In this document: positions 1 to 64,000 of the stretch, piece after piece | Layout of the letters: the number at the start of each line of letters is the position of its first letter | Numbering within the stretch: position 1 is the stretch's first letter | Origin: Thermococcus barophilus MP | GTDB lineage: Archaea; Methanobacteriota_B; Thermococci; Thermococcales; Thermococcaceae | Reading direction: 5' to 3' | Assembly: GCF_000151105.2 (NCBI RefSeq) | Contig: NC_014804.1 | Coordinates: 434,001-498,000, forward strand | Length of the DNA stretch: 64,000 bases | Position numbers and translations under genes: made by a program | The notes under the pieces: model-generated | The model's input: the letters and a program-made list of their open reading frames with translations, nothing else | Databases searched by the model: none | Told to the model about the DNA's origin: nothing

Positions 1-373
1 CTTTCCCACTGAGCCTTTTTGTTGAAAGCTCCTTTAGAGCGAGCATTACCCCAGCAACGTTGCCTTTGTCATCTGCACTTCCCCTTCCATAGGCTTTGTT
101 CCCGATTACAGTCAGCTTAAACGGATCGGTCTTCCATTCCTCTACATTCACTGGAACGACATCAAAGTGTGCCATGAACATGACCTTTGGTGTTCCTTCT
201 CCAATTTCACCGTAAACAGTGTAGTATCCATCTTCCTCAATTATCTCGCTCTCTATTCCCCAAGAGGCAAGAGCGTCTTTGATAAACTTTGGACACTCTT
301 TGTTTGGCTTCTTTCCTTTGGCTGGGTCATTTACGGTTTCAAATTCAATCAGCTGGGACAATAATTCCATCAT
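1..373 (-). CDS. M20 family metallopeptidase, N-terminal part (3' end outside window)
   Basis: Reading the minus strand from ATG at 373 gives a product beginning MMELLSQLIEFETV, with the metal-ligand motif HFDVVP (His69, Asp71) and the GRGSADDKGN motif near residue 100. These are hallmarks of the M20 family (ArgE/DapE/CPG2 type), zinc-dependent amidohydrolases that cleave acylated amino acids or short peptides in the cytoplasm. The bulk of the catalytic domain lies beyond the window. A GGTG ribosome binding site lies just upstream; a second ATG at 370 is equally possible. The substrate cannot be told from this part. Confidence 0.85.
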   Translation of the reverse strand, partial: MMELLSQLIEFETVNDPAKGKKPNKECPKFIKDALASWGIESEIIEEDGYYTVYGEIGEGTPKVMFMAHFDVVPVNVEEWKTDPFKLTVIGNKAYGRGSADDKGNVAGVMLALKELSTKRLSGK

Positions 374-470
374 TTTTAGCACCGTTAAGATTTTCATCGA
401 AATGATATTTAACCTTTTAGCTCAAAGTTTTAAAAGGAGCGTCTGTAAATTAAAGCTGGGAGGTGGAAAA

Positions 471-719
471 ATGGAGCCAAGACCAATGATACTTGATGAC
501 AACCCAGAAATCATGCCCGGTGGAGAAGATGACGTTGGAGAAGAGGCTGAAACTGTGGAGCAGTTCTTTGCAAAGAGCCAGGGGAACACACTGTATTTCT
601 CATACGCAACAACCCATGCAAAGATAACCATTGGAATCAGCCACGATAGCGCAACTCTTGAAGAGATGGTAAAAGCTGCGAAAGAGCTGATAAATGAGTT
701 TAGAAAGAAAAAAGAGTAA
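471..719 (+). CDS. Conserved hypothetical 82-residue protein
   Basis: The start ATG at 471 follows GGGAGGT at a normal distance, so the longer upstream frame is ignored. The product has an acidic, disordered-looking N-terminus (PEIMPGGEDDVGEEAE) followed by a compact alpha/beta segment and a basic end (NEFRKKKE). No enzyme motif is visible and I do not recognise a named family. It is monocistronic, divergent from the peptidase and convergent with the next gene (2 bases between stops), and probably a soluble cytoplasmic protein. Confidence 0.75.
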   Translation: MEPRPMILDDNPEIMPGGEDDVGEEAETVEQFFAKSQGNTLYFSYATTHAKITIGISHDSATLEEMVKAAKELINEFRKKKE

Positions 720-721
720 CT

Positions 722-1069
722 TTACGTCTCTTTTTTCCTGTAGAGAGTTAACGACACAGAGTTGTTCTTAAATTTTATCTCTGCTCTGTCTGTCATCATG
801 CCAATAACTGAAAGCTCCGTGTCTTCTTCAACTTCCCCAACAAGCGTCCAGTAGTACTCACTTATTTCATCATGTTTTGGCAGGGATAGAAGCTTGGTAA
901 GCTCCTTTACGAGGGGATCGTCCCTGTTTATCCTGTCAACATGCAAGTGTATTCTAAAGGCATCACCTTCATCCTCAATGTGAATGCTCAGCTTTTTTGC
1001 CCCATGACGGAGGCAGAACGTTACCAGCTCATCAACGATTTTTGCTATCTTTTTGGGTTCCTCATCCAT
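722..1069 (-). CDS. Conserved hypothetical 115-residue protein
   Basis: A soluble alpha/beta protein beginning MDEEPKKIAKIVDELVTFCLRHGAK. The layout of an N-terminal helix with conserved-looking HGAK, then strands (LSIHIEDEGDAFRIHLHVD), recalls small ATPase-like or sensor folds, but no catalytic motif is present and no function is assigned. It starts 3 bases after the stop of the DUF1576 gene, and its GGAGGC ribosome binding site lies inside that gene's 3' end, so the two are co-transcribed. It may be a cytoplasmic partner of the membrane protein. Confidence 0.72.
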   Translation of the reverse strand: MDEEPKKIAKIVDELVTFCLRHGAKKLSIHIEDEGDAFRIHLHVDRINRDDPLVKELTKLLSLPKHDEISEYYWTLVGEVEEDTELSVIGMMTDRAEIKFKNNSVSLTLYRKKET

Positions 1070-1071
1070 TT

Positions 1072-2304
1072 TTATGCCTCCTTTCCGAATGCTCTAAGTA
1101 TCGGAACGAGAATTGTGGCAACTATACCTCCAGAAAACCCGTTGTTGTATAGGTTTATCCCCCCGTGGAGATAACCCACGTTAAGGACTACAAACATGTG
1201 CAGCATTCCCGCAGCTATCCCTGCCAAAGCTCCAAAAGATCCGGCTATTGGTGCAAGCGTTGTTCCAAAGAGTGCGGTTATTGCCAACACCGTTGGATGG
1301 ATGTTTTTGAATATCAGGATTTCTCCAAGGAAAATGCCAAGAATGACTGGAAGCGAGTTGAGTGGATGCTTTCCGAACGCTGAAAAGCCAACAAGGGTTA
1401 GAAGGCCAGCCACAACAGGACCGTTAACTGGGCTTTTCGCTAATGCAACCACAGCCAAACCCATCAGCCCCATGATCCCCATATTGATCAGTGAAACCTC
1501 AAAACCTTCAAGCTGAACAAAATCTGTGACAATTCTTCCGTTGAGTTTCATTATCCTCCTGTATCCCCTAAGACTTCTGCCGTTTAGGTAAACTCCTAAG
1601 AACAGGAGAAATAAAAAGAATGCGCTGAGGAGGATCTTCAGCTCAAGGTCGTATTCACTGCTCAATATAAACTGCTTTTCTGGTTCAATTCCCAGACCCC
1701 TCTTCACTGCCATTAATACTCCCCCAAGAAGCCCGCCGGTAAAGCCTATGTTGTACAAGTTGTATCCATCGTGAACCCTGAGCATGTGGGCTGAGAGAGG
1801 TGGCATTATGAAACCCACAATTACTCCGCCAAGAAATCCAGCAATGAACCCAAATTTACCCAAGGAGGGGCTTATGAGGAGCTCGGTTACAAGGGGCGCA
1901 AGTGTTGTGGCGAACATCATGATCAGAATGACGCTCTTGAAGGATGTTCCTTTGTATCGGGTGTATAGGTAGCCACCAACGTATATCGGCCAGACATTTA
2001 TTATGTTCTTCCCCATAAAGGCGAACCCAGCTATTGTCAGTACCGCCGCAATTATTGGGCCTGTGGGCTCGATTTTGAGTCGATAAAGTAGATATACGTT
2101 GGCTAAAGTTAGGAGGGCTGAATTTATCAGCGTTGCACCTATGCCGCCGACCGCCAAGTAGTCCACAAGGAGCACATCAGAATGGAGGACTATGGCTTTG
2201 AGACCTTTAATCATGTTTTCTGGGGTGTCAAGCAAAAATGCAGCAACGATCATTAGAAGCGGAAGGGTTAAAAGAATGTAAAATCTGAGAGATAGCCTAT
2301 TCAT
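1072..2304 (-). CDS. DUF1576 family multispanning membrane protein
   Basis: A 410-residue, very hydrophobic protein with about ten to eleven predicted membrane segments. It has an internal two-fold repeat: GPIIAAVLTIAGFAFMGKN near residue 85 is matched by GPVVAGLLTLVGFSAFGKH near 295, and NLYNIGFTGGLLG near 185 by NLYNNGFSGGIVA near 395. This repeated Gly-rich NLYN-GF-GG layout fits the DUF1576 family, found in archaea and anaerobic bacteria, of unknown function. An inverted-repeat transporter or channel fold is an inference. The ribosome binding site GGAGGAAAC precedes the ATG. It is followed in operon by the 115-residue gene. Confidence 0.8.
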   Translation of the reverse strand: MNRLSLRFYILLTLPLLMIVAAFLLDTPENMIKGLKAIVLHSDVLLVDYLAVGGIGATLINSALLTLANVYLLYRLKIEPTGPIIAAVLTIAGFAFMGKNIINVWPIYVGGYLYTRYKGTSFKSVILIMMFATTLAPLVTELLISPSLGKFGFIAGFLGGVIVGFIMPPLSAHMLRVHDGYNLYNIGFTGGLLGGVLMAVKRGLGIEPEKQFILSSEYDLELKILLSAFFLFLLFLGVYLNGRSLRGYRRIMKLNGRIVTDFVQLEGFEVSLINMGIMGLMGLAVVALAKSPVNGPVVAGLLTLVGFSAFGKHPLNSLPVILGIFLGEILIFKNIHPTVLAITALFGTTLAPIAGSFGALAGIAAGMLHMFVVLNVGYLHGGINLYNNGFSGGIVATILVPILRAFGKEA

Positions 2305-2357
2305 TGAAGTGTTTCCTCCTATGAGTTGTGGAGATGGTAATTCAGTTGTTCAGCTAT

Positions 2358-3782
2358 TTAAACGTTTATCCTCTTCCAAATTGTGCCCTGTGGAGTGTCT
2401 TCAAGCTGTATGCCGAGCTCTCTAAGCTCCGCTCTAATTTTATCCGCCAAAGCGTAGTTTTTCTGCTTTCTCAACTCAGCTCTAACTTGGATTAACAACT
2501 CAATCAGTTCTTCTTCTTTTGTCTCCTTTGTCTCTTTGAAGTATTCCTCAAAGATTCCAAAGACTTCACCGACCATCTTGAAAAACTCAAGGGCTTTTCT
2601 CAGGACGCTTTCCTTTGGCTTTTCCACTTTTGCTAAGTACTTGTTCACAGCGTTTGCCACTTCAAATATCGGCTTCATGGCTTCAGCTGTGTTAAAGTCA
2701 TCGTCCATTGCCTCATAGAACTTCCTCTTAGCTTCTCTAATTACTTCATAGAGCTCAAACTCCTCTTTGCTCCACTTAAATGGTATCTCAGCTTTTTCAA
2801 GGGCAATTCTGATGTTTTCAATTGTGTTGTAAAGCTTTTCAAGGTTGTTCTTTGCGTGCTGTATCCCTTCTTCTGTATAGTCAAGAGGTGAGCGGTAGTG
2901 CTTCTGCAGGACAAAGAACCTTATAACCTCCGGGGAGTATCTCTGCAAAAGCTCCCTTATCGTGACAAAGTTTCCTAAGCTTTTGCTCATCTTCTCTCCT
3001 TTTACCATGACGAAACCTGTATGGAGCCAGTACCTAACCCATTCCTTACCCGTGCATGCCTCCGTCTGTGCTATCTCGTTTTCATGGTGAGGGAATATTA
3101 GGTCATTTCCGCCGCCATGAATGTCAAACTGCTCTCCCAGATACTTGGTGCTCATTGTTGAACACTCAATGTGCCATCCCGGTCTTCCCTCGCCCCATGG
3201 CGAATCCCACTTTGGTTCTCCGGGCTTGGCTTTCTTCCAGAGGGCAAAATCCTCTGGATTCCTCTTCCCTTCACCGGGCTCAACCCTTGCTCCTTTTCTG
3301 AGCTCTTCAAGCTTTATTCCGCTGAGCTTTCCGTAGTCCCTGAACCTCTGAACCTCGAAGTAAACGCCGTCAGAGCCTTCGTAGGCGTAGCCCTTCTCTT
3401 CCAGCTTCTTCACGAAGTCTATGATGTCCTCGATGTGCTCTGTAACTCTTGGATAAATATCAGCCGGCTTAACTTTCAACGCCTTCATGTCCTCGAGGAA
3501 ATACTTCAGGAATTTCTCAGCCAATTCCTTTGGATCTTCACCAGTCTCCTGAGCTCTTCTGATGATTTTGTCATCTATATCTGTAAAGTTCATGACCATC
3601 AAAACAGTGTAGCCCTTATGCTCCAGATAACGCCTTATGACATCAAAAGCAATGTACGTCCTTGCATGTCCTAAATGAGTGTAATCGTAAACGGTTGGGC
3701 CGCAAACGTACATCCTGACTTCTCCTTCTCTCAGAGGTTTGAACTCCTCCTTCTGCTTTGTAAGAGTATTGTACACTTTCAC
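2358..3782 (-). CDS. cysS: Cysteinyl-tRNA synthetase
   Basis: A class I aminoacyl-tRNA synthetase that charges tRNA-Cys. The HIGH-type signature is THLGHARTY near residue 35, followed by FTDIDDKI. Zinc ligands are suggested by the early Cys (MYVCGPTVYD), by WHIECSTMS and by HGGGNDLIFPHHENE. The KMSKS loop is EKMSKSLGNF. The length (474) is normal. GGTGAT sits four bases before GTG at 3782, so I take that as the start rather than GTG at 3791, which overlaps the ribosome binding site. It is monocistronic, with the next gene on the same strand starting 1.1 kb upstream. Confidence 0.93.
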   Translation of the reverse strand: MKVYNTLTKQKEEFKPLREGEVRMYVCGPTVYDYTHLGHARTYIAFDVIRRYLEHKGYTVLMVMNFTDIDDKIIRRAQETGEDPKELAEKFLKYFLEDMKALKVKPADIYPRVTEHIEDIIDFVKKLEEKGYAYEGSDGVYFEVQRFRDYGKLSGIKLEELRKGARVEPGEGKRNPEDFALWKKAKPGEPKWDSPWGEGRPGWHIECSTMSTKYLGEQFDIHGGGNDLIFPHHENEIAQTEACTGKEWVRYWLHTGFVMVKGEKMSKSLGNFVTIRELLQRYSPEVIRFFVLQKHYRSPLDYTEEGIQHAKNNLEKLYNTIENIRIALEKAEIPFKWSKEEFELYEVIREAKRKFYEAMDDDFNTAEAMKPIFEVANAVNKYLAKVEKPKESVLRKALEFFKMVGEVFGIFEEYFKETKETKEEELIELLIQVRAELRKQKNYALADKIRAELRELGIQLEDTPQGTIWKRINV

Positions 3783-3839
3783 CTCTATCACCTGAAGAAG
3801 ATTTTTGCTTGGGTTTTATTAGACTATCGTTGGTGGCAA

Positions 3840-4886
3840 TCATCTGCGTTTTAGGAATAGAGAGACAGAGATAACCACCAGCAATATCAGGAGAAGTGAG
3901 GTAAGTTTTGGAATCTCCGATTTGCTGTTCTGAACGGTGTGATTTGTGAGAGGGGAACTGGTAAGATTTGTACTGTGTATGGAGGTTGAAAATGTTTCAG
4001 AAATGAGATTTGGGCTCAATGTTTTTGTTTTTATCTCTTTCTGTGTAGTCATGTGTTCGTATGAAGGAGCGAGATTAATAAATTCGTACTTTGGGGAGAG
4101 ATGAAATGCATTCCCAATCCATGAAAGCTTGACCTTTATCAAGGGATAGGACTTCAGCGTTTTCCCATCAAAGTAAAAAGCATAGAGGGGCTTATTGAAC
4201 ATCTCTGAAAGCTCATCCCAAGTTAGATTCATCCTATCTACCTTTTGAGTTTCCCATCGAATTGCTGTGCCGTTGATCATAATGAGATACCCAATAAACA
4301 CATGGTACGTAACATTGAACACAATTAGAGTTTTATCAACTTGCTTTCCGGGCTTTCTCATGATTGTGAAGTTGCTTTCAATGGCATCAATTTCAACTGC
4401 TGGAACAATTACAATCCCCATTCCAGAAGGAAAAGCCACTAAATGATCTAATAGGCTGTCACTCCACAAGTAAAACATCAGTTCCTTGACGGGAATTTTA
4501 TATGTTCCGTTTTTGAAGGAAAAGATGACATAATCACCGCTGTGATTCCCAAGTACTGGAACGACGTTCCTCTCCACCGTAGATAGTACCTCATTGAGGG
4601 TTCTGTTCTCAGTGCCATACTCGTAGTAGCCGCCGAGATAGTAGGCATCGCTTGAGTTCACCAAATAAAAGCGGGCATATTGAGTTGGAGGGTCAAACAT
4701 CGCTATGCACTCGCCAAAATTCTGAGGTTTCAGATCATAGAGTCCAGCCCCCACATATATTACCCCAGAAGTCGTAGGAGCAACTATTATCCGGAAACCG
4801 GAGGAACAGAAGGCTACCGAAATTGTTGGAGCAGGAGTCACTAATGGAAGAATCAAAAGTAGCAATGGGAGAAAAATCTTCCGCAT
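3840..4886 (-). CDS. Secreted, C-terminally membrane-anchored protein of unknown function
   Basis: A 348-residue protein with a signal peptide (MRKIFLPLLLLILPLVTPAP), an ectodomain of about 250 residues with many N-x-S/T sites, a Ser/Thr-rich stalk (about residues 275-320) and a single C-terminal hydrophobic helix ending in KRR. This layout is that of a surface protein displayed on the pseudoperiplasmic side of the membrane. The ectodomain has no motif I recognise. The start at 4886 follows GGAGTGGT. No operon partner is evident, although it lies upstream of cysS on the same strand. Confidence 0.72.
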   Translation of the reverse strand: MRKIFLPLLLLILPLVTPAPTISVAFCSSGFRIIVAPTTSGVIYVGAGLYDLKPQNFGECIAMFDPPTQYARFYLVNSSDAYYLGGYYEYGTENRTLNEVLSTVERNVVPVLGNHSGDYVIFSFKNGTYKIPVKELMFYLWSDSLLDHLVAFPSGMGIVIVPAVEIDAIESNFTIMRKPGKQVDKTLIVFNVTYHVFIGYLIMINGTAIRWETQKVDRMNLTWDELSEMFNKPLYAFYFDGKTLKSYPLIKVKLSWIGNAFHLSPKYEFINLAPSYEHMTTQKEIKTKTLSPNLISETFSTSIHSTNLTSSPLTNHTVQNSKSEIPKLTSLLLILLVVISVSLFLKRR

Positions 4887-5009
4887 TACTACCACTCCCC
4901 TAATAGAAATTAGTCCTACCCTTTTAAAGCATTGTTCACAAGACCAGCAAAAGCTTAAAAACCCAATTCCCCCAATTTAAACCAGCTTAAAAAACAGGAG
5001 GTCATGCTC

Positions 5010-5909
5010 ATGAAAGTGGGAAGGGGAGATGTTGTAAGACTTCATTACATTGGAAAAGTCAAAGAGACTGGAGAAATCTTTGACACAACGTATGAAGAAG
5101 TTGCAAAGGAGGCTGGAATTTACAGCGAAAAGGGTATCTACGGTCCAGTGCCAATTGCAATTGGCGCTGGTCATGTCCTCAAAGGGCTTGATGAGCAACT
5201 TGAAGGTCTCGAGGTGGGAAAGAAGTACACAATTGAAGTTCCTCCAGAGAAGGCCTTTGGAAGAAGGGATCCTAAGCTCATTAAGACATTCACCCTTGGT
5301 CAGTTTAGAAGGCAGGGAATCATGCCATTTCCCGGATTAGAGGTTGAAATAGAAACTGAAAGTGGGAAGAAGCTTAAAGGGAGGGTTTTGAGTGTTTCAA
5401 GTGGGAGGGTTAGAGTTGACTTCAATCATCCCCTTGCAGGAAAGACCATTATATATGAAGTGGAAATTGTAGAAAAGATTGAAGATCCAATTGAGAAGGT
5501 TAAAGCATTAATTGAGCTGAGGCTTCCAATGGTTGATCTCAGCAAAGTCAAGATTGAAGTCGGAGAGAAAGATGTAAAGATAGATTTCAGCGATGTTGAG
5601 ATTGATAAAAACACGCTTATTCTTGGAGAAATCATCCTTGAGAGCGATCTTAAGTTCATTGGATATGAGCAGGTTGAATTTAAGCCCACAATTGATGATC
5701 TTTTGAAACCTCCAGAGGTAAAGGTTGAAGAAGAGATAGAAAAAGAGGTAAAGGAGCAGAAAAGCGGAGAAGAGGCAACTGAAGAAAGCAAGGAGGAAGC
5801 AGAAAAAAAGACTGAAGGAGTTAAAGAAAGTGCTGAGAAGACAGAAGAAGAGAAAACTGCCGAAGTTAAAGAGGAGAAAGAAGAGGCTAAAGAGGAAGCC
5901 AAAGGATGA
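5010..5909 (+). CDS. FKBP-type peptidyl-prolyl isomerase with long acidic tail
   Basis: The first 150 residues form an FKBP domain with an insert-in-flap module: VRLHYIGKV, EIFDTTYEEV, GAGHVLKGLDEQLEGLEVG and VPPEKAFGRRDPK, then the insert (FPGLEVEIET) and HPLAGKTIIYEVEIVE. Residues about 160-235 form a second compact region, and the last 60 are almost entirely Glu, Lys and Ala. Archaeal long-type FKBPs of this kind act as folding catalysts and chaperones. The ribosome binding site GGAGGT (4997-5002) is one base from ATG 5004 but seven from ATG 5010, which decides the start. The stop overlaps the next gene by four bases. Confidence 0.9.
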   Translation: MKVGRGDVVRLHYIGKVKETGEIFDTTYEEVAKEAGIYSEKGIYGPVPIAIGAGHVLKGLDEQLEGLEVGKKYTIEVPPEKAFGRRDPKLIKTFTLGQFRRQGIMPFPGLEVEIETESGKKLKGRVLSVSSGRVRVDFNHPLAGKTIIYEVEIVEKIEDPIEKVKALIELRLPMVDLSKVKIEVGEKDVKIDFSDVEIDKNTLILGEIILESDLKFIGYEQVEFKPTIDDLLKPPEVKVEEEIEKEVKEQKSGEEATEESKEEAEKKTEGVKESAEKTEEEKTAEVKEEKEEAKEEAKG

Positions 5910-6493
5910 TAGCATTTCTTCTTTACTTAGTTTCCTTGATTTTTATTATCCTCAACTGGCATCTGGGTAAAAATATCTACGAATGGGCATTCTATGACAT
6001 TCTGTTTTATGTATTCTTGCCCCTAACTGCGGCTTACCTTTTGGGATTCAAGCCTAATGAGCTGGGATTTAAGATTGGCAAGAGGGAAGGTTACATCTGG
6101 GCATTTGTCCTTTTCTCAGCAACTTTACCGGTGAGCGTTTATGCATCGAGGATAGAGAGCTTCCGGAGCTTTTATCCTATTTTCAGCTACTCCTCTTGGG
6201 GTGATTTTATCTTTAAGGAGCTGTTGATAGGAGCAATAATGTTTGCGCATGAAGCGTTTTATAGGGGAATTCTGCTGTTCCCACTGGCAGAAAAAAACGA
6301 ATGGCTTGGGATTTTGCTCCAGAACATTCCCTATACCCTAATTCACATAGGAAAACCGACACTGGAGATTCCATACTCCTTCATTGCGGGCATAATATTC
6401 GCGAAAATGGATTTGAAAAGTGAAAGCTTTCTGCCGAGTTTTCTTTTACACTGGATTGGAGCTGTGGCTTTTGATGTTCTTTGTATTATATGA
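5906..6493 (+). CDS. CPBP-like membrane protease with altered motif
   Basis: A 195-residue protein with about six membrane helices. The motif FAHEAFYRG near residue 115, IPYTLIHIG near 148 and LLHWIGAVAFD near 185 match motifs 1-3 of the CPBP (CAAX protease and bacteriocin-processing, ABI) family of glutamic-type intramembrane proteases. The usual motif 1 is EExxxR. Here the first Glu is His (HEAFYR), so activity may be altered or lost. ATGA overlap places it in an operon with the FKBP gene. Its 3' end overlaps the convergent DUF4097 gene by eight bases. Confidence 0.8.
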   Translation: MIAFLLYLVSLIFIILNWHLGKNIYEWAFYDILFYVFLPLTAAYLLGFKPNELGFKIGKREGYIWAFVLFSATLPVSVYASRIESFRSFYPIFSYSSWGDFIFKELLIGAIMFAHEAFYRGILLFPLAEKNEWLGILLQNIPYTLIHIGKPTLEIPYSFIAGIIFAKMDLKSESFLPSFLLHWIGAVAFDVLCII

Positions 6494-7163
6494 GCCTGAG
6501 CTCTATGTTTCCATTCACTGTAGAGACTTTGACTGAATACTTTCCAGAACCAAGCTGTGCGCTGAAGCTTTTTGGTCCAAATTTTCCCACCAAAGAAGTC
6601 GCAACGTTATCAAAGCCCTCTGTTAATATTCTTCCATTTGTTGTACTTGCTGAGATCATTGCATCAGCTTTTTTTGGAAGCAGAAATTTTATCGACCCGT
6701 TTACGGTTGAGATTTTTACATCGTTTCTAACAGCTTTCAGCACAACTTTTATCGGTCCATTTACATTTCCAACTTTGCTGATCTCCACATTTTCAAGCTC
6801 AATTGACCCATTTACGTTGCCAATTTTAATAACTCCCTTAACATTTGAAATTGAGATTCTGCTGTTTACACTGCCAATTTTCTTTACTTCAACGGTTTTC
6901 GGAACAAGGATGTCAAAATTCACCGAACTTCCACCCAAGCTGATGCCAAAGGTTTTCTTATGCTTAGCCTCGATTTTTAGAACATTTCCCTTTTTTTTGA
7001 CTTTGATTTTTGGCTCTGATGCAAAAAGGCCCCATTTCTTCTCCGCTCTCATTTTTATTGTATCACCATCGTAGCCTTTTATCTTGATGTGTCCGCTCAC
7101 ATTGCTGATGACAAGCCTTAATCCTTCGGTTACCTCATACTCCCTCTCAATTATCTCAATCAT
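6486..7163 (-). CDS. DUF4097-type beta-repeat protein
   Basis: A 225-residue protein built of repeated short strands with the recurring theme SxVNGxIxL/IxxVxG (SNVSGHIKI, SNVKGVIKIGNVNGSIEL, ISTVNGSIKF, STTNGRILTEG, VSTVNGNIEL). This right-handed beta-helix-like pattern is that of the DUF4097 family, a solenoid often called adhesin-like but of unknown role. There is no signal peptide, so it is probably cytoplasmic. ATG at 7163 follows GGTGGGC at a normal distance, whereas ATG 7175 has no ribosome binding site. It is monocistronic and convergent with the CPBP gene. Confidence 0.8.
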   Translation of the reverse strand: MIEIIEREYEVTEGLRLVISNVSGHIKIKGYDGDTIKMRAEKKWGLFASEPKIKVKKKGNVLKIEAKHKKTFGISLGGSSVNFDILVPKTVEVKKIGSVNSRISISNVKGVIKIGNVNGSIELENVEISKVGNVNGPIKVVLKAVRNDVKISTVNGSIKFLLPKKADAMISASTTNGRILTEGFDNVATSLVGKFGPKSFSAQLGSGKYSVKVSTVNGNIELRLI

Positions 7164-7212
7164 CTTGCCCACCATTACTGTATTGCATGCTCAAAGAAAA
7201 AGTAAAATGTGG

Positions 7213-9117
7213 TCAGGAGTGAGCACTTCCTTTGCTGACCCTAACTGTGCCATAGCCAACAAAGAGCAACTTATCCGGATCGAGGGCTTTAACGACCTCA
7301 GGTCTGTGGGTAATTATCACCGCTGTAATGCCTGCTTCACGAATTATTTCGCTGACCTTCTTTGCAACCCTCATAGCGGTTAGTGTATCGAGGTGTGCAG
7401 CAAATTCGTCCATAAGTAATAGATTTGGCTTCTCCGCAAGCAGAGATGCTATCTTAGCCCTCTCCTTCTGTCCTGTGGAAAGCTCACTAAACTTTGCCCT
7501 GTAAAGCACAGCATCGCTCAAGCCGGAGCGGTTTAAAACTTCAACTGCTGCATTTAAATCCCTAATTTTTCTGTAAACGTGCTCCAGTATGCTCTCCGAA
7601 CCAAAGGATGGCTCAAATTCGCCTGGAATCATGACCGAAACCTTAACGTTTTCTGGCACTTCAATTTCTCCACCTGTTGGTCTGTACTTCTCTTCCCAGT
7701 AGCCTTTGGCTGCTCCAAGGATTAAGCGTAAAAGAGTTGTCTTTCCGGCTCCGCTTGCTCCGACCACCACAATCAGCTCTTTTGGCTTGATTTCAAAGTT
7801 TAGATTTCTCAGGACAGGTCTCTGAATAACTCTATGTCTTACCCCAAAAGCCTTCAAAAGCTCCTGAATTTCCTCGGGAAGACCCCTTATGTCAAGTTCG
7901 CTCTCGAAGACCTTGCTTACATTTTTGAAGACTATTGAGCCTTTTAACGGCTCAACTTTTCCATAGCTTGGCCTCCACAGTTTTCCGTCTTTAGGAGCGT
8001 ATGGATCATCCCTTAAAAAGCGCTCTATGTATTCTTTAGCCTCTTCGCTTAGCGGATAAAAGAGGACAGGTCTTCCACTTGCTGTTTCCCATAAAAACTT
8101 AAAGCCAACTTTTTCAAAGAAGGGGTTATAGCGAGCCATTTGAGCTATTGTCTCTACTATGTGCTTCCTCTTTCTCATCTCTGGGATTCTTCTTTCCTTA
8201 ATCCATTCTAATGCAGCTTTAACGCTTAATTGGCCAAGCCCATCGGAGCGGTAGTCTGGATGGACAACAACCCTTGCAATTCTCGCTCCAGCAGTGTTGC
8301 TCTCTCTCAAAGCCTGCCACTTTGCTTCCTCCCAGAGCATTGAGCGGGCGACTTTTTTAGGATATTTCTTCTTGAGCTCTTCATAAAGCTCCTTCATTAT
8401 ACGCTCGGGCCAGAATGCCGGATGGAACCAGTCCTCTGGAAAAACCTTTTCACGAATGTTCTTCTCTATTTCACCGTTTGGTAAGCGACGGTGCATCAGA
8501 GGAATTGGTGGATCAACTCTAACGTAAGCCAAGATTCTTGGCTCATACTCCTTTCTGTTCTCGAGCTCAAGGATTAAGAAGCGTGATGCCGGGGTTGAAC
8601 CTTTAATCTCCAAGATGTGAACATCTTCGCTCCCGCAGACCGGGCACTTCTGCTTCGTATTCGACTCAAATACGTGTCCGTTCTCGCATCTCCAGAGCGC
8701 AACTTTCTCCTTCTGCGATGCATAATGATACTGCTCAAGCTCCGCTATTGCCTCAAAGTCGCTCTCGTAAGTTGCTTCCCTCGCCTTAATCTTGTAGGTA
8801 TAGAGCAGTTCACCAGTTAATGGAGAATAGCGCTTTGCTTCATACTCCCTCTCCCACAGTGGCCAAACTTTAATTTTGTCCCCCTGATAGAACTTGTAAA
8901 GCTCATAGTCATCAAAATCAAGGATTTTTTCACCATTTTTGACTTTTGGCTTCCCCTTCACGTGAATTTCAACTTCATCTCCAGTTACAAACCACTGAGC
9001 AACGCCACTCATGTAGAGCTTATATCTTTCCCCCTTAGTCTCAACTTCAAGAATTCCAAACCATCGGTGCTTGAAGCGTGGAATTTCACTACCAACGACT
9101 TTACCTCTAAGAATCAT
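7213..9117 (-). CDS. ABC-type ATPase fused to a GNAT-like acetyltransferase domain
   Basis: A 634-residue fusion. The N-terminal third is beta-rich and carries a zinc ribbon (CENGH, then CPVCG, about residues 140-165). The middle contains a GNAT-like region (ARIARVVVHPDYRSDGLGQLSVKAALEW). The C-terminal 200 residues are an ABC ATPase with Walker A GASGAGKTTL, signature LSTGQKERAKIAS, Walker B LLLMDE and a switch His (ITHRPE). This fits the archaeal orthologous group of ABC ATPases fused to a predicted acetyltransferase, of unknown function; an RNA- or ribosome-directed role is an inference. GGTGAT just upstream selects ATG 9117 over ATG 9129. There is no membrane segment, so it is not a transporter. 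Confidence 0.85.
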   Translation of the reverse strand: MILRGKVVGSEIPRFKHRWFGILEVETKGERYKLYMSGVAQWFVTGDEVEIHVKGKPKVKNGEKILDFDDYELYKFYQGDKIKVWPLWEREYEAKRYSPLTGELLYTYKIKAREATYESDFEAIAELEQYHYASQKEKVALWRCENGHVFESNTKQKCPVCGSEDVHILEIKGSTPASRFLILELENRKEYEPRILAYVRVDPPIPLMHRRLPNGEIEKNIREKVFPEDWFHPAFWPERIMKELYEELKKKYPKKVARSMLWEEAKWQALRESNTAGARIARVVVHPDYRSDGLGQLSVKAALEWIKERRIPEMRKRKHIVETIAQMARYNPFFEKVGFKFLWETASGRPVLFYPLSEEAKEYIERFLRDDPYAPKDGKLWRPSYGKVEPLKGSIVFKNVSKVFESELDIRGLPEEIQELLKAFGVRHRVIQRPVLRNLNFEIKPKELIVVVGASGAGKTTLLRLILGAAKGYWEEKYRPTGGEIEVPENVKVSVMIPGEFEPSFGSESILEHVYRKIRDLNAAVEVLNRSGLSDAVLYRAKFSELSTGQKERAKIASLLAEKPNLLLMDEFAAHLDTLTAMRVAKKVSEIIREAGITAVIITHRPEVVKALDPDKLLFVGYGTVRVSKGSAHS

Positions 9118-9222
9118 TGTTATCACCATTGAAAATTCGTTTTTTGTGTATTTAAGGTTAGTCTGTGTTTCACCATAATGCATTTAATAACGCTAAGCCT
9201 AACATCTTAATGGTGGTTTAAA

Positions 9223-11082
9223 TTGGAAGACCCTTATCTCTGGATGGAGAATCTGAATGATGAGAGAGTTCTAAAGTTCATTGAGGAGGAAAACAAGCGC
9301 TTTAGGGAATTCATTGAGGATTTGCCAGAAAAGCTGATTGATGATGTGAGGAAGTACTACTATCTGCCCAACATCTGGGAAGCTCAAATCACAAAGAGAG
9401 GAACCTTTGTGAAGATAAATGAAGCAGGAAGACAGCTCATAAAACTCCTCGAGACTGGAGAAATTATAGTTGATTCCAAAAAGCTTGAGGAAGAGCTTGG
9501 CGATGAGATTCTCCTTCAAGGATTTACAGTTGACAGAGATGGGAAAAGATTAGCCTACAACTTCTCAATTGGAGGGGCTGATGAGGGGATAACGAGGATA
9601 GTTAACCTTGAAACTGGGGAAATCATTGAGGAAATAAAGCCATCCTTGTGGAATATCGTTTTCCTCGATGATGGTTATTATTTTGCCCGCTTCTACCGAA
9701 AAGAAAAGACTCCCGATGGAATTTCTGCTCCAGCGGAGAGAATTTTCCTGAAGAAAGGGGAAGACGAGGTTATGGTTTCTGGCGAAGGATTTGGTTCGGG
9801 CTATTTCATGAATCTGCACAAGAGCACGGATGGAAAGTGGGCAATGCTGACGGTTACATTCGGCTGGAACAAAGCCGATATTTATCTCGGCCCAATTGAT
9901 GAGCCAGAAAAGTGGAGGAAGGTTTATTCAAGCGATGTTCCAGCACATCCGATAGATGTCATCAACGGAAAGCTCTACATCTACACACGCAAAGGAAGAG
10001 GGCTTGGAAAAGTTATTGCAATCGAAAATGGCAAAGTTGAAGAAATAATCCCCGAAGATGAGTTTCCGCTTGAGTGGGCGGTTATTGTTAATGATAAAAT
10101 ACTTGCTGGCTATTTGGTTCATGCTTCCTCTAAACTTAAGGTGTTTACACTTGAGGGGGAGCTTATAGATGGGATAAGCTTTAAGATGCCTGCACAAGTT
10201 TACCCGCTTGACAATGATGGAGAGCAGGTTTTACTCAGATACGAGAGTTTTACAGTTCCATACAGGCTTTACCGCTTTAGAGACAGGCTTGAGCTGATTG
10301 ATGAGATCAAAGTTGAAGGAGAATTTGAAGTCAGTGAAGATTTTGCAACCTCAAAAGATGGAACAAGGGTTCATTATTTCATGGTCAAGAAGAAAGGGAC
10401 AAAAAGCGATAAAGCTTGGGTTTTCGGATATGGGGGCTTCAACATTGCCCTGCTCCCACGGTTCGTTCCTCAGGTGATTCCCTTCATTGAACGCGGTGGC
10501 ACATTTGTGATGACAAACTTAAGAGGTGGCAGCGAATACGGTGAGGAGTGGCACCGTCAAGGAATGAGGGAGAACAAGCAGAACGTCTTTGACGACTTCA
10601 TAGCTGTTTTGGAGAAGCTCAAGAGAGAAGGGTATAAAGTTGCCGCTTGGGGAAGGAGCAACGGAGGGCTTTTGGTTTCAGCGGTTTTGGTTCAGAGACC
10701 AGATGTTATGGATGCCGCTTTGATAGGCTATCCCGTTATAGACATGCTGAGGTTTCATAAACTCTACATTGGAAGCGTTTGGATTCCAGAATATGGAAAT
10801 CCAGATGAGCCAAAGGACAGAAAGTTTTTGCTGAAGTATTCTCCCTATCATAATGTAAAACCTCAAAAATACCCGCCGACGCTAATCTACACTGGTCTGC
10901 ACGATGACAGGGTTCATCCTGCACATGCTTTGAAGTTCGCTAAAAAACTGAAGGACGTTGGGGCACCTGTCTATCTACGCGTTGAGACGAAGAGTGGACA
11001 CATGGGCGCTTCGCCAGAGACGAGGATAAAGGAACTGGCAGATTTATTGGCGTTTGTGATTAAGGTGCTTGGCGTAGATTAA
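9223..11082 (+). CDS. Prolyl oligopeptidase (S9A family)
   Basis: A cytosolic serine peptidase that cuts short peptides after proline. Residues 1 to about 390 form the beta-propeller that restricts access; the rest is an alpha/beta-hydrolase. The nucleophile Ser479 lies in GRSNGG, the acid in HDDRVHP (Asp561/562) and the base is His593 in SGHMG. NLRGGSEYGEEWH is the family's conserved stretch before the nucleophile. The start is TTG at 9223, five bases after GGTGGT; the upstream ATG at 9210 hits a stop after three codons. The length (619) matches archaeal homologues. Confidence 0.93.
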   Translation: MEDPYLWMENLNDERVLKFIEEENKRFREFIEDLPEKLIDDVRKYYYLPNIWEAQITKRGTFVKINEAGRQLIKLLETGEIIVDSKKLEEELGDEILLQGFTVDRDGKRLAYNFSIGGADEGITRIVNLETGEIIEEIKPSLWNIVFLDDGYYFARFYRKEKTPDGISAPAERIFLKKGEDEVMVSGEGFGSGYFMNLHKSTDGKWAMLTVTFGWNKADIYLGPIDEPEKWRKVYSSDVPAHPIDVINGKLYIYTRKGRGLGKVIAIENGKVEEIIPEDEFPLEWAVIVNDKILAGYLVHASSKLKVFTLEGELIDGISFKMPAQVYPLDNDGEQVLLRYESFTVPYRLYRFRDRLELIDEIKVEGEFEVSEDFATSKDGTRVHYFMVKKKGTKSDKAWVFGYGGFNIALLPRFVPQVIPFIERGGTFVMTNLRGGSEYGEEWHRQGMRENKQNVFDDFIAVLEKLKREGYKVAAWGRSNGGLLVSAVLVQRPDVMDAALIGYPVIDMLRFHKLYIGSVWIPEYGNPDEPKDRKFLLKYSPYHNVKPQKYPPTLIYTGLHDDRVHPAHALKFAKKLKDVGAPVYLRVETKSGHMGASPETRIKELADLLAFVIKVLGVD

Positions 11083-11170
11083 AGCTTCTTCCTTCTAACG
11101 CTTTTTTACTGCGATTTCTTATGCACCCCAAAGCCTCAGGATGGGAAGATTTATTAGTGATAACATCAAT

Positions 11171-11192
11171 TATGATAATGGTGATTATCATA
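11171..11192 (+). promoter_or_regulatory. 9-base inverted repeat with the ribosome binding site in its loop
   Basis: TATGATAAT (11171-11179) and ATTATCATA (11184-11192) are perfect inverted repeats with GGTG between them. The core GGTGAT is the ribosome binding site of the ATPase starting at 11192. It could be an operator or an RNA hairpin that hides the ribosome binding site. Confidence 0.6.
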
Positions 11193-12523
11193 TGAAACAC
11201 TTCGTGGACAGAAAAAATGAGCTGAGGGCAATAAGGGAAAAGCTGATGAGCAGGAAATTTGAGCTGATCGTGATATACGGTAGAAGGAGGGTTGGAAAAA
11301 CCCGACTTGTTCTTGAGGCAGTTAAAGATTTCCCTCACATCTACTATCTGGCGGTTGAGAGTGACAACCTCAGACATTTTCGGAAAACTGCGGAGAGAAT
11401 AGCCCCTGAAGTGAGATATACAAGGGAAGACTGGGAAAGCCTGCTCCATGCTCTGAAAGGAAAGGTGATAATCATAGACGAGTTTCCCAACATGATCAAG
11501 GAAGACCCCAAAGTTGTTTCCATCTTTCAAAGAGCGGTTGACCTTGATCTCTCGAATTCAAACACTAAGCTCATACTCCTCGGTTCTTCAGTAAGCATGA
11601 TGACCGAGAAGGTGCTGAGCTACAAGAGCCCACTCTACGGGAGGAGAACGGGTTCAATGAAGCTTAAACCAATGGAGTTCTTCACCTTAAGGGAGTTCTT
11701 TCCGGGAATAAGCTGGAAAGAGCTGATTGAGATTTACGGACTTACCGATGGAATACCCTTCTACATAATCCAAGTTAAACTGCCCTTCTGGGAATGGCTT
11801 GAGAAAGAGCTGCTCAATCCCGTGAGCTTCTTCAGGGATGAGGTTGATTTTCTGCTCAGGTATGAATTCACGGAAACAAGAACATACAGGAGAATACTTG
11901 AGGCAATAGCACTCGGTAAAACGACGCCAAAGGAGATAAAGGACTTCACGGGGATGAGGCATTCTGACATAACTCCCTACCTTAGAAACCTTATTGAAAC
12001 CGATTTAGTTGTGAGGGAGGTTCCAGTCACAGAAAAGCCTGCCTCAAAGAAGGGACGCTACTACGTTGCTGACAACTTCTTGGCATTCTGGTTCCGCTAC
12101 ATTTATCCCAATTTGTCAAGGATTGAGGCGGGAACCTTCGACATTGCAGAGATACGGGAGGATTACAGTCGGTATCTCGGCTGGGTTTTTGAGAAAGTTG
12201 CGAGGCAGTTCCTTGTTAGGCTAAATAAAGCCGGAAGACTTCCGTTTAGGTTCACCAAGATTGGGAAGTGGTGGCATAAGAGCGAGGAAATTGATTTGGT
12301 TGCGTTGAATGAGCGTGAAAAAAAGGTGCTTTTTGTTGAGGTTAAGTGGAAGGATCTGAGAGAGAGGGAAGCTAAAGGTGTTCTGAGAAATTTGGAGAGG
12401 AAGAGCAAGCTGGTTGGTTTAGAGGACTGGGAGAAAGCTTATGGCATGATCGCCAGAAACATTGGGGGAAAAGAGGACGTTAGGGGAAGTGGATATTTTG
12501 CATGGGATTTAGGGGATTTTTGA
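11192..12523 (+). CDS. Archaeal P-loop ATPase with DUF234 nuclease-like C-terminus
   Basis: A 443-residue protein. The N-terminal AAA/STAND-like NTPase has Walker A YGRRRVGKT (about residue 30) and Walker B KVIIIDEFPN. A winged-helix region follows (TPKEIKDFTGMRHSDITPYLRNL). The C-terminal DUF234 region carries EIDLVAL and LFVEVKWKD, the spaced Asp/Glu-x-Lys residues of a PD-(D/E)XK nuclease fold. The family is abundant and lineage-expanded in Thermococcales, of unknown function. GGTGAT six bases upstream sets the start. It stands alone, convergent with the propeller gene; a related ATPase is at 28069-29469. Confidence 0.87.
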   Translation: MKHFVDRKNELRAIREKLMSRKFELIVIYGRRRVGKTRLVLEAVKDFPHIYYLAVESDNLRHFRKTAERIAPEVRYTREDWESLLHALKGKVIIIDEFPNMIKEDPKVVSIFQRAVDLDLSNSNTKLILLGSSVSMMTEKVLSYKSPLYGRRTGSMKLKPMEFFTLREFFPGISWKELIEIYGLTDGIPFYIIQVKLPFWEWLEKELLNPVSFFRDEVDFLLRYEFTETRTYRRILEAIALGKTTPKEIKDFTGMRHSDITPYLRNLIETDLVVREVPVTEKPASKKGRYYVADNFLAFWFRYIYPNLSRIEAGTFDIAEIREDYSRYLGWVFEKVARQFLVRLNKAGRLPFRFTKIGKWWHKSEEIDLVALNEREKKVLFVEVKWKDLREREAKGVLRNLERKSKLVGLEDWEKAYGMIARNIGGKEDVRGSGYFAWDLGDF

Positions 12524-12526
12524 GCC

Positions 12527-13708
12527 TTAAAGATTTAAACGGTTTTTAATTTCCTCATATCTTTTTCTTGCTTCTTCGCGCTCCTTCTTTCGCTCCCATA
12601 GATTTACCCAAAGTGCCAAACCACCTACAATAAGGGTCATCACAATTCTCAAGAACAGTCCGTTATTTATAGGAATAGCATCGTTCTCATCCAGAATGCC
12701 GTCTTTATCCCTATCAAAAAGTGGGTTTATAATAAACTTTACTCCAGCATTTCCATAAGCTATGAATTTCCCATCAGGGGAGAGGGCAATTTTTCCCAGA
12801 GCAATGCCTATTTCTGGATATAAAGGATGATACTTCGTATTGCTCCAGAGCTCCCTTCCGGACCAGTCAAATATATGCAATACCCCATCATATATAAGGA
12901 GATATTTCTGTGAGATTGCAAAATCTTCTACATGCAGAAAAGTTTTGCCCCAAAGAAAGTTGCCGTTCCTGTCATAAACTCCCAAGAACTGTCCATCGCG
13001 GGAGTAGAAAACCACAACAAGCTTTCCATCATCTGTGAGTCCCATACGAGCAACTGCACCTTTCCAAGGGTTGAAAGCTTTTATAAGTTTCCCATTTCTG
13101 GAAAAGAGATAAATTTTGCCTTTCTCAGCAACTGCAACAACCTTTCCATTCGTTGTAACCTTATCACCAAAATCCAGACTCCAGAGCTCGTTTCCACCTA
13201 TATCAAAGACCCTCACAATACTACCATTCTTTATATAGCCTCTCGCTACAATTAAATCCCCAGCAGTGCTCACCGATGTTGCGTTAAACTTCCTTCTCCA
13301 TAGCTCAGAGCCGTTTGGAGAGTACGCTATAAGATAAAAAGGAGAAAATGTGAAGGTAGATTCATTAAGCCATTTGAAATTCGCAGTTCCCAATGCAATG
13401 ATCCTCTTAGAGGCATCGAAAGAAGCAACAAGGTGCAAAAGAGTGGTATTTCCGATCACGTTGCCTTTCTCATCAACGATAATGAGGTGACCATTTTTAG
13501 CATGCTTTGCAATACCCCTATAAGAGGTCGCAACTACTATTCGACTATCTATGAATTTAATGCCTGCAATATTCTCCTCAAAATTTCCAAAATTTAGCCT
13601 CCACAAAGTGTTCAACACGGGGTCTTTTTCCGAGATTACTTTAGCATAATTAGCAGAATAAAGAGCTAACAAAAGCAGCACGAAATTGGCAATCCACCTC
13701 TTTTTCAC
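12527..13708 (-). CDS. Membrane-anchored beta-propeller protein with Ca-binding repeat, paralogue 1
   Basis: A 393-residue protein with an N-terminal signal-anchor helix, a six- to seven-bladed PQQ-like propeller (repeats ending G-x-ELW in SNGSELWRRKF, GGNELWSLDF, NGNFLWGKTF, SGRELWSNT), an acidic DRDKDGILDENDAIPINN segment like thrombospondin type 3 / dockerin calcium loops (near 335), a second membrane helix and a charged cytoplasmic tail (EREEARKRYEEIKNRLNL). The propeller is predicted to be outside the cell. GTG at 13708 follows GGTGGGC. It is a tandem paralogue of the next gene upstream; function unknown. Confidence 0.78.
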   Translation of the reverse strand: MKKRWIANFVLLLLALYSANYAKVISEKDPVLNTLWRLNFGNFEENIAGIKFIDSRIVVATSYRGIAKHAKNGHLIIVDEKGNVIGNTTLLHLVASFDASKRIIALGTANFKWLNESTFTFSPFYLIAYSPNGSELWRRKFNATSVSTAGDLIVARGYIKNGSIVRVFDIGGNELWSLDFGDKVTTNGKVVAVAEKGKIYLFSRNGKLIKAFNPWKGAVARMGLTDDGKLVVVFYSRDGQFLGVYDRNGNFLWGKTFLHVEDFAISQKYLLIYDGVLHIFDWSGRELWSNTKYHPLYPEIGIALGKIALSPDGKFIAYGNAGVKFIINPLFDRDKDGILDENDAIPINNGLFLRIVMTLIVGGLALWVNLWERKKEREEARKRYEEIKNRLNL

Positions 13709-13742
13709 AGAGCCCACCAATATTTTTGGCCCGTTGACATAT

Positions 13743-13865
13743 TTAAGCTTTTTCTTCTATTAGTTTCATTATTTTACTATGCAGCTGCTTAATCAACTTT
13801 TTGTTTAACTTATCGGGCGGGAAGTCCCTGTCCGGAAGGGCGGGGTAGTTCACGAACAGCACATC
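13743..13865 (-). pseudogene. Orphan 40-codon frame resembling the Lhr C-terminus
   Basis: Directly after the stop of the gene at 13866-15044, and in the same frame, 40 sense codons run to a TAA at 13743-13745: DVLFVNYPALPDRDFPP, then DKLNKKLIKQLHSKIMKLIEEKA. The end is very like the Lhr C-terminus encoded at 15090 (ELIKQLHRKIMAMIGELE). There is no start codon or ribosome binding site. It is most simply a leftover 3' gene fragment, or a C-terminal extension cut off from the propeller gene by a stop. The high GC of 13815-13857 is explained by this reading frame. Confidence 0.55.
13767..13795. repeat. 29-base imperfect direct repeat, copy 1
   Basis: This segment matches 15114-15142 (inside the lhr 3' end) at 26 of 29 positions in the same orientation. 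The pair brackets the second propeller gene, 1347 bases apart start to start. Confidence 0.7.
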
Positions 13866-15044
13866 TTATATTCTTCTCTCCAGCTCTCTCTTCAGCCTTA
13901 AGTACTCTTCATGGGCTTTTCTGCCTTCTTTTTTCTTCCGCCATTCATAGAGTGAGGCAAAGATGAAACTAATCCCAAAAGCAGAGAAAAGCTGGTGCAG
14001 CAATTCGTTATTTAGAGGAAAAACATCTTCATCGTCGGGAATTTTATCGTGGTCTCTGTCATAGAGCGGATTCACAAACACATGATATTCATCGAAAATA
14101 AGCCTTCCATCCGGAGAAATCTGAAAGTATCCAATTGGCATGTTGTAATAGGCGATAACTTTCCCGTTAGTATCGAGGATTGTGAAGGAATCTGCTTCGC
14201 TTAAATAAACATTTCCATTCCTGTCTATGTGGGCGTAAAAGTTGTAAAAGCTGATCCCATCCTTTTTGAAGATGACTTGATTCTTTGGAGATACTTCTTT
14301 TATCCACAGTTCATTGCCGTTCATGTCAAAGAGACCATACCAGTTGCTTCCCCGCATTAAAATGTAATGACAGTTAGTGTCCAGTGCGGATACGTCATTT
14401 TCAAGCTTCCAAAGAAAATTCCCAGAGGGGGAAAATGCCGGCACCTCATATCTTTTCATGTTTTCAGTGCTCACTATGATTAGCTTCTCACACGAAAGCA
14501 TTCTGTATGGATTTCCTTCAATTGTCTTCTTCCAAAGCAGATTACCGCTATTGTCAAGGGCAAATATATTCCCTTTGTCAATTCCAAAAATTCTGCCATT
14601 GGAGTAAGCTAAAGCAAAGGCAGAGATGTTCCGCCGCCAGAGAAGCTTTCCATCGAGGGAATATGCAGAGACAAAATTCTGTGTATATACCGTTGAGCCT
14701 TTTATATCGAGAATTTTTGACTCACTCACAAACAGTGTGTCATTGGCAACTACAAAGGAATATACCTTAAATTCCGTTTTAAATTTTCCCAAAAGCTCCC
14801 CTCGCTTCGAGAACAACATAACGACACTTCCTTCGTTTGAGAACCTACTCAAATTTGTCTCAACGACGACAAGCTTGTCACCATAAAAGTTGCCTCTAAT
14901 AAACCCGCCGGTGGTGAATTTGTCAAGGCTCCAGAGGGGGTCATTTAGGTATGCCTGGCTTTTTATATAATCGTAGTAGCCCACGAGAGAGATAACTGAA
15001 AGCAGGATAAAGCTTCCTAAGAAACTCTTCACCCAGCTTTTCAT
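13866..15044 (-). CDS. Membrane-anchored beta-propeller protein with Ca-binding repeat, paralogue 2
   Basis: A 392-residue protein with the same architecture as its neighbour: signal-anchor helix, PQQ-like repeats (DGKLLWRRN, SGNLLWKKT, SGNFLWKLE, NGNELWIKE), the acidic DRDHDKIPDDEDVFPLNN calcium-type loop, a second membrane helix and a charged C-terminal helix (EYLRLKRELERRI). The two share layout and motifs but are diverged, so this is an old tandem duplication. ATG at 15044 follows GGAGTGGT. It lies between the two direct-repeat copies, which suggests insertion next to lhr. Function unknown; surface sensing or binding is an inference. Confidence 0.78.
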   Translation of the reverse strand: MKSWVKSFLGSFILLSVISLVGYYDYIKSQAYLNDPLWSLDKFTTGGFIRGNFYGDKLVVVETNLSRFSNEGSVVMLFSKRGELLGKFKTEFKVYSFVVANDTLFVSESKILDIKGSTVYTQNFVSAYSLDGKLLWRRNISAFALAYSNGRIFGIDKGNIFALDNSGNLLWKKTIEGNPYRMLSCEKLIIVSTENMKRYEVPAFSPSGNFLWKLENDVSALDTNCHYILMRGSNWYGLFDMNGNELWIKEVSPKNQVIFKKDGISFYNFYAHIDRNGNVYLSEADSFTILDTNGKVIAYYNMPIGYFQISPDGRLIFDEYHVFVNPLYDRDHDKIPDDEDVFPLNNELLHQLFSAFGISFIFASLYEWRKKKEGRKAHEEYLRLKRELERRI

Positions 15045-15089
15045 TACCACTCCTGGAGATATTGAGTGTCTACACTTAAAAAGTTTATC

Positions 15090-17681
15090 TCATTCAAGCT
15101 CCCCGATCATAGCCATTATCTTTCTATGTAGCTGCTTAATCAGCTCCCTTCTGTCTTCCATAAGCACAACGTCACTTGCTCCAATAATTTCAAGGTTGAA
15201 GGCAAATGGACTCGGCAGCTCATTTTGTTCAAAAACGATTTTTATCTTGCCTTCTTTAACCCAGCTCAAAAACAGCTCCGCATTTTTAATATCCATCTTG
15301 TCCTCCATAATCTCGCGGTAAACTTCCTTGAGAAGTGGGAAGTCGGGATAGTTCTTTTTAAGAAGTCTAAGTAATGTTTGGGCATTCAACTGCTGCCTGC
15401 TTAAGCTTTTCTTCCTCCCCATGTATCTCCTTAAAATTAACAGACCTCTGTTGGCGACGTGCCTGAATCTTCTCTTCAACAGCTCCGTGTTGTCCAGGGC
15501 TTTCTTAAGGGTTTCTCTCAAATCCTCAAGCTGGAATAAAGTCCTAATATCCTCTTCACTCAACCTTTTCTCTCTTGGTAGAATCAGCATGAAGCCATTA
15601 TCGCTTATGGCAATTCCCACGTTGCACCTTTTCTTTTTGCTCACCAAATATGCAAAAGCCCTGCTCAAAGCTTCATTTGCTCTCCTCCCTATCAGGGTGT
15701 GGAAGAAGTACTTTGCCCTTCTCTCCTCCAGAACCTCCTCAACCAGAAGGATTCCATCATCTGGAATTGTTGAATACTTTGCCTGCTCTCTGAAGTAGCC
15801 CAAAATTGCTTTGGCAGCTTTTTCATCTATTCTGTACTTCTCCATTAGGATTTGCTCTGCTTTGGGATTGTTTAAGAGTTCTTTAACCTCTTTCCTAAAT
15901 CTCTGCACGTCCAAGGCTAAATCAAAGCTCAAAGGCAACATTTCAGAAAACCACGCTGGGATCGTTGGCTTCGCCCCTTCTTTAGGCTCCACATAAATCC
16001 TGTTACCCCTTGACTTTTTGAACTCATACGTCCTTCCAGCCAAGACAAAAATATCTCCAGGCATCAAGCGTTCAGCAAATTCTTCCTCCACAGTTCCAAT
16101 AAACCTCCTATCAAGCGTGTAAACTTCGATTTTAGCCTCATCTGGAATTGTACCCGTGTTCATGTAGTAGATTGCTCTCGTCATTTTCCCTCTTCTTCCG
16201 AACTTGCCCTCTTTTTCATCGAGCCAGATTTTTGCATAAACCTTCTTCTCTTCAAGTCCAGCATATTCTCCCGCTAAATATCTAAGAACGCTCATGAAGT
16301 CTTCAAAACTCAAGTTGTGATAGGGATACGCTCTTCTTACAAGCTTATACGCTTCGTTAATGTCCCACACTTTTTCCAGAGCCATGCCGAGGAGATGCTG
16401 AACAAGAACGTCGAGGGGATTCTGCGGGATTTTAATTCTGTCCAATCTTCTATTCCTCGCATTGTAAGCCAAAACGGTACACTCAACTAAATCGTCCCTA
16501 TCCAAGACAAGGATAATTCCCTTGCTGACTTCATGCAGTCTGTGACCCGCTCTCCCTATCCTCTGCAGAGCCCTGTTTACACTCTTTGGTGAGCCGATTA
16601 AAACAACTAAGTCAATGCTTCCAATGTCTATGCCCAACTCAAGCGATGTTGAGCTAACAACACAGCGGAGCTCTCCTTTTTTCAATTTCTCCTCTACTTC
16701 AAGTCTAACATCTCTCGAGAGGCTCGAGTGGTGGGCTTCAATTAGTTCCGCATATTTTGGGAACTTTTTCTTAAGATGATAGGCAACCCTCTCAGCACCG
16801 CTCCTTGTGTTTGTAAAGATGAGCGTTGTCCTGTGCTGTTCAATGAGTTCATCCAAGCGCTTGTACAAGGCTTCACTTAGTGTTGCCGCATCTGTGTAAA
16901 CTAAGTCCCCAACAACGCTTTCTACTTTAATCTCCGTCTTTTTGGCAAAGGAAACATCTACTATTAAACCACTTCTTGGAGTTCCGTCATCGTTGAAGCC
17001 AAAAACAAATTTAGCAACCTCTTCGAGGGGATGAATAGTGGCACTGAGACCGATTCTAACGAAATCCCCGGCTAAATTCTGTAATCTTTCAAGGCTGAGC
17101 ATTAGATGGGTTCCCCTCTTATTCTCAGCCAATGCGTGGACTTCATCGACTATGACGTATTTAACCGTCTTTAGCCTCTCGCTGAATTTTGGAGCATTTA
17201 AAGCTATGGCTAAGCTTTCTGGTGTTGTAATCAATATGTGGGGCGGCTTTTTTACCATCTTCTGCTTTTCATAGCTTGAAGTGTCGCTTGTTCTCACTGC
17301 TACTCTTATTTCCGGCAGGTCATAACCCATTTCATGAGCAACTTCCCTAATCTCTCTGAGGGGCTCCTCTAAGTTCCTTCTGATGTCATTGTTCAAAGCT
17401 CTGAGGGGCGAAACATAAAGAACGTAAATTTTATCTTCAAGCTTACCCTCCTTTCCCAATAAAATAAGCTCATTTATGGCAGCGAGAAAAGCTGATAAAG
17501 TTTTTCCGCTGCCCGTTGGCGAAGAAATAAGCACATTTTCTCCTTTGTGAATTTCAATAACCGCATATCTCTGGGGGGGTGTGAATGTTCCAAACTTTCC
17601 TCTAAACCACTCCCTAACCGGATCAGCTAATATCTCGTAAATTTCCTCATCGGTGTACTCTCTCTGGGCAAACCTTATCAT
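15090..17681 (-). CDS. lhr: Lhr-type superfamily 2 DNA helicase
   Basis: An 863-residue 3'-5' helicase of the Lhr core family, thought to unwind DNA or DNA-RNA hybrids in repair. Motif I is SPTGSGKT (residues 54-61), motif II DEVH (179-182), motif III LSATIH, then TSLELGIDIGSIDLVV and motif VI QRIGRAGHR. A winged-helix and Lhr-specific C-terminal domain follows. ATG 17681 lacks a ribosome binding site but has a TATA-like TTTAAAAATC centred about 25 bases upstream, so the mRNA is probably leaderless. The downstream 29-base direct repeat copies part of its 3' end. Confidence 0.92.
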   Translation of the reverse strand: MIRFAQREYTDEEIYEILADPVREWFRGKFGTFTPPQRYAVIEIHKGENVLISSPTGSGKTLSAFLAAINELILLGKEGKLEDKIYVLYVSPLRALNNDIRRNLEEPLREIREVAHEMGYDLPEIRVAVRTSDTSSYEKQKMVKKPPHILITTPESLAIALNAPKFSERLKTVKYVIVDEVHALAENKRGTHLMLSLERLQNLAGDFVRIGLSATIHPLEEVAKFVFGFNDDGTPRSGLIVDVSFAKKTEIKVESVVGDLVYTDAATLSEALYKRLDELIEQHRTTLIFTNTRSGAERVAYHLKKKFPKYAELIEAHHSSLSRDVRLEVEEKLKKGELRCVVSSTSLELGIDIGSIDLVVLIGSPKSVNRALQRIGRAGHRLHEVSKGIILVLDRDDLVECTVLAYNARNRRLDRIKIPQNPLDVLVQHLLGMALEKVWDINEAYKLVRRAYPYHNLSFEDFMSVLRYLAGEYAGLEEKKVYAKIWLDEKEGKFGRRGKMTRAIYYMNTGTIPDEAKIEVYTLDRRFIGTVEEEFAERLMPGDIFVLAGRTYEFKKSRGNRIYVEPKEGAKPTIPAWFSEMLPLSFDLALDVQRFRKEVKELLNNPKAEQILMEKYRIDEKAAKAILGYFREQAKYSTIPDDGILLVEEVLEERRAKYFFHTLIGRRANEALSRAFAYLVSKKKRCNVGIAISDNGFMLILPREKRLSEEDIRTLFQLEDLRETLKKALDNTELLKRRFRHVANRGLLILRRYMGRKKSLSRQQLNAQTLLRLLKKNYPDFPLLKEVYREIMEDKMDIKNAELFLSWVKEGKIKIVFEQNELPSPFAFNLEIIGASDVVLMEDRRELIKQLHRKIMAMIGELE
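15114..15142. repeat. 29-base imperfect direct repeat, copy 2 (in lhr)
   Basis: Encodes the LIKQLHRKIM part of the Lhr C-terminus. It is 26/29 identical to 13767-13795. Confidence 0.7.
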
Positions 17682-17682
17682 C

Positions 17683-17727
17683 GGACTAACCTTTTTGGGT
17701 TTGATTTTTAAACCCTTCGGTTGGTCT
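17683..17727. promoter_or_regulatory. Nested inverted repeat around the lhr TATA box
   Basis: An outer arm GACTAACC (17684-17691) pairs with GGTTGGTC (17719-17726) with one mismatch, and an inner arm GGGTTT (17697-17702) pairs perfectly with AAACCC (17710-17715). The minus-strand TATA box of lhr lies in the centre. It is placed as an operator would be, in the divergent region between lhr and the gene at 17774. Confidence 0.5.
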
Positions 17728-17773
17728 AATAAACTTTTTAAATCGAAAAACTAAACCCCAATTGGGTGGGTTT

Positions 17774-18070
17774 ATGGAAATCCTAAAGAGAGTTATCAAG
17801 GAGTTTAATAAATATCATGGGAGTGAAGCTCAAGCCAAAATCATCAAGGCTGAGAGAGATGAGGTTATCATTGAGTTTGACGGTAGCTTTTGTAAAACCT
17901 GCGGGCTTTACGATTACTTTGAGGACATAAAGTGGGAAGCAATGAACTTTGGATTAAACATTGAGCCTGTTGAAATTATAGAGAGTGAGGAAGAGTTTGA
18001 GAGAGGGAGATATTTAGTGAAGTATAAACTCAAGAGCGAACAATCTTCTCAACAAGCTCGACAACCTTAG
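17774..18070 (+). CDS. Conserved hypothetical 98-residue protein
   Basis: A small soluble protein beginning MEILKRVIKEFNKYHG, with FCKTCGLYDYFEDIKWEA in the middle: two Cys spaced CxxC after a beta segment (EVIIEFDGSFCKTCG). It may bind metal or form a disulfide. ATG 17774 follows GGTGG; the earlier TTG at 17762 lies before it. The 3' end overlaps the convergent hydrogenase maturation protease by about 40 bases. I do not recognise the family, and the link to hydrogenase is positional only. Confidence 0.7.
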   Translation: MEILKRVIKEFNKYHGSEAQAKIIKAERDEVIIEFDGSFCKTCGLYDYFEDIKWEAMNFGLNIEPVEIIESEEEFERGRYLVKYKLKSEQSSQQARQP

Positions 18071-18479
18071 GAACTGCATTTTCGACTTCTTTGCTTAACT
18101 TCATTCCCAGTTCAACTTCTTTGGCAACTATCCCTATGAAATGAATCTCTGCTTTTGCTAATCTTTCATCCAGAGCCATCATCAGCTTTAGCCCGTCAAC
18201 TGCACCCATGAAATGGGCACTTCTTATCTCAGCTTTAAGCTTCTCAAAGACTTCCTCACCCTTCAGATGAACGATTTTTCCGGGCTCAAATTTTTCACTT
18301 AGAATCGCATCAACTATCACAATTCTCTTCTCTCCGTTATAGTAATTTTGGAGCTTAAAAATATCAGTCCCAACTTCAAGGACATTGTATCCTTTTTCTG
18401 CTAAAATTCTCCCTATTTTAAGCCCAACACCATCGTCCCTCATGAGCTCATTGCCAAGAGCGAGGATTAGAGTTCTCAT
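18030..18479 (-). CDS. Hydrogenase maturation endopeptidase
   Basis: A 149-residue protein of the HycI/HyaD (M52) family, which removes the C-terminal peptide of the NiFe large subunit after nickel insertion. It shows ALGNELMRDDGVG (residues 7-19, nickel-sensing Glu and Asp), VEVGTD-type VLEVGTD, and VIVDAI. It lies 34 bases downstream of hydA in the same direction, whose C-terminal tail it is expected to trim. It overlaps the convergent 98-residue gene. Confidence 0.88.
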   Translation of the reverse strand: MRTLILALGNELMRDDGVGLKIGRILAEKGYNVLEVGTDIFKLQNYYNGEKRIVIVDAILSEKFEPGKIVHLKGEEVFEKLKAEIRSAHFMGAVDGLKLMMALDERLAKAEIHFIGIVAKEVELGMKLSKEVENAVPKVVELVEKIVRS

Positions 18480-18513
18480 AAAACCACCAGAGATAAAATT
18501 TAGAAAAGAGAAT

Positions 18514-19797
18514 TTAAAGCTTCACGATATGAACTGAACACGAAATGCACGGATCAAAAGCCCTGACAACCATCTCTGAGAGGAACTTAAGCCTATCTGG
18601 ATCGTCTTGATAATGCTTCTCTGCCATCATCCTAACGTGACGCTCCATTATTGCCAAGTTCATTGCAGTTGGCGTTATTATGTCAGCATAGCTGACCCTT
18701 CCATTCTTAACTTCAAGGGCATAAACTAACAGCCCTCTCGGTGCCTCAGTGATGCTGACTCCAAAGCCGTCTTTAATCTCAACTGCATCTCTTTCCCTGA
18801 TTGGCCATCTGGCTAAAGTTTCATCAATTATATCGACAGCCTTCTCCGTGAAGTAAACAAGCTCAAGCGCCTGTGCAAGGTTGTTGGCAAAGCAGTTGTC
18901 ATATCTGAATAAATCCCTATACTTCTCATAGAGGGCTTTTGCCCTTCCATAGAGCAGATCAGCGTTGTTCACGATTCTTGAAATTGCGCCGACCATGAAA
19001 GGTTTTCCTTTATAAAAACTGTGCTTTGCAAAGCTGTGTTCAACAACCCTCTCAACTATCCATTTTTTGTAATCCTCTACCGGAAACTCAAAGCCGTCGC
19101 TCACTTTTACATAATCTCCATAAATGCCGTAAATGCCGCCTCTTGGCTTAATTGCCATGTGAACGTTTTCCTCATCATCAACTTCGCTGAACTGTTCAAG
19201 CTTTGCAAATAGCTCCACTGTATATTCTGCCAATGGGAGGATCTCTTTAAGCTCCCTCCTCAATTCTTCAAACTGTGCTCTGCTTGGAAGCTTTCCAAAG
19301 CCGCCTAAAATCGCATTCTCCTGATGAATTGCCCTTGAACCGAGGACATCCATAATCTTTGAGCCGATGTTTTTGAGCTTCATTGCATATTCAACTTCCC
19401 TCTTATACCTGTCAATCATGCTAAGCGGATCTGGATAGCCAAGATAATCCGGGAGAACTAAGAGATACAGGTGCAGTGCATGACTCTCAATCATATCTCC
19501 TATGTAGAGCAACTCTCTGAGCTTTTGAATCTCCTCCCTTGGAGTAAATCCAATAGCTTTTTCTGCTGCTTCAAGGGCTGTCAGCTTATGGGCAGCTGAA
19601 CAGAAGGAACAGATTCTTGGGTAGACAGCTAAGGCTTCATCTAACTTTTTCCCAATGGTTATTGCTTCAAAGAACCTTGGACCTTCAATGATGTTAAGCT
19701 TCACCTCTTTGACTCCCTCATCTCCCATGACTATCTCTATTCCACCTTTGCCCTCAACTCTCGCTATATGATCAACGGTGATTGGAATATACATCAT
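18514..19797 (-). CDS. hydA: Cytosolic NiFe sulfhydrogenase I, alpha (catalytic) subunit
   Basis: The large subunit of the NADPH-dependent soluble hydrogenase (group 3b), which interconverts H2 and protons and can reduce polysulfide. The nickel ligands are in RICSFC (Cys63, Cys66) and DPCISC (Cys417, Cys420). The short tail after Cys-Ser-Val-His (IVKL) is the peptide removed in maturation. The length (427) and the stretch [14 protein letters not shown] agree with the Pyrococcus furiosus HydA I know. It overlaps hydD by four bases and ends the hydBGDA series. Confidence 0.95.
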
Positions 19798-20585
19798 TCA
19801 CCCTCCTCAAAAATTTTGTTAACCATTTCCTCGAGCTTTGGATTATGGGCATTGAAAATCCTCATTCTGTCAAGGATTTCCTCCTTTGTGAAGCCTTTCT
19901 TCTTGAACTCCCTTGCCAGTGAGTCGAACCATGCGACATCATAACCAACGGCTCCTCTGCATCCTATGCACGCAACGCCATAGGCTGGACACCTTGCATC
20001 ACAGCCTGCCACTGTAACTGGACCCAGACAGGGCTCACCTTTTTCGATGAGAATGCAGGAGTTGCCTCTCAGTCTGCACTCGACACATACAGGATAGTCA
20101 ATGTCCTCCGGCCATGACCCTACTAAGAATGTCCCCAGTGCATAGAGAAAGTCCTTCTTTTCTGGTGGACATCCGTAGAGCTTGTAGTCAACTTTTATAA
20201 ACTTTTCAACTGGTTCCGCCATCTTTGGCTCAAATTTGACCTTTCCGTCTCCATAGACTGTCTTCCAAAGCTGCTCAAGTTCTTTTTCCTTGCCCCAGCT
20301 TTGAACTCCGCCATGAACTGCACAGGAGCCAACGGCAACTACGATCTTTGCCTTCTCTCTGATTTTCTTAACAAGCTCAATCTCCTCTTTTGTTGAAACA
20401 CTCCCCTCAATGAATGCTATATCAACCTCTCTCTCCTCACTGCTATCTCTGCTCAGCATATACCAGCACTCGATTTTTGCTTTATCAATGAGCTGAAGTA
20501 TTTCATCCATCATGGCAAATTGCAATTGACAGCCGTAGCATGATGTGAGGGCGTAAAACCCGATTTTAATCTTCCTGTTTTCCAT
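19794..20585 (-). CDS. hydD: Sulfhydrogenase I, delta (small, electron-transfer) subunit
   Basis: A 263-residue iron-sulfur small subunit of the NiFe hydrogenase. The proximal-cluster motif is [10 protein letters not shown] (Cys16, Cys19), then [20 protein letters not shown], and a Cys-rich C-terminal part ([37 protein letters not shown]) for further clusters. It moves electrons between the HydBG module and the NiFe site. It lies between hydG (11 bases upstream) and hydA (4-base overlap). Confidence 0.95.
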
Positions 20586-20596
20586 CTCTCCTCACC

Positions 20597-21472
20597 TCAG
20601 TCGAGCAAGCCTGGTGTTGAAATTATGTCGAAGTACCCAAACACTGGACCATCTTTGCAGATGTACTTCCAGGAAGTGCTTGTTCCAACGTTGCAGTGGC
20701 CACATTTGCCAATTCCGCACTTCATCCTCCTCTCCAGTGTCACGAAAATGTTCTCTGGTCTGTATCCATAGTTTATGAGGGATTCGAAGACTGCCTTATA
20801 CATCCTTGGTGGACCACAAATGGCGACAGCTGTCTTCTTTGGGTTTGTATTGGCTTCAACAATGAAGTTCTGAGGTCTACCCTTCAGTCCGGGCCATTCG
20901 GGATCTCTTGTAACACTTTGGATGATCTTCACATTTTCAGATTCTGCCAAATCTTTCATTGCCTCAAGCTCCTTGTAGAAGAGAAGATCCTTTCCATAAC
21001 GGGCTGTGTTGATGAAGGTTATGTTTCCGTACTTCCATCTGTTGTCCATTGCGTAGAGGAAGACGCTCCTAAGAGGGGCAGTACCGAGACCAGCTGCTAT
21101 CAAAAGCAGATCCATTCCCTCCCATTCATCAACGGGGAATCCATTTCCATAAGGTCCTCTCACCAGAACTGTATCTCCGGGCTGCAATCTGTGAACAACT
21201 GTTGTAACTCTCCCGGCTTTTCTTATACAAAGCTCAAAGAACCCCTTTCTCATTGGTGAGGAGCATATGCTTATTGGAACTTCACCAACTCCAGGAATTG
21301 TCAGCTGAACGAACTGCCCTGGCTTGAATGTCCAGGTTTCTGCTATCTCAGGATCTTCAAACCTAAAAAGGAACAGCTTTTCTTTATCTGTGAGCTTGTA
21401 AACTTTCAAAACTTTGACCTTTTCAAGAGCATAGGGATTATCACCATGGACAATTTGAGTGGTGGTCATCAT
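20597..21472 (-). CDS. hydG: Sulfhydrogenase I, gamma (flavin / NADPH-binding) subunit
   Basis: A 291-residue protein of the ferredoxin-NADP reductase type. FAD-binding residues lie in [10 protein letters not shown] and the ICSSPMR segment, NADP-binding ones in [13 protein letters not shown] and CGPPRMYK, and a C-terminal [2Fe-2S] site in [12 protein letters not shown]...YICKDGP. It takes electrons from or gives them to NADP(H). Much of it is nearly identical to the Pyrococcus HydG sequence I remember. The start overlaps the hydB stop, with GGGGTGAAGG before the ATG. Confidence 0.95.
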
Positions 21473-22572
21473 ATTCCTTCACCCCTAATATTGCTTGCAT
21501 AGGCAAATCCTCTCTTTGGAATCTCCTCACTCATTTCAGGAGGACAGGACTTCTCCTCAAATCCAAGAATTGTCCTTAAGTTCCTTACAAAGCTTATCCC
21601 TGCAGGACAGAAGTATGTACATCTTCCACATCCAACACAGTAGCTTATGCCAAGCTTTTCATTATATGCATTCTTGCACAAATATCGGTTCATGAAACGG
21701 GATTTCTTAGTTGGTCTAAAGTTATGTCCCCCAGCAACCAGGCCGTGGCTTCTCAGCTGGCATGAGTCCCATCTTCTAATCCTAACTCCAGTGTCACCAT
21801 CAAGATTCGGTATATCCTGAACATCATAACATCTGCATGTTGGACAAGTTAAGTTACAGTTCCCACATCCTAAACAGAGCTCACTCTGCTCATCCCACAT
21901 TGGGTGCTCCATTTCAAGCTCAAGGAGATAGCGCAGGTTTCCCCAATCTTCATGATATCTGAACGATTGGTGTCTCTTCTTTTCAAAGTCCCTGAAGTTA
22001 CAGATGTCTTGGGTTGTAACCTCTTCAAAGAGCTTTATGTTCTTGTCGACAATTCTGTGTCCCGTGGGAGTGCCGACTCTCACGAGCCATCCATCTGGAA
22101 GTTCGTGAAGGAAAAGATCAAATCCGTCATCTGCAAAGTCTGTCTCCCTCAGGTTGCAGAAGCAGTATTCATCTGGCATACAGCTTATTCCTATGATGAT
22201 ACCTTTCTCTCTGCGGATCTTATAGTATTTATCTGGGAATTCATCAAGGTATATCGTGTCCATAATCTTCAGTCCAAAGATGTCACATGCATGAAGTCCA
22301 AAGATCACGAAGGGTTCAACGTTCTCAACAACCTCTTCATATTCAGCCTTTGATATGCTGAACTTGAACATCGTTTCTCTTGGCAGGAAGAAGAACTTCT
22401 TAGGTGGCATTATGGTTCTGTTGTAATGGAATTCAATTTTCCTGACATCATCTATCTCTCTGAAGTCATAAAACTTCTCTGAGATTTTCACGGGAGCATA
22501 CAGCTTACCAAAGTTTTTTAAACGCTCCAGAAATTCATAAACATTTTCCTGTGGCAGCTTCACATACCTCAT
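21469..22572 (-). CDS. hydB: Sulfhydrogenase I, beta (4Fe-4S) subunit
   Basis: A 367-residue ferredoxin-like subunit. It has two C-terminal clusters: [16 protein letters not shown] and [14 protein letters not shown]. Together with HydG it forms the sulfur/NADPH-reducing module. ATG 22572 follows GGGGAGGGGATCTCT and gives exactly the length I recall for Pyrococcus HydB. The extra 19 residues of the longer frame begin in a region with no ribosome binding site. It is the first gene of the hydBGDA-protease operon. Confidence 0.94.
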
Positions 22573-22883
22573 AGAGATCCCCTCCCCATGAACATCATTA
22601 TGCATATGCTCATTTTTGTACCTCCTCAAAGGAAACTACGGTGGGGAATAAAAAAGCCTTTCTAAACCCTTAGCTTGTTAACCAAAGGTTAAAATGTATC
22701 TGTTTGCTTCAATCTCCTGTAACTTCTACAAAAATCGCTCTCTGTTGTAGTATATGGTGGAAAAATGAACAGAGTAAGTGGCGAAGGACAAATGATGTTC
22801 ATTGTTGTTCTTAGATATTCCACCTTTGGTTGAGAAAGCTTCGTTTAAAAAACGCTTTTATAGCCTTAGTTGAAGAATGTAAA
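22573..22883. promoter_or_regulatory. Divergent promoter region between hydB and the ferredoxin module
   Basis: A gene-free stretch of 311 bases separating two electron-transfer operons. It holds a SurR-like site (22674-22690) near the hydB side, and on the ferredoxin side a TATA-like TTTAAAAAAC within CGTTT-aaa-AAACG, close to the ATG at 22884. No reading frame or RNA structure is seen. Confidence 0.6.
22674..22690. promoter_or_regulatory. Candidate SurR-binding site
   Basis: CTTgttAACcaaagGTT fits the extended SurR motif GTTn3AACn5GTT with one mismatch. It contains the perfect palindrome TTAACC-aaa-GGTTAA (22678-22692). SurR, the redox-sensing regulator of Thermococcales, is known to control hydrogenase operons, so the place upstream of hydB is right. 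The match is by eye. Confidence 0.45.
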
Positions 22884-23339
22884 ATGACACGAAGTATTCA
22901 TTTGGACATAAAAGCACCTTATAGCCCAAATAAGTACTTAATTGAACAAAGTGATGCTGAAATGCTGAGAAGTGAACTGTGTATAGGATGTGCAGCATGT
23001 GCAAATGCATGCCCCTTTGATGCTATTGGGATAGTTGACAATAACAAAAGAGTAATTCACTTCTCCCCAGAAAAATGCAGCAACTGTAGCTTTGAATGCA
23101 ATGATGTGTGTCCAACAAGGGCAATAGAAAGAAGACCAGATAAAATAACCCTGGAATTTGAATATGCCTTCTGCCTCGAATGTGGCAGAAGATTAATGCG
23201 AACTAAGAAAGAGGCGGAATATTATGCTCAACAGTTGCTTAAAATGGGCGAAAAAGTCGAGTTTGCATTTATCTGTGATGAATGTAAGATGAAAAAGATT
23301 TCCTCTGTCTCTGACAAATACTCAGGCTACCTGATTTAG
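22884..23339 (+). CDS. 4Fe-4S ferredoxin-like protein with C-terminal Cys pairs
   Basis: A 151-residue protein with one full cluster motif (CIGCAACANACP), a second looser one (CSNCSFECNDVCP), and two CxxC pairs further on (CLECG, CDEC) that may bind zinc or iron. It is expected to pass electrons to the GltD-like flavoprotein encoded 21 bases downstream. ATG 22884 is preferred because a TATA-like box is placed so that transcription starts shortly before it; the longer TTG-initiated frame would start upstream of the predicted transcript. Confidence 0.82.
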   Translation: MTRSIHLDIKAPYSPNKYLIEQSDAEMLRSELCIGCAACANACPFDAIGIVDNNKRVIHFSPEKCSNCSFECNDVCPTRAIERRPDKITLEFEYAFCLECGRRLMRTKKEAEYYAQQLLKMGEKVEFAFICDECKMKKISSVSDKYSGYLI

Positions 23340-23360
23340 GGGGTGAAGTTGGTGAAAGGT

Positions 23361-24407
23361 ATGAGGTTCGCTTTCTTATGTAGGGAAAAACCTGAGCCCA
23401 CAGGGAAAAAAGTGGCAATAATTGGTGCAGGGCCGGCTGGACTGAGTGCCGCCGGGTATTTAGTCTGCCACGGACACGAAGTTCACATATACGACAAGCT
23501 ACCGGAACCTGGTGGATTGATGCTCTTTGGAATTCCGGAGTTTAGGATACCGATATACAGAGTCAGAAAGGGGTATGAGGAGCTCGAAAATGTCTTTGAA
23601 GTAAAGTTTTTCCCCAAAACCAAAGTTGCCTTTGGAAATGGTGAGGAGGAAGGAGATAAATTTGTAGAGAATGTTATAAACTTCAATGAGCTGGTTGAAA
23701 AATATGACGCTGTTCTTATAGCAACGGGAACTTGGGAGTCATGGATGCCAAACATTGAGGGTGTCGAGTTGGAAGGAGTCTATCCGGCTTTGGACTATCT
23801 CTTCAAAATCAAATCAGCAAAGCTTGGGCACATGAGCTGGGATGAGGTTCCTCCAATTGAAGGAAAACGAGTTATGGTGGTTGGAGCAGGTCATACGGCT
23901 GTAGATGCCGCTATGGAGAGCCTACTCCTCGGAGCGGAGAAAGTTTACATGAGCTACAGAAGGACCATAAGGGAAGCTCCTGCCGGTGCTTATGAGATAA
24001 ACCTCCTTAAGCAGAGGGGAGTTAAGTGGCTCGAGCTCACGGTTCCTGTGAGGATTGTTGGTGAGTATGGCAAAGTTATTGCTGTTGAGTTGCAAAAATG
24101 TAAGCTTGGAGAGCCAGACGAAAGCGGAAGGAGAAGACCAATTCCGATTGAAGGCTCAAACTTCCAAATCGATGTGGATTACGTAGTATTTGCAGTTGGG
24201 CAGAGGCCAACACCACCCTTTGCTGGAGATGTTGGAATTGCCGTTGACAAGAAGGGCAGAATTGTAGTTGACTCAAGACACATGACGAGCAGGGAGGGAG
24301 TGTTTGCTGCTGGTGACGTTGTCATCGGGCCATCAAAGGTCGGTAGAGCGGTGTTAGATGGTCTGCTGGCTGCTGAAAGCATGCACATGTGGCTTCTTGG
24401 GAGGTGA
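23361..24407 (+). CDS. GltD-like NAD(P)/FAD-dependent oxidoreductase
   Basis: A 348-residue flavoprotein with an FAD Rossmann motif (VAIIGAGPAGLSAAGYL), the glutamate-synthase small-subunit signature PEPGGLMLFGIPEFRIP, an NAD(P) motif (VMVVGAGHTAVDAAMES) and the closing FAD motif GVFAAGDVV. It lacks the N-terminal Fe-S domain of GltD and NfnB, which seems to be supplied by the separate ferredoxin gene. No glutamate synthase large subunit is near, so a transhydrogenase or ferredoxin:NAD(P)H role is likelier. ATG 23361 follows GGTGA, but GTG 23352 is also possible. Confidence 0.86.
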   Translation: MRFAFLCREKPEPTGKKVAIIGAGPAGLSAAGYLVCHGHEVHIYDKLPEPGGLMLFGIPEFRIPIYRVRKGYEELENVFEVKFFPKTKVAFGNGEEEGDKFVENVINFNELVEKYDAVLIATGTWESWMPNIEGVELEGVYPALDYLFKIKSAKLGHMSWDEVPPIEGKRVMVVGAGHTAVDAAMESLLLGAEKVYMSYRRTIREAPAGAYEINLLKQRGVKWLELTVPVRIVGEYGKVIAVELQKCKLGEPDESGRRRPIPIEGSNFQIDVDYVVFAVGQRPTPPFAGDVGIAVDKKGRIVVDSRHMTSREGVFAAGDVVIGPSKVGRAVLDGLLAAESMHMWLLGR

Positions 24408-24412
24408 TTAAA

Positions 24413-24919
24413 ATGGCAAGGAGGATTCTTCACGTTGATTACAGCTTATGTATTGGATGTGAAACATGTCAAAGTGTTTGTGATTTCCTCCACCATGGAA
24501 AACCGAATATAAGGATTTATTACACTGAATCTGGTTTGCCGATCCCAATAAACTGTAGGCACTGTGAGAAAGCCCCATGTATGAACGTTTGTCCATCAAA
24601 TGCTATCTACAAGGACACCGATGGTGCGGTAATCATTGACCCCAAGAAGTGCATTGGCTGTCTTATGTGTCTTGCCGTTTGTCCCTTCGGTGCTCCAAGC
24701 TATGATGCAAGGCTTAAGGTGGTTACAAAGTGCGACATGTGTGCTGACAGAAGAAGGGTTGGCTTAGAGCCGGCGTGCAGTGAGATGTGCCCAGCAGAGG
24801 CAGTATTCTTCGGAAGACCAGAGGAAGTTGAGGATGAAATAAGAAGGAGGACAGCAGAAAAGATCGCAAGGGAAAGGATTTCCTCCACCGTCATGGAGAG
24901 TATTGGAAGAATTCTCTGA
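24413..24919 (+). CDS. DmsB/HydN-type 4Fe-4S dicluster protein
   Basis: A 168-residue electron-transfer protein with four cluster motifs: CIGCETCQSVCD, CRHCEKAPCMNVCP, CIGCLMCLAVCPFG and CDMCADRR...CSEMCP. This is the polyferredoxin layout of electron-transfer subunits such as DmsB, HydN and CooF. A near-perfect GGAGGTGAT ribosome binding site spans the stop of the preceding gene. With the two upstream genes it forms a three-gene module divergent from sulfhydrogenase I. Its 3' end overlaps the convergent cobD by 29 bases. Confidence 0.88.
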   Translation: MARRILHVDYSLCIGCETCQSVCDFLHHGKPNIRIYYTESGLPIPINCRHCEKAPCMNVCPSNAIYKDTDGAVIIDPKKCIGCLMCLAVCPFGAPSYDARLKVVTKCDMCADRRRVGLEPACSEMCPAEAVFFGRPEEVEDEIRRRTAEKIARERISSTVMESIGRIL

Positions 24920-25868
24920 AAGCATCTATCAGCTTTTCGTTTTCTTCTCTTTTTCTCACACTGAAGCGGATGTATTCTGGCAGGCCAAAAGAGGTGCAGT
25001 CTCTAACTGCTATTCCTTTCTTCTTGAAGAATTCAACTGCTCCTTTTGCATTCCCAACATTTTTTATGAAGAAGTTTGCATCGCTTTTGACGTTGAGGGC
25101 TTTTTCAATGCGTTCCTTCTCCTTCCAGATTAAAGGCATTGTTTTTTCCAAATGCTTAAACTCATCTCTGACAACAAACTCCAGAAACGCATAGCCTAAA
25201 GAGCCAATGCTCCAGGGCATTCTGACGCTCTTAAAAGCCTCGCTGAAGCCGATGACATAGCCAACCCTGATTCCAGGCAAACCGTAGCTCTTCGTGAACG
25301 TCCTCAGCTTTAGGATGTTCTCCCCCTTCGGGCTTCTGGCATCTTTAACGAAATCTATGAATGCTTCATCTAAAACCAGAAGTGAATCTGTATCTTCCAC
25401 CGCTTGAATTAAAAGCTTGAGTCTTTTTGGAGAATAGAATTTGCCATCGGGATTGTTTGGATTGCAGAAGAAAACAATGCTACTCTTTGCAACAAATTCA
25501 GCCAGCGCTTCTGGGTTGTTTGGACCTTTGATAACCTCAGCGTTAAAAATCCTTGCAATTCTTTCATATTCCTCATAAGTGTGCTCTGGGATAATTACCT
25601 TCCTTCTTTCTTTCATCGCAAGGATGCCGAGGAGATACAGAGCCTCGGTTATTCCCGCTGTGACTGTTACTTTTTCACCAATCAAATTCGAAAGCTCCTC
25701 TTCAAGCTTTTCCCAATAAATGTAGCGTTTGCTTAAGGTTTTAGCACGTTCAAACATCTCATCTACCCATTCTGGGAGGTAGGGATTTAGAGAGGCGGAA
25801 AAATCCAGCAGCCCCTCTTCTCTTACACCGCCGTGGTGGGTTTTAAATTTAACTGGTTTAAGCATCAT
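24891..25868 (-). CDS. cobD: Threonine-phosphate decarboxylase-like PLP aminotransferase
   Basis: A 325-residue class I/II PLP enzyme. HHGG near the start, DFSASLNPYLPEW, FCNPNNPDGKFY, VLDEAFIDF and the lysine-containing TKSYGLPGIRVGY are typical of the CobD/CobC branch that makes (R)-1-amino-2-propanol phosphate for the cobamide nucleotide loop. Sequence alone also allows histidinol-phosphate aminotransferase, but it sits in an operon with cbiB, whose product uses the aminopropanol phosphate. GGAGGAAAT precedes ATG 25868. Confidence 0.87.
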   Translation of the reverse strand: MMLKPVKFKTHHGGVREEGLLDFSASLNPYLPEWVDEMFERAKTLSKRYIYWEKLEEELSNLIGEKVTVTAGITEALYLLGILAMKERRKVIIPEHTYEEYERIARIFNAEVIKGPNNPEALAEFVAKSSIVFFCNPNNPDGKFYSPKRLKLLIQAVEDTDSLLVLDEAFIDFVKDARSPKGENILKLRTFTKSYGLPGIRVGYVIGFSEAFKSVRMPWSIGSLGYAFLEFVVRDEFKHLEKTMPLIWKEKERIEKALNVKSDANFFIKNVGNAKGAVEFFKKKGIAVRDCTSFGLPEYIRFSVRKREENEKLIDAFREFFQYSP

Positions 25869-25883
25869 ATTTCCTCCAGCAGA

Positions 25884-26183
25884 CTATTGGACATAAACAA
25901 TGTCCCTCCTAATTTGTTCCCACAACCTTTTTCGGCTTAATGCAGCGTTTTTAGTAATCAAATCAACTCTAATTCCAAGGATTTCCTCGAGATACTCTTT
26001 TAAATCTACAATCTCCCAACCAATTGGTCTCTCAAACTCAACGAGGATGTCAACATCACTAAGCTCATCAGCTTCTCCTCTCGCATATGATCCGAAAATT
26101 GCAATCTTTTTTACACCAAATCTTTTATGCAGTTCGTCTTTGTGCCTGCGCAGAATTTCCTCAATCTCTTCAAGGGACTTCAT
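25884..26183 (-). CDS. MNT-type nucleotidyltransferase domain protein
   Basis: A 99-residue minimal nucleotidyltransferase with the signature IAIFGSYARGEADELSDVDILVEF. Such proteins often serve as antitoxins that modify HEPN toxins, but no HEPN gene is adjacent. GGGGGT then ATG 26183 sets the start; ATG 26195 is less well placed. It is wedged between cbiB and cobD with about 15 bases on each side, so it is read with the cobamide operon. Its role there is unknown. Confidence 0.82.
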   Translation of the reverse strand: MKSLEEIEEILRRHKDELHKRFGVKKIAIFGSYARGEADELSDVDILVEFERPIGWEIVDLKEYLEEILGIRVDLITKNAALSRKRLWEQIRRDIVYVQ

Positions 26184-26198
26184 CACTACCCCCATCCG

Positions 26199-27077
26199 TT
26201 ATTGTACAAAAAACGATTTAACGATTTCGGAGACAAATACAAAAGCTATCCATTCCTCAACAACAGCCCAATAAACTCTTAATGCCTTCCCAATGTCTTC
26301 CAACCTAGGTTCTTTTCCCTCAAATCTGTAAACGCCTTTTTTCTCGAGCCAGACTCCCAAAATGGCGCTCATGGCTGCTATCGGCTTATCGGAGTTGAGC
26401 TTGAACCTCGCTTTTCTCCAGTATTGTATGACTTTCCCTGGATTAAAAGGTAGGAAAAGCAAAACAGTAATGCGAGCTGGAATGAAGTTGAGCAGATCGT
26501 CTAAACGGGCGGCGAACTTGCCGAAATAAAGGTAGCGTTCATTTTTGTATCCAATCATGGCATCAAGTGTGTTTACGGCTCTATAAATCAAAGCCCCACT
26601 CAGTCCAAAGATGAGATAATAGAACAGAGGGGCAACTACGCTGTCCGTTATGTTTTCAGCTAAGCTTTCAATTGCTGCTGAATTTAAATGAGCCCTGTCT
26701 AATTTTGATACCTCCCTGCTCACAATCCAGCTGACATACTTCCGCTGCTCCTCAATATCCTCCCGTATTGTGTTTCTCACGTGCTGGGCGAGGCTTTTGA
26801 TGGCGAATGAGCTCTTTAAGAGATAAACGCTCAAAGCAAAGCAAAGCCATTTAGGTAAAAACCCTGGAAGCCTTGAAAGGGCAAAAGCAACCGCAATCAC
26901 GAATAAGGAAGCAAAAGTTCCTGCAACAAAATCTAAAGCTGGACTCCTTCTTTTGTAATGTTTATCAAAAAAGCCTATCAGCCTGCCAAACCACACTGTA
27001 GGGTGAAGCAAAACGGGAGGCTCACCCAGAGTTAAATCCCAGACGATCGCGAGTATGAATATCCCGAGGTACTCCAT
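26199..27077 (-). CDS. cbiB: Adenosylcobinamide-phosphate synthase
   Basis: A 292-residue integral membrane enzyme that joins adenosylcobyric acid to aminopropanol (phosphate). It shows [19 protein letters not shown] at the start, [19 protein letters not shown] near the middle and [18 protein letters not shown], all family hallmarks, with several membrane helices. A predicted operator (27088-27101) lies just upstream between the TATA box and the start. It heads the operon cbiB - nucleotidyltransferase - cobD. Confidence 0.93.
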
Positions 27078-27087
27078 GTTCAGTATC

Positions 27088-27101
27088 TGGATATTTTGTC
27101 C
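27088..27101. promoter_or_regulatory. Candidate cobamide operator upstream of cbiB
   Basis: TGGATATTTTGTCC aligns with sites before btuF, cobT, cobS and the cobZ operon (GGAT, A/T-rich core, CC at a fixed distance). It sits 11 bases before the cbiB ATG, near the expected transcription start. Confidence 0.55.
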
Positions 27102-27178
27102 TTTTAACTTTTGAGCTTTTTGTTCTTTGTAACTATTGTCAAACAGTTAGTCACGGGAGCTTTTTAAGGACGGGCATT

Positions 27179-28060
27179 TTAAGCTCGCGGATTTCCCTTC
27201 TTAGCTCTTCCATTCCCCTTCTGAAGTTTTTTGTTTTCCTCTTTCAGGCTCTGAAGCTCTCTTCGAATCTCAAGCAGAGCAGAGGATTCGACCTTTTGAC
27301 GACGATCAACTAGTCCCTTTGGCTTTATGCATTTGTGCATAACCTGCCGCAGTTCTTCCAAGTATTGGAAGGCTTTTTCTGGATCTTTGGCGTATTTTTT
27401 AATGAACTCTTCCAGATCATCCATGTTTGATCCTTCTGCCAGCCAAATCTGTGCGTGATTTATGTTATCTGGGCCCCACGCATCAACGAATTTGGCAATG
27501 ACCTTCGCGACTTCCTCTAATTTCTTCAGTTCTTCCTCAGCTATCTTTCTGCCGAGGTATTCTTCAGTATATCTGCTTTCCTTTAATGCTTCCTCTATTA
27601 TTAAGTACCAGTTTATGCCAAGCGGGTCTTCGTCATGGTGTTTCCACGGTTGTAGGTGACTGTCGACATCTTCTAGTAGAATTATTGTAAACAATTTGTG
27701 TGGAGTTATGCCCAGAATGCTTGCCGCAGCCTCTCCGAATATTTTGAGCCAGAGGGAAAGTTTTGTGGCTTCCGCAAGATCGTGCTTTACTATGGGCTTT
27801 GCAGCACCTTCCGATGCCCCGAATACTCTCTTTCTCTCAAGGTCTTCGTATTTTTCCAGCGCCTTCTCTCCTTCTGGATGGATATACTCTATGAGCTGCC
27901 GCCACATCTTGGCAGTTCTCTCATTTGCACTGAAGAAACCTTGAAGGTAGCCCCGTTCCCACATCCTGTTTCCCTTATGCTTCGTTGCTAACACGATCAT
28001 CAGAACCACCAGTGGTATTTGGAAGTTGAAGAATTTAACGGTTTTCACCAGAAATAACAT
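27179..28060 (-). CDS. Unknown protein with N-terminal membrane segment and C-terminal coiled coil
   Basis: A 293-residue protein that I do not recognise. It has a hydrophobic N-terminus (about residues 1-27, FNFQIPLVVLMIVLATK), a largely helical body, and a basic coiled-coil end (EIRRELQSLKEENKKLQK). ATG 28060 follows GAGG; a GTG at 28075 would overlap the upstream ATPase stop. The gap to the ATPase is only eight bases, so both are one transcript, and the protein may be the target or partner of that ATPase. The flanking cobamide genes on both sides suggest this pair was inserted. Confidence 0.68.
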   Translation of the reverse strand: MLFLVKTVKFFNFQIPLVVLMIVLATKHKGNRMWERGYLQGFFSANERTAKMWRQLIEYIHPEGEKALEKYEDLERKRVFGASEGAAKPIVKHDLAEATKLSLWLKIFGEAAASILGITPHKLFTIILLEDVDSHLQPWKHHDEDPLGINWYLIIEEALKESRYTEEYLGRKIAEEELKKLEEVAKVIAKFVDAWGPDNINHAQIWLAEGSNMDDLEEFIKKYAKDPEKAFQYLEELRQVMHKCIKPKGLVDRRQKVESSALLEIRRELQSLKEENKKLQKGNGRAKKGNPRA

Positions 28061-28068
28061 TAAATTCC

Positions 28069-29469
28069 TCAGCACTCTTTCTTTTTCATCATCAAATCCT
28101 CAAGATCAAATACCAGAAAACCATTTTCCAAAAAATGCTCCTTATCTTCAATGGTTCTGGCGATAACTCCTAACCGAAGGCTTCCGGTAAGTGGCAAAAG
28201 TTTGGACTTTCTTTTGAGATTCCTGAGAATTCTTGAGACATCGATTTTTCTTAAATCACTCCACTTAACTTCAAACAATGCGATATTTTCTCTGTTATAC
28301 GCAACAACATCTATTTCCTCCCCCTTATGCCACCAGCTACCAACCCTCAGAGGTTTAAATCCCAGGTTTATCCGCTTAACGAATTCAAAGGCTATCCTCT
28401 CATAGGTTTTTCCAACAAAGGCTGGAAAGTTCCTTTCCAAATCATCAAGCACCAGATCAAGGTTACCTTCCTCAAGGTATGTATAGTTGTGATAAACAAA
28501 TCGGAACCAGAAGTTGAAGAACTCATCAGCTACTCTGTAAGACACTTTCCTTGTCTTTCGTGGGTCTTCGGTGACGGGTACTTCTCTCCTTAAGTATTCG
28601 TAATGGTTCGTTAGCTCGCTGAGATACTTGCCAACGGTAAGAAGCTTAAGCCCGGTCTTGTCGCTTATTTCCTTTGGCGTAGCATATCCAAGGCTAACAG
28701 CCTCCAGTATCGAGAAGTATGAGCGGTAAAACCTGCCAAACTCAAGCTTGAGTGTGTTCAAGCCTTCCTCACGAAGAGGGGCAAACTCATCAAAAAAGAG
28801 GTTGTTAAGAGTTTCAGCCACGTTTCCTGTGTAGTATCTCTTCAAGTAAAGAAGATACCGAGGCATGCCGCCAAGGGCGGAGTAAAGCTCAACAAAATGA
28901 TTAGGGGGCACATTAGCAAATGTATTCACAAAATCATAGGCAGTCCAGAAGTCAAACGGTCTCAGCTTTATCCATTCATCGACCCTGCCAAAAAGCGGTT
29001 CCTTGTTATCCATGAAAATGCGCTTCATCATGCCAACATATGACCCCACCGCAATGAGTATAAGATTTGCTTCATTTTTCATGTCCCACAGCTTTTGAAG
29101 AGAAGAGAAGAAAGAGGGTTTAACTGAGCGGAAGTTCTGGAACTCATCAAAGACAACAATAAGCTTTTGCTCCTTGGAAAAGTCAAGCAAAAATTCAAAG
29201 AGTTCTTCAAGGGATGAAAATCTTGGTGTAAAGTAGCTTGGAAAATGCTCACCAAGAACGTTTTCTATCTCCTTCAAATATTCTTCAATCAGCATTGCTT
29301 CGTCTTTCTCCCCAACAAAAAAGTAAAGCCCAAGCTTATTCTTAAGGAACTCCCTAACGAGTGCTGTTTTCCCTACTCTTCTACGCCCATAAATGACGAC
29401 GAAAGTTGAACCCGGGTGAGCATAAATTTTTTCAAGCTTCTCAAGCTCAGCCTTCCTGTTGTAGAACAT
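28069..29469 (-). CDS. Archaeal P-loop ATPase with DUF234-like C-terminus
   Basis: A 466-residue homologue of the ATPase at 11192-12523. Walker A is YGRRRVGKTALV, Walker B LIVVFDEFQN, then a sensor-like ILIAVGSYVGMM, a winged-helix part (TPKEISDKTGLKLLTVGKYLSEL) and a PD-(D/E)XK-like end (GEEIDVVAYN, IALFEVKWSDL). GGTGA five bases before ATG 29469 sets the start. It is co-transcribed with the unknown coiled-coil gene downstream. The family is expanded in Thermococcales, with unproven roles in DNA or mobile-element biology. Confidence 0.87.
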   Translation of the reverse strand: MFYNRKAELEKLEKIYAHPGSTFVVIYGRRRVGKTALVREFLKNKLGLYFFVGEKDEAMLIEEYLKEIENVLGEHFPSYFTPRFSSLEELFEFLLDFSKEQKLIVVFDEFQNFRSVKPSFFSSLQKLWDMKNEANLILIAVGSYVGMMKRIFMDNKEPLFGRVDEWIKLRPFDFWTAYDFVNTFANVPPNHFVELYSALGGMPRYLLYLKRYYTGNVAETLNNLFFDEFAPLREEGLNTLKLEFGRFYRSYFSILEAVSLGYATPKEISDKTGLKLLTVGKYLSELTNHYEYLRREVPVTEDPRKTRKVSYRVADEFFNFWFRFVYHNYTYLEEGNLDLVLDDLERNFPAFVGKTYERIAFEFVKRINLGFKPLRVGSWWHKGEEIDVVAYNRENIALFEVKWSDLRKIDVSRILRNLKRKSKLLPLTGSLRLGVIARTIEDKEHFLENGFLVFDLEDLMMKKKEC

Positions 29470-29490
29470 ATTACTCACCAAGTATATTAC

Positions 29491-30234
29491 TCATTTAGTA
29501 ATATTTAAGCTTTTCCTTACAACATCATACTCCTCAAGCATTTCATCATTTGGTTCTCTCAAGCCTCTGCGCACGTACCAAGCTGGATGTCTCAAATAGA
29601 CAGCATCAAAGCCAACTCTTTTCAACGCTTTTTCTGCCGTTCTTCCAAGGGCAAAAATGGCTTTAGGTCTAAGAATCTCAAGCTCTTTCTTGAGAAGAGA
29701 AAGCTCCCGCTTATCAACTCCCTTGAGCTTATTCTCTGGGGGATTGCATTTTACAACATTTGTGATATACACAAAATCGGGGTTAATTCCGAGAGAAAAG
29801 AGAGCTTTCCTGAGCAACATTCCGGAAGCATCTCTGTAAAAGCATATTCCCGTGTATCCACAGCCTTTCCTTCCTGGAGCCTCCCCGACCAAAACAACCT
29901 TTGAGCCAACCCAGCCATTGGCAAAGGGCAAACCTTCAAACCTCTTAACTTTAAGCTGGTATTCGTAGTATTCCTTGTGACAGAATTTGGTGGGATTTTT
30001 AAGCAATTCATTGTACAGCTCTGCAAGTTTGAATGCTTTTTGCTTATCTTTCTCGTTTTTAACCAAAAATCGCTCTTTTGGATTGTAGACAGTCTTAGCA
30101 TAGATTCCGTAAGTTTTCTCATCTAACGACAGCAAATCTCTCCAGTCTCTCAAAAATAGCGGCATGGTTTTATAGTTCCTCGGGTTTATGTAAATGCCGC
30201 CGATCTTTTTCAGGCGTTCAAACTCCAGCAGCAT
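29491..30234 (-). CDS. Uracil-DNA glycosylase superfamily protein, divergent
   Basis: A 247-residue protein with the superfamily motifs VVLVGEAPGRKG (residues about 112-123), ITNVVKCNPPENK (158-170) and RHPAWYVR (about 220), the latter in the place of the usual H-P-S motif. It has Cys residues (FCHKEYY, KCGYTGIC context, VKCNPP) that could hold an Fe-S cluster as in families 4 and 5, but the spacing is unusual and the usual PFVG motif is replaced. It should remove damaged bases. The start is probably leaderless, with a TATA box about 26 bases upstream in a shared divergent promoter. Confidence 0.78.
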   Translation of the reverse strand: MLLEFERLKKIGGIYINPRNYKTMPLFLRDWRDLLSLDEKTYGIYAKTVYNPKERFLVKNEKDKQKAFKLAELYNELLKNPTKFCHKEYYEYQLKVKRFEGLPFANGWVGSKVVLVGEAPGRKGCGYTGICFYRDASGMLLRKALFSLGINPDFVYITNVVKCNPPENKLKGVDKRELSLLKKELEILRPKAIFALGRTAEKALKRVGFDAVYLRHPAWYVRRGLREPNDEMLEEYDVVRKSLNITK

Positions 30235-30237
30235 GAA

Positions 30238-30262
30238 TATAAATCAAAACTTGCATTTATAT
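30238..30262. promoter_or_regulatory. Mirror-image bidirectional promoter
   Basis: ATATAAAT (about 30238-30244) and ATTTATAT (30255-30262) are inverted copies about ten bases apart. Each is a TATA box placed 26-27 bases before one of the two divergent start codons (30268 forward, 30234 reverse). Both mRNAs would begin at their ATG. Confidence 0.6.
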
Positions 30263-30267
30263 CAGTG

Positions 30268-31437
30268 ATGGTCAAGCTGGACTACTTTACAATCGGCACG
30301 AGCAGCCACGTGAGCGGTCTATGCCACAGCATAATTAGGGGAGAGGTCTTCACAACCTGCTCACTCGGCTGTGTTTATTGTTACGCGAGATGGTATCGCA
30401 AGGATGGAATTCCTAAGCCCATTTTTGATGTTTTTAGATTAATCAAAGCCTTAGGGAAGCTCGTGGAAGAGAACATTCCAGTAACTCCGGTTAGATTCTC
30501 AGCTTTAAGCGATCCATTCCAGCCTCCAGCTAAGATAACACTCAAAGCGCTTAAGCTGGCATACAAGCTCAAAGTACCGGTGATTGTGAATACAAAGCTC
30601 TACCCATCAGAAAAGCATCTCAAAGTCCTTGAAGACCTGGCATCTGAAGGCTTGCTGGTTCTTCAAGTCAGCATAACAGCAGAGAAAGATTCTAAGGAAG
30701 TTAGAATCCTTGAACCTTTGGCGAGTCCAATTGAGGAGAGATTAAAGCTGGTGAAAAAAGCAAGTGAAGTCGGAATTCCGAGTGTAGTGAGGATTCAGCC
30801 ATTAATTCCTGGATTGAGCGATAGAGATGTAGAAAACCTTTTAGATGAAATCGCTTGGGCTGGTGCTAAAATGGTCATAATTGAGTTTCTCAGAGTTGAA
30901 AGAGAAAATTTTGAGTTCTATAAAAGATTCTTTTCTAAGCATAGCGAAGTTTACAGCAGAGAATGGGAATCGTATCTGCCGAGGACGCCAAGCGAGGAAG
31001 CACCTCTCATTCAAGTTCCCCTCGAGTACAGACTTAAAACTGCAGAATTATTTGCAAAGGAATCCAAAAGAAGAGGTTTAGCATTTGCAACGTGCAAAGA
31101 GGGCATCTTCAATCTTCACGAGCCTAAAACGATGGACTGCTGTGGGATGGGATTTTTGGGAGTTGAGTGGACAAGGAAGCCGACGCTGTGGGATTTATAT
31201 CTGAAAGCTTATGAGAAAGGGAAAGCAAGAGCTGAGGACTTATGGGAGAGATGTGAGAGAGAAGGACTTTTGTGCGGTGAACGGTTGAAGTTGTATCCTT
31301 CCTGGCTTTCAAAAAGCTTTAAAGCTCATGAAAAGAGGCTTAAAAGCATTTTAAGGAAGCCCGAATTGGTCGAGAAGCTTGTTCCTGTCTTAAAATATAG
31401 AGAGGGACATTATGTAATTAATGAATTGATTAATTAA
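30268..31437 (+). CDS. Radical SAM protein (SplB-like)
   Basis: A 389-residue radical S-adenosylmethionine enzyme. The cluster motif is CSLGCVYCYARW (Cx3Cx2C, about residues 34-41). FSALSDPFQPP and VNTKLYPSEKHL are typical of the archaeal SplB-like orthologous group; further Cys residues occur near the C-terminus (TCKEGIF, DCCGMGF, CEREGLLCGE). The substrate is unknown, with nucleic acid repair or protein activation as possibilities. ATG 30268 has no ribosome binding site but has a TATA box 27 bases upstream, so it is leaderless. It is divergent from the glycosylase-like gene, which may hint at a shared repair role. Confidence 0.85.
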   Translation: MVKLDYFTIGTSSHVSGLCHSIIRGEVFTTCSLGCVYCYARWYRKDGIPKPIFDVFRLIKALGKLVEENIPVTPVRFSALSDPFQPPAKITLKALKLAYKLKVPVIVNTKLYPSEKHLKVLEDLASEGLLVLQVSITAEKDSKEVRILEPLASPIEERLKLVKKASEVGIPSVVRIQPLIPGLSDRDVENLLDEIAWAGAKMVIIEFLRVERENFEFYKRFFSKHSEVYSREWESYLPRTPSEEAPLIQVPLEYRLKTAELFAKESKRRGLAFATCKEGIFNLHEPKTMDCCGMGFLGVEWTRKPTLWDLYLKAYEKGKARAEDLWERCEREGLLCGERLKLYPSWLSKSFKAHEKRLKSILRKPELVEKLVPVLKYREGHYVINELIN

Positions 31438-31471
31438 ACAACTCTATAATTCCACAATCGAGGACAGCAAA

Positions 31472-31484
31472 GGATAAAACATCC
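31472..31484. promoter_or_regulatory. Candidate cobamide operator upstream of the zinc-ribbon / PP-loop / cobZ operon
   Basis: GGATAAAACATCC is a perfect GGAT/ATCC inverted repeat, flanked by a second one (CAGC before, GCTG after). It lies about 25 bases after a TATA-like CTCTATAATT, at the expected transcription start, and aligns with the sites at cbiB, cobS, btuF and cobT. Confidence 0.6.
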
Positions 31485-31513
31485 AAAGCTGCTGTAATTT
31501 TTAGGTGATCCTT

Positions 31514-31762
31514 ATGGAAACGAAAAAATGCCCCTTCTGTGGAGGAACTATGATAAAAGGGAAGAGCAAATTTGAGGGACACGCTCAGTATTTCTGGAGA
31601 GCTCCATGGAAACATGGTTTAAAAGCAGCTTTTACCGGCACTGTTAAGGCCTATCCATGGCTTTGCATTGATTGCGGAGCAATAATTCCCTATGTGGACG
31701 AGGCAGAGCTCCAAAAGATTCGTGAAGAGTATGAGCAGGCTAAATTGGAGGGCTTAATTTGA
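31514..31762 (+). CDS. Small zinc-ribbon protein
   Basis: An 82-residue protein with CPFCGG near residue 6 and CIDCG near residue 53, a split treble-clef or ribbon that should bind one zinc ion, and a helical end. ATG 31514 follows GGTGATC. The stop overlaps the next gene by four bases. It resembles small zinc-ribbon proteins often met in bacteria and archaea without a known function. The shared operator places it with cobamide genes. Confidence 0.78.
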   Translation: METKKCPFCGGTMIKGKSKFEGHAQYFWRAPWKHGLKAAFTGTVKAYPWLCIDCGAIIPYVDEAELQKIREEYEQAKLEGLI

Positions 31763-32400
31763 GGGGTGTGGCATTCTTTTCAGGAGGCAAAGATGGGCTT
31801 TATGCAACGCACTTAGCCGAAAGACAAGGAATTGAAATTCCCTATCTTTTGGCACTGAAAACTACAATCGGCATATCACCTCACTACGAAAACTTAAGCG
31901 AGCTGAAAAAGCTTGCAGACGCAATGAATAAGAAGCTCTTGATCTTTGATATGACCAAAGGAAGTGAAGGCCTCGCTGAGTTCATAGCATCCCTTGATGT
32001 TGATTACATAATCGCTGGGGATGTCCTACTTGAAGATCATTTAAAGTGGGTTGAGTGGCTCGCTGAAAAGAGCGGGACAAGAGCTTTAGAACCGCTATGG
32101 GGTAGAGACACGCTTGAGCTTGCGAAGGAAATAATAAACGCCGGCTTCGAGTACTCAATAATTGCCGTGAATAAGGAAAAGCTCTCAAAGGAGTGGCTTG
32201 GCTATACTTTTCGCTCAATTGGAGACTTAGAGAAGTTTTTAAAGGAAAATCCCAATGTTGATCCCGTAGGAGAGTTTGCAGAGTTCCACACTGTGGTTTT
32301 GAAATGTCCGCTATTTGAGAAGAGCTTTGAGCTAAAACCAGAGGAAGTTGAGGAGGGTGAAAGATACTGGTGGCTGAGGTTTAGGCTGGTGAGAGCATGA
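31759..32400 (+). CDS. PP-loop ATP pyrophosphatase (Dph6-like)
   Basis: A 213-residue N-type ATP pyrophosphatase with the PP-loop FFSGGKDGLYA at residues 5-15 and IIAGDVLLEDHLKWVEW...RALEPLWGRDT, hallmarks of the diphthine-ammonia ligase family (ATP-dependent amidation). In this cobamide operon it may instead amidate or activate another substrate. The start is TTG at 31759, six bases after GGAGGG, overlapping the previous stop (TTGA); GTG at 31768 is an alternative. The stop overlaps cobZ (ATGA). Confidence 0.82.
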   Translation: MRGVAFFSGGKDGLYATHLAERQGIEIPYLLALKTTIGISPHYENLSELKKLADAMNKKLLIFDMTKGSEGLAEFIASLDVDYIIAGDVLLEDHLKWVEWLAEKSGTRALEPLWGRDTLELAKEIINAGFEYSIIAVNKEKLSKEWLGYTFRSIGDLEKFLKENPNVDPVGEFAEFHTVVLKCPLFEKSFELKPEEVEEGERYWWLRFRLVRA

Positions 32401-32855
32401 AAGCTGGAGAAATTCTCCGAAGACTTGAATCAAAAGGTATAACTCTCGAAAAGATGCTCGACACAGCTTTGGAGCTTTACATTGGAGGAGATGCTGAAAA
32501 GATTAGGAAGAAGCTCAAGCCCCTGATGCTCCACTATCTCAAGGATGTCAATGTTCAAGCCCTTCTTATGGCTGCATTGCTCCTTGAGAAGAACTTTAAA
32601 GTCAAAGGAGATCCAGTTAATTTGGTTGCAGATGAGCTGATTGGCATTGACCTTGCAGAGTACATCGGCGGAAAGATAGCTCTTTTTAACTTCTTCTACT
32701 ATGACACCAAAAAGCCGGGAATCTTAAAAGAGCTACCACCGTTTTTGGACGATGCAGTTGGGGGATTCATAGCTGGCTGCATGACCAAGCTCTTCGAGAC
32801 TATGCATTTCGATTCAGCCGAGACTCCCAGCGAAGGAAGAGAAACAGAAATATGA
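32397..32855 (+). CDS. cobZ: CobZ-like alpha-ribazole phosphatase (PgpA-related)
   Basis: A 152-residue protein. ADELIGIDLAEYIGGKIALFNFFYYDTKKPGILKELPPFLDDAVGGFIAG shows the conserved DE, Y-D-K-PG and DD residues of the archaeal CobZ family, related to phosphatidylglycerophosphatase A. CobZ of Methanosarcina removes the phosphate from alpha-ribazole phosphate in nucleotide-loop assembly. The operon and operator fit the cobamide role; a lipid phosphatase is the alternative. The 3' end overlaps an antisense small membrane-protein gene. Confidence 0.8.
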   Translation: MKAGEILRRLESKGITLEKMLDTALELYIGGDAEKIRKKLKPLMLHYLKDVNVQALLMAALLLEKNFKVKGDPVNLVADELIGIDLAEYIGGKIALFNFFYYDTKKPGILKELPPFLDDAVGGFIAGCMTKLFETMHFDSAETPSEGRETEI

Positions 32856-32973
32856 AGAGGATTGTAATGTAATAGCTGACCGCAAAAGGCAGAACCCCAG
32901 CTAAGCCGAGCGTGTATATGAAGGCAAGAGCCAAAACAACGATGAGCAATATTCGGTAGTGTTCTTTTTTCAT
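32800..32973 (-). CDS. 57-residue two-helix membrane protein
   Basis: Reading from ATG 32973 gives MKKEHYRILLIVVLALAFIY, then TLGLAGVLPFAVSYYITILF and IFLFLFLRWESRLNRNA before TAG. It has two clear hydrophobic helices separated by Gly/Pro, a positive start and a basic end. There is no ribosome binding site, but TTTTTAA lies about 26 bases upstream on that strand, fitting a leaderless mRNA. The last 56 bases are antisense to the end of cobZ. Function unknown. Confidence 0.65.
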   Translation of the reverse strand: MKKEHYRILLIVVLALAFIYTLGLAGVLPFAVSYYITILFIFLFLFLRWESRLNRNA

Positions 32974-33015
32974 TGCACAAATAATTGGAGAAAGAATTTT
33001 TAAGGCTTTTCAACA

Positions 33016-33030
33016 TTGGATTAATTAGCC
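33016..33030. promoter_or_regulatory. Candidate cobamide operator upstream of cobS
   Basis: TTGGATTAATTAGCC lies just before the cobS ribosome binding site (GGGTGG) and about 25 bases after a TATA-like TTTTTAAGG. It aligns with the other four sites in GGAT and in CC at the same distance, though its right half is weak. Confidence 0.5.
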
Positions 33031-33040
33031 GGGTGGTTCA

Positions 33041-33736
33041 ATGAAAAACCTCATATCCTTTATGACAAGGATTCCTCTTAAAGGTGACTTTGAAAAAGCG
33101 AGGCAGGGGATTTGGGCGTTTCCCCTTTTAGCAGTTATCACGTCAGCTTTATCCACAATTATCCTTTATTTTAACGTTCCTCTGAAAAATATTTTGGCAG
33201 TTCTGCTCCTATATTTCACCGTAGGCTTGCTCCACCTTGATGGATTAGCGGATTTTGCCGATGGGATTATGGCCAAAGGAGACAGGGAAAGGAAGATTAA
33301 AGCCATGAAAGACTTGAACACGGGAATAGCAGGAATTTTTGCTGTTGTAATGATTCTCTTTGTTCAGGTTTATTCTCTGAGTTATACTCCGTTCTATGCC
33401 CTTTTTCTGGCAGAGCTGAACTCGAAGTATGCGATGGTTCTGGCTTTAAGCACGAAGAAGCCTTTAGGAGAGGGATTAGGGGCTTACTTTATGGAAGCTG
33501 TGAGCAGAAAGCAACTGCTTTTAGCGACCATGATCTACACTCTCTTACTGGTGCCTTTCTTTCTCTACGAGTGGAGAACTGTTATTAGTGTTCTTGGATT
33601 TCTAATTGGGGCTTACATCATAAAGCTCAGCTTAGACAACTTTGGCGGTTTAAATGGTGACTGCATTGGAGCAGTGGCTGAGATAACGAGGGGTGGAACG
33701 CTTTTGATCTTGGCTTTCATTTGGTGGTACCTATGA
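33041..33736 (+). CDS. cobS: Adenosylcobinamide-GDP ribazoletransferase (cobalamin synthase)
   Basis: A 231-residue integral membrane enzyme that joins adenosylcobinamide-GDP to alpha-ribazole (phosphate). It shows the metal-binding stretch [34 protein letters not shown] near residue 65-98, typical of CobS, and the C-terminal [15 protein letters not shown]. It has about six hydrophobic helices. The ribosome binding site is GGGTGG. The stop overlaps the start of cobY (ATGA). Confidence 0.93.
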
Positions 33737-34290
33737 TAATCATCTTAGCAGGCGGAAAATCTACCAGAATGGGAAAGGAAAAGCCCGTCCTCAGGATAGC
33801 TAATAAACCGATGCTCCTCTGGATTTATGAGCAGGCAGAAAAAGTTGATGAAGTTTTAGTTGCATTGAGCAAAAATACTCCCAAAACGAGAGAGCTCTGC
33901 CTTCGGGAGGGAATTCCTTTTATTGAAACTTCTGGAAAGGGCTATGTTCACGATATTCAGGAGCTTTTAAAGGAATTTGGTCCATTTATAAGCATCTCTG
34001 CAGACGTTCCTTTTGTGAAAGCAAGTGATTTCTGGCTCATCAGGAAAGCCTTTGATGGAAAGACAAGCCTAACGGGAGTCCTTCCTCTAAGCCTTGTTCC
34101 AAACGATCTCAACCCTGTAGTCTATAGAGGATGTGCAATTGTTGGATTAAACGCCGTAGCTGGAGAAGGAGAAGAATTTTTCAAGCTCAGCAATCCATTG
34201 CTGGCATTGAATGTGAACACTCTGGAAGAGCTGGAGCTTGCAGAAAAAATTGCAAAGCTGATTTACAGCCCCAAGCTGTCCAAAATATAA
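33733..34290 (+). CDS. cobY: Adenosylcobinamide-phosphate guanylyltransferase
   Basis: A 185-residue nucleotidyltransferase beginning [20 protein letters not shown], the GTP-binding motif of the MobA-like fold, with SADVPFV for metal binding. CobY is the archaeal, non-kinase replacement for CobU; it makes adenosylcobinamide-GDP, the substrate of CobS. GGTGGT four bases upstream and a 4-base overlap with cobS set the start. Its 3' end overlaps the convergent cobQ by 28 bases. Confidence 0.92.
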
Positions 34291-35714
34291 CTAATGTCGA
34301 GATTCCTCTCAACAATCTTTGCAAACCTCTCGATTTCCTCTTCAATACTCCACTTCTGTACTGTTATTGGTTCAAGATCCTTTTTTAAGCGAAGCATGTT
34401 CAAAAACTGCTCTGTAAATTCAAAGTTGTGAAAAATTCCGTGGAGATAAGTGCCAAAAACCCCTTTCCCAACAGCTCCTTCGGGCTCAAAAGCCTTAACT
34501 CCGTTTATTTTTCGTATTATTGAGAATGGCTTTTTTGCTACAGAGCGCCCCATCCTAATCTCATAACCATCAACATTTAAACCTCTCATAGGCTCCCACA
34601 TAATTTCAGCCTTTAAATGGTTTGTTCTCTTGGTCTCAGCAAACACCGTTTTAGCTTTCAGCAGACCAATACCCCTAACCTTACCACGTTTCGATTCTAT
34701 GTTATCAATAATTTTTTCTCCAAGCATCTGAAAGCCACCACAGATTCCTACAACGAATGCTCCATCTTTATGTGCCTCAAGTATGGCATCTTCAATGCCG
34801 TTCTCCCTCATCCAGAGCAGGTCTTCAACCGTGTTCTTGCTTCCGGGAATTATGATTAAATCCCCTTCGATTTCCTCTGCTTTTGTTACATAATCAACTC
34901 CGTTTGCCCAGTGGAGGGGTTCAAAATCTGTGAAGTTGCTTATATGTGGGAGCTTAATGATTTGAATGTGCAAATCACCCTTGACTTTTGGAAATTCAAC
35001 AAGAGAATCCTCTTCTGGGAGTTTATGCTCCATATAGGGTATCACTCCTAAAACCTTCTTACCGTATCTTTTCTCAAGATAATCGAAACCAGGTTTTAGC
35101 AGAGAGACATCTCCCCTAAATTTGTTGAAGACAAAGCCGATTACGAGTTCCCGCTCCTCTTTGCTTAATAACTCCATTGTGCCGACTATTGAAGCAAAAC
35201 TACCGCCTCGATCTATGTCCGTAACGAGAATAACTTTGGCATTTGCATGTTTTGCAACACGCATGTTAGCTATATCATAATCTTTGAGATTGATCTCGAC
35301 TGGACTCCCAGCCCCTTCAATTACCACGATGTCGTGCTTTTCCAAAAGCTCATCTAAAACCTGCATGGCTTTTTTGAAAAGTTCCTCTTTCTTTGAGAGC
35401 ATATATTCACGAGCGGAGACACTTCCTATTGGCTTCCCCATAAAAACTATTTGACTCCTCATATTCCCCTCTGGTTTAAGTAAAATGGGGTTAAAATTTA
35501 TTGAGGGCTTCTTTCTGCACGCCAAAGCTTGTAAATACTGTGCCCTGCTGATCTCTCCCCCTTCTATGCTTGGAGCCGAATTTAGGCTCATGTTTTGGCT
35601 TTTAAACGGAACTACATCGTAGCCCATGTCCGTGAAAATTCTACATAAAGCTAAGGTTAGGAGAGATTTTCCAGCTCCTGATGATGTTCCTTGGATCATG
35701 AGTGCTTTTCCCAT
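34263..35714 (-). CDS. cobQ: Cobyric acid synthase
   Basis: A 483-residue glutamine-dependent amidotransferase that amidates four side chains of the corrin ring. The N-terminal dethiobiotin-synthetase-like ATPase has [19 protein letters not shown] and [13 protein letters not shown]; the class I glutaminase-like domain has [10 protein letters not shown] (nucleophile Cys about 333) and [16 protein letters not shown] precedes the ATG. It overlaps the upstream radical SAM gene by 19 bases. No early corrin-ring genes are present, so the enzyme likely acts on salvaged or remodelled corrinoids. Confidence 0.94.
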
Positions 35715-36439
35715 ATTTTACTCACCTCAGGATAAAGCAAATTGGGAGGCTCACCTTTTCCTGTTCCCCTTATTCTATACGTGTTTGGCAGGATTCTTCT
35801 CACTTTTCTTATGCATTCATCAACCTCTTCATATATGGGGTTCTGGACAAGGGGATCAATTCTGAACCTGATTTTTGGATTTAGTGATGCTATGAATTTG
35901 GCTATTTTTAATATTTCATCACACTCTACTATACCTTTAACATAAACAGTTTCGGCAACTATTTTTCCGCTTTTTGCAAAGCGTTTAAAGTTCTCAAGAA
36001 CCTTATAGTTAGAAACACCAGTTATCCTCTTGTGAAGCTCATCATCAAAGGCTTTTATGCTGAATGTTACCCCCTTCACCAACTCAACAAGTTCCTTATC
36101 CAAAAGCTCACCGTTAGTGATAAGCCATACACTAATCCCTTCTTTTTTCAACTGTTTTATCAAGGGTTTGAGCTCTCTATCAATTGTAGGTTCTCCGCCT
36201 CCGAAAAAAGCCAGCTTAACACCATTTTCCTTTAAAATTCTCACAACTTCCTCAATGCTCAAAAATTTAATATCCCCTCGGATCCACAGCTTATCAAGCT
36301 TTCTCTTTAAATCATCTGGAAGACACAGATTCCATTTTTCAAACGCCCATACACAATAAGAACAGCGCCAATGACAACCATGGAAGAGCACATATGCATC
36401 TCCGCGTTGAAACTTGACAATGTGATAAACATTCGTCAT
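35696..36439 (-). CDS. Radical SAM protein in the cobamide operon
   Basis: A 247-residue radical SAM enzyme with the cluster motif CHWRCSYC (Cx3Cx2C, near residue 24-31), [10 protein letters not shown] for S-adenosylmethionine and [10 protein letters not shown]. No extra Cys-rich C-terminal domain is seen. ATG 36439 follows GGTGGTTGCC; the longer frame's N-terminus is not needed. It lies between the BtuF gene (35 bases upstream) and cobQ (19-base overlap), so it is co-transcribed with both. The reaction is unknown; a role in lower-ligand or corrinoid chemistry is an inference. Confidence 0.84.
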
Positions 36440-36474
36440 GGCAACCACCAAAAGAAATGGTAGAGGGAGAAAGA

Positions 36475-38334
36475 TCAACCAGAGACCGAGGCACTACACT
36501 TTAACGGTTGTGGTTCATAGTTGAAAACTTCAGGATGTATGAATTCTGCCAGCTCCTCCAATCCCAGCACAATTCTTGGCCCTGGACGCGAAATTATGTT
36601 GTCGTCGCTTATAACATAGACCCTACCGTTCTTTACAGCATCTGTCTTTGCGAGTTCTGTCTCACAGAGCTGTTCTGGCGAAATTCCAGCATGAGCTGAA
36701 AGTATTATGATTTCTGGATTTCTCGCCAATACCTGCTCAATGCTAACTTGTGCCCACCCAGTTAAATCATTGAATACATTCTCTCCACCAGCTAATTCAA
36801 TAAGATCGCCTTGGAACGTATCTCTACCAGGAGTGTAGATTGGGTTCCACCAGCTTATGAAGAAAACCTTTGGTTTTGGTTTCTCCCTGACCCTTGAAGT
36901 TATGTACTCAACTTTTGCCTTCATTTCATTAACAACACTCTGTGCATATTCTTCTCTGTTGGTAACCTTACCCAAAAGCTCAATTTGTTTATAGATTTCA
37001 TCAATGTTTCTTGGTGCAACGATTATTACCGGTGCAATCTGCTGGAGCTGGTCAAGATATTTAAGGTGCATTGAAGTTCCGATAATCAAGTCTGGTTTAA
37101 GTGATGCGATAATCTCAATATTAGGATCGCTAAAGCCACCAATTTTCGTAATATTAGCTACTTGAGGTGGGAAGTCATCGTACTTTGTAACACCAACAAC
37201 CTTATCACCGGCACCTATATAGAACAGGGTTTCTGTTATGCTTGGTGCAAGTGAGACAATTCTTTGGGGCTCTTTTTCAATTGTGACTGTTCTGTTCATG
37301 AAGTCAATAACAGTGAGGGGGTACTTTCCTCCAAATACATCAGGATGAATAACTTTTGCAAGCTCTTCGAGCCCAATAACAATTCTTGGAGAGGGTCTTA
37401 CAAGGACATTGTCGTTTTGAATTACCACCACCTTTCCTTCCTTGGCGGCAGTTGTCTTTGAAAGTTCGCTGTGATATACATCCTGAACCGTCATTCCACA
37501 ATGAGGTGTGAGAATTATGACTTCTGGATCCTTAGCTAAAACCTGCTCTATACTTACCTGTGCCCATCCTTCAACATCACTGAATATGTTTTCTCCACCG
37601 GCTAATTTAATCAAGTCATCAATGAAAGTTCCCTTTCCAGCGGTCATCATGGGATTATTCCAAACAACATAAAAGACCTTGACTTTTGGCTTGCTCTTAA
37701 CTGCACTTTGGATTTCCTCAACTTTTGACTTCATATTTGCAATAACTTTTTGTGCTTGTTCTTCCTTGTCGACAACTTTACCAAGAAGTTCAATTGCTTT
37801 GTAGATATCATCCATGTTCTTAGGATCAATTATTACAACCGGAGCAATCTGCTCAAGTTGAGTGAGATATTTCATGTGCATAGATGTAGCGATGATTAGA
37901 TCGGGTTTGAGAGATGCAATTATTTCGATGTTTGGATTGCTGAATCCACCAATAATTGTTCTACCTTCCTGCACTCCCGGGGGAAAATCATCATATTGGG
38001 TAACACCTACAACTTTGTCCAAAGCCCCGAGGAAGTATAAGGTTTCGGTTATACTTGGAGCTAAGGAAACAATTCTCTGAGGCTCTTTTTCAATGGTAAC
38101 TTTTCTATCTGCAAAATCAGTGATGGTTATTGGATACTTTCGCTGTTCAGTCTCCGTTGGAGCTTTTGTAGTTGAGGTTGTGTGAGCTACTGTCATCTCT
38201 TTTGAGGAGGTTGCTTGGGTAGTCGTACTTGTTGGGGTTGTGCTTGGGGTTGAAGATGTCTGTTGATTTATACAGCCCGCTATTATTACTCCAAACATCA
38301 AAATTGTCAAAATTAGGGCGACTTTTCTTTTCAT
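36475..38334 (-). CDS. Doubled BtuF-type corrinoid-binding lipoprotein
   Basis: A 619-residue protein with a lipoprotein signal (LMFGVIIAGC, lipid-anchored Cys about 20), a Ser/Thr-rich linker, and two tandem complete type III periplasmic-binding domains. Each begins with RKVTIEKEPQRIVSLAPSIT-like sequence (about residues 75 and 345) and contains IGGFS(N/D)PNIEIIASLKPDLI and GWAQVSIEQVLA(K/R). Single BtuF/FepB-type proteins have one domain. It is expected to capture corrinoids outside the cell. Genes for the membrane permease and ATPase are not nearby. GGTGGG precedes ATG 38334. It heads the operon with the radical SAM gene and cobQ. Confidence 0.88.
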   Translation of the reverse strand: MKRKVALILTILMFGVIIAGCINQQTSSTPSTTPTSTTTQATSSKEMTVAHTTSTTKAPTETEQRKYPITITDFADRKVTIEKEPQRIVSLAPSITETLYFLGALDKVVGVTQYDDFPPGVQEGRTIIGGFSNPNIEIIASLKPDLIIATSMHMKYLTQLEQIAPVVIIDPKNMDDIYKAIELLGKVVDKEEQAQKVIANMKSKVEEIQSAVKSKPKVKVFYVVWNNPMMTAGKGTFIDDLIKLAGGENIFSDVEGWAQVSIEQVLAKDPEVIILTPHCGMTVQDVYHSELSKTTAAKEGKVVVIQNDNVLVRPSPRIVIGLEELAKVIHPDVFGGKYPLTVIDFMNRTVTIEKEPQRIVSLAPSITETLFYIGAGDKVVGVTKYDDFPPQVANITKIGGFSDPNIEIIASLKPDLIIGTSMHLKYLDQLQQIAPVIIVAPRNIDEIYKQIELLGKVTNREEYAQSVVNEMKAKVEYITSRVREKPKPKVFFISWWNPIYTPGRDTFQGDLIELAGGENVFNDLTGWAQVSIEQVLARNPEIIILSAHAGISPEQLCETELAKTDAVKNGRVYVISDDNIISRPGPRIVLGLEELAEFIHPEVFNYEPQPLKCSASVSG

Positions 38335-38346
38335 GATTCCCACCTT

Positions 38347-38363
38347 TTGGATTATTTGTCCAA
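38347..38363. promoter_or_regulatory. Candidate cobamide operator, btuF side
   Basis: TTGGATTATTTGTCCAA has TTGGA/TCCAA arms around a seven-base core. It covers the expected transcription start of the BtuF operon (minus strand) and is the best member of the five-site set. Confidence 0.6.
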
Positions 38364-38401
38364 CCTTCAGCAAAAATATGAGCGAAGGGTATATAAGTTT
38401 G

Positions 38402-38417
38402 TTGGATAAAATTGCCA
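38402..38417. promoter_or_regulatory. Candidate cobamide operator, cobT side
   Basis: TTGGATAAAATTGCCA lies about 10-25 bases downstream of the cobT TATA box (GGTATATAAG, 38388-38397), over the expected start of transcription. It aligns with the btuF-side site over TTGGAT and CCA. Confidence 0.55.
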
Positions 38418-38429
38418 GGGGTGAAGATC

Positions 38430-39431
38430 ATGATGCTGGTAGTTTTGGGGAACACTGAGATAAGCACAATCCCGGGAATAAGTGTTGCTGGAGCAACTCC
38501 GGAGTTAACCAAATTGACGCCGCCTGCTGATGCCGAATATCTGTTTTATGAAAAGCCTAAAATCATTGATGCTATCCCTGTAACTCCAGAAGGGCACCCA
38601 ACACCGGCTATAATCACTAAAGCCGCTAAGGAACTGGTTGATTTTCCAATTGTAATTGTCAGGGGAGGAACGTATTTAGCTCCATTAGTTCCCCATGTTC
38701 ACATAAGCGACGTAGTCGGAAGGGACTTCCGCAGAGAAAAGGCCCTCCCGGAGGTAGAAAAAATAATAGAGAATGCAAAGCTATTTGGAGAGCAGCTGAG
38801 CAAACTTAATCTGAGAGAGATCGTAATCGGTGAATCAACCCCTGGAGGAACGACAACGGCTCAAGCTGTTCTCTGGGCTTTGGGATATGATGCAAGAACA
38901 AGCTCAGCAGCTCCAAGTAACCCGCAGAGCTTGAAGGAGCAGGTAATCATGGAAGGCTTCAAAAGAGCTGGCATTGAAAAAGGTGGATTTGCAGATGAGC
39001 CTTTAAAAGCATTGGAGGAATTTGGCGATCCAATGATGGCAACCGTTATTGGACTCTCCCAGGGGTTTAAAGGTAACGTTGTCTTAGCAGGTGGAACTCA
39101 GATGCTGGCAATAGCTGCTCTGCTCAAAGCAAAGGGAGAAGATTTGAGCAGATTCATGATTGCTACGACGAAGTGGGTTGTAAATGATGAGAGTTCAACG
39201 TTCAAGAAGACGGCAAAAGATATTGGTATAATCTACTACTACGCTGAGCTTGACTTCTCAAAGAGCAGGTTCAAAGGTCTGCAGGACTATGAGAGAGGAT
39301 ATGTGAAGGAAGGCGTTGGAGCTGGAGGAGCAGTTTGGCTGGCAGTTAAGAAAGGGTTTACAGCTGAGGATGTTGCAAAGAAGGTTGATGAGCTTTATGA
39401 GAGGCTTATGGAGATTGGAGGGAAGGGTTAA
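38430..39431 (+). CDS. cobT: Nicotinate-nucleotide phosphoribosyltransferase for lower-ligand activation
   Basis: A 333-residue protein of the archaeal CobT-like family, which transfers phosphoribose from nicotinate mononucleotide to the lower-ligand base to give alpha-ribazole phosphate. It shows [30 protein letters not shown], the conserved [21 protein letters not shown] and [18 protein letters not shown] five bases upstream selects ATG 38430 (a second ATG follows directly). It is divergent from the BtuF gene. Confidence 0.92.
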
Positions 39432-39504
39432 TCTGTTGCTCTTTCTCTTAGTTTTATGTTTTATCCAGCATAATCAACAGTCTACAAAAATAAAAAAAGC
39501 AAAA

Positions 39505-39798
39505 TCACCCAAAAAGAATCTTAAGCTCCTTCACAAAAACCTTACGATTGACTATGATGTGAGCAATGATAAGGATGTTCATGATGAGAGCGACTTTTGT
39601 TCTGAGAGCAAAGATTTGAGCCTTGGTCATTCCGAGGAATGCTCCGTTTTTTGTGGCCCACAGCATGCCTATTGCAGTGAACAACGCTAAGAGGAACACA
39701 AAAAACAACACAAGTGAAAGCAGTGCCTTGACTTTAAGCTTTCTTCTCATCTTGGGATTCTTTGCAGCTTCATCAAGCATCTTTTCTATTGGATCCAT
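39505..39798 (-). CDS. Small membrane protein with two helices
   Basis: A 97-residue protein with a charged, helical N-terminus (MDPIEKMLDEAAKNPKMRRKLK), a long hydrophobic helix (about residues 24-48), a short loop (ATKNGAFLGMTKAQIFALR) and a second helix (about 70-85) with a basic end. The ribosome binding site GGGGAGG precedes ATG 39798. No family is recognised. It is convergent with cobT and divergent from cbiZ. The gap 39432-39504 holds only an A-rich tract and no gene. Confidence 0.72.
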   Translation of the reverse strand: MDPIEKMLDEAAKNPKMRRKLKVKALLSLVLFFVFLLALFTAIGMLWATKNGAFLGMTKAQIFALRTKVALIMNILIIAHIIVNRKVFVKELKILFG

Positions 39799-39837
39799 CT
39801 TTATACCTCCCCAATGGGTTCATCCATTTTCTCTCTG

Positions 39838-39852
39838 ACACTTAAAAAGTGT
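39838..39852. promoter_or_regulatory. Inverted repeat in the cbiZ / small membrane protein divergent region
   Basis: ACACTT-aaa-AAGTGT is a perfect 6+3+6 palindrome 40 bases upstream of the minus-strand start at 39798. Its centre looks like a TATA element (CTTAAAAAG). It differs from the cobamide operator. Confidence 0.4.
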
Positions 39853-39904
39853 TCCGAAACTTTCACATCATTAAGCTCTTAAACGAAAAAGAGTATTAGA
39901 CACC

Positions 39905-40492
39905 ATGGTCAACAAACACTACATTCATCCTTTCAAGGAGCCAATGCTCAGCTTAAGCAACGCCCCTCATAACGGGGGGCTATTCAAGGCCAACGGGTTC
40001 TTCTTCATGCACGTTCACAAGAACTACAGTGGCAACTACAAAGAAGACTGCCTTAATTTCGAAAAGCAGAACGGATTAAGGGACTTTGTGGGCTTCATGA
40101 CCGCTGTGGACATTCCAAAAGTTCTCGCCCATGCAAAAAGCGGAAGAGTTGAAGCATATGTAACAGCTGGAATAACAAATCCTGCCATAGCGGGTGACGA
40201 GCCTCCGCCATGGAAGCCCGGAACGATAAACATTGCTATCATAATACATAAAGGGTTAACCGTTGGAGCATTGGCAAATGCTATAATGACTGCAACGGAA
40301 GCAAAAACTTACACCCTGCTGAAGCTTGGCTATAATGCAACTGGAACTACAAGCGATGGGATTGGGGTGTTTGCTTATGAAGGAAGAGAAGAGTGGGCTG
40401 GAACTGCAACAAAGCTCGGTATCTCAATCGGAAAAGCCATAAGAAAAGCCCTAAAGGAAAGCTTGGTCAAATGGGAGAAAATCAAAAACTAG
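39905..40492 (+). CDS. cbiZ: Adenosylcobinamide amidohydrolase
   Basis: A 195-residue CbiZ-family enzyme that hydrolyses adenosylcobinamide or adenosylpseudocobalamin to adenosylcobyric acid, so that foreign corrinoids can be rebuilt with another lower ligand. It shows VTAGITNPAIAGDEPP, KPGTINIAIIIHKGLTVGALANAIMTATEAKT and TGTTSDGIGVFAYEG, all family motifs. ATG 39905 has no ribosome binding site; TTAAACG about 25 bases upstream suggests a leaderless mRNA. It lacks the operator found before the other cobamide genes. Confidence 0.9.
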   Translation: MVNKHYIHPFKEPMLSLSNAPHNGGLFKANGFFFMHVHKNYSGNYKEDCLNFEKQNGLRDFVGFMTAVDIPKVLAHAKSGRVEAYVTAGITNPAIAGDEPPPWKPGTINIAIIIHKGLTVGALANAIMTATEAKTYTLLKLGYNATGTTSDGIGVFAYEGREEWAGTATKLGISIGKAIRKALKESLVKWEKIKN

Positions 40493-40525
40493 GATTTAAA
40501 AATTGCAAGCGAAATACATTCTAAT

Positions 40526-40577
40526 GGGGATGATGCCTTCCGACGCTGAGGGATGATGAGTGGACGGCTGGCTGATC
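40526..40577 (+). ncRNA. C/D box guide RNA
   Basis: The layout is C box ATGATGC (40530-40536), D' box CTGA (40546-40549), C' box ATGATGA (40553-40559) and D box CTGA (40572-40575), with guide segments of 10 and 12 bases. Box order, spacing (about 50 bases in all) and place in a gap are those of archaeal C/D RNAs that direct ribose 2'-O-methylation. The D guide GTGGACGGCTGG and D' guide CCTTCCGACG define the targets by complementarity; I have not placed them on rRNA. The 3' end touches the stop of the HTH-CBS gene. Confidence 0.82.
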
Positions 40578-41136
40578 ACTTAAGCCGGAACAAGTCTGAG
40601 CGGGTTATTATCCCTACAGGCTTTCCCTCTTTGTTCTGAACTATAACAGCGGGATGCTCTTCAAGGAGATACTTAACAACCTCAATGTCCTCCTCCTCAT
40701 TAACTATTGGAAAAGGTTCCTCCATGACTTCCATAGCTTTTCTCTCGTAGATGTCTTCGTATTCCAGGCTCTTTCTCACAAGTGTTTTTTCAGTTACAGA
40801 TCCAACGACTTTGTTTCCTGCAATCACAGGAACCTGGGATATGTTATGTTCATTCATCAGCTTAATTATCTTATCCACTTGATCATATGGTTTAACAGCA
40901 ATTATCGGAGAAGACATGACATCTTTAGCTTTAAGCTGAGCCTTTTTACACTGAAGAAGGGCCTCAAGAATTCGATTAAAAGTTGAAAGTCTGGGATCAA
41001 CTTTTCCACTCTCAAGCTTAGCTATATACGCTTGGGTAACACCTGCCCTTTTAGCAAGTTCCTCTTGGGTAATTCCAAGCTCTTTTCTGATTCGCCGTAT
41101 CTCTCGCGGATCAATGGGGCGGGGGAGAATTACCAT
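40576..41136 (-). CDS. HTH (XRE-type) regulator with two CBS domains
   Basis: A 186-residue protein. The helix-turn-helix (IRRIRKELGITQEELAKRAGVTQAYIAKLE) lies at residues 12-45, followed by two CBS motifs (VMSSPIIAVKPYDQVDKIIKLM...ISQVPVI, VMEEPFPIVNEEEDIEVVKYLLEE...GIITRSDL) from about 70. CBS pairs bind adenosyl ligands such as AMP or S-adenosylmethionine, so this is a ligand-sensing DNA-binding protein. GGTGGT before ATG 41136 sets the start and lies within a perfect palindrome (41136-41154), suggesting self-regulation. Whether it controls the nearby cobamide genes is unknown. Confidence 0.88.
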   Translation of the reverse strand: MVILPRPIDPREIRRIRKELGITQEELAKRAGVTQAYIAKLESGKVDPRLSTFNRILEALLQCKKAQLKAKDVMSSPIIAVKPYDQVDKIIKLMNEHNISQVPVIAGNKVVGSVTEKTLVRKSLEYEDIYERKAMEVMEEPFPIVNEEEDIEVVKYLLEEHPAVIVQNKEGKPVGIITRSDLFRLK

Positions 41137-41154
41137 AATAACCACCGGTTATTA
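41136..41154. promoter_or_regulatory. Perfect 8+3+8 palindrome over the HTH-CBS ribosome binding site
   Basis: TAATAACCaccGGTTATTA spans the first base of the start codon and the ribosome binding site. It is placed as an autorepressor operator. Confidence 0.6.
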
Positions 41155-41185
41155 AAATTAACTTTGAGGATTATAAAAGTTTTGA

Positions 41186-41342
41186 AATTGTGGGCCGGCA
41201 ACAGAGACTCCCCGCTCATGACTCACGGGGGCGGATGCACCGGCCCTATGGGCTCGGCGTGAGCACACTCCGCTCATCGAGCCCGAGTTCTTGCGGAGGC
41301 GGGTTCGACCGAGCCCACGAGGGTACGAATTGTACCCTCGCT
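41186..41342 (-). ncRNA. H/ACA guide RNA, two main hairpins plus a short 5' hairpin
   Basis: A GC-rich stretch in AT-rich surroundings. On the minus strand a stem GGGCTCG (41316-41310) closes with CGAGCCC (41256-41250) followed by ATA, and GGGCCGG (41246-41240) closes with CCGGCCC (41198-41192) followed by ACA (41191-41189). Each has an internal loop and an upper stem topped by TGA/GA elements (GTGAGTCATGAG) as in archaeal K-turns. A 9-base stem (CGAGGGTAC/GTACCCTCG, 41318-41340) precedes them. This is the plan of rRNA pseudouridylation guides. It also covers most of the gap 41155-41379. Confidence 0.78.
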
Positions 41343-41379
41343 GTCGGCATTAGTAATTGGGATGAGGGGAATTTAACCT

Positions 41380-42249
41380 TTATGCCGTGCTTATCAATAT
41401 CACACCAATCACTGCCATTACTAAACCGGTCAGAATCTTGCTGTTTGGAGGTTCTCTCAGAATAAGAATAGCCAATGTTGCCGAGATAATCGGGTTTATA
41501 GAGGAAACTGGTGCTGCAATTGGGGAACCAACTAAACTAACAGCCTTCACAAAGGAATACTGTCCAATGAATAAGCCTAAAAACGCTGCTCCTGCTAATG
41601 CTGTTAATTCTCTTCTTGTGATTTCCTTTATTTCACCTTCATACCTCTTCAAGAACACGCTTATGCCCAAAGCAGCAAACATCATCCTAAGCCCGGCCAA
41701 TGTAAAAGGGGAAATTTGAGCAGAGAGCCATTCCATGGTAATTATGGCAAAACTCCACGATAACGGAGCTAAGAGAGCAAATACAAATCCTTTCATATCC
41801 AAATGTTCCTCTATTTCCCCCTGCCGCACAATTATAATAGCGAGGACTATTAAAAATGCACCGAATATTATCTGTGGGCGGATATTTCTTCCGAGAAACA
41901 AATATGCCCATAAAATTGCCCAGAGGGGATAAGATGAAGTTATGGGCACCGTTCTTGAAACACCCATGATTTTCATGGCATTAAAGAAAAAGTAATCTCC
42001 GATAACAAACCCGAACTGGGCAGATACAAATGCAACCATAAGCTGAAGAGGTGTCAAGTTTAAAACTTCCCTCCAGTTTCCATTAACCATAAAGAAGACT
42101 GCATAAACTACTGCAATAATATAGAGCCTAACTATGTTTACAGTTATTGCACTTTTGTTCCTCATGCTCACCTTTATCAGTATGGAAGAGAACCCCCATC
42201 CAAATGCTGACAAAAGTGATAGTACCACTCCAAATATCAGAGTGTTCAT
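41380..42249 (-). CDS. EamA/DMT family transporter
   Basis: A 289-residue protein with ten hydrophobic helices in two similar halves (EamA repeats): GWGFSSILIKVSMRNKSA and VSRTVPITSSYPLWAILWAYLFLGRNIRPQIIFG in the first, APLSWSFAIITMEWLSAQ and GSPIAAPVSSINPIISATLAILILREPP in the second. The drug/metabolite transporter superfamily exports or takes up small molecules; the substrate cannot be told. It has its own promoter and lies just upstream of the H/ACA RNA on the same strand. Confidence 0.88.
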   Translation of the reverse strand: MNTLIFGVVLSLLSAFGWGFSSILIKVSMRNKSAITVNIVRLYIIAVVYAVFFMVNGNWREVLNLTPLQLMVAFVSAQFGFVIGDYFFFNAMKIMGVSRTVPITSSYPLWAILWAYLFLGRNIRPQIIFGAFLIVLAIIIVRQGEIEEHLDMKGFVFALLAPLSWSFAIITMEWLSAQISPFTLAGLRMMFAALGISVFLKRYEGEIKEITRRELTALAGAAFLGLFIGQYSFVKAVSLVGSPIAAPVSSINPIISATLAILILREPPNSKILTGLVMAVIGVILISTA

Positions 42250-42336
42250 GTGATCTTGTCTTCCACTTAGCTTAAAAACTTAACGTTTCGACAAATATCA
42301 TAAATGAATTTATAAGCATTTAAAGTTGAAAGATTT

Positions 42337-42394
42337 CAGATGATGATCTCGGCAGAACTGAGCTCTGCAATGATGAGGATCTTGAGTGCTGATA
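42337..42394 (+). ncRNA. C/D box guide RNA
   Basis: C box ATGATGA (42340-42346), D' box CTGA (42358-42361), C' box ATGATGA (42370-42376) and D box CTGA (42389-42392), with guide segments of 11 (TCTCGGCAGAA) and 12 (GGATCTTGAGTG) bases. A TATA-like TTTATAAG lies about 27 bases upstream of the expected 5' end. Both C-type boxes are perfect, so this is a typical archaeal 2'-O-methylation guide. Targets were not located. Confidence 0.88.
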
Positions 42395-42404
42395 AAATTA
42401 AAAA

Positions 42405-44204
42405 TCAGCGAACAAGGACGTTTATTCTCTTTGGGACAATATTTATGCCATATTCCCTTGAAACGTCTTCCATAGCCTTCTTTATTGTCTTAATAGCATC
42501 CTCTTTTATTTTATCGTCAGAAATTCCTGAAAATGTCCCAAATAATCCCCCAACTTCCTCTTTTGCAAAGCTGACTTCAAATATAACTTCCACGTTTGAA
42601 CCCGTGAAGTTCCAGTTCATCTTGAGCCACTTAAAAGTGACCCTCGGAAGCAACTTAAGGTCGTTCTGAACTCTTGATTTCAAAGTTTCCATAGCAGGTT
42701 CAATACGGCTTTTGAGCAACGTTTGCTCTACATCTTTTTTCTTGTCTTCAGTTAGGAACGACAGCTCCTCAATACCTGCCTCTTTAAGAAGCTTTTCTAC
42801 CTCTTTTTCTATTTCCGATTTTTTCTTGAGGATTTCTGCAGCTTTTGTACTTACCTGAGATTCCATGACACTCGATGGTTGCTGGGGCATTATACTTTCA
42901 ACCTCTACCCTGTGCACCCACACATATTTCTTAAGAGCCTTCCCTATCTCCCGAGCATGCTTTTTAGCAAGAGCGGTCACAAATGATTCGATCTGGATTC
43001 TGCTCATATTGGCTGCAGAAGCGTGAAGCTTTATGTTGATTTCATGCTCTTTTCTTCCTTCGACCTCTACTTCCATCTTTTCAACTCTAATCCCCGCATC
43101 TTCTATGTCCCTTAGAAGGGCCTTTGAATAGGCACTAAAGTATGTTCTGAACTCCGGATCGATTGTAAGAGATATCTTGGGAGTAACTTGAACTGTCGGC
43201 GGCTTTTTAAGTCGCCACAGCTCAACCTCTCCTCTTTCTTTTTCCTCCATAGTATCAACTTTCTCACCAGCTATTACGTTCACCTTTACGGTTCTAATTA
43301 TTGGCTTCAGCCCAGAAACTCTCCCTATAACAGGTATGTGCCTGTTGGCAAAGAATAGAATCTTTCTTTTTGCAATTTCAATGCTCTTTTCATCCCCGAC
43401 ATTTGCATTGAGTTGAATTGTTAAGTATACCACCCCAGTTCCAATTTCACCGCGAATTTCTACGTCATTAAGGACTGTATCGTTCATCTTCTTAATCTCA
43501 TTGAGAAGAACTTTTGAGTACTCTTTGAATGCCTCTTCAAGAGCCGGTTTAAATGCTTCGCTTCCAATTATTTCAATCTTCACCTTAAGCTCTTCTTTTT
43601 TAGCTACCTTTTGAGAAGCTGGTTTAGGAACCTCTTTAGGAACTTTGAGTGGCTTTTCCTCCCGGGGTTTTTCTATTATCTCTGGAACTTTTGCCTTTTT
43701 CACCTCTTTGACTTTCTCAATTTGAGGTGCAGGTTTTATTCTCTCCTCCCTCTTAACTTTTTCTAAAACCTGTTCCAGGAGTTTCTCCTTTTCAAGAACT
43801 TCAGAAAACTCACTCTGCTTGGGAACTCCGAGGAATTCCTCAATGCCAATTTTGGGGGTTGCGCTGTAGATCTCAATGTTGTCTGCAATAGACAGCTTAA
43901 GCGTTATCTCATCGAGAGTATATACATCAACGACCATTGGGTTTGAAAGGAGCAACCTGAGAGCATCCAGTGCTTCCTTTCCGATTACATCCCTATTCGC
44001 GATCAGAAACTTTCCATAAGCTGCGAGTATCTTCGAGTTGTCCGTTAATACCGTGAAATAGTATTTCTCATTAGAGTCCTTGGTAAATATTTTGATAAAT
44101 GTCCCATTAGCATCAGCGAGGGCTTCACGGATAAGTGATACAAAGTCATCCTTGCTTGTGGACACAATATTTTCTTTAAACGGCTGCATTTTAGGTAGCT
44201 GCAT
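42405..44204 (-). CDS. DUF2226-like protein of unknown function, 599 residues
   Basis: A large soluble protein. The N-terminal 130 residues (MQLPKMQPFKENIVSTSKDD, TFIKIFTKDSNEKYYF, ILAAYGKFLIANRDVIG) resemble the archaeal DUF2226 domain, to the best of my recognition. Then comes a Lys/Glu/Pro-rich linker (about 140-205), two similar domains about 205-310 and 345-440 (VKIEIIGSEAFKPALEEAFKEYSKVLLNEIKKM and SLTIDPEFRTYFSAYSKALLRDIEDA, an internal duplication), and a helical C-terminus. No catalytic motif is seen. A GGTGGTGAAAT ribosome binding site precedes the ATG. It has its own promoter with an inverted repeat. Confidence 0.75.
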   Translation of the reverse strand: MQLPKMQPFKENIVSTSKDDFVSLIREALADANGTFIKIFTKDSNEKYYFTVLTDNSKILAAYGKFLIANRDVIGKEALDALRLLLSNPMVVDVYTLDEITLKLSIADNIEIYSATPKIGIEEFLGVPKQSEFSEVLEKEKLLEQVLEKVKREERIKPAPQIEKVKEVKKAKVPEIIEKPREEKPLKVPKEVPKPASQKVAKKEELKVKIEIIGSEAFKPALEEAFKEYSKVLLNEIKKMNDTVLNDVEIRGEIGTGVVYLTIQLNANVGDEKSIEIAKRKILFFANRHIPVIGRVSGLKPIIRTVKVNVIAGEKVDTMEEKERGEVELWRLKKPPTVQVTPKISLTIDPEFRTYFSAYSKALLRDIEDAGIRVEKMEVEVEGRKEHEINIKLHASAANMSRIQIESFVTALAKKHAREIGKALKKYVWVHRVEVESIMPQQPSSVMESQVSTKAAEILKKKSEIEKEVEKLLKEAGIEELSFLTEDKKKDVEQTLLKSRIEPAMETLKSRVQNDLKLLPRVTFKWLKMNWNFTGSNVEVIFEVSFAKEEVGGLFGTFSGISDDKIKEDAIKTIKKAMEDVSREYGINIVPKRINVLVR

Positions 44205-44217
44205 ATTTCACCACCAC

Positions 44218-44235
44218 ATATACCATTAGGTATAT
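44218..44235. promoter_or_regulatory. Inverted repeat in the promoter of the DUF2226-like gene
   Basis: ATATACC-atta-GGTATAT is a perfect 7+4+7 palindrome between the TATA-like element (44228-44240, minus strand) and the start at 44204. Confidence 0.45.
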
Positions 44236-44328
44236 ATATCACTACTCTCCAAAAATCGTTGAAAGGGCATTCTTACTAAAATACATCCACGCTAATATTT
44301 AAACATTATTGTATTAAAGGTGGGAAAA

Positions 44329-45792
44329 ATGAAGGTCCTCATACTCGGTGGAGGAGCAATCGGAAGAACTATCGCAGAAGCTTTGAAAGGGGAGTTTGAT
44401 ATCACAATTATTGAAAAAGATGAGCTACGAGCCAGGTCACTATCTGAAAGTGGCTTTCAAGTTGTTCACGGTGATTTTTCATACACTGCCACTCTACTCA
44501 AGGCGCACATAGATAAGGCCGATTTAGCGATCATTACAACAATGGATGTTCCCACAATAAAGCGCACCATCCAAGTAATACGCTCAAACAATAAATCTAT
44601 TCCTATTCTTACGATTCTTCCTGATGATGTAAGCCAGGAGGATATTGTGAATCAAATTAAGGAAGAATTTGAAACAGAGGTTAAAATAGACTACGCTGTA
44701 TCTCCAAGAAAGGCTATCTCTAAGGTCGTTGTTGATATAGTTGAGATGTTTGGGGAAAAGAAGAATGCAAATCTTCTTGCTAAAAAACTCCAGCAACTCA
44801 AACAAAAAGGAGACGGTCTTCTGATAGTTATGCACGATAATCCAGATCCAGACTCCATGGCAAGTGCGGCAGCATTAAAGACAATAGCACAAAACTTCGG
44901 ATTTAAAGTGCATATAGTGTACGGTGGAGAAATTACCCATCACGAAAATAAAGCCCTTTTAAATGTTCTTGGAGTTGACATGAGCAAAGTTTCAAGGGGT
45001 TCTTATGAGATTAAAAGATACCCTTTCATTGCTCTTATAGACTCCCAACCCAATGGAAATCTTACAATTCTTGAAGAGGACGATTTCAAAAAGATTCAAA
45101 TTATCATTGACCATCATCAAATTCTTCAAAGCCTTAAAGAAAAGCTGCCCCAAGATGCATTTGTTGATATAAGGCCAGAGGTCAACGCAACTTCCTCAAT
45201 ACTTGCCGAATACTTTAAAGCTCTTAATTTACCACTAAACGAAACCCTTTCCACAGGTTTGTTTTATGGTATTTATGTTGATACAAAGAAGTTTTCAAAG
45301 CTCAGCCATGTTGACCTAAAAGCCATTGAATTCCTGGCAGAGAAAGTCAATTATGAGCTCCTTGATAAAATCGAGCATCCGGATATCTCAACAGAAACCG
45401 CTGAGATCCTCGCCAGAGCAATTCTTAACAGAAAAATATACAAGAATGTGGTTGTTTCGAACGTTGGATTTATAACGAACAGAGACGCCATAGCGGAATC
45501 TGCCGATTTCCTCCTAAGGCTTGAGGGGATAACTACAGTCCTTGTTTTTGGAATAGTTGATGATAGAATTGAGATATCCGCCAGGACAAGGGATGTGAGA
45601 ATCAACATTGGAAAAGTCCTAAAGGATGCATTTGGGGACATAGGTAGCGGAGGAGGTCATGCACAGTCTGGAGGAGCAAGGATAAGCCTTGGGATATTTA
45701 AACTGGCAAAGGATAAGAGCTCCTTACTCAGACTTGCAGAAGAGGCTATAACAGAAAAATTCCTTGAAGCATTGGGAGTAAAAGAGAGCTGA
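44329..45792 (+). CDS. RCK/TrkA-N domain fused to a DHH-DHHA1 phosphoesterase
   Basis: A 487-residue fusion. Residues 1 to about 135 form a TrkA-N Rossmann domain (MKVLILGGGAIGRTIAEAL, IIEKDELRARSLSESGFQVVHGD). Residues about 160-480 form a DHH phosphoesterase with VMHDNPDPDSMASAAAL, IALIDSQPNG, IIIDHHQ and the DHHA1 motif GSGGGHAQSGGARI near the end. DHH enzymes of this kind cut small oligonucleotides, pAp or cyclic dinucleotides; the nucleotide-binding RCK domain may regulate. ATG 44329 follows GGTGGG. There is no potassium channel partner nearby. Confidence 0.88.
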   Translation: MKVLILGGGAIGRTIAEALKGEFDITIIEKDELRARSLSESGFQVVHGDFSYTATLLKAHIDKADLAIITTMDVPTIKRTIQVIRSNNKSIPILTILPDDVSQEDIVNQIKEEFETEVKIDYAVSPRKAISKVVVDIVEMFGEKKNANLLAKKLQQLKQKGDGLLIVMHDNPDPDSMASAAALKTIAQNFGFKVHIVYGGEITHHENKALLNVLGVDMSKVSRGSYEIKRYPFIALIDSQPNGNLTILEEDDFKKIQIIIDHHQILQSLKEKLPQDAFVDIRPEVNATSSILAEYFKALNLPLNETLSTGLFYGIYVDTKKFSKLSHVDLKAIEFLAEKVNYELLDKIEHPDISTETAEILARAILNRKIYKNVVVSNVGFITNRDAIAESADFLLRLEGITTVLVFGIVDDRIEISARTRDVRINIGKVLKDAFGDIGSGGGHAQSGGARISLGIFKLAKDKSSLLRLAEEAITEKFLEALGVKES

Positions 45793-45797
45793 AAGGG

Positions 45798-46007
45798 TCA
45801 CTCCTCTTTGGCTTTAACCAAAATGATGTCCCCAATCGCGGTGACCCTGTCGTAGGGAATTCCGACTTTCTCGCCGGGTAATCCAAGGGCTAAAACCTTT
45901 CCATGCCCTCTGTCGATGTCAATCAAGACCTCGTCAACATAGCCAACGTAGTATCCTTTGGTGTTGTATATCTGTTTCCCATAAAGTTTTGACAGTCTCA
46001 TTACCAT
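45798..46007 (-). CDS. PRC-barrel domain protein
   Basis: A 69-residue single-domain protein: MVMRLSKLYGKQIYNTKGYYVGYVDEVLIDIDRGHGKVLALGL ending VPYDRV-like (IPYDRVTAIGDIILVK), the typical PRC-barrel. In archaea such minimal PRC proteins are common and are linked to cell division, in which CdpB proteins have this fold; that role is a family-level possibility, not proven here. ATG 46007 follows GGTGG, so the upstream basic extension of the longer frame is not used. Confidence 0.82.
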   Translation of the reverse strand: MVMRLSKLYGKQIYNTKGYYVGYVDEVLIDIDRGHGKVLALGLPGEKVGIPYDRVTAIGDIILVKAKEE

Positions 46008-46041
46008 TCCAACCACCACATCTAAGTTCTTTTTTCTGCTT

Positions 46042-46566
46042 TTAAATTTTCTTCTTAGCTGTCTGAGCAGTTTCAACAAATGCTTTGAACATGCTCATTA
46101 AAAGACTTATTCCCGCCCCTGCAACACCGACAAGAACAATGCTCATCACCGAGCCCTCAATCTTGTACATCTCAACATTCCTAAACAGAATGGCTGCAAG
46201 GATAAACCCTCCAAAATACGCAAAAGGCGTGACTGCTATATCTAAGGTGCTTGTTGATTCCACGATCCACATCACGAAGACAACCAAAGCTAAAAAAGCA
46301 AAAGCATAAGACACTTTGAAAGGAAAACTAATCCACAGGAGATGAAGGACAGTAGTTATCAAAAATCCCAATATGAATGCATATCCGCTGGCGTTAATAT
46401 TCCCTTTAACCATGCCAAAAATACCGCCCAGTATTAAACCTCCAAGATAAAGAGGCATGAGTTTTTCCATGGCTGTATATGAAGGATACACCATGACTAT
46501 CAGAAAAAAGCTTAAGGTAATGCCCAGCCCTCCAAAGCCAAGTATGCTCATAATTTCTTTCTTCAT
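46042..46566 (-). CDS. Membrane protein, five to six helices, unknown
   Basis: A 174-residue hydrophobic protein beginning [20 protein letters not shown], with helices separated by short loops and a basic end (AQTAKKKI). No motif is recognised. Its start overlaps the stop of the riboflavin kinase gene by four bases, so it is in the same operon as ribK, nfi and the translin gene. A transport role linked to riboflavin is a possibility from position only. Confidence 0.72.
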
Positions 46567-47198
46567 CTTATCACCTTCAGCTTTATTCTTGAGCCATCTT
46601 TTAAGTTAAGCTCCCTCCTTAAGTAAATGGGTGCTATAACCTCGGCGATTCTTGGAGGGTGTATGGTTCTTGAGGGTATCACTATGGCACCTTCAATTCC
46701 GTTTATTTTAACTTTATAGGCTCTAACATCCCCAAAAGTCCTTCCATTCTTAACAAAGCCTGGAATCAGTATTGGTTTGACGTTGCATAGTGCATCAAAA
46801 ATAGTCTTTGGGAAAATTATCTTTATGTTGAGTGTGCCGGGATATGGTTCAAATCCAAGATACTCCCTAATTAGGGGAGCATACTGTCTCACATAGTATG
46901 CCCCTTCTCCAAGTCCTGAAATAACTTCTCCAATTATCACCCCCTGATATAAAACATTCGAGAGTTGTTCATAAAGCTCTTCCAGGTACATCAGAGCTTT
47001 GTCAGTCAGCTCGATGCAGGTTTTCTTTCCTTCAACTGTGCGCGTTATATATCCTTCTTTTTCAAGTTCATCAAGCCATCTTAAAACAGTTTGGGGAGAG
47101 ACCTCAAGCTCTCTTGATAGCTCTCTAAGGGTAATTTTAACCTTTTCACCGATTGCACCGTTTTTTGCAATCTGTAGGATTAATTTAAGCTTTTTCAT
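46563..47198 (-). CDS. ribK: CTP-dependent riboflavin kinase with winged-helix domain (RbkR type)
   Basis: A 211-residue protein. Residues 1-75 form a winged helix-turn-helix ([30 protein letters not shown]). Residues about 85-211 form the archaeal kinase with [33 protein letters not shown] and the IRPxRT-like [21 protein letters not shown]. It makes FMN from riboflavin using CTP, and the fused HTH lets it act as a riboflavin-pathway regulator. It overlaps both neighbours by four bases. Confidence 0.93.
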
Positions 47199-47767
47199 TT
47201 TTCAGCACCCTTTGAAAGTTTATCTGCAATTTTAAGCGGCTTGGGGTAGCCGTTCTCATTTACCATTTCTACAATTTTTGCTGCAGAGTTCAAATCAATT
47301 AAATTTCCAACGCTTACATAAGCTTTTCCCACTTTCACAAGAGAACCTTCTGGATAACCTCTCAAAGGCTTCTTAGCAATTCCAATCGTCGGTTTTTTAA
47401 GCAGCAAACCAATGTGAGACGCCAAACCGTAGCCCCTTGGATGAGCTTTGCCATGTCCCTCAACTAAGAGAACATCGAAGGTTTCTCCTCTTATTGCCAA
47501 TAAAACTGGTCTTGTTTCCCTCAAAAAGAAAAATGTTGGGATATATGGAAAATCAACGTTAGTCTCAATGACTTTAGCTTTCAAAATCTCACATGAAGGA
47601 AAGGAACACAAAACAAAAGCCGCCTTTGCCTTGCCTTTTTTATATGAAACATCAACTGCACCAATTGTTTTAATTCGCGAAATATCCAATGGTTTTTCAA
47701 CTATCCTTTTGCTGAGCTTTCTCTGCACTTCAGCAATCTTTTTAAAGTTCACATTAGCTCTGCTCAT
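47195..47767 (-). CDS. nfi: Endonuclease V
   Basis: A 190-residue DNA repair nuclease that cuts near deaminated bases (deoxyinosine). The catalytic acids lie in [19 protein letters not shown] and [38 protein letters not shown] is the wedge motif with PYIP, and IGIAKKPL supplies the Lys. The length is slightly below average (about 200-220) but all motifs are present. It is coupled to ribK and the translin gene by 4-base overlaps. Confidence 0.93.
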
Positions 47768-48381
47768 TCCTTCAAAGCCTCTTCGAGTTTTTCTTCTAAA
47801 GCTTTGTTTATCTTTGCTCTTGTTAAGTCTTCAAGAGTACGCTCAAGAATATAGCGTGCTTGATCCTGCTTCTGTCTTATATTAACCAATCCCTTTGGAT
47901 ATTCAAGAGTCATGAGTTCTTCATAAACACTCTCCATGAAGTGATAGACTTCCTCTGCTTTTGCAATGTCCCCATTCATGAGCAGAATTAGGAAATACCT
48001 CCTCAGCTCACCAATGAAATCTCCAATGCCTAAGACATAATCTGCCTCTGGAATTTCAAGTTCTCTTGGGGAAGGGAAGTCTTGGTCTTTCAGATAGCTG
48101 TAAAAGAGCATTGCTTCCACAAACTCCTGATGTGCATTTTGAACATAACCCGTGAAATACAAATCTTGGTGGTTTTTGAGCATATTCTTGAGGTGTTTAA
48201 CTAATTCCTGAGCTTTATTGAGCCTTTTCTCAGCCAACTCGAAATTCCCTCTATGAAGAGCCTTTATTGCATCACCGCTTAAACGAACAATATCTCTTGT
48301 TGTTTTTAGAGCTTCCTCTCTAAGGGCATCTTTTTCATCAAGAACCTCTCTGATTTTGGTTATTATCTCTGCAATTTTCAT
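47764..48381 (-). CDS. Translin family protein
   Basis: A 205-residue all-helical protein: [41 protein letters not shown], then [12 protein letters not shown] and [17 protein letters not shown] match the translin/TRAX family. Members form octameric barrels that bind and sometimes cut single-stranded nucleic acid. GGTGA five bases before ATG 48381 sets the start. It heads the operon translin - nfi - ribK - membrane protein. Confidence 0.85.
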
Positions 48382-48417
48382 CATCTTCACCAAAACTTGT
48401 TAGAGGAAAAACTTAAA

Positions 48418-48580
48418 AAATATGGGCTTGGCATATCCCACCGCCTTCATCGTCAGCCGTTGTCGGCTTTCCTCAAGCGGCCCCGGAGGCCAAGCCCTGT
48501 CCGCCCGGCATCGTCCCTCGCGCTCATAGCTGCCCAAACGCTCACGCGGTCGGGCCACCGGGCATGGTCGGATGTCCACT
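48418..48580 (-). ncRNA. H/ACA guide RNA with two hairpins
   Basis: On the minus strand, GCCCGG (48563-48558) pairs with CCGGGC (48508-48503), followed after GG by ACA (48500-48498). GGGCTTGGC (48497-48489) then pairs with GCCAAGCCC (48432-48424), followed by ATA (48423-48421) and a T-run that would end transcription. Internal loops and upper stems with TGA pairs (GCGTGAGC...CTATGAGCGC) resemble K-turns. This is the rRNA pseudouridylation guide plan. The gap 48382-48716 holds this RNA and the promoter of the AdoMet synthetase gene. Confidence 0.78.
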
Positions 48581-48716
48581 ATTTTATCCCCGCCATGAAT
48601 TTTAAGGATTTTCTCTGTTTAATAACTTTCAGTTATATTCTCTGCATAAAGATATGCCGAAAAATATATAAACGGACCTTCAGAGCTATGCATGAAAAGC
48701 TTCACAGGTGATGCTC

Positions 48717-49934
48717 ATGGCAGAGAAAAAGAGGAATATAGTTGTGGAAGAGCTCATTAGGACTCCAGTAGAGATGCAGAAGGTTGAATTAGTTGAAAGA
48801 AAGGGAATTGGACATCCGGACAGCATAGCCGACGGTATAGCTGAAGCGGTGAGCAGGGCTCTTTCAAGAGAGTACATCAAAAGATACGGAATTATACTCC
48901 ACCACAACACCGACCAAGTTGAAGTTGTAGGCGGTAGGGCATATCCAAGGTTTGGTGGCGGAGAGGTCATAAAGCCGATCTATATCCTTCTCTCAGGTAG
49001 AGCCGTTGAGTTCATTGATAGAGAAATGTTTCCAGTCCATGAAGTTGCCATAAAGGCCGCAAAAGAGTATCTGAGAAAAGCTGTTAGACACTTGAACGTT
49101 GAGGAACACGTTGTTATTGATTCAAGAATTGGTCAGGGAAGTGTTGATTTGGTAAGCGTATTTAACAAAGCAAAGGAGAATCCAATTCCTCTGGCCAATG
49201 ATACCTCATTTGGAGTCGGTTATGCCCCTCTCAGCGAGACGGAGAAAATTGTTCTCGAGACCGAGAAGCTCTTGAACAGTCCAGAATTCAAAAAGAAGTG
49301 GCCGGCTGTTGGTGAAGACATCAAAGTTATGGGTCTAAGAAAGGGAGATGAGATAGACCTTACCATTGCTGCCGCTATTGTTGACAGCGAAGTTGCCAAT
49401 CCAAAGGAGTACATGGAAGTTAAACAGGGAATTTATGACGCTGTTAAGGAGTTGGTTGAAGAACATACAAGCAGAAAGGTCAACATTTATGTGAACACCG
49501 CAGATGACCCAGAAAAGGACATATACTACATAACTGTCACCGGAACATCAGCTGAAGCTGGTGATGATGGCTCAGTTGGCAGAGGCAACAGGGTTAATGG
49601 GTTGATTACTCCAAACAGGCACATGAGCATGGAGGCTGCCGCAGGAAAGAACCCAGTCAGCCACGTCGGTAAGATTTACAACCTCCTTGCAATGCTGATT
49701 GCAAATGACATTGCCAAACAGATTGAAGGGGTTCAGGAGGTTTACGTCAGAATTCTCAGCCAGATTGGAAAGCCAATCGACGAGCCCTTGGTTGCAAGCA
49801 TACAGATAATTCCAAAGCAGGGCTACAAGATTGAGAGCTTTGAGAGAGATGCCTATGAAATTGCAGATGAATGGCTCGCTAACATAACAAAAATACAAAG
49901 GATGATCATAGAGGACAAGCTGAATGTTTTCTGA
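48717..49934 (+). CDS. S-adenosylmethionine synthetase, archaeal type
   Basis: A 405-residue archaeal-type methionine adenosyltransferase. Hallmarks are [24 protein letters not shown] near the start, [22 protein letters not shown] and [41 protein letters not shown]. It makes the methyl donor, and in this window also feeds the radical SAM enzymes. AGGTGAT four bases before ATG 48717 sets the start. Monocistronic. Confidence 0.95.
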
Positions 49935-49973
49935 CTTCCTCTTGACCTTTTAAATTTTGAAAGAGCAAAATAT

Positions 49974-50195
49974 TCAAACAGTCAAAACTTGACCATTCTG
50001 CTTGAGGATTCTCAAAAGCTTGGCTTCTTGAGCTAATGCCATAGCCTTCTCTCTTTTAACAACAGCAAGCTTTTTTGAAACACCAACTTTTCTTTGGTAC
50101 ATCATCCTAACAAGCTTGGCTTCTTCAAGCATGAGCAACTCTTTATGTTTCTTGACGACTTCCAATTTTTTCTGAATTAACCTCAAATTCTCCAT
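49974..50195 (-). CDS. Small basic helical protein
   Basis: A 73-residue, Lys/Arg/Leu-rich protein (MENLRLIQKKLEVVKKHKEL, LEEAKLVRMMYQRK) that should form long helices or a coiled coil. It has no cysteine or catalytic motif. The ribosome binding site GGTGAACC precedes ATG 50195, which supports it as a real gene. It is convergent with the AdoMet synthetase gene. Nucleic acid binding is possible from its charge only. Confidence 0.65.
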   Translation of the reverse strand: MENLRLIQKKLEVVKKHKELLMLEEAKLVRMMYQRKVGVSKKLAVVKREKAMALAQEAKLLRILKQNGQVLTV

Positions 50196-50331
50196 AACGG
50201 TTCACCTGAAAATCTATTATTCACTCCTCCCTTAAAAAACTTTCGTTTAATACCTAAGTTTACTTCGACAATCAACTTAAATAAACCATATCTTTAAAAA
50301 GCTGAAGGTTAAATTAATTTCAGGTGAGAAA

Positions 50332-50874
50332 ATGATAATTGCAGTGAGCGGAACCCCCGGAGTGGGAAAGACCACAGTTGCAAAACTTTTGGCAGAAAAA
50401 CTCGGGTACATGTATGTCGACCTCAAGAAATTCGCAATTGGGCATGAGATTGGCGAGATTAAAGGGGATGAGCTCGAGGTCGAAATTGACGAGCTGGCAT
50501 ACTTCATTGAAAAAGAGCTTAAAGGAAAAAACGTTGTTCTTGATGGACATCTGAGTCATCTTATGCCTGCTGACCAAGTTATAATCCTACGCCTGCATCC
50601 AAAGATTATTGGAGAAAGATTAAAGGAGAGGGGCTACAGCAGAGAAAAGATAAGTGAAAACGTTGAGGCTGAATTGGTTGATGTCTGCTTGGTTGAAGCC
50701 ATTGACACGCATGAGAATGTAATCGAAGTAGATACCACTGGGAAAACACCAGAGCAAGTCGTTGAAGAAATCTTAGATCTTTTGAACAAGGGTGTTAAAA
50801 AGAGGGTTGGGATTGTAGATTGGACTCAGGTTTATGAGGAAGTCATCCCGTACTTAAATTTAGGGGGTGAGTGA
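50332..50874 (+). CDS. AK6/Fap7-type adenylate kinase
   Basis: A 180-residue P-loop kinase beginning [20 protein letters not shown] (Walker A residues 7-14), with [23 protein letters not shown] and [24 protein letters not shown], the signature of the AK6 group. AK6/Fap7 acts in late maturation of the small ribosomal subunit as well as in nucleotide balance. GGTGAG precedes the ATG. The htpX start lies one base after its stop, so they are one operon. Confidence 0.92.
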
Positions 50875-50875
50875 T

Positions 50876-51754
50876 ATGGGACTTGGGTTGTGGTTAAGGA
50901 CTGGCGTATTAATGGCGTTCCTCACCGGATTGCTGATGGCATTAGGGTACGTGCTCGGCAGTGAGACAGGGATGATCTTTGCATTTATATTTGCATTAGC
51001 TATGAACTTCTTCAGCTACTGGTACAGCGATAAAATCGTTCTCACTTGGTATAGAGCGAGAATAGTTGATGAAATGGAAGCCCCAGAGCTTCACCGCATA
51101 GTTGAGGATCTTGCGAGAGAAGCTGGAATACCAAAACCAAGAGTTGCTATAGTGCCTACTGATGTTCCAAATGCATTTGCAACTGGTAGAGATCCAAAGC
51201 ATGCGGTTGTTGCGGTAACCCAAGGCTTACTGAGAATCTTGGACAGAGATGAGCTTGAGGGCGTGTTAGCTCATGAGATAAGCCACATAAGGAACAGAGA
51301 CATTCTTATCCAAACTCTGGCGGCAGTTATGGCTGGGGCAATCATCATGATAGCCAGATGGGCCGGCTGGATGCTCTGGCTTGGAGGATTTGGAGGCAGG
51401 GACAGGGAAGGTGAATCGGGAAGTATCCTGGGAGCAATAGTTCTGATTATTCTTGCTCCAATAGCTGCAATGATGATTCAGATGGCAATAAGCAGGGCAA
51501 GGGAGTATTTAGCAGATGAAAGTGGAGCAAAGATAAGCGGCAAGCCGTGGGCACTGGCGAGAGCACTTGAGAAAATTGAATATTATGTCTCAAGGAGACC
51601 TTTAAGAGATGGCAACCCAGCAACAGCTCACATGTTCATCATAAACCCGTTCAGGGGAGTAAGCCTTGCAGAGCTGTTCTCAACCCATCCACCGACACAG
51701 AAGAGAATTGAAAGGCTCAGAAAGATAGCAGAGGAAATGGGAATGTACTTCTAA
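50876..51754 (+). CDS. htpX: HtpX family membrane metalloprotease
   Basis: A 292-residue M48 protease. The zinc motif is HEISH (His133, Glu134, His137), with the third ligand probably the Glu in [11 protein letters not shown]. Two N-terminal helices and two central helices place the active site on the cytoplasmic side, where it degrades misfolded membrane proteins. GGGGTGA five bases before ATG 50876 sets the start. A perfect hairpin follows its stop directly. Confidence 0.93.
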
Positions 51755-51777
51755 CAAACTTTGCACAGCAAAGTTTG
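51755..51777 (+). terminator. Perfect 10-base hairpin directly after htpX
   Basis: CAAACTTTGC and GCAAAGTTTG are perfect inverted repeats around a three-base ACA loop, starting at the base after the stop codon. There is no T-run directly after it, so it may be a 3'-end stabiliser or protein-binding palindrome rather than a usual archaeal terminator. The rest of the gap up to 52006 holds only A/T-rich promoter sequence. Confidence 0.5.
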
Positions 51778-52006
51778 ATCAAAAATATTTGCTGCTTTTA
51801 ACTTCATTTTTTTGTGCATCTCTTTTGGACTTCTGCAGTGCTTTCTTCTAGAGTCTTAGTGATAGAGCTTCATCCCTCCTTTAACAGCAAAACTAATCTT
51901 TTCCTTGCTTTGCATTAATTACAGAATTAGATTAATTATTTAATTCGTTAATTAAATCATCGACAAACATTTAAGCGCTTTTATGAAAATTTATTCGGTG
52001 GTTGTC

Positions 52007-53149
52007 ATGAAGGCTGTGAAAGCAACTCTTTTATATGATGGATTGGGCAATCTCAAAAAGAACATCTACATTGTTTTTGACAAAGAAATTAAGAAAATCA
52101 CAAAAGAGAAGCCCAAAGATGCTGAAATAATAGCGGAAGGAGTTGTGACGCCCGCGTTTATTGACGGACACTCACACATTGGGATGGAGCGCTATGGTGA
52201 GCCCTATCAGGAAGGAGAAGCAAACGAGCAGATGGATTCAGTTCTGCCTTTAGTTGACGCTTTGTACTCAATTTATATGGACGACAAAGCTTTCAAACAC
52301 TCAATTGAGTTTGGAGTTCTGTACTCTTCAGTTCTACCAGGAAGTGGAAACATCATCGGAGGAAGGGCTGTTCTGATTAAAAACTATGGAAGGGACATCG
52401 AGGATGCATTTATGAAGTACGTCGGCGTTAAAGCGGCTTTTGGGTACAATCCAAGGTCAACTAAGGAGTGGAAAGGAACAAGACCGAGCACAAGGATGGG
52501 AGCAATTGGAATTCTCCTGAATTGGCTCATAAAGACTCAGAAGACAATTGCTCTGCTTGAAAAAGGTAAGAAAGAGCCTGAGGAGATTGAACCAACTGTT
52601 GAAGCATTAATCCCAGTTTTGAAAGGGGAAGAGCCTCTGAGAGTTCACGTGCACAAAGAGGATGATATAGCAGCACTGCTCATGATAAAGCGCAAGTTTG
52701 GGCTTAAGATAACCATTGAACATGCTGGTGATGTTCACAGCAAAGAGACGTTTGAGAAGATCAAGAAAGAGAATGTTCCATTGATCTATGGTCCATTCGA
52801 TTCTCTGCCCTACAAGGTTGAGCTGAAGCATGAAGACTGGAAGAATGCTAAATACCTCATTGAAGTGAAGCCCCTCTTTGGGCTTATGAGCGACCACCCG
52901 GTAACGCTTCAAGCAAATCTTTACCTGCAATTGAGGCACTTCATAAGGTTAGGAATGAGCAAGGAAGAGGCGATAAAGATCATCACCCACAACAATGCCA
53001 AAATCCTCGGGGTAGATGACATTCTGGGAAGCATCGAGAAGGGCAAGTGGGCTTCGCTTGTCGTCTGGAATGGTGACCCGTTCCACATGGAGAGCTACCC
53101 AACGCATGTATTTGCTGAAGGCAAATTGATTCACGAGTGGGAGGTTTGA
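52007..53149 (+). CDS. Amidohydrolase family protein
   Basis: A 380-residue metal-dependent hydrolase. Metal ligands are in AFIDGHSHIGMERYG (HxH near residue 48), VHVHKEDD (near 218), EHAGDVH (near 243) and the Asp in MSDHPVTLQ (near 300); GSIEKGKWASLVVWNGDPF is the C-terminal motif of the imidazolonepropionase/prolidase-like branch. The substrate is not known. GGTGGTT upstream selects ATG 52007. An A/T-rich palindromic stretch (51935-51955) lies in its promoter. Convergent with tiaS. Confidence 0.86.
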   Translation: MKAVKATLLYDGLGNLKKNIYIVFDKEIKKITKEKPKDAEIIAEGVVTPAFIDGHSHIGMERYGEPYQEGEANEQMDSVLPLVDALYSIYMDDKAFKHSIEFGVLYSSVLPGSGNIIGGRAVLIKNYGRDIEDAFMKYVGVKAAFGYNPRSTKEWKGTRPSTRMGAIGILLNWLIKTQKTIALLEKGKKEPEEIEPTVEALIPVLKGEEPLRVHVHKEDDIAALLMIKRKFGLKITIEHAGDVHSKETFEKIKKENVPLIYGPFDSLPYKVELKHEDWKNAKYLIEVKPLFGLMSDHPVTLQANLYLQLRHFIRLGMSKEEAIKIITHNNAKILGVDDILGSIEKGKWASLVVWNGDPFHMESYPTHVFAEGKLIHEWEV

Positions 53150-53165
53150 GATTTTCTCCTTTTTC

Positions 53166-53204
53166 GTTCACGTTTTGTGAACAGATTGTTCATGATTTGT
53201 GAAC
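53166..53204. repeat. Tandem pair of 17-base palindromes
   Basis: GTTCACGTTTTGTGAAC (53166-53182) and GTTCATGATTTGTGAAC (53188-53204) are 15/17 identical, each a near-perfect palindrome, and start 22 bases apart, about two helical turns. They lie between two convergent genes. A degenerate third copy is at about 53246-53262. The rest of the gap (53150-53286) has a T-run and no gene. Confidence 0.65.
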
Positions 53205-53286
53205 TTGACTTACGCTTTTTTTCTCTGAGTTGCCTTAAGGTAGTTTCATGATTTTTCATAAGAATCTACATCTACAGGGATCACAA

Positions 53287-54555
53287 CTACTCTAAAATCT
53301 TCTCCTCACCAAGCGGTAACACCAAAGGCCTTGATAGATGCCTCCTTGCATCTGGTGGGACTTCGTAAATTTTCTTTTGCAGCTTTCTTGGGACTTCAAC
53401 AGGAATCAAAACTTTAGGCATTTTATAACCGCACTTTTTGCACTTCAGGTAATCCCCCTTGCTCTTCATTGTTCCACCACATTTTGGACACTTCGGCTTT
53501 CTATACTCAATTTTCTTAGCCAGCTTTACTGGATAAAATTTCTCAAGATTGAGCGTCAAAACACCTTCAAACTCCTTTACTCCCCCAGCCGCTATAATCT
53601 CATCCCCTTCAATCAGCATTCTTACGTATCTTCTGAACCCTTTTGTCGGTTCAAATGCAGCAACCCTCAGCCTTCCGGTTCCATCGTCAACTTCAAAGAA
53701 GACGTGCCTTCCTTTTTCCCAGTAACTCTTTACAACTTTTGCTTTAATTACAGCATTATCGAATTGTTTAAGATCTGCAATCTTTTTGAACCTTAAATGT
53801 TCATCCGTGCTCTGATTCGTCTTAAAAATCTGGTAAAATTCGAGTGGCTCTTCAATTGTTATGCTTTCAAAAGCCAGAAGAACCTTATTTTTGTCAATTC
53901 CTCTAATGCCAACCAGAACAGGGTCTTTGCCATGAGGGGTGATTAAAACCGAGCCCTTATATGGATCAACGTTATCGTAGGTGAAGGGATAGAACTGCCT
54001 ATCCATCTCAAAAACGCTCTCTCTGTTTACCTTTCTTGGGGTTCCCCAAAGCCTTCTTTTTCTATATGCCAAAAGCTCATAAGTAAACTCTTTAAGAGGA
54101 TGCCCAATTGCCGCCAATGCTCCGACTATTCCTCTTCCAAGTTTAAATTTGTAGATTTCAGCATCAACGTCTTTAGCAACTTTTTCTGCTTCTTCAATAC
54201 TTATGTGCTCCCAGATAGCCCGATAAGTAAACTCAGTCAGCTCTTCTGGAATTTCCCCCTCCAAAAACACCACACCCGGATTCGTGTTCTCATGAGTTAG
54301 ATCGGCAAGTTCTTCAACAAATTCGAGAACAAGATTCTTAATCTTTGGAACATCTTCTTCATCAGCTTCAAAGCTCATTGCAACTGCACCGTTCCCTCTC
54401 GTCTTGTAGGGAACGTTGGGATTCAGCCTGATCAGCTTCGGCAAATCTAAGGGCTCCGCTAACCGTGAAATTTCTCTATAGAGCAAAGCTCCAAGATATG
54501 TTGTGCACATGCCATTTGGTGAGTCAGTGTCGTCGAGACCTATGTGAAGCATCAT
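53287..54555 (-). CDS. tiaS: tRNA(Ile2) 2-agmatinylcytidine synthetase
   Basis: A 422-residue enzyme that attaches agmatine to C34 of the CAU-anticodon isoleucine tRNA. It begins [20 protein letters not shown] (kinase domain with the phosphate-binding DDTDS), has the FLD and central domains, an OB fold (about 270-340) and a C-terminal zinc ribbon ([24 protein letters not shown]). No ribosome binding site is present; a TATA-like TTTTAACG about 25 bases before ATG 54555 suggests a leaderless mRNA, with the promoter inside the end of the upstream gene. Confidence 0.95.
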
Positions 54556-54579
54556 CAAAGCGTAGAAAAGAAGAGAACG

Positions 54580-55128
54580 TTAAAAGCTTTCCCATTCATC
54601 CTTAAATAGCTCGTAAAATAAAACATCAGCAAAGCCTTCCTCTGGGATATGGACGTGCTTTTTTAGCCTTCCCACGAGCTTAAAGCCGTTCTTTTCAAGA
54701 ACCCTTTGCGAAGCTACGTTATATTCATAAACCCTTGCATAAACTTTCCTTAGATTGAGCCATTTGAAGCAGTACTCCAAGGCCAATCCTACTGCTTCCG
54801 TTGCATATCTTTTCCCCCAGTACTGCTTGCTCAAAAAGTACCCTATTTCAGCATGCCCATTCTTGTGATTAATCTTATGAACTCCAATCAATCCAACGAG
54901 AGAGTCGCTCCTATTCTCAATAACCGCAAAAACTCTGTGTTTCTCTTTCTCCCTTCTGATTCTTTCGTACCATTCCATCTCATCTTCAAAGTAGAACACA
55001 GCATCTGGTGAAGATAAATATCTCCTCACATCTCTGTCGTTGTACCACAGCCAAACCTTCGGTATGTCCTCTCTCAGTAGAACGCCGAGAGAAACCTTCC
55101 TCCCAGTTAGGATTATAGGTCTCTGCAT
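54580..55128 (-). CDS. GNAT N-acetyltransferase (RimJ/RimL type)
   Basis: A 182-residue acetyltransferase with VWLWYNDRDVRRYLSSPD, the acetyl-CoA-binding region GYFLSKQYWGKRYATEAVGLAL (RxxGxG/A-like) and ARVYEYNVASQRVLEKNGFKLVG. This branch acetylates protein N-termini or small amines; the substrate is unknown. GGTG then ATG 55128 sets the start rather than GTG 55137. It is divergent from the HTH regulator gene. Confidence 0.88.
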   Translation of the reverse strand: MQRPIILTGRKVSLGVLLREDIPKVWLWYNDRDVRRYLSSPDAVFYFEDEMEWYERIRREKEKHRVFAVIENRSDSLVGLIGVHKINHKNGHAEIGYFLSKQYWGKRYATEAVGLALEYCFKWLNLRKVYARVYEYNVASQRVLEKNGFKLVGRLKKHVHIPEEGFADVLFYELFKDEWESF

Positions 55129-55170
55129 ACCATACACCTTAAATTTTTAAGTTCTTTTTCCTATTTATAA

Positions 55171-56133
55171 ATGATGATGGAAAAGGAGAGATTGATTAGA
55201 GTCGTCGAGAGCATCTTGCGAGGCACAGGATTTAGAACCGCGAGAATGGAGTTTAAGGGTGCATGCTTTGACTTAGTGGCGAGTAGGTTATTCCTATTGC
55301 TATTCATCAAAGTTTTACAGAACATTGACACGCTCACAAAAGAGCAGGCTGAGGATTTAAAAAGATTAGCTAAGTTCTTCCAGGCTTCTCCGCTCATAGT
55401 TGGGCTCAAGACAAAAAACGATGAGCTTGAGGAAGGGGTAGTTTACGAGCGCTTTGGAATCTACGCATTGAATCCACAAACCCTCTACGATGTGATAGTC
55501 GAAAATGAACTGCCGGCAATCTTCGCTGAAAGAGGGGGCTTTTACGTCAAAATTAATGGAGAGTATCTAAGATATTTGAGAGAAAAGTATGGATATAGCA
55601 TTGGTGAGCTTGCCGAGCTGTTGGGAGTTTCAAGAAAAAGCCTGCAGAATTATGAAAGAGGAGAACAGGCCGTCAGCTTAGATGTTGCCATTAGATTGGA
55701 GGAGATATTCAATGAGCCCCTGGCTAAGCCTATTGATATCCTGCATGCAAAAGTTGAAGCTAAGCTTGACGTAAAGCCAGAGAACGAGCTTGAAAGGGAA
55801 ATCTTTGAGCGCTTAAAAGCTCTTGGGATGGGAGTTGTTAAAATTAAAAAGGCTCCTTTCAATGCAATTTCGAAAGAGGAGGAGTTCAAGATTTTAACAG
55901 GGATAGACCAGAGAAAAACCAAGACAACAATAAAAAGAGCTCAGATGATCAATGAGGTCAGCAAGATAATCCACAGCGATGGAGTCTTCATTTTGGAAAA
56001 AACAAAAACTGAAGTTGTTGGAGAAATTCCGCTAATACCTAAAAAAGCCCTCTCAGAAATTAGGGATGCTGATGAGCTAATTGAGATGATTGAAGAGCTG
56101 AAGAAAGAGATAAAGAAAAAGATTTTCAGCTGA
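55171..56133 (+). CDS. Archaeal HTH-type transcriptional regulator
   Basis: A 320-residue protein of the conserved archaeal group that carries an N-terminal alpha/beta domain (residues 1-115, resembling a nuclease-like fold: FKGACFDLVASRLFLLLFIKVLQN), a central XRE helix-turn-helix (REKYGYSIGELAELLGVSRKSLQNYERGEQAVSLDVAIRLEEIF, about 130-175) and a long C-terminal part. ATG 55171 has a TATA-like AAATTTTTAA 25 bases upstream and no ribosome binding site, so it is leaderless. The 3' end overlaps the convergent HD hydrolase gene by eight bases. Confidence 0.88.
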   Translation: MMMEKERLIRVVESILRGTGFRTARMEFKGACFDLVASRLFLLLFIKVLQNIDTLTKEQAEDLKRLAKFFQASPLIVGLKTKNDELEEGVVYERFGIYALNPQTLYDVIVENELPAIFAERGGFYVKINGEYLRYLREKYGYSIGELAELLGVSRKSLQNYERGEQAVSLDVAIRLEEIFNEPLAKPIDILHAKVEAKLDVKPENELEREIFERLKALGMGVVKIKKAPFNAISKEEEFKILTGIDQRKTKTTIKRAQMINEVSKIIHSDGVFILEKTKTEVVGEIPLIPKKALSEIRDADELIEMIEELKKEIKKKIFS

Positions 56134-57379
56134 AAATTACTTTTTTCCAGATTTCCCTAACTTTATTCACGTATTTTGCTGGTGAAGCAATGAGCACAGC
56201 CCATCTTGGAGTTTGTCTTCTCTTCAGTGCGTTTGCCAGGGGAGTAACTTTTGTAAGGGGCTGAAGTTCTCCAGTGTGGAGCAGTACATTGATTTCCGTC
56301 GCTTTTAGTCTTGGTTCACTGAGCATTAGATCTGCAATTGAGAACTCAAGAATCACCTCACCTTCCTTGGCTCCAACAGCATCCGCCAAGTTTCTCTCGA
56401 TTTCCTGCCTCCTCTTGACGTTTCTGTATGCGCTCAGCAGTTCTTTCTTCTCCTCTGCAGAAAGCTCATCTGCACTTGCCAGCACAGCTGCTTTGTATAT
56501 GTCCCTGTATTTAATGCGCCTTGCAATTTCACCGGGGTAGCCTTCAAGGTCCTCAAGCTCTACAAAGACTCTGCAATCAGTCATTTTCCAGAAGTCCCAG
56601 AGATGGCCTTCTTCAAGAGCAAACTCCAAAGCTCTCGTTAGCATTCCTTCGGCAATTTTAACCGTATGATGGAAGTAAACCCTTGAATACATCAAAGCTC
56701 TGGCAACCATCATCCCTTCCACTGCCTCAATTCCTTTCTCATCCACCACAAGCTGTCCCTCATGGATTTTCAGGACTTTTAAAAGCCGCTCAATGTCAAT
56801 AATGCCATGGGCAACGCCAGTATAGTGGGCATCTCTCATAAGGTAGTCAATTTGATCAACATCAACATCTCCATGGAGCATTTGACCCAAATAGCGCTTC
56901 TCGTATTTGCCTAAAATCAAGTCAGCGACTTCTTTTGGGGAATAACCATAACTTTCAATTATTTCTGGAATGAACTCTCTGCTCTCTATCTCTCCATCAA
57001 TGATATCTATTTTTCCGAGGATTATGTTTTGACCAAGATGCATGTGGTCGTACTCTTTGACATAGTGCTTGTAAATCTGCTCAAATGTGTGAGAAAACGG
57101 TCCATGTCCAATGTCATGTAACAATGCTCCCATTTCAAGTAAAGTTTTCTCATCTTTATCAAGCTCGATCTCTTGGGCAAGCCTCCTCGCTATGTTATAG
57201 GCTCCAAGGGAATGCTCAAATCGGGAGTGGTTTGCTCCTGGATATACAAGATATGCCAAGCCAAGCTGCCTTATGCTCCTAAGTCTTTGGAACTCTGGAG
57301 TCTTTACTAAATCCAGAATGACTCCCTTGATTTTCATGCTTCCATGAATGGGATCATGTATAATTTTCCCGTCCACCAT
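56126..57379 (-). CDS. HD-domain phosphohydrolase (dNTPase-like)
   Basis: A 417-residue HD-superfamily enzyme with IHDPIHGSMKI, TPEFQRLRSIRQLGL, the HD motif ALLHDIGHGPFSHTFE and DVDQIDYLMRDAHYTGVAHG. This pattern is that of dGTPase/SAMHD1-like triphosphohydrolases, which lower dNTP pools. The start is uncertain: a TATA box (about 57403-57412) places transcription at about 57383, so GTG 57385, ATG 57379 or GTG 57376 are all possible; ATG is taken. Confidence 0.88.
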   Translation of the reverse strand: MVDGKIIHDPIHGSMKIKGVILDLVKTPEFQRLRSIRQLGLAYLVYPGANHSRFEHSLGAYNIARRLAQEIELDKDEKTLLEMGALLHDIGHGPFSHTFEQIYKHYVKEYDHMHLGQNIILGKIDIIDGEIESREFIPEIIESYGYSPKEVADLILGKYEKRYLGQMLHGDVDVDQIDYLMRDAHYTGVAHGIIDIERLLKVLKIHEGQLVVDEKGIEAVEGMMVARALMYSRVYFHHTVKIAEGMLTRALEFALEEGHLWDFWKMTDCRVFVELEDLEGYPGEIARRIKYRDIYKAAVLASADELSAEEKKELLSAYRNVKRRQEIERNLADAVGAKEGEVILEFSIADLMLSEPRLKATEINVLLHTGELQPLTKVTPLANALKRRQTPRWAVLIASPAKYVNKVREIWKKVIFS

Positions 57380-57459
57380 CCTCACCTGAAAGAATTTCAG
57401 AAAAGCGTTTTAAATAGATTTTGGCAATTTGACATTTTTCTTTTATCTTTTACAAGCCT

Positions 57460-58440
57460 CGCCTTTCAGGACGGGGTACGGTGTTCTGCAAATTAGCCAT
57501 TAAGCGGGAAAGCGACACTCTTTTAAAGCCTAAAAATAATACTACAATTTGAGATGAAGCGTTCGGTAACGGTTAAACTTCAGCCCTCAAAAGCTCAAGA
57601 GAAGATCCTCTTCGAATTAGCTCAAGCTACAGCCATAATCTGGAACAAGCTCAACTACCTAAGGCTCAAACAATTCAAAGAATTTGGGAAAATAGACTTT
57701 AACGGAACAGAAAAAGAGGCTTATTACTGCTTTAAGGATTGGATTGGCGGCTCGACAGTTCAGCAATTAGCCAGAAAGAACGCTGAAGCGTGGCGTTCTT
57801 TCTTCTCCCTCAACAGGAAGAAAAAGAAGGGTGAACTGCCCGAATGGTTTAAACCGAAACCACCAAAATTCGTCAAGGAAAAGAATGGTAAAAAACTCTT
57901 TGTAATCCCCCTTAGGAACGACCAGTATCAGATTGATGGGAACGTTATTGAATTGAGACGTCTCGGCAAGTTTGGGAAACTCAAAATCCAGTTCAAGGGC
58001 AGAATACACTTGAAGGGCAAGCAAGGACGCTTAGAAATCGCCTATGATGACGTTAGGCGGAAGTGGTATGCCCACATTAGCTTTACGGTAGAGGAGAAGC
58101 TTGAAAGTGGGGAATGGGTAAGCGTTCCGAGAAAGCCAAGGGGAAACCTCTCTGCCGGAATTGACTTGGGAGTGAACAATTTGATGGCCGTTTATGTTGA
58201 AAACGGTGAGAGTTTTCTGGTTAATGGAAGGCCACTCAAAAGCATTGATTTTTACTGGCGGAGGAAGATTGCTGAGTATCAGTCAAAACTTAACAAGTCA
58301 GGAGCTAAAACGAGCAGGAAGCTCAAGGCCGAGCCCGAGGGGCTGATTTTTGGCTTCAATGAAGCCCCTCAAACCTCCCCGCCAATGGCGAGGGGCTAAG
58401 CTAAACCCTCACCGTTCACGGCAGGGAGGAGGTCAGAATT
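57460..58440 (+). mobile_element. IS200/IS605-type remnant with deleted tnpB
   Basis: The element spans a GC-richer left part (57463-57490, hairpin-like CCTCGCC...GACGGGG), a tnpB shortened by an internal deletion, and a structured right end: GAGGGGCT pairs with AAGCCCCTC (58337-58373) and CCCCGCC with GGCGAGGGG (58378-58396), then GGCAGGGAGGAGGTCAG. No tnpA transposase is present. Exact ends are not fixed; limits are approximate. Confidence 0.7.
57554..58399 (+). pseudogene. tnpB: Truncated TnpB RNA-guided nuclease
   Basis: The 281-residue frame begins MKRSVTVKLQPSKAQEKILF and runs in frame through the N-terminal domain to the RuvC-I Asp in AGIDLGVNNLMAVYVENG (about residue 200) and WRRKIAEYQSKLNKSGAK. 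After TSRKLK it jumps into AEPEGLIFGFNEAPQT, which is the structured 3' end of the element read in another frame. The expected next 130-150 residues, with the RuvC-II Glu, the zinc finger and the RuvC-III Asp, are missing, so it cannot be an active nuclease. There is a TATA-like box but no ribosome binding site at ATG 57554. Confidence 0.85.
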
Positions 58441-58497
58441 TATTCCGCTTTGCTGTTGTCTACACAAAGAACTAAGCATCAAAAAGAAAAGAAAAAG

Positions 58498-59787
58498 TCA
58501 AATATCCTTGCCAACAATGAAGATTCTTTTTGTCTTGCCAGGCTTTTGTGGGAGCCCTTCTCTGACTTTTTCTGCTGGAACTGCCTCAATTATGAGCTCA
58601 GCCTGTTTTGAATCTTCTACTTCGTATCTAACAGGGTTGTTGCCTTCATATATCAGACTTCTAATTTCATCTTCTATCCCAGCAGGCTTTTCTCCTACAT
58701 AGCCAACCCTTATGATGGCTTTCGGCTTTGGATTGCTGGGTGATAGCGGATGGTAAATAATCACAAAGTCAATTAAGAACGGATACCTGTGAACGATGCT
58801 AATAATCTGATCGAGATACAATGTTGCTCCTGCCAAGCTTATTGCATCCTTTATTCTGAGTATGCTTTTTATTTCTCCGTTTTCGACCCTCGCCAGATCC
58901 CCAGCATCGTAGTTGAACAGAGGCAGACCTGTCAGCTCGCCTTCTTTCATTATCTTCGTTACGTATATCTTGTGATATTCTTTGTATTCCTCTTCTTCGA
59001 TGCTTTCTAAAACTATTATGGACTCAGGGAATGAGAAGTTGGTTGTCTTTTTCTTTGTTACAATTCTGTATCCCACAGCGCCCTCCTCAGACATTCCGAG
59101 TGCGTCTATTATCATTGCATTTGGGAAGTTCTCCAATGTAGCTTTTGCCAGCTCTTCGGTCAGCGTCTCACCTCCAACGAGGATTACCCTGATATCATTG
59201 CGGATATCTTCTGGAAGCTTTAGTCCAAGGAGAAATGCCGTTGTCGTTAAAGAGAACAGCACAGTTGGTTTTATTGATCTCAGTTCGTTTATCAACAGAT
59301 CAGGCATGCGGATGAACTGGATAGGAATCTGGAAGTATGCAACCTTTGCTCCAAGCTCTTCGACAGCTCCATACCCCATAATGCCTGAAGCAGACGGCAG
59401 TGGGGGAAAGAAAGATGCTATCCTGTCCCCTTTCTCAAAGTATTCATAAAACCAAGGTATGAACTGCCTTGCAACTCTCCTCTTATCATCTATTGTGTAG
59501 GGTATTCTCTTTGGCTGACCTGTTGTTCCGCTTGTCCTTACGATGGTGTAAAAGATATCGTAGTTTTTAATGTAACTTGGCCATACCCTTTCAGTATTAT
59601 AAAGATCTTTTGGAAGTATGTGAATGTTTTTAACTTCGGAAGCAAGTGTCTCTGGTGTCATGCTCTCAATATCAATCTTGGAGAATTTTTCTTTCCAAAA
59701 TTCAGTGGTTTCTGCTGCTTTTTTTGCAGTGTATCTTAGCTCTTCCAAATGTTCCAGGGCGGTTTTGCCAACGACCAGCTTTGACAT
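58498..59787 (-). CDS. Phenylacetate-CoA ligase-like adenylate-forming enzyme
   Basis: A 429-residue adenylating enzyme. The phosphate-binding motif is VRTSGTTGQPKRIPY (about residue 83-97), the ATP motifs are DALGMSEEGAVGY and LFNYDAGDLARV, and a small C-terminal domain follows. It should activate a carboxylic acid with ATP and pass it to CoA or another acceptor; the acid is unknown. GGTGGT precedes the ATG at 59787. Its promoter holds a perfect 9-base inverted repeat. It is divergent from a second, shorter adenylating-type gene. Confidence 0.85.
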   Translation of the reverse strand: MSKLVVGKTALEHLEELRYTAKKAAETTEFWKEKFSKIDIESMTPETLASEVKNIHILPKDLYNTERVWPSYIKNYDIFYTIVRTSGTTGQPKRIPYTIDDKRRVARQFIPWFYEYFEKGDRIASFFPPLPSASGIMGYGAVEELGAKVAYFQIPIQFIRMPDLLINELRSIKPTVLFSLTTTAFLLGLKLPEDIRNDIRVILVGGETLTEELAKATLENFPNAMIIDALGMSEEGAVGYRIVTKKKTTNFSFPESIIVLESIEEEEYKEYHKIYVTKIMKEGELTGLPLFNYDAGDLARVENGEIKSILRIKDAISLAGATLYLDQIISIVHRYPFLIDFVIIYHPLSPSNPKPKAIIRVGYVGEKPAGIEDEIRSLIYEGNNPVRYEVEDSKQAELIIEAVPAEKVREGLPQKPGKTKRIFIVGKDI

Positions 59788-59800
59788 AAAAGACCACCAT

Positions 59801-59827
59801 CTTAAATATCTCTGAAAAATATTTAAG
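59801..59827. promoter_or_regulatory. 9-base inverted repeat in the adenylating-enzyme promoter
   Basis: CTTAAATAT (59801-59809) and ATATTTAAG (59819-59827) are perfect inverted repeats nine bases apart. The right arm is the minus-strand TATA box and the left arm the expected transcription start, as for a repressor site. Confidence 0.5.
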
Positions 59828-59853
59828 GATTTGGGAACTAAATTGATAAGACT

Positions 59854-59868
59854 TCAATTTTTAATTGA
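59854..59868. promoter_or_regulatory. Inverted repeat upstream of the 59914 TATA box
   Basis: TCAATT-ttt-AATTGA is a perfect palindrome about 15-25 bases before the TATA-like CTTTTAAAAAC of the leaderless gene at 59914. The place suits an activator, or the second site of a shared regulator. Confidence 0.4.
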
Positions 59869-59913
59869 GGATTATACAAAACTTTTAAAAACTTGTGAAA
59901 CAAAAAAGATTTC

Positions 59914-60975
59914 ATGAGATATGCAGAAGTAAAAGAGATGTACGATGATCCTTTTCATTTAGATGAGAGCTCCGCAATACAGTATCTAAGGAACATCTTT
60001 GAATTTCACTTCCAGAATACTCCATACTGGCATGCTGTTGAGAAAAAGCGGGGGATAGATTTGGACTCTATTTTTGAAGGCAGCCTTGAAGAAACTGTTG
60101 AGAAAATATTCAATTCTGGTCTCTCTATTGAGAGTGACGAATTAAGAGAAAACTGGCTTGGATTTTTACCAAGAAACTACAAGGGCAAACTTAGATTCTA
60201 CCAATCCTCTGGAACTACAGGACCGAGGTCTTTTTGCCACTGGGATCATGAATATGTTGATCTGCTTGTTTTTTATCTTCGAAGGGCTCTTGACGAAGTT
60301 TATCATCTTGATGAAACGTACAACGATTCTCATCAACTGCGAGCCCTGCTTCACGGACCATACGGCTGGTATCAGGAAGAAATGAGTGAACTGGTATGGT
60401 CATATGGGGGAATTCTATATTTTGTTGCAACTGAGACTGAGGGCTTAAAGAAAATTCTTGAAAAAGAAGGTATTCAAGCTGCAATGAAATATTTGGCTCC
60501 TCTTGTTAGATATACCCAAAGGGTTCTTGAAAGGGATGAAATAAACCTGATAAGAACTGCCGTACAGTTATTGGATATTTTCAAGCCTTTCGGTGAAAAT
60601 CTTGAAACCATAATGTTGAGCGGTACCAGCACAACGCCTGAAGTGATTAAGCATTATCAGGATTACTTTGAAAATTCGGTATTCATTCCCCTTTATGGGT
60701 ATTTTGCATTTGGAGATGCTATAGGGGTGCATAGGGGTAAAAATATTCAATACTATCCCAACTATCCCTTCACAGTGATCTTACCTCTTGTTCCTGAGAA
60801 TGGAAGATACAGAATCGCCAAGTACTGGGAAAGAGGACTAACAGGTATAATCATTGCCAGACCTGAAATATTGATAGTGAAGATTGAAGATGAGCTCATA
60901 ACGAGGGTTCCTCCTATAAAACCTTTTGAATGGGATGGATTTGCCAACCCAAGTAGGGAGGGAGTGTCATGTTAG
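59914..60975 (+). CDS. Short adenylate-forming-enzyme-like protein
   Basis: A 353-residue protein with FHFQNTPYWHAV and the motif YQSSGTTGPRSFCHWDHEY (about residue 88-106), so it belongs to the same superfamily as its divergent neighbour. The Lys after the SGTTG loop is not seen, the second motif is LYGYFAFGDAIG, and the C-terminal lid domain is missing. It may bind but not activate an acid, or act with a partner. The ATG at 59914 lacks a ribosome binding site and has a TATA-like box 27 bases upstream (leaderless). It overlaps the next gene by seven bases. Confidence 0.75.
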   Translation: MRYAEVKEMYDDPFHLDESSAIQYLRNIFEFHFQNTPYWHAVEKKRGIDLDSIFEGSLEETVEKIFNSGLSIESDELRENWLGFLPRNYKGKLRFYQSSGTTGPRSFCHWDHEYVDLLVFYLRRALDEVYHLDETYNDSHQLRALLHGPYGWYQEEMSELVWSYGGILYFVATETEGLKKILEKEGIQAAMKYLAPLVRYTQRVLERDEINLIRTAVQLLDIFKPFGENLETIMLSGTSTTPEVIKHYQDYFENSVFIPLYGYFAFGDAIGVHRGKNIQYYPNYPFTVILPLVPENGRYRIAKYWERGLTGIIIARPEILIVKIEDELITRVPPIKPFEWDGFANPSREGVSC

Positions 60976-62066
60976 GAATACCCCTATATATCCTTGCTGA
61001 AGTTTTACTCGTCATGACACTGGATTTATTAGCGTTTGTGTTTGTTTTCAGAGCATATTTAAAAACTAAGAGAAAATCTGCTCTGGTTTTCTCATTTGCA
61101 TGGCTTTCAGATTTTCTAACAATACTCTTCGCAGGGTTTAATATGTACGTACTGAATTCATTCTTCATTGCACTGTTCGGAGCTCTGATCACTTATGGAA
61201 TACTTATATTCTTGGAAGAGGAAAAAGAAACTTTGCCCTTGACACAGGTTCAAAAAGCCACTGTTCTGCCACCTCTTTTTGTCATATACTTGGTACTTCT
61301 GAAGAATTATGCTGGGATAAATGAGTGGACGTTAATTGTTGGTGGGTCTTGGTTTTTGGCGGGAGGATTTCTGATTTTTGCGGGTATTTTCCTAAGAAAC
61401 TTAGTAAATGTATATGAAAAGAGCGTTCGGTATCTCTACTACGGTTTTGTCCTGTTTGGACTTCACCTATTACCCTATCCATTCTTTGCACGTGAGGAAT
61501 GGTATGCTCCAATTGGACTTACAGCATCAACGGTTCTAATTGTTTTCCTAACAACGACCATGATACGTTTGGTCTTGTCTCCACGCTTCACGAAGCTATA
61601 TGAGATCCCTGCTGAATCAAAAGCGAGGAAGATTGACCTAAAACCCGGGGTCTTGATTGTAAACCAAAACGAATACAAGCAACTGGAGCTAAAACTCAAA
61701 GACATGCCGGCGTTGGCGTTTTTGAGAAACATAACAAATGTTCCAGAGAAGTGGGAATACTTTTTTGTCACCACAGTAACTAAGGACGGTTCACAAAAAG
61801 TCGTATCCCCAACAGATTTAGCAAAGATAACTGAGCTCACATACAGATACCTTAAGGCGGCTGCAGATACTAACACCCCAGGTATTGTAATCATTGACTG
61901 TCTGGAATACCTTTTGGTATATAACGAGCCTACTTCAGTCATGAAGTTTCTCACCAAGCTGAGAGACCTGATCTTAGTTCACAAAGCAACTCTGATACTG
62001 GTTGCCGAAAAATCTGCATTAGGTGACAAAAACTGGGCATTATTAACTAAATTGCTTGGTGGATAA
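60969..62066 (+). CDS. Seven-helix membrane protein with C-terminal DUF835 domain
   Basis: A 365-residue protein: residues 1 to about 215 form about seven membrane helices, and residues about 225-365 form a soluble DUF835 domain (PGVLIVNQNEYKQLELKL, GIVIIDCLEYLLVYNEPTSVMKFLTKLRDLILVHKATLILV). DUF835 is an archaeal domain of unknown function whose P-loop-lacking fold recalls RecA/KaiC-like proteins. The layout looks like a membrane sensor. The start overlaps the preceding gene by seven bases, which links it to adenylating chemistry. Confidence 0.82.
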   Translation: MLGIPLYILAEVLLVMTLDLLAFVFVFRAYLKTKRKSALVFSFAWLSDFLTILFAGFNMYVLNSFFIALFGALITYGILIFLEEEKETLPLTQVQKATVLPPLFVIYLVLLKNYAGINEWTLIVGGSWFLAGGFLIFAGIFLRNLVNVYEKSVRYLYYGFVLFGLHLLPYPFFAREEWYAPIGLTASTVLIVFLTTTMIRLVLSPRFTKLYEIPAESKARKIDLKPGVLIVNQNEYKQLELKLKDMPALAFLRNITNVPEKWEYFFVTTVTKDGSQKVVSPTDLAKITELTYRYLKAAADTNTPGIVIIDCLEYLLVYNEPTSVMKFLTKLRDLILVHKATLILVAEKSALGDKNWALLTKLLGG

Positions 62067-62097
62067 AAGAACTTATAAGCCAATGCAATGAATAATA

Positions 62098-62325
62098 TAT
62101 TGCCCCTGCGCGAGGACCCCGGGGAGAATGAACCGGGGGGCGATGCGGGGGCAACAGCTCGGTCATAGCGAGGTCCCCACGGGAGAGCCTTCCGCGTTAC
62201 GGAGCACGATGACCGTGGGTAACCCTGACCGAGCACACTTCTGCCCGCCTGGGTTAACCCGCTTGAGAATGCCGTTCCATGGCTTCAATGAAGGCGGGGG
62301 TTACGGGCGGGCAACATATTTTTGT
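62098..62325 (+). ncRNA. H/ACA guide RNA with three hairpins
   Basis: Three stems each end in ACA on the plus strand: TGCCCCTGC/GCGGGGGCA then ACA at 62154-62156; GCTCGGTC/GACCGAGC then ACA at 62235-62237; TGCCCGCC/GGGCGGGCA then ACA at 62314-62316. Each has an internal loop and an upper stem with GA/TGA elements that look like K-turns (GGAGAATGAA, CTTGAGAA...CAATGAAG). A TATA-like CTTATAAGC (62071-62080) lies about 25 bases upstream, and TATTTTTG follows. This is the plan of multi-hairpin pseudouridylation guides of Pyrococcus. The gap 62067-62413 holds only this RNA and A/T-rich flanks. Confidence 0.88.
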
Positions 62326-62413
62326 TTCTTCCTTAAAGTTATGGTACAAGTCGTTATTACCAAAATTAACAAAATGTAGATGATAGAAAAGTAAAAGAAA
62401 CAATAGAGGAGCA

Positions 62414-64000
62414 TCAACCCATCATGTTCATGCCGCCCATTCCGCCCATGCCTTCCATTCCCTGTCCGGAGCCTTCGCTCTTAACTCTCTTTGCAGCTAT
62501 GACGTCGTCGATTCTGAGGATCATGATTGCTGCTTCGCTTGCGCTCTTGATTGCCTGCTTCTTAACCCTCACAGGCTCAATGACACCCCTCTCAAGCATA
62601 TCAGCAGGCTCACCAGCAAAAACATCAATTCCAATTGCTTTACCTTTAGTCTTATGTTCGCTGATGACCTTAACAAGCACATCAATTGTATCAAGTCCAG
62701 CGTTCTCTGCTAATGTCTTGGGGATTATCTTAAGTGCATCTGAGAATGCCTCAATTGCTAAAGCTTCCTTTCCTCCAACTTGCTTTCCGTACTCATCAAG
62801 CCTTATAGAGAGCTCAATCTCAGTTGCGCCTCCTCCCGGGAGAATTGCTCCGTCTTCCATGACATCCTTAACGACTTTAACGGCATCTTCAAGGGCTCTT
62901 TCCACTTCATCAATGACGTGCTCTGTTCCACCCCTGATGAGGATTGTCACTGCCTTTGGATTCTTGCAGCCCTCGACGAAGATCATGTTCTCGCCGGCGA
63001 TCTTTCTTTCTTCAACGAGCTCTGCATAACCTAAATCTTCCGAAGTCAGGTCTTTTACATTTGTGACTATCTTGGCTCCTGTTGCTTTTGCTAACTTCTC
63101 CATGTCACTCTTCTTGACCCTCCTCACTGCCAGGATTCCAGCCTTAGCCAAATAGTGCTGTGCTAAATCATCAATACCCTTCTGAACAAACACAACATTT
63201 GCACCAGTAGCAACAATCTGGTCAACCATGTCTTTAATCATCTTTTCTTCCTGCTCAAGAAACGCATAAAGTTGATCTGGAGCAGTAATATTTATTTTTG
63301 CATCAGTCTCAGTCTTTTTAACTTCGAGAGCATCGTTTATGAGTGCAATCTTAGCTCTCTCAACCCTCTTTGGCATCCTTGGGTGGACCCTCTCTTTGTC
63401 AATCACGACACCTTTAATAAGCTGGCTCTCCTCAACGCTTTCTCCTTCCTTCTTCTCAATCTTGATGTTATCAATGTCCACCTCAAACTTGCCGTCCTTT
63501 TTCTCTGCAACCTGCTTGACAGCCTCAACTGCAAGCCTCGCTAAATGCTCTCTGTGTGATTCTGCACTCTTACCGGTGATTGCTGTTTTTGCTATCTTCA
63601 TAAGGGTCTCCTCATTTTCTGGGTCTACTTTTATTGCAATATCTCCAAGTATCTCTTGGGCTTTTTCAACGGCTAAGGTGTAGCCCTTCACAATTATGCT
63701 TGGGTGAATGTTTTGATCAATCAGCTCTTCAGCTTTCCTGAGAAGCTCACCGGCAATAACAACTGCTGTGGTTGTACCATCACCGGCTTCCTCATCTTGG
63801 GTCTTTGCGACTTCAACCATCATCTTTGCAGCTGGATGCTGAAGATCAATCTTGTCCAAAATAGTTGCACCGTCGTTTGTGATAACGATGTCGCCAAGGC
63901 TGTCAACGAGCATTTTGTCCATTCCTTTTGGTCCTAAAGTTGTTCTAACGGTCTCAGCAACAATCCTTGCAGCCAAGATGTTCAACCTCTGGGCATCTCT
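62414..64000 (-). CDS. Group II chaperonin (thermosome) subunit, N-terminus outside window
   Basis: The frame is open to the window edge (the last codons read R-D-A-Q-R before [12 protein letters not shown]), so the true start lies beyond 64000. It shows the ATP-binding [50 protein letters not shown] and the C-terminal Gly-Met tail ([17 protein letters not shown]). It forms the double-ring folding chamber of the cytosol. Thermococcales carry one or two such genes; which one this is cannot be told. Confidence 0.95.

Follow-up and report, generated by a model that had tools for sequence, protein, structure and literature searches.

HEPN/MNT gene pairs are already known, as are toxin-antitoxin operons that regulate themselves; the nearest studied examples are SO_3165 and AbiEi (PMC4621449, PMC3985639). 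In the class I MntA/HepT system of Shewanella oneidensis (SO_3165/SO_3166), PMC4621449 describes an MNT antitoxin that binds and represses its own promoter, in which palindromes lie near the -10 and -35 elements. AbiEi of the AbiE system is presented in PMC3985639 as a winged-helix-turn-helix (winged-HTH) antitoxin that is paired with a nucleotidyltransferase and represses its operon via two repeated promoter sites. Class II HEPN/MNT pairs have been reported to be commoner than class I in archaea. In PMC2701414 and PMC7641770, MNTs are described without a DNA-binding part and class II without biochemical study, and PMC2701414 regards the antitoxin as unlikely to be a transcription regulator, suggesting instead a DNA-binding component in trans.

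The operon considered here encodes a nucleotidyltransferase with a fused winged HTH (wHTH-MNT) and, behind it, a HEPN protein. It shares with class II HEPN/MNT (PF05168/PF01909) the gene families, the GSX10DXD motif and a HEPN protein without RX4HXY, but its nucleotidyltransferase bears an N-terminal winged HTH and it has a strict tandem-palindrome operator, which sets it apart from class II as portrayed in PMC7641770 and PMC2701414. SO_3165 differs in that it has no recognisable DNA-binding domain, two dissimilar palindromes and a HEPN partner of another family (PMC4621449). In AbiE, according to PMC3985639, separate genes encode the wHTH protein and its partner nucleotidyltransferase, the latter is the toxin, and the sites are 23-3-23 inverted repeats, whereas here 17-base palindromes recur at 22 bp. 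Searched by titles and the starts of abstracts, the open-licence literature yielded no wHTH-MNT/HEPN operon with a tandem-palindrome operator, nor orphan copies of such an operator. Here we describe such an array in the window, by which we mean the whole 64,000-nucleotide stretch of Thermococcus barophilus MP DNA that was analysed. G-numbers denote Thermococcaceae genomes (G000 being that of the window), L-numbers loci and g-numbers genera.

Results

Two exact palindromes behind an amidohydrolase gene

The array occupies a 137-base gap between two convergent genes, an amidohydrolase gene (Pfam Amidohydro_1; 51983 to 53149, plus strand), at the end of the array from which the presumed wHTH-MNT gene would once have begun, and tiaS (Pfam TiaS domains; 53287 to 54558, minus strand). 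A preliminary description had recorded two GTTCA-n7-TGAAC units at 22-base spacing in this gap. We indeed found both to be exact 17-base palindromes of the GTTCA-N7-TGAAC type, GTTCACGTTTTGTGAAC at 53166 to 53182 and GTTCATGATTTGTGAAC at 53188 to 53204, with a 5-base spacer, AGATT (53183 to 53187), that sets the 22-base period. The weaker third copy placed at about 53246 did not hold up: the best further match (53244 to 53260) mismatches at 4 of its 10 arm bases and lies out of the 22-base register; when 81-base stretches were drawn at random from the window, 79% contained an equally good match, which is the chance level. A genome-wide search for such pairs, also proposed in that description, returned 1 exact pair at 22-base spacing in the 2.06 Mb genome, where about 3e-6 would be expected from base composition; besides this pair, 2 single exact units occur elsewhere in the genome.

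In minus-strand orientation the array reads GTTCACAAATCATGAAC-AATCT-GTTCACAAAACGTGAAC, the unit at 53188 to 53204 being unit 1 and that at 53166 to 53182 unit 2 of the intact operator, and it differs at 2 of 39 bases from units 1 and 2 of the three-unit operator of G011. A GAAAAA stretch of partly conjectural significance adjoins unit 2 (53160 to 53165, minus strand); in intact Thermococcus operators GAAAA or AAAAA separates units 2 and 3, and in the window unit 3 is absent.

Rfam gave no match in 52900 to 53600 at E values up to 5, a sigma-70 promoter scan of the region found nothing above chance, and a scan of the region for intrinsic or bidirectional terminators (a G+C-rich hairpin with a T run) returned 0 sites, the mean in shuffles being 0.9. 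AAC-n5-GTT may resemble the SurR site. No remnants of a wHTH-MNT or HEPN gene were detected at the window locus by tblastn. Across G000, the search for a cognate wHTH-MNT gave weak matches only, in the nucleotidyltransferase part (best E 3e-6, residues 82 to 149), and the search for a wHTH acting in trans gave weak generic HTH matches only (best E 3e-4) and no close wHTH.

As defined here, an operator array of a wHTH-MNT/HEPN operon has at least two GTTCA-N7-TGAAC units, a 5-base spacer and a 22-base period, and stands directly before the start of a wHTH-MNT gene. The window array shows all three sequence features, but directly behind it lies the end of the amidohydrolase gene, not a wHTH-MNT start, and we therefore term the site an orphan rather than a working operator of such an operon.

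Intact arrays precede a wHTH-MNT/HEPN operon

The preliminary description had named a unique array not conserved in relatives as the result that would refute it; arrays in fact recur across the Thermococcaceae. A pair search allowing up to 3 mismatches gave matches in 57 of 94 Thermococcaceae genomes, against 3 in a backward control. With exact units and spacers of 0 to 20 bases allowed, 47 of the 94 genomes held a pair, and all 71 exact pairs had the 5-base spacer (backward control, 0). Relatives having any exact pair hold 1 to 3 per genome, at wHTH-MNT loci or at comparable sites that lack the operon. An intergenic position and a tandem arrangement of palindromes could suit a chromosome-organising protein, as the preliminary description had proposed, but the single pair in the window's genome and the few, specifically placed pairs of its relatives make such a protein extremely improbable. 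The broader part of that proposal, a protein-binding array, stands in kind, the evidence pointing instead to a wHTH-MNT/HEPN operator.

In this family, intact arrays end about 13 to 14 bases before the start of the wHTH-MNT gene, which is followed by the HEPN gene. Arrays of the first kind at wHTH-MNT have three units, and in Thermococcus the array is positioned within an operon. A second kind, GTTCAA..TTGAAC with two units, precedes a paralogous wHTH-MNT/HEPN pair of 46 to 53% identity. This second-kind operator and its gene pair are flanked by a SAM hydroxide adenosyltransferase gene on one side and a cytidylyltransferase-like gene on the other (L130, L131, L221, L222, L223); in some genomes a PIN-like gene replaces the operon at this site, and the array is retained.

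Among the proteins encoded at intact arrays, those scanned with Pfam showed HEPN PF05168 beside nucleotidyltransferase PF01909. The GSX10DXD motif, taken as a loose pattern, is present in 24 of 25 nucleotidyltransferases, and the Rx4-6HxY motif is absent from all 22 HEPN partners, which thus lack the RX4HXY of class I HepT/MntA. Given PF05168 without RX4HXY, the pairs belong on sequence grounds to class II of PMC7641770. The HEPN protein is presumably the toxin of what would be a putative toxin-antitoxin pair. In PADLOC, all 3 wHTH-MNT proteins scanned match PDC-M05A and 2 of 3 HEPN proteins match PDC-M05B, with modest scores; both are candidate names, and the PADLOC model includes no operator.

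An AlphaFold2 model of wHTH-MNT (pLDDT 95.1, pTM 0.84) combines a winged HTH of three helices with a long helix and a nucleotidyltransferase fold. Foldseek searches with this model placed MntA antitoxins at the top and winged-HTH regulators (among them IclR-type proteins and HlyU) lower. In the putative recognition helix, SKG(L/F)xS, the S, K, G and S residues are invariant in all 25 wHTH-MNT proteins, a set in which identity to the first sequence falls to 34%; this invariance fits the nearly fixed operator arms, yet the loci were chosen by exact arms.

Of 13 bacterial loci, 11 have a TTGACA-like -35 box that is followed, after 17 bases, by a TAAAAT-like -10 box inside unit 1, and none of 18 archaeal loci scored for these boxes at the bacterial offsets. 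Because unit 1 overlaps the -10 box in bacteria, a bound protein would cover the promoter. This overlap, together with the position of the array before wHTH-MNT/HEPN elsewhere, argues strongly that the array is the operator of the wHTH-MNT/HEPN operon. The same placements bear on the idea that the palindromes act as RNA, forming hairpins or bidirectional terminators that end both convergent transcripts. Although the site lies between convergent genes with T-rich stretches adjoining, and some C-to-T changes in relatives preserve G-U pairs, unit 1 sits over the -10 box in bacteria and so would be partly untranscribed, the Thermococcus array is inside an operon, the strict 22-base period fits DNA helix geometry, and neither a terminator-like site nor an Rfam family was found by the scans above. 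We consider an RNA element very improbable. The bidirectional terminators of the preliminary description lose ground on the terminator scan and on the position of relatives' arrays within an operon or over a promoter, and its promoter of an unseen RNA gained nothing from Rfam.

Distribution across prokaryotes

An exact-array scan of GTDB species contigs returned 77 loci. A wHTH-MNT ORF (profile match) stood beside the array in 29 of them, accompanied by a HEPN ORF in 26 of the 29. The 48 loci without an intact wHTH-MNT at the array comprise 17 of a Prevotella repeat family, 10 Thermococcus orphans and 21 others; wHTH-MNT fragments were found in three of these 21 (L256, L287 and L317), which leaves 18 further loci. 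Besides Thermococcus, wHTH-MNT loci occur among archaea in Archaeoglobales, Methanomassiliicoccales and Methanoregula, and among bacteria in Omnitrophota, Desulfobacterales, Thermodesulfovibrionia, Elusimicrobia, Fermentibacteria, Desantisbacteria and an actinobacterial MAG, with taxa taken from record titles and bins that may be contaminated. Viral contigs held 6 exact-array loci, none with a wHTH-MNT match, and among plasmids a single partial match was found (38% over residues 85 to 156, on a Gloeocapsa plasmid).

The 17 loci of Prevotella MAG RUI320 (L259, L260, L268, L273, L277, L278, L279, L285, L286, L296, L300, L304, L305, L312, L316, L324 and L330) carry tandem GTTCA..TGAAC, often GTTCAG..CTGAAC, with the same 22-base period, away from any wHTH-MNT, and look like an unrelated intergenic repeat family. 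Two Omnitrophota contigs (L263:219-257 and L290:974-1012) have the array with nearly the same right flank and no wHTH-MNT beside it.

Conservation at the amidohydrolase locus

Of the 7 genomes of genus g1, 6 (G000, G001, G003, G004, G005 and G006) have the array, intact or damaged, immediately after the stop codon of the amidohydrolase gene; in G002 an amidohydrolase match was not found. It lies likewise just behind this stop in G093, of genus g6, where it matches the first two units of the G011 operator at all 39 bases. The arms are identical at 20 of 20 bases among G000, G093 and G011. The five other g1 copies are damaged: compared with G093, 1 of 20 arm bases differs in G004, 2 in G005, 2 in G006, 4 in G003 and 11 in G001, which has lost one unit, against 0 in G000. 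The genes to the right of the array vary, and the array stays at the amidohydrolase stop regardless of what is downstream. An oxidoreductase of the pyridine-nucleotide-disulphide type stands there in G006 and a similar one in G005, a similar right-hand ORF is present in G001 and G003 and lies farther away in G093, and the window has none. In the two close relatives this oxidoreductase gene (L006:421-1473, and L007) lies between the array and tiaS, and the amidohydrolase-tiaS gap is a variable spot.

Fourfold sites of the amidohydrolase gene agree between G000 and G093 at 44.6% only, and the identity of all 20 arm bases is therefore improbable without constraint (about 1e-7 at 44.6% and 4e-5 at 60% identity). 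This counts against a dead orphan, since a scar should decay, and it hints that the array may have been, or may still be, read in some lineages. A regulator encoded elsewhere, either a diverged wHTH-MNT or one residing in other strains or passing elements, would then act on the amidohydrolase end or on a neighbour. The constant position at the amidohydrolase stop also favours such a still-read array. However, the damaged copies in congeners (G003 to G006, and G001 with its lost unit), together with the missing regulator, as G000 has no close wHTH-MNT or wHTH, speak against it.

Orphan arrays and the gain and loss of the operon

Two small conserved genes, gene1 and gene2, flank the operon in genera g2 (G007) and g4. 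We read the gene1/gene2 junction in 63 regions from 62 of the 94 genomes: the operon is present in 18, two units without the operon in 30 genomes (31 regions), one unit in 3 and none in 11, including G000. At two-unit junctions, unit 2 is followed by about 3 to 5 bases and then the gene2 start codon. We also considered gene1 and gene2 as binders, but they are nearly universal (90 and 93 of 94 genomes, respectively), and in G000 they lie elsewhere and without an array, leaving the array unexplained by this pair.

A tree built from the joined gene1 and gene2 proteins requires 15 changes in the presence of the operon, which is scattered over the tree in genus g4, and at least 12 of these changes are forced by well-supported branches. 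These forced changes suggest, on sequence evidence, that gain and loss of the operon are frequent and that many orphan arrays may be recent. They bear on whether orphans are still read. Perfect arms in 23 of 30 two-unit orphan arrays of other genomes would fit a still-read array, but with at least 12 forced changes in g4 many of these may simply be recent, and in the orphan-only clade G045/G047/G032/G035 the arrays are damaged throughout. Arm mismatches occur in 7 of 30 orphan arrays and in 1 of 17 operon-bearing ones (17 of the 18, G069 being left out), a difference that is not significant (Fisher p = 0.23). Weighing both sides, we regard an array that is still read in the window as unlikely, though by no means negligible.

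At L256 and L287 the operator is still exact, although the wHTH-MNT gene is broken beyond residue 42. These two bacterial MAG contigs (L256:6381-6506 and L287:5454-5579), nearly identical in appearance, show a lost operon caught in decay.

Discussion

We propose that the window array is probably an orphan operator, left behind after the loss of a class II wHTH-MNT/HEPN operon. At the window locus it is the operator alone that points to this loss, and the retention of units 1 and 2 after operon loss in 30 of the 62 genomes examined supports the proposal. In the intact operon, the first gene encodes a nucleotidyltransferase with a fused ArsR-like winged HTH, and a putative dimer of this protein would bind each 17-base palindrome via the conserved SKG(L/F)VS recognition helix. 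Dimers on adjacent units would sit on the same face of the DNA, two helical turns (22 bp) from each other, and bind cooperatively, and this binding would repress the operon's own promoter. G000 would have lost unit 3 together with both genes of the operon, with units 1 and 2 remaining behind the amidohydrolase gene; unit 3 and the two genes would have stood where the amidohydrolase gene now ends.

A more speculative extension, which we hold to be improbable, is that the operator units have a second role, as joints of a gain-and-loss cassette. Operons would enter and leave at arrays, the same scar would recur, with units 1 and 2 kept and unit 3 and both genes gone, and orphans would be selected since a returning wHTH-MNT could read them.

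The orphan-operator reading ties a hitherto unexplained intergenic repeat to a concrete candidate regulator. One fixed operator design is shared by Thermococcus with Omnitrophota, Desulfobacterales and an actinobacterial MAG, which makes autoregulation by a wHTH-fused MNT testable, and orphan arrays may serve as a marker for lost operons.
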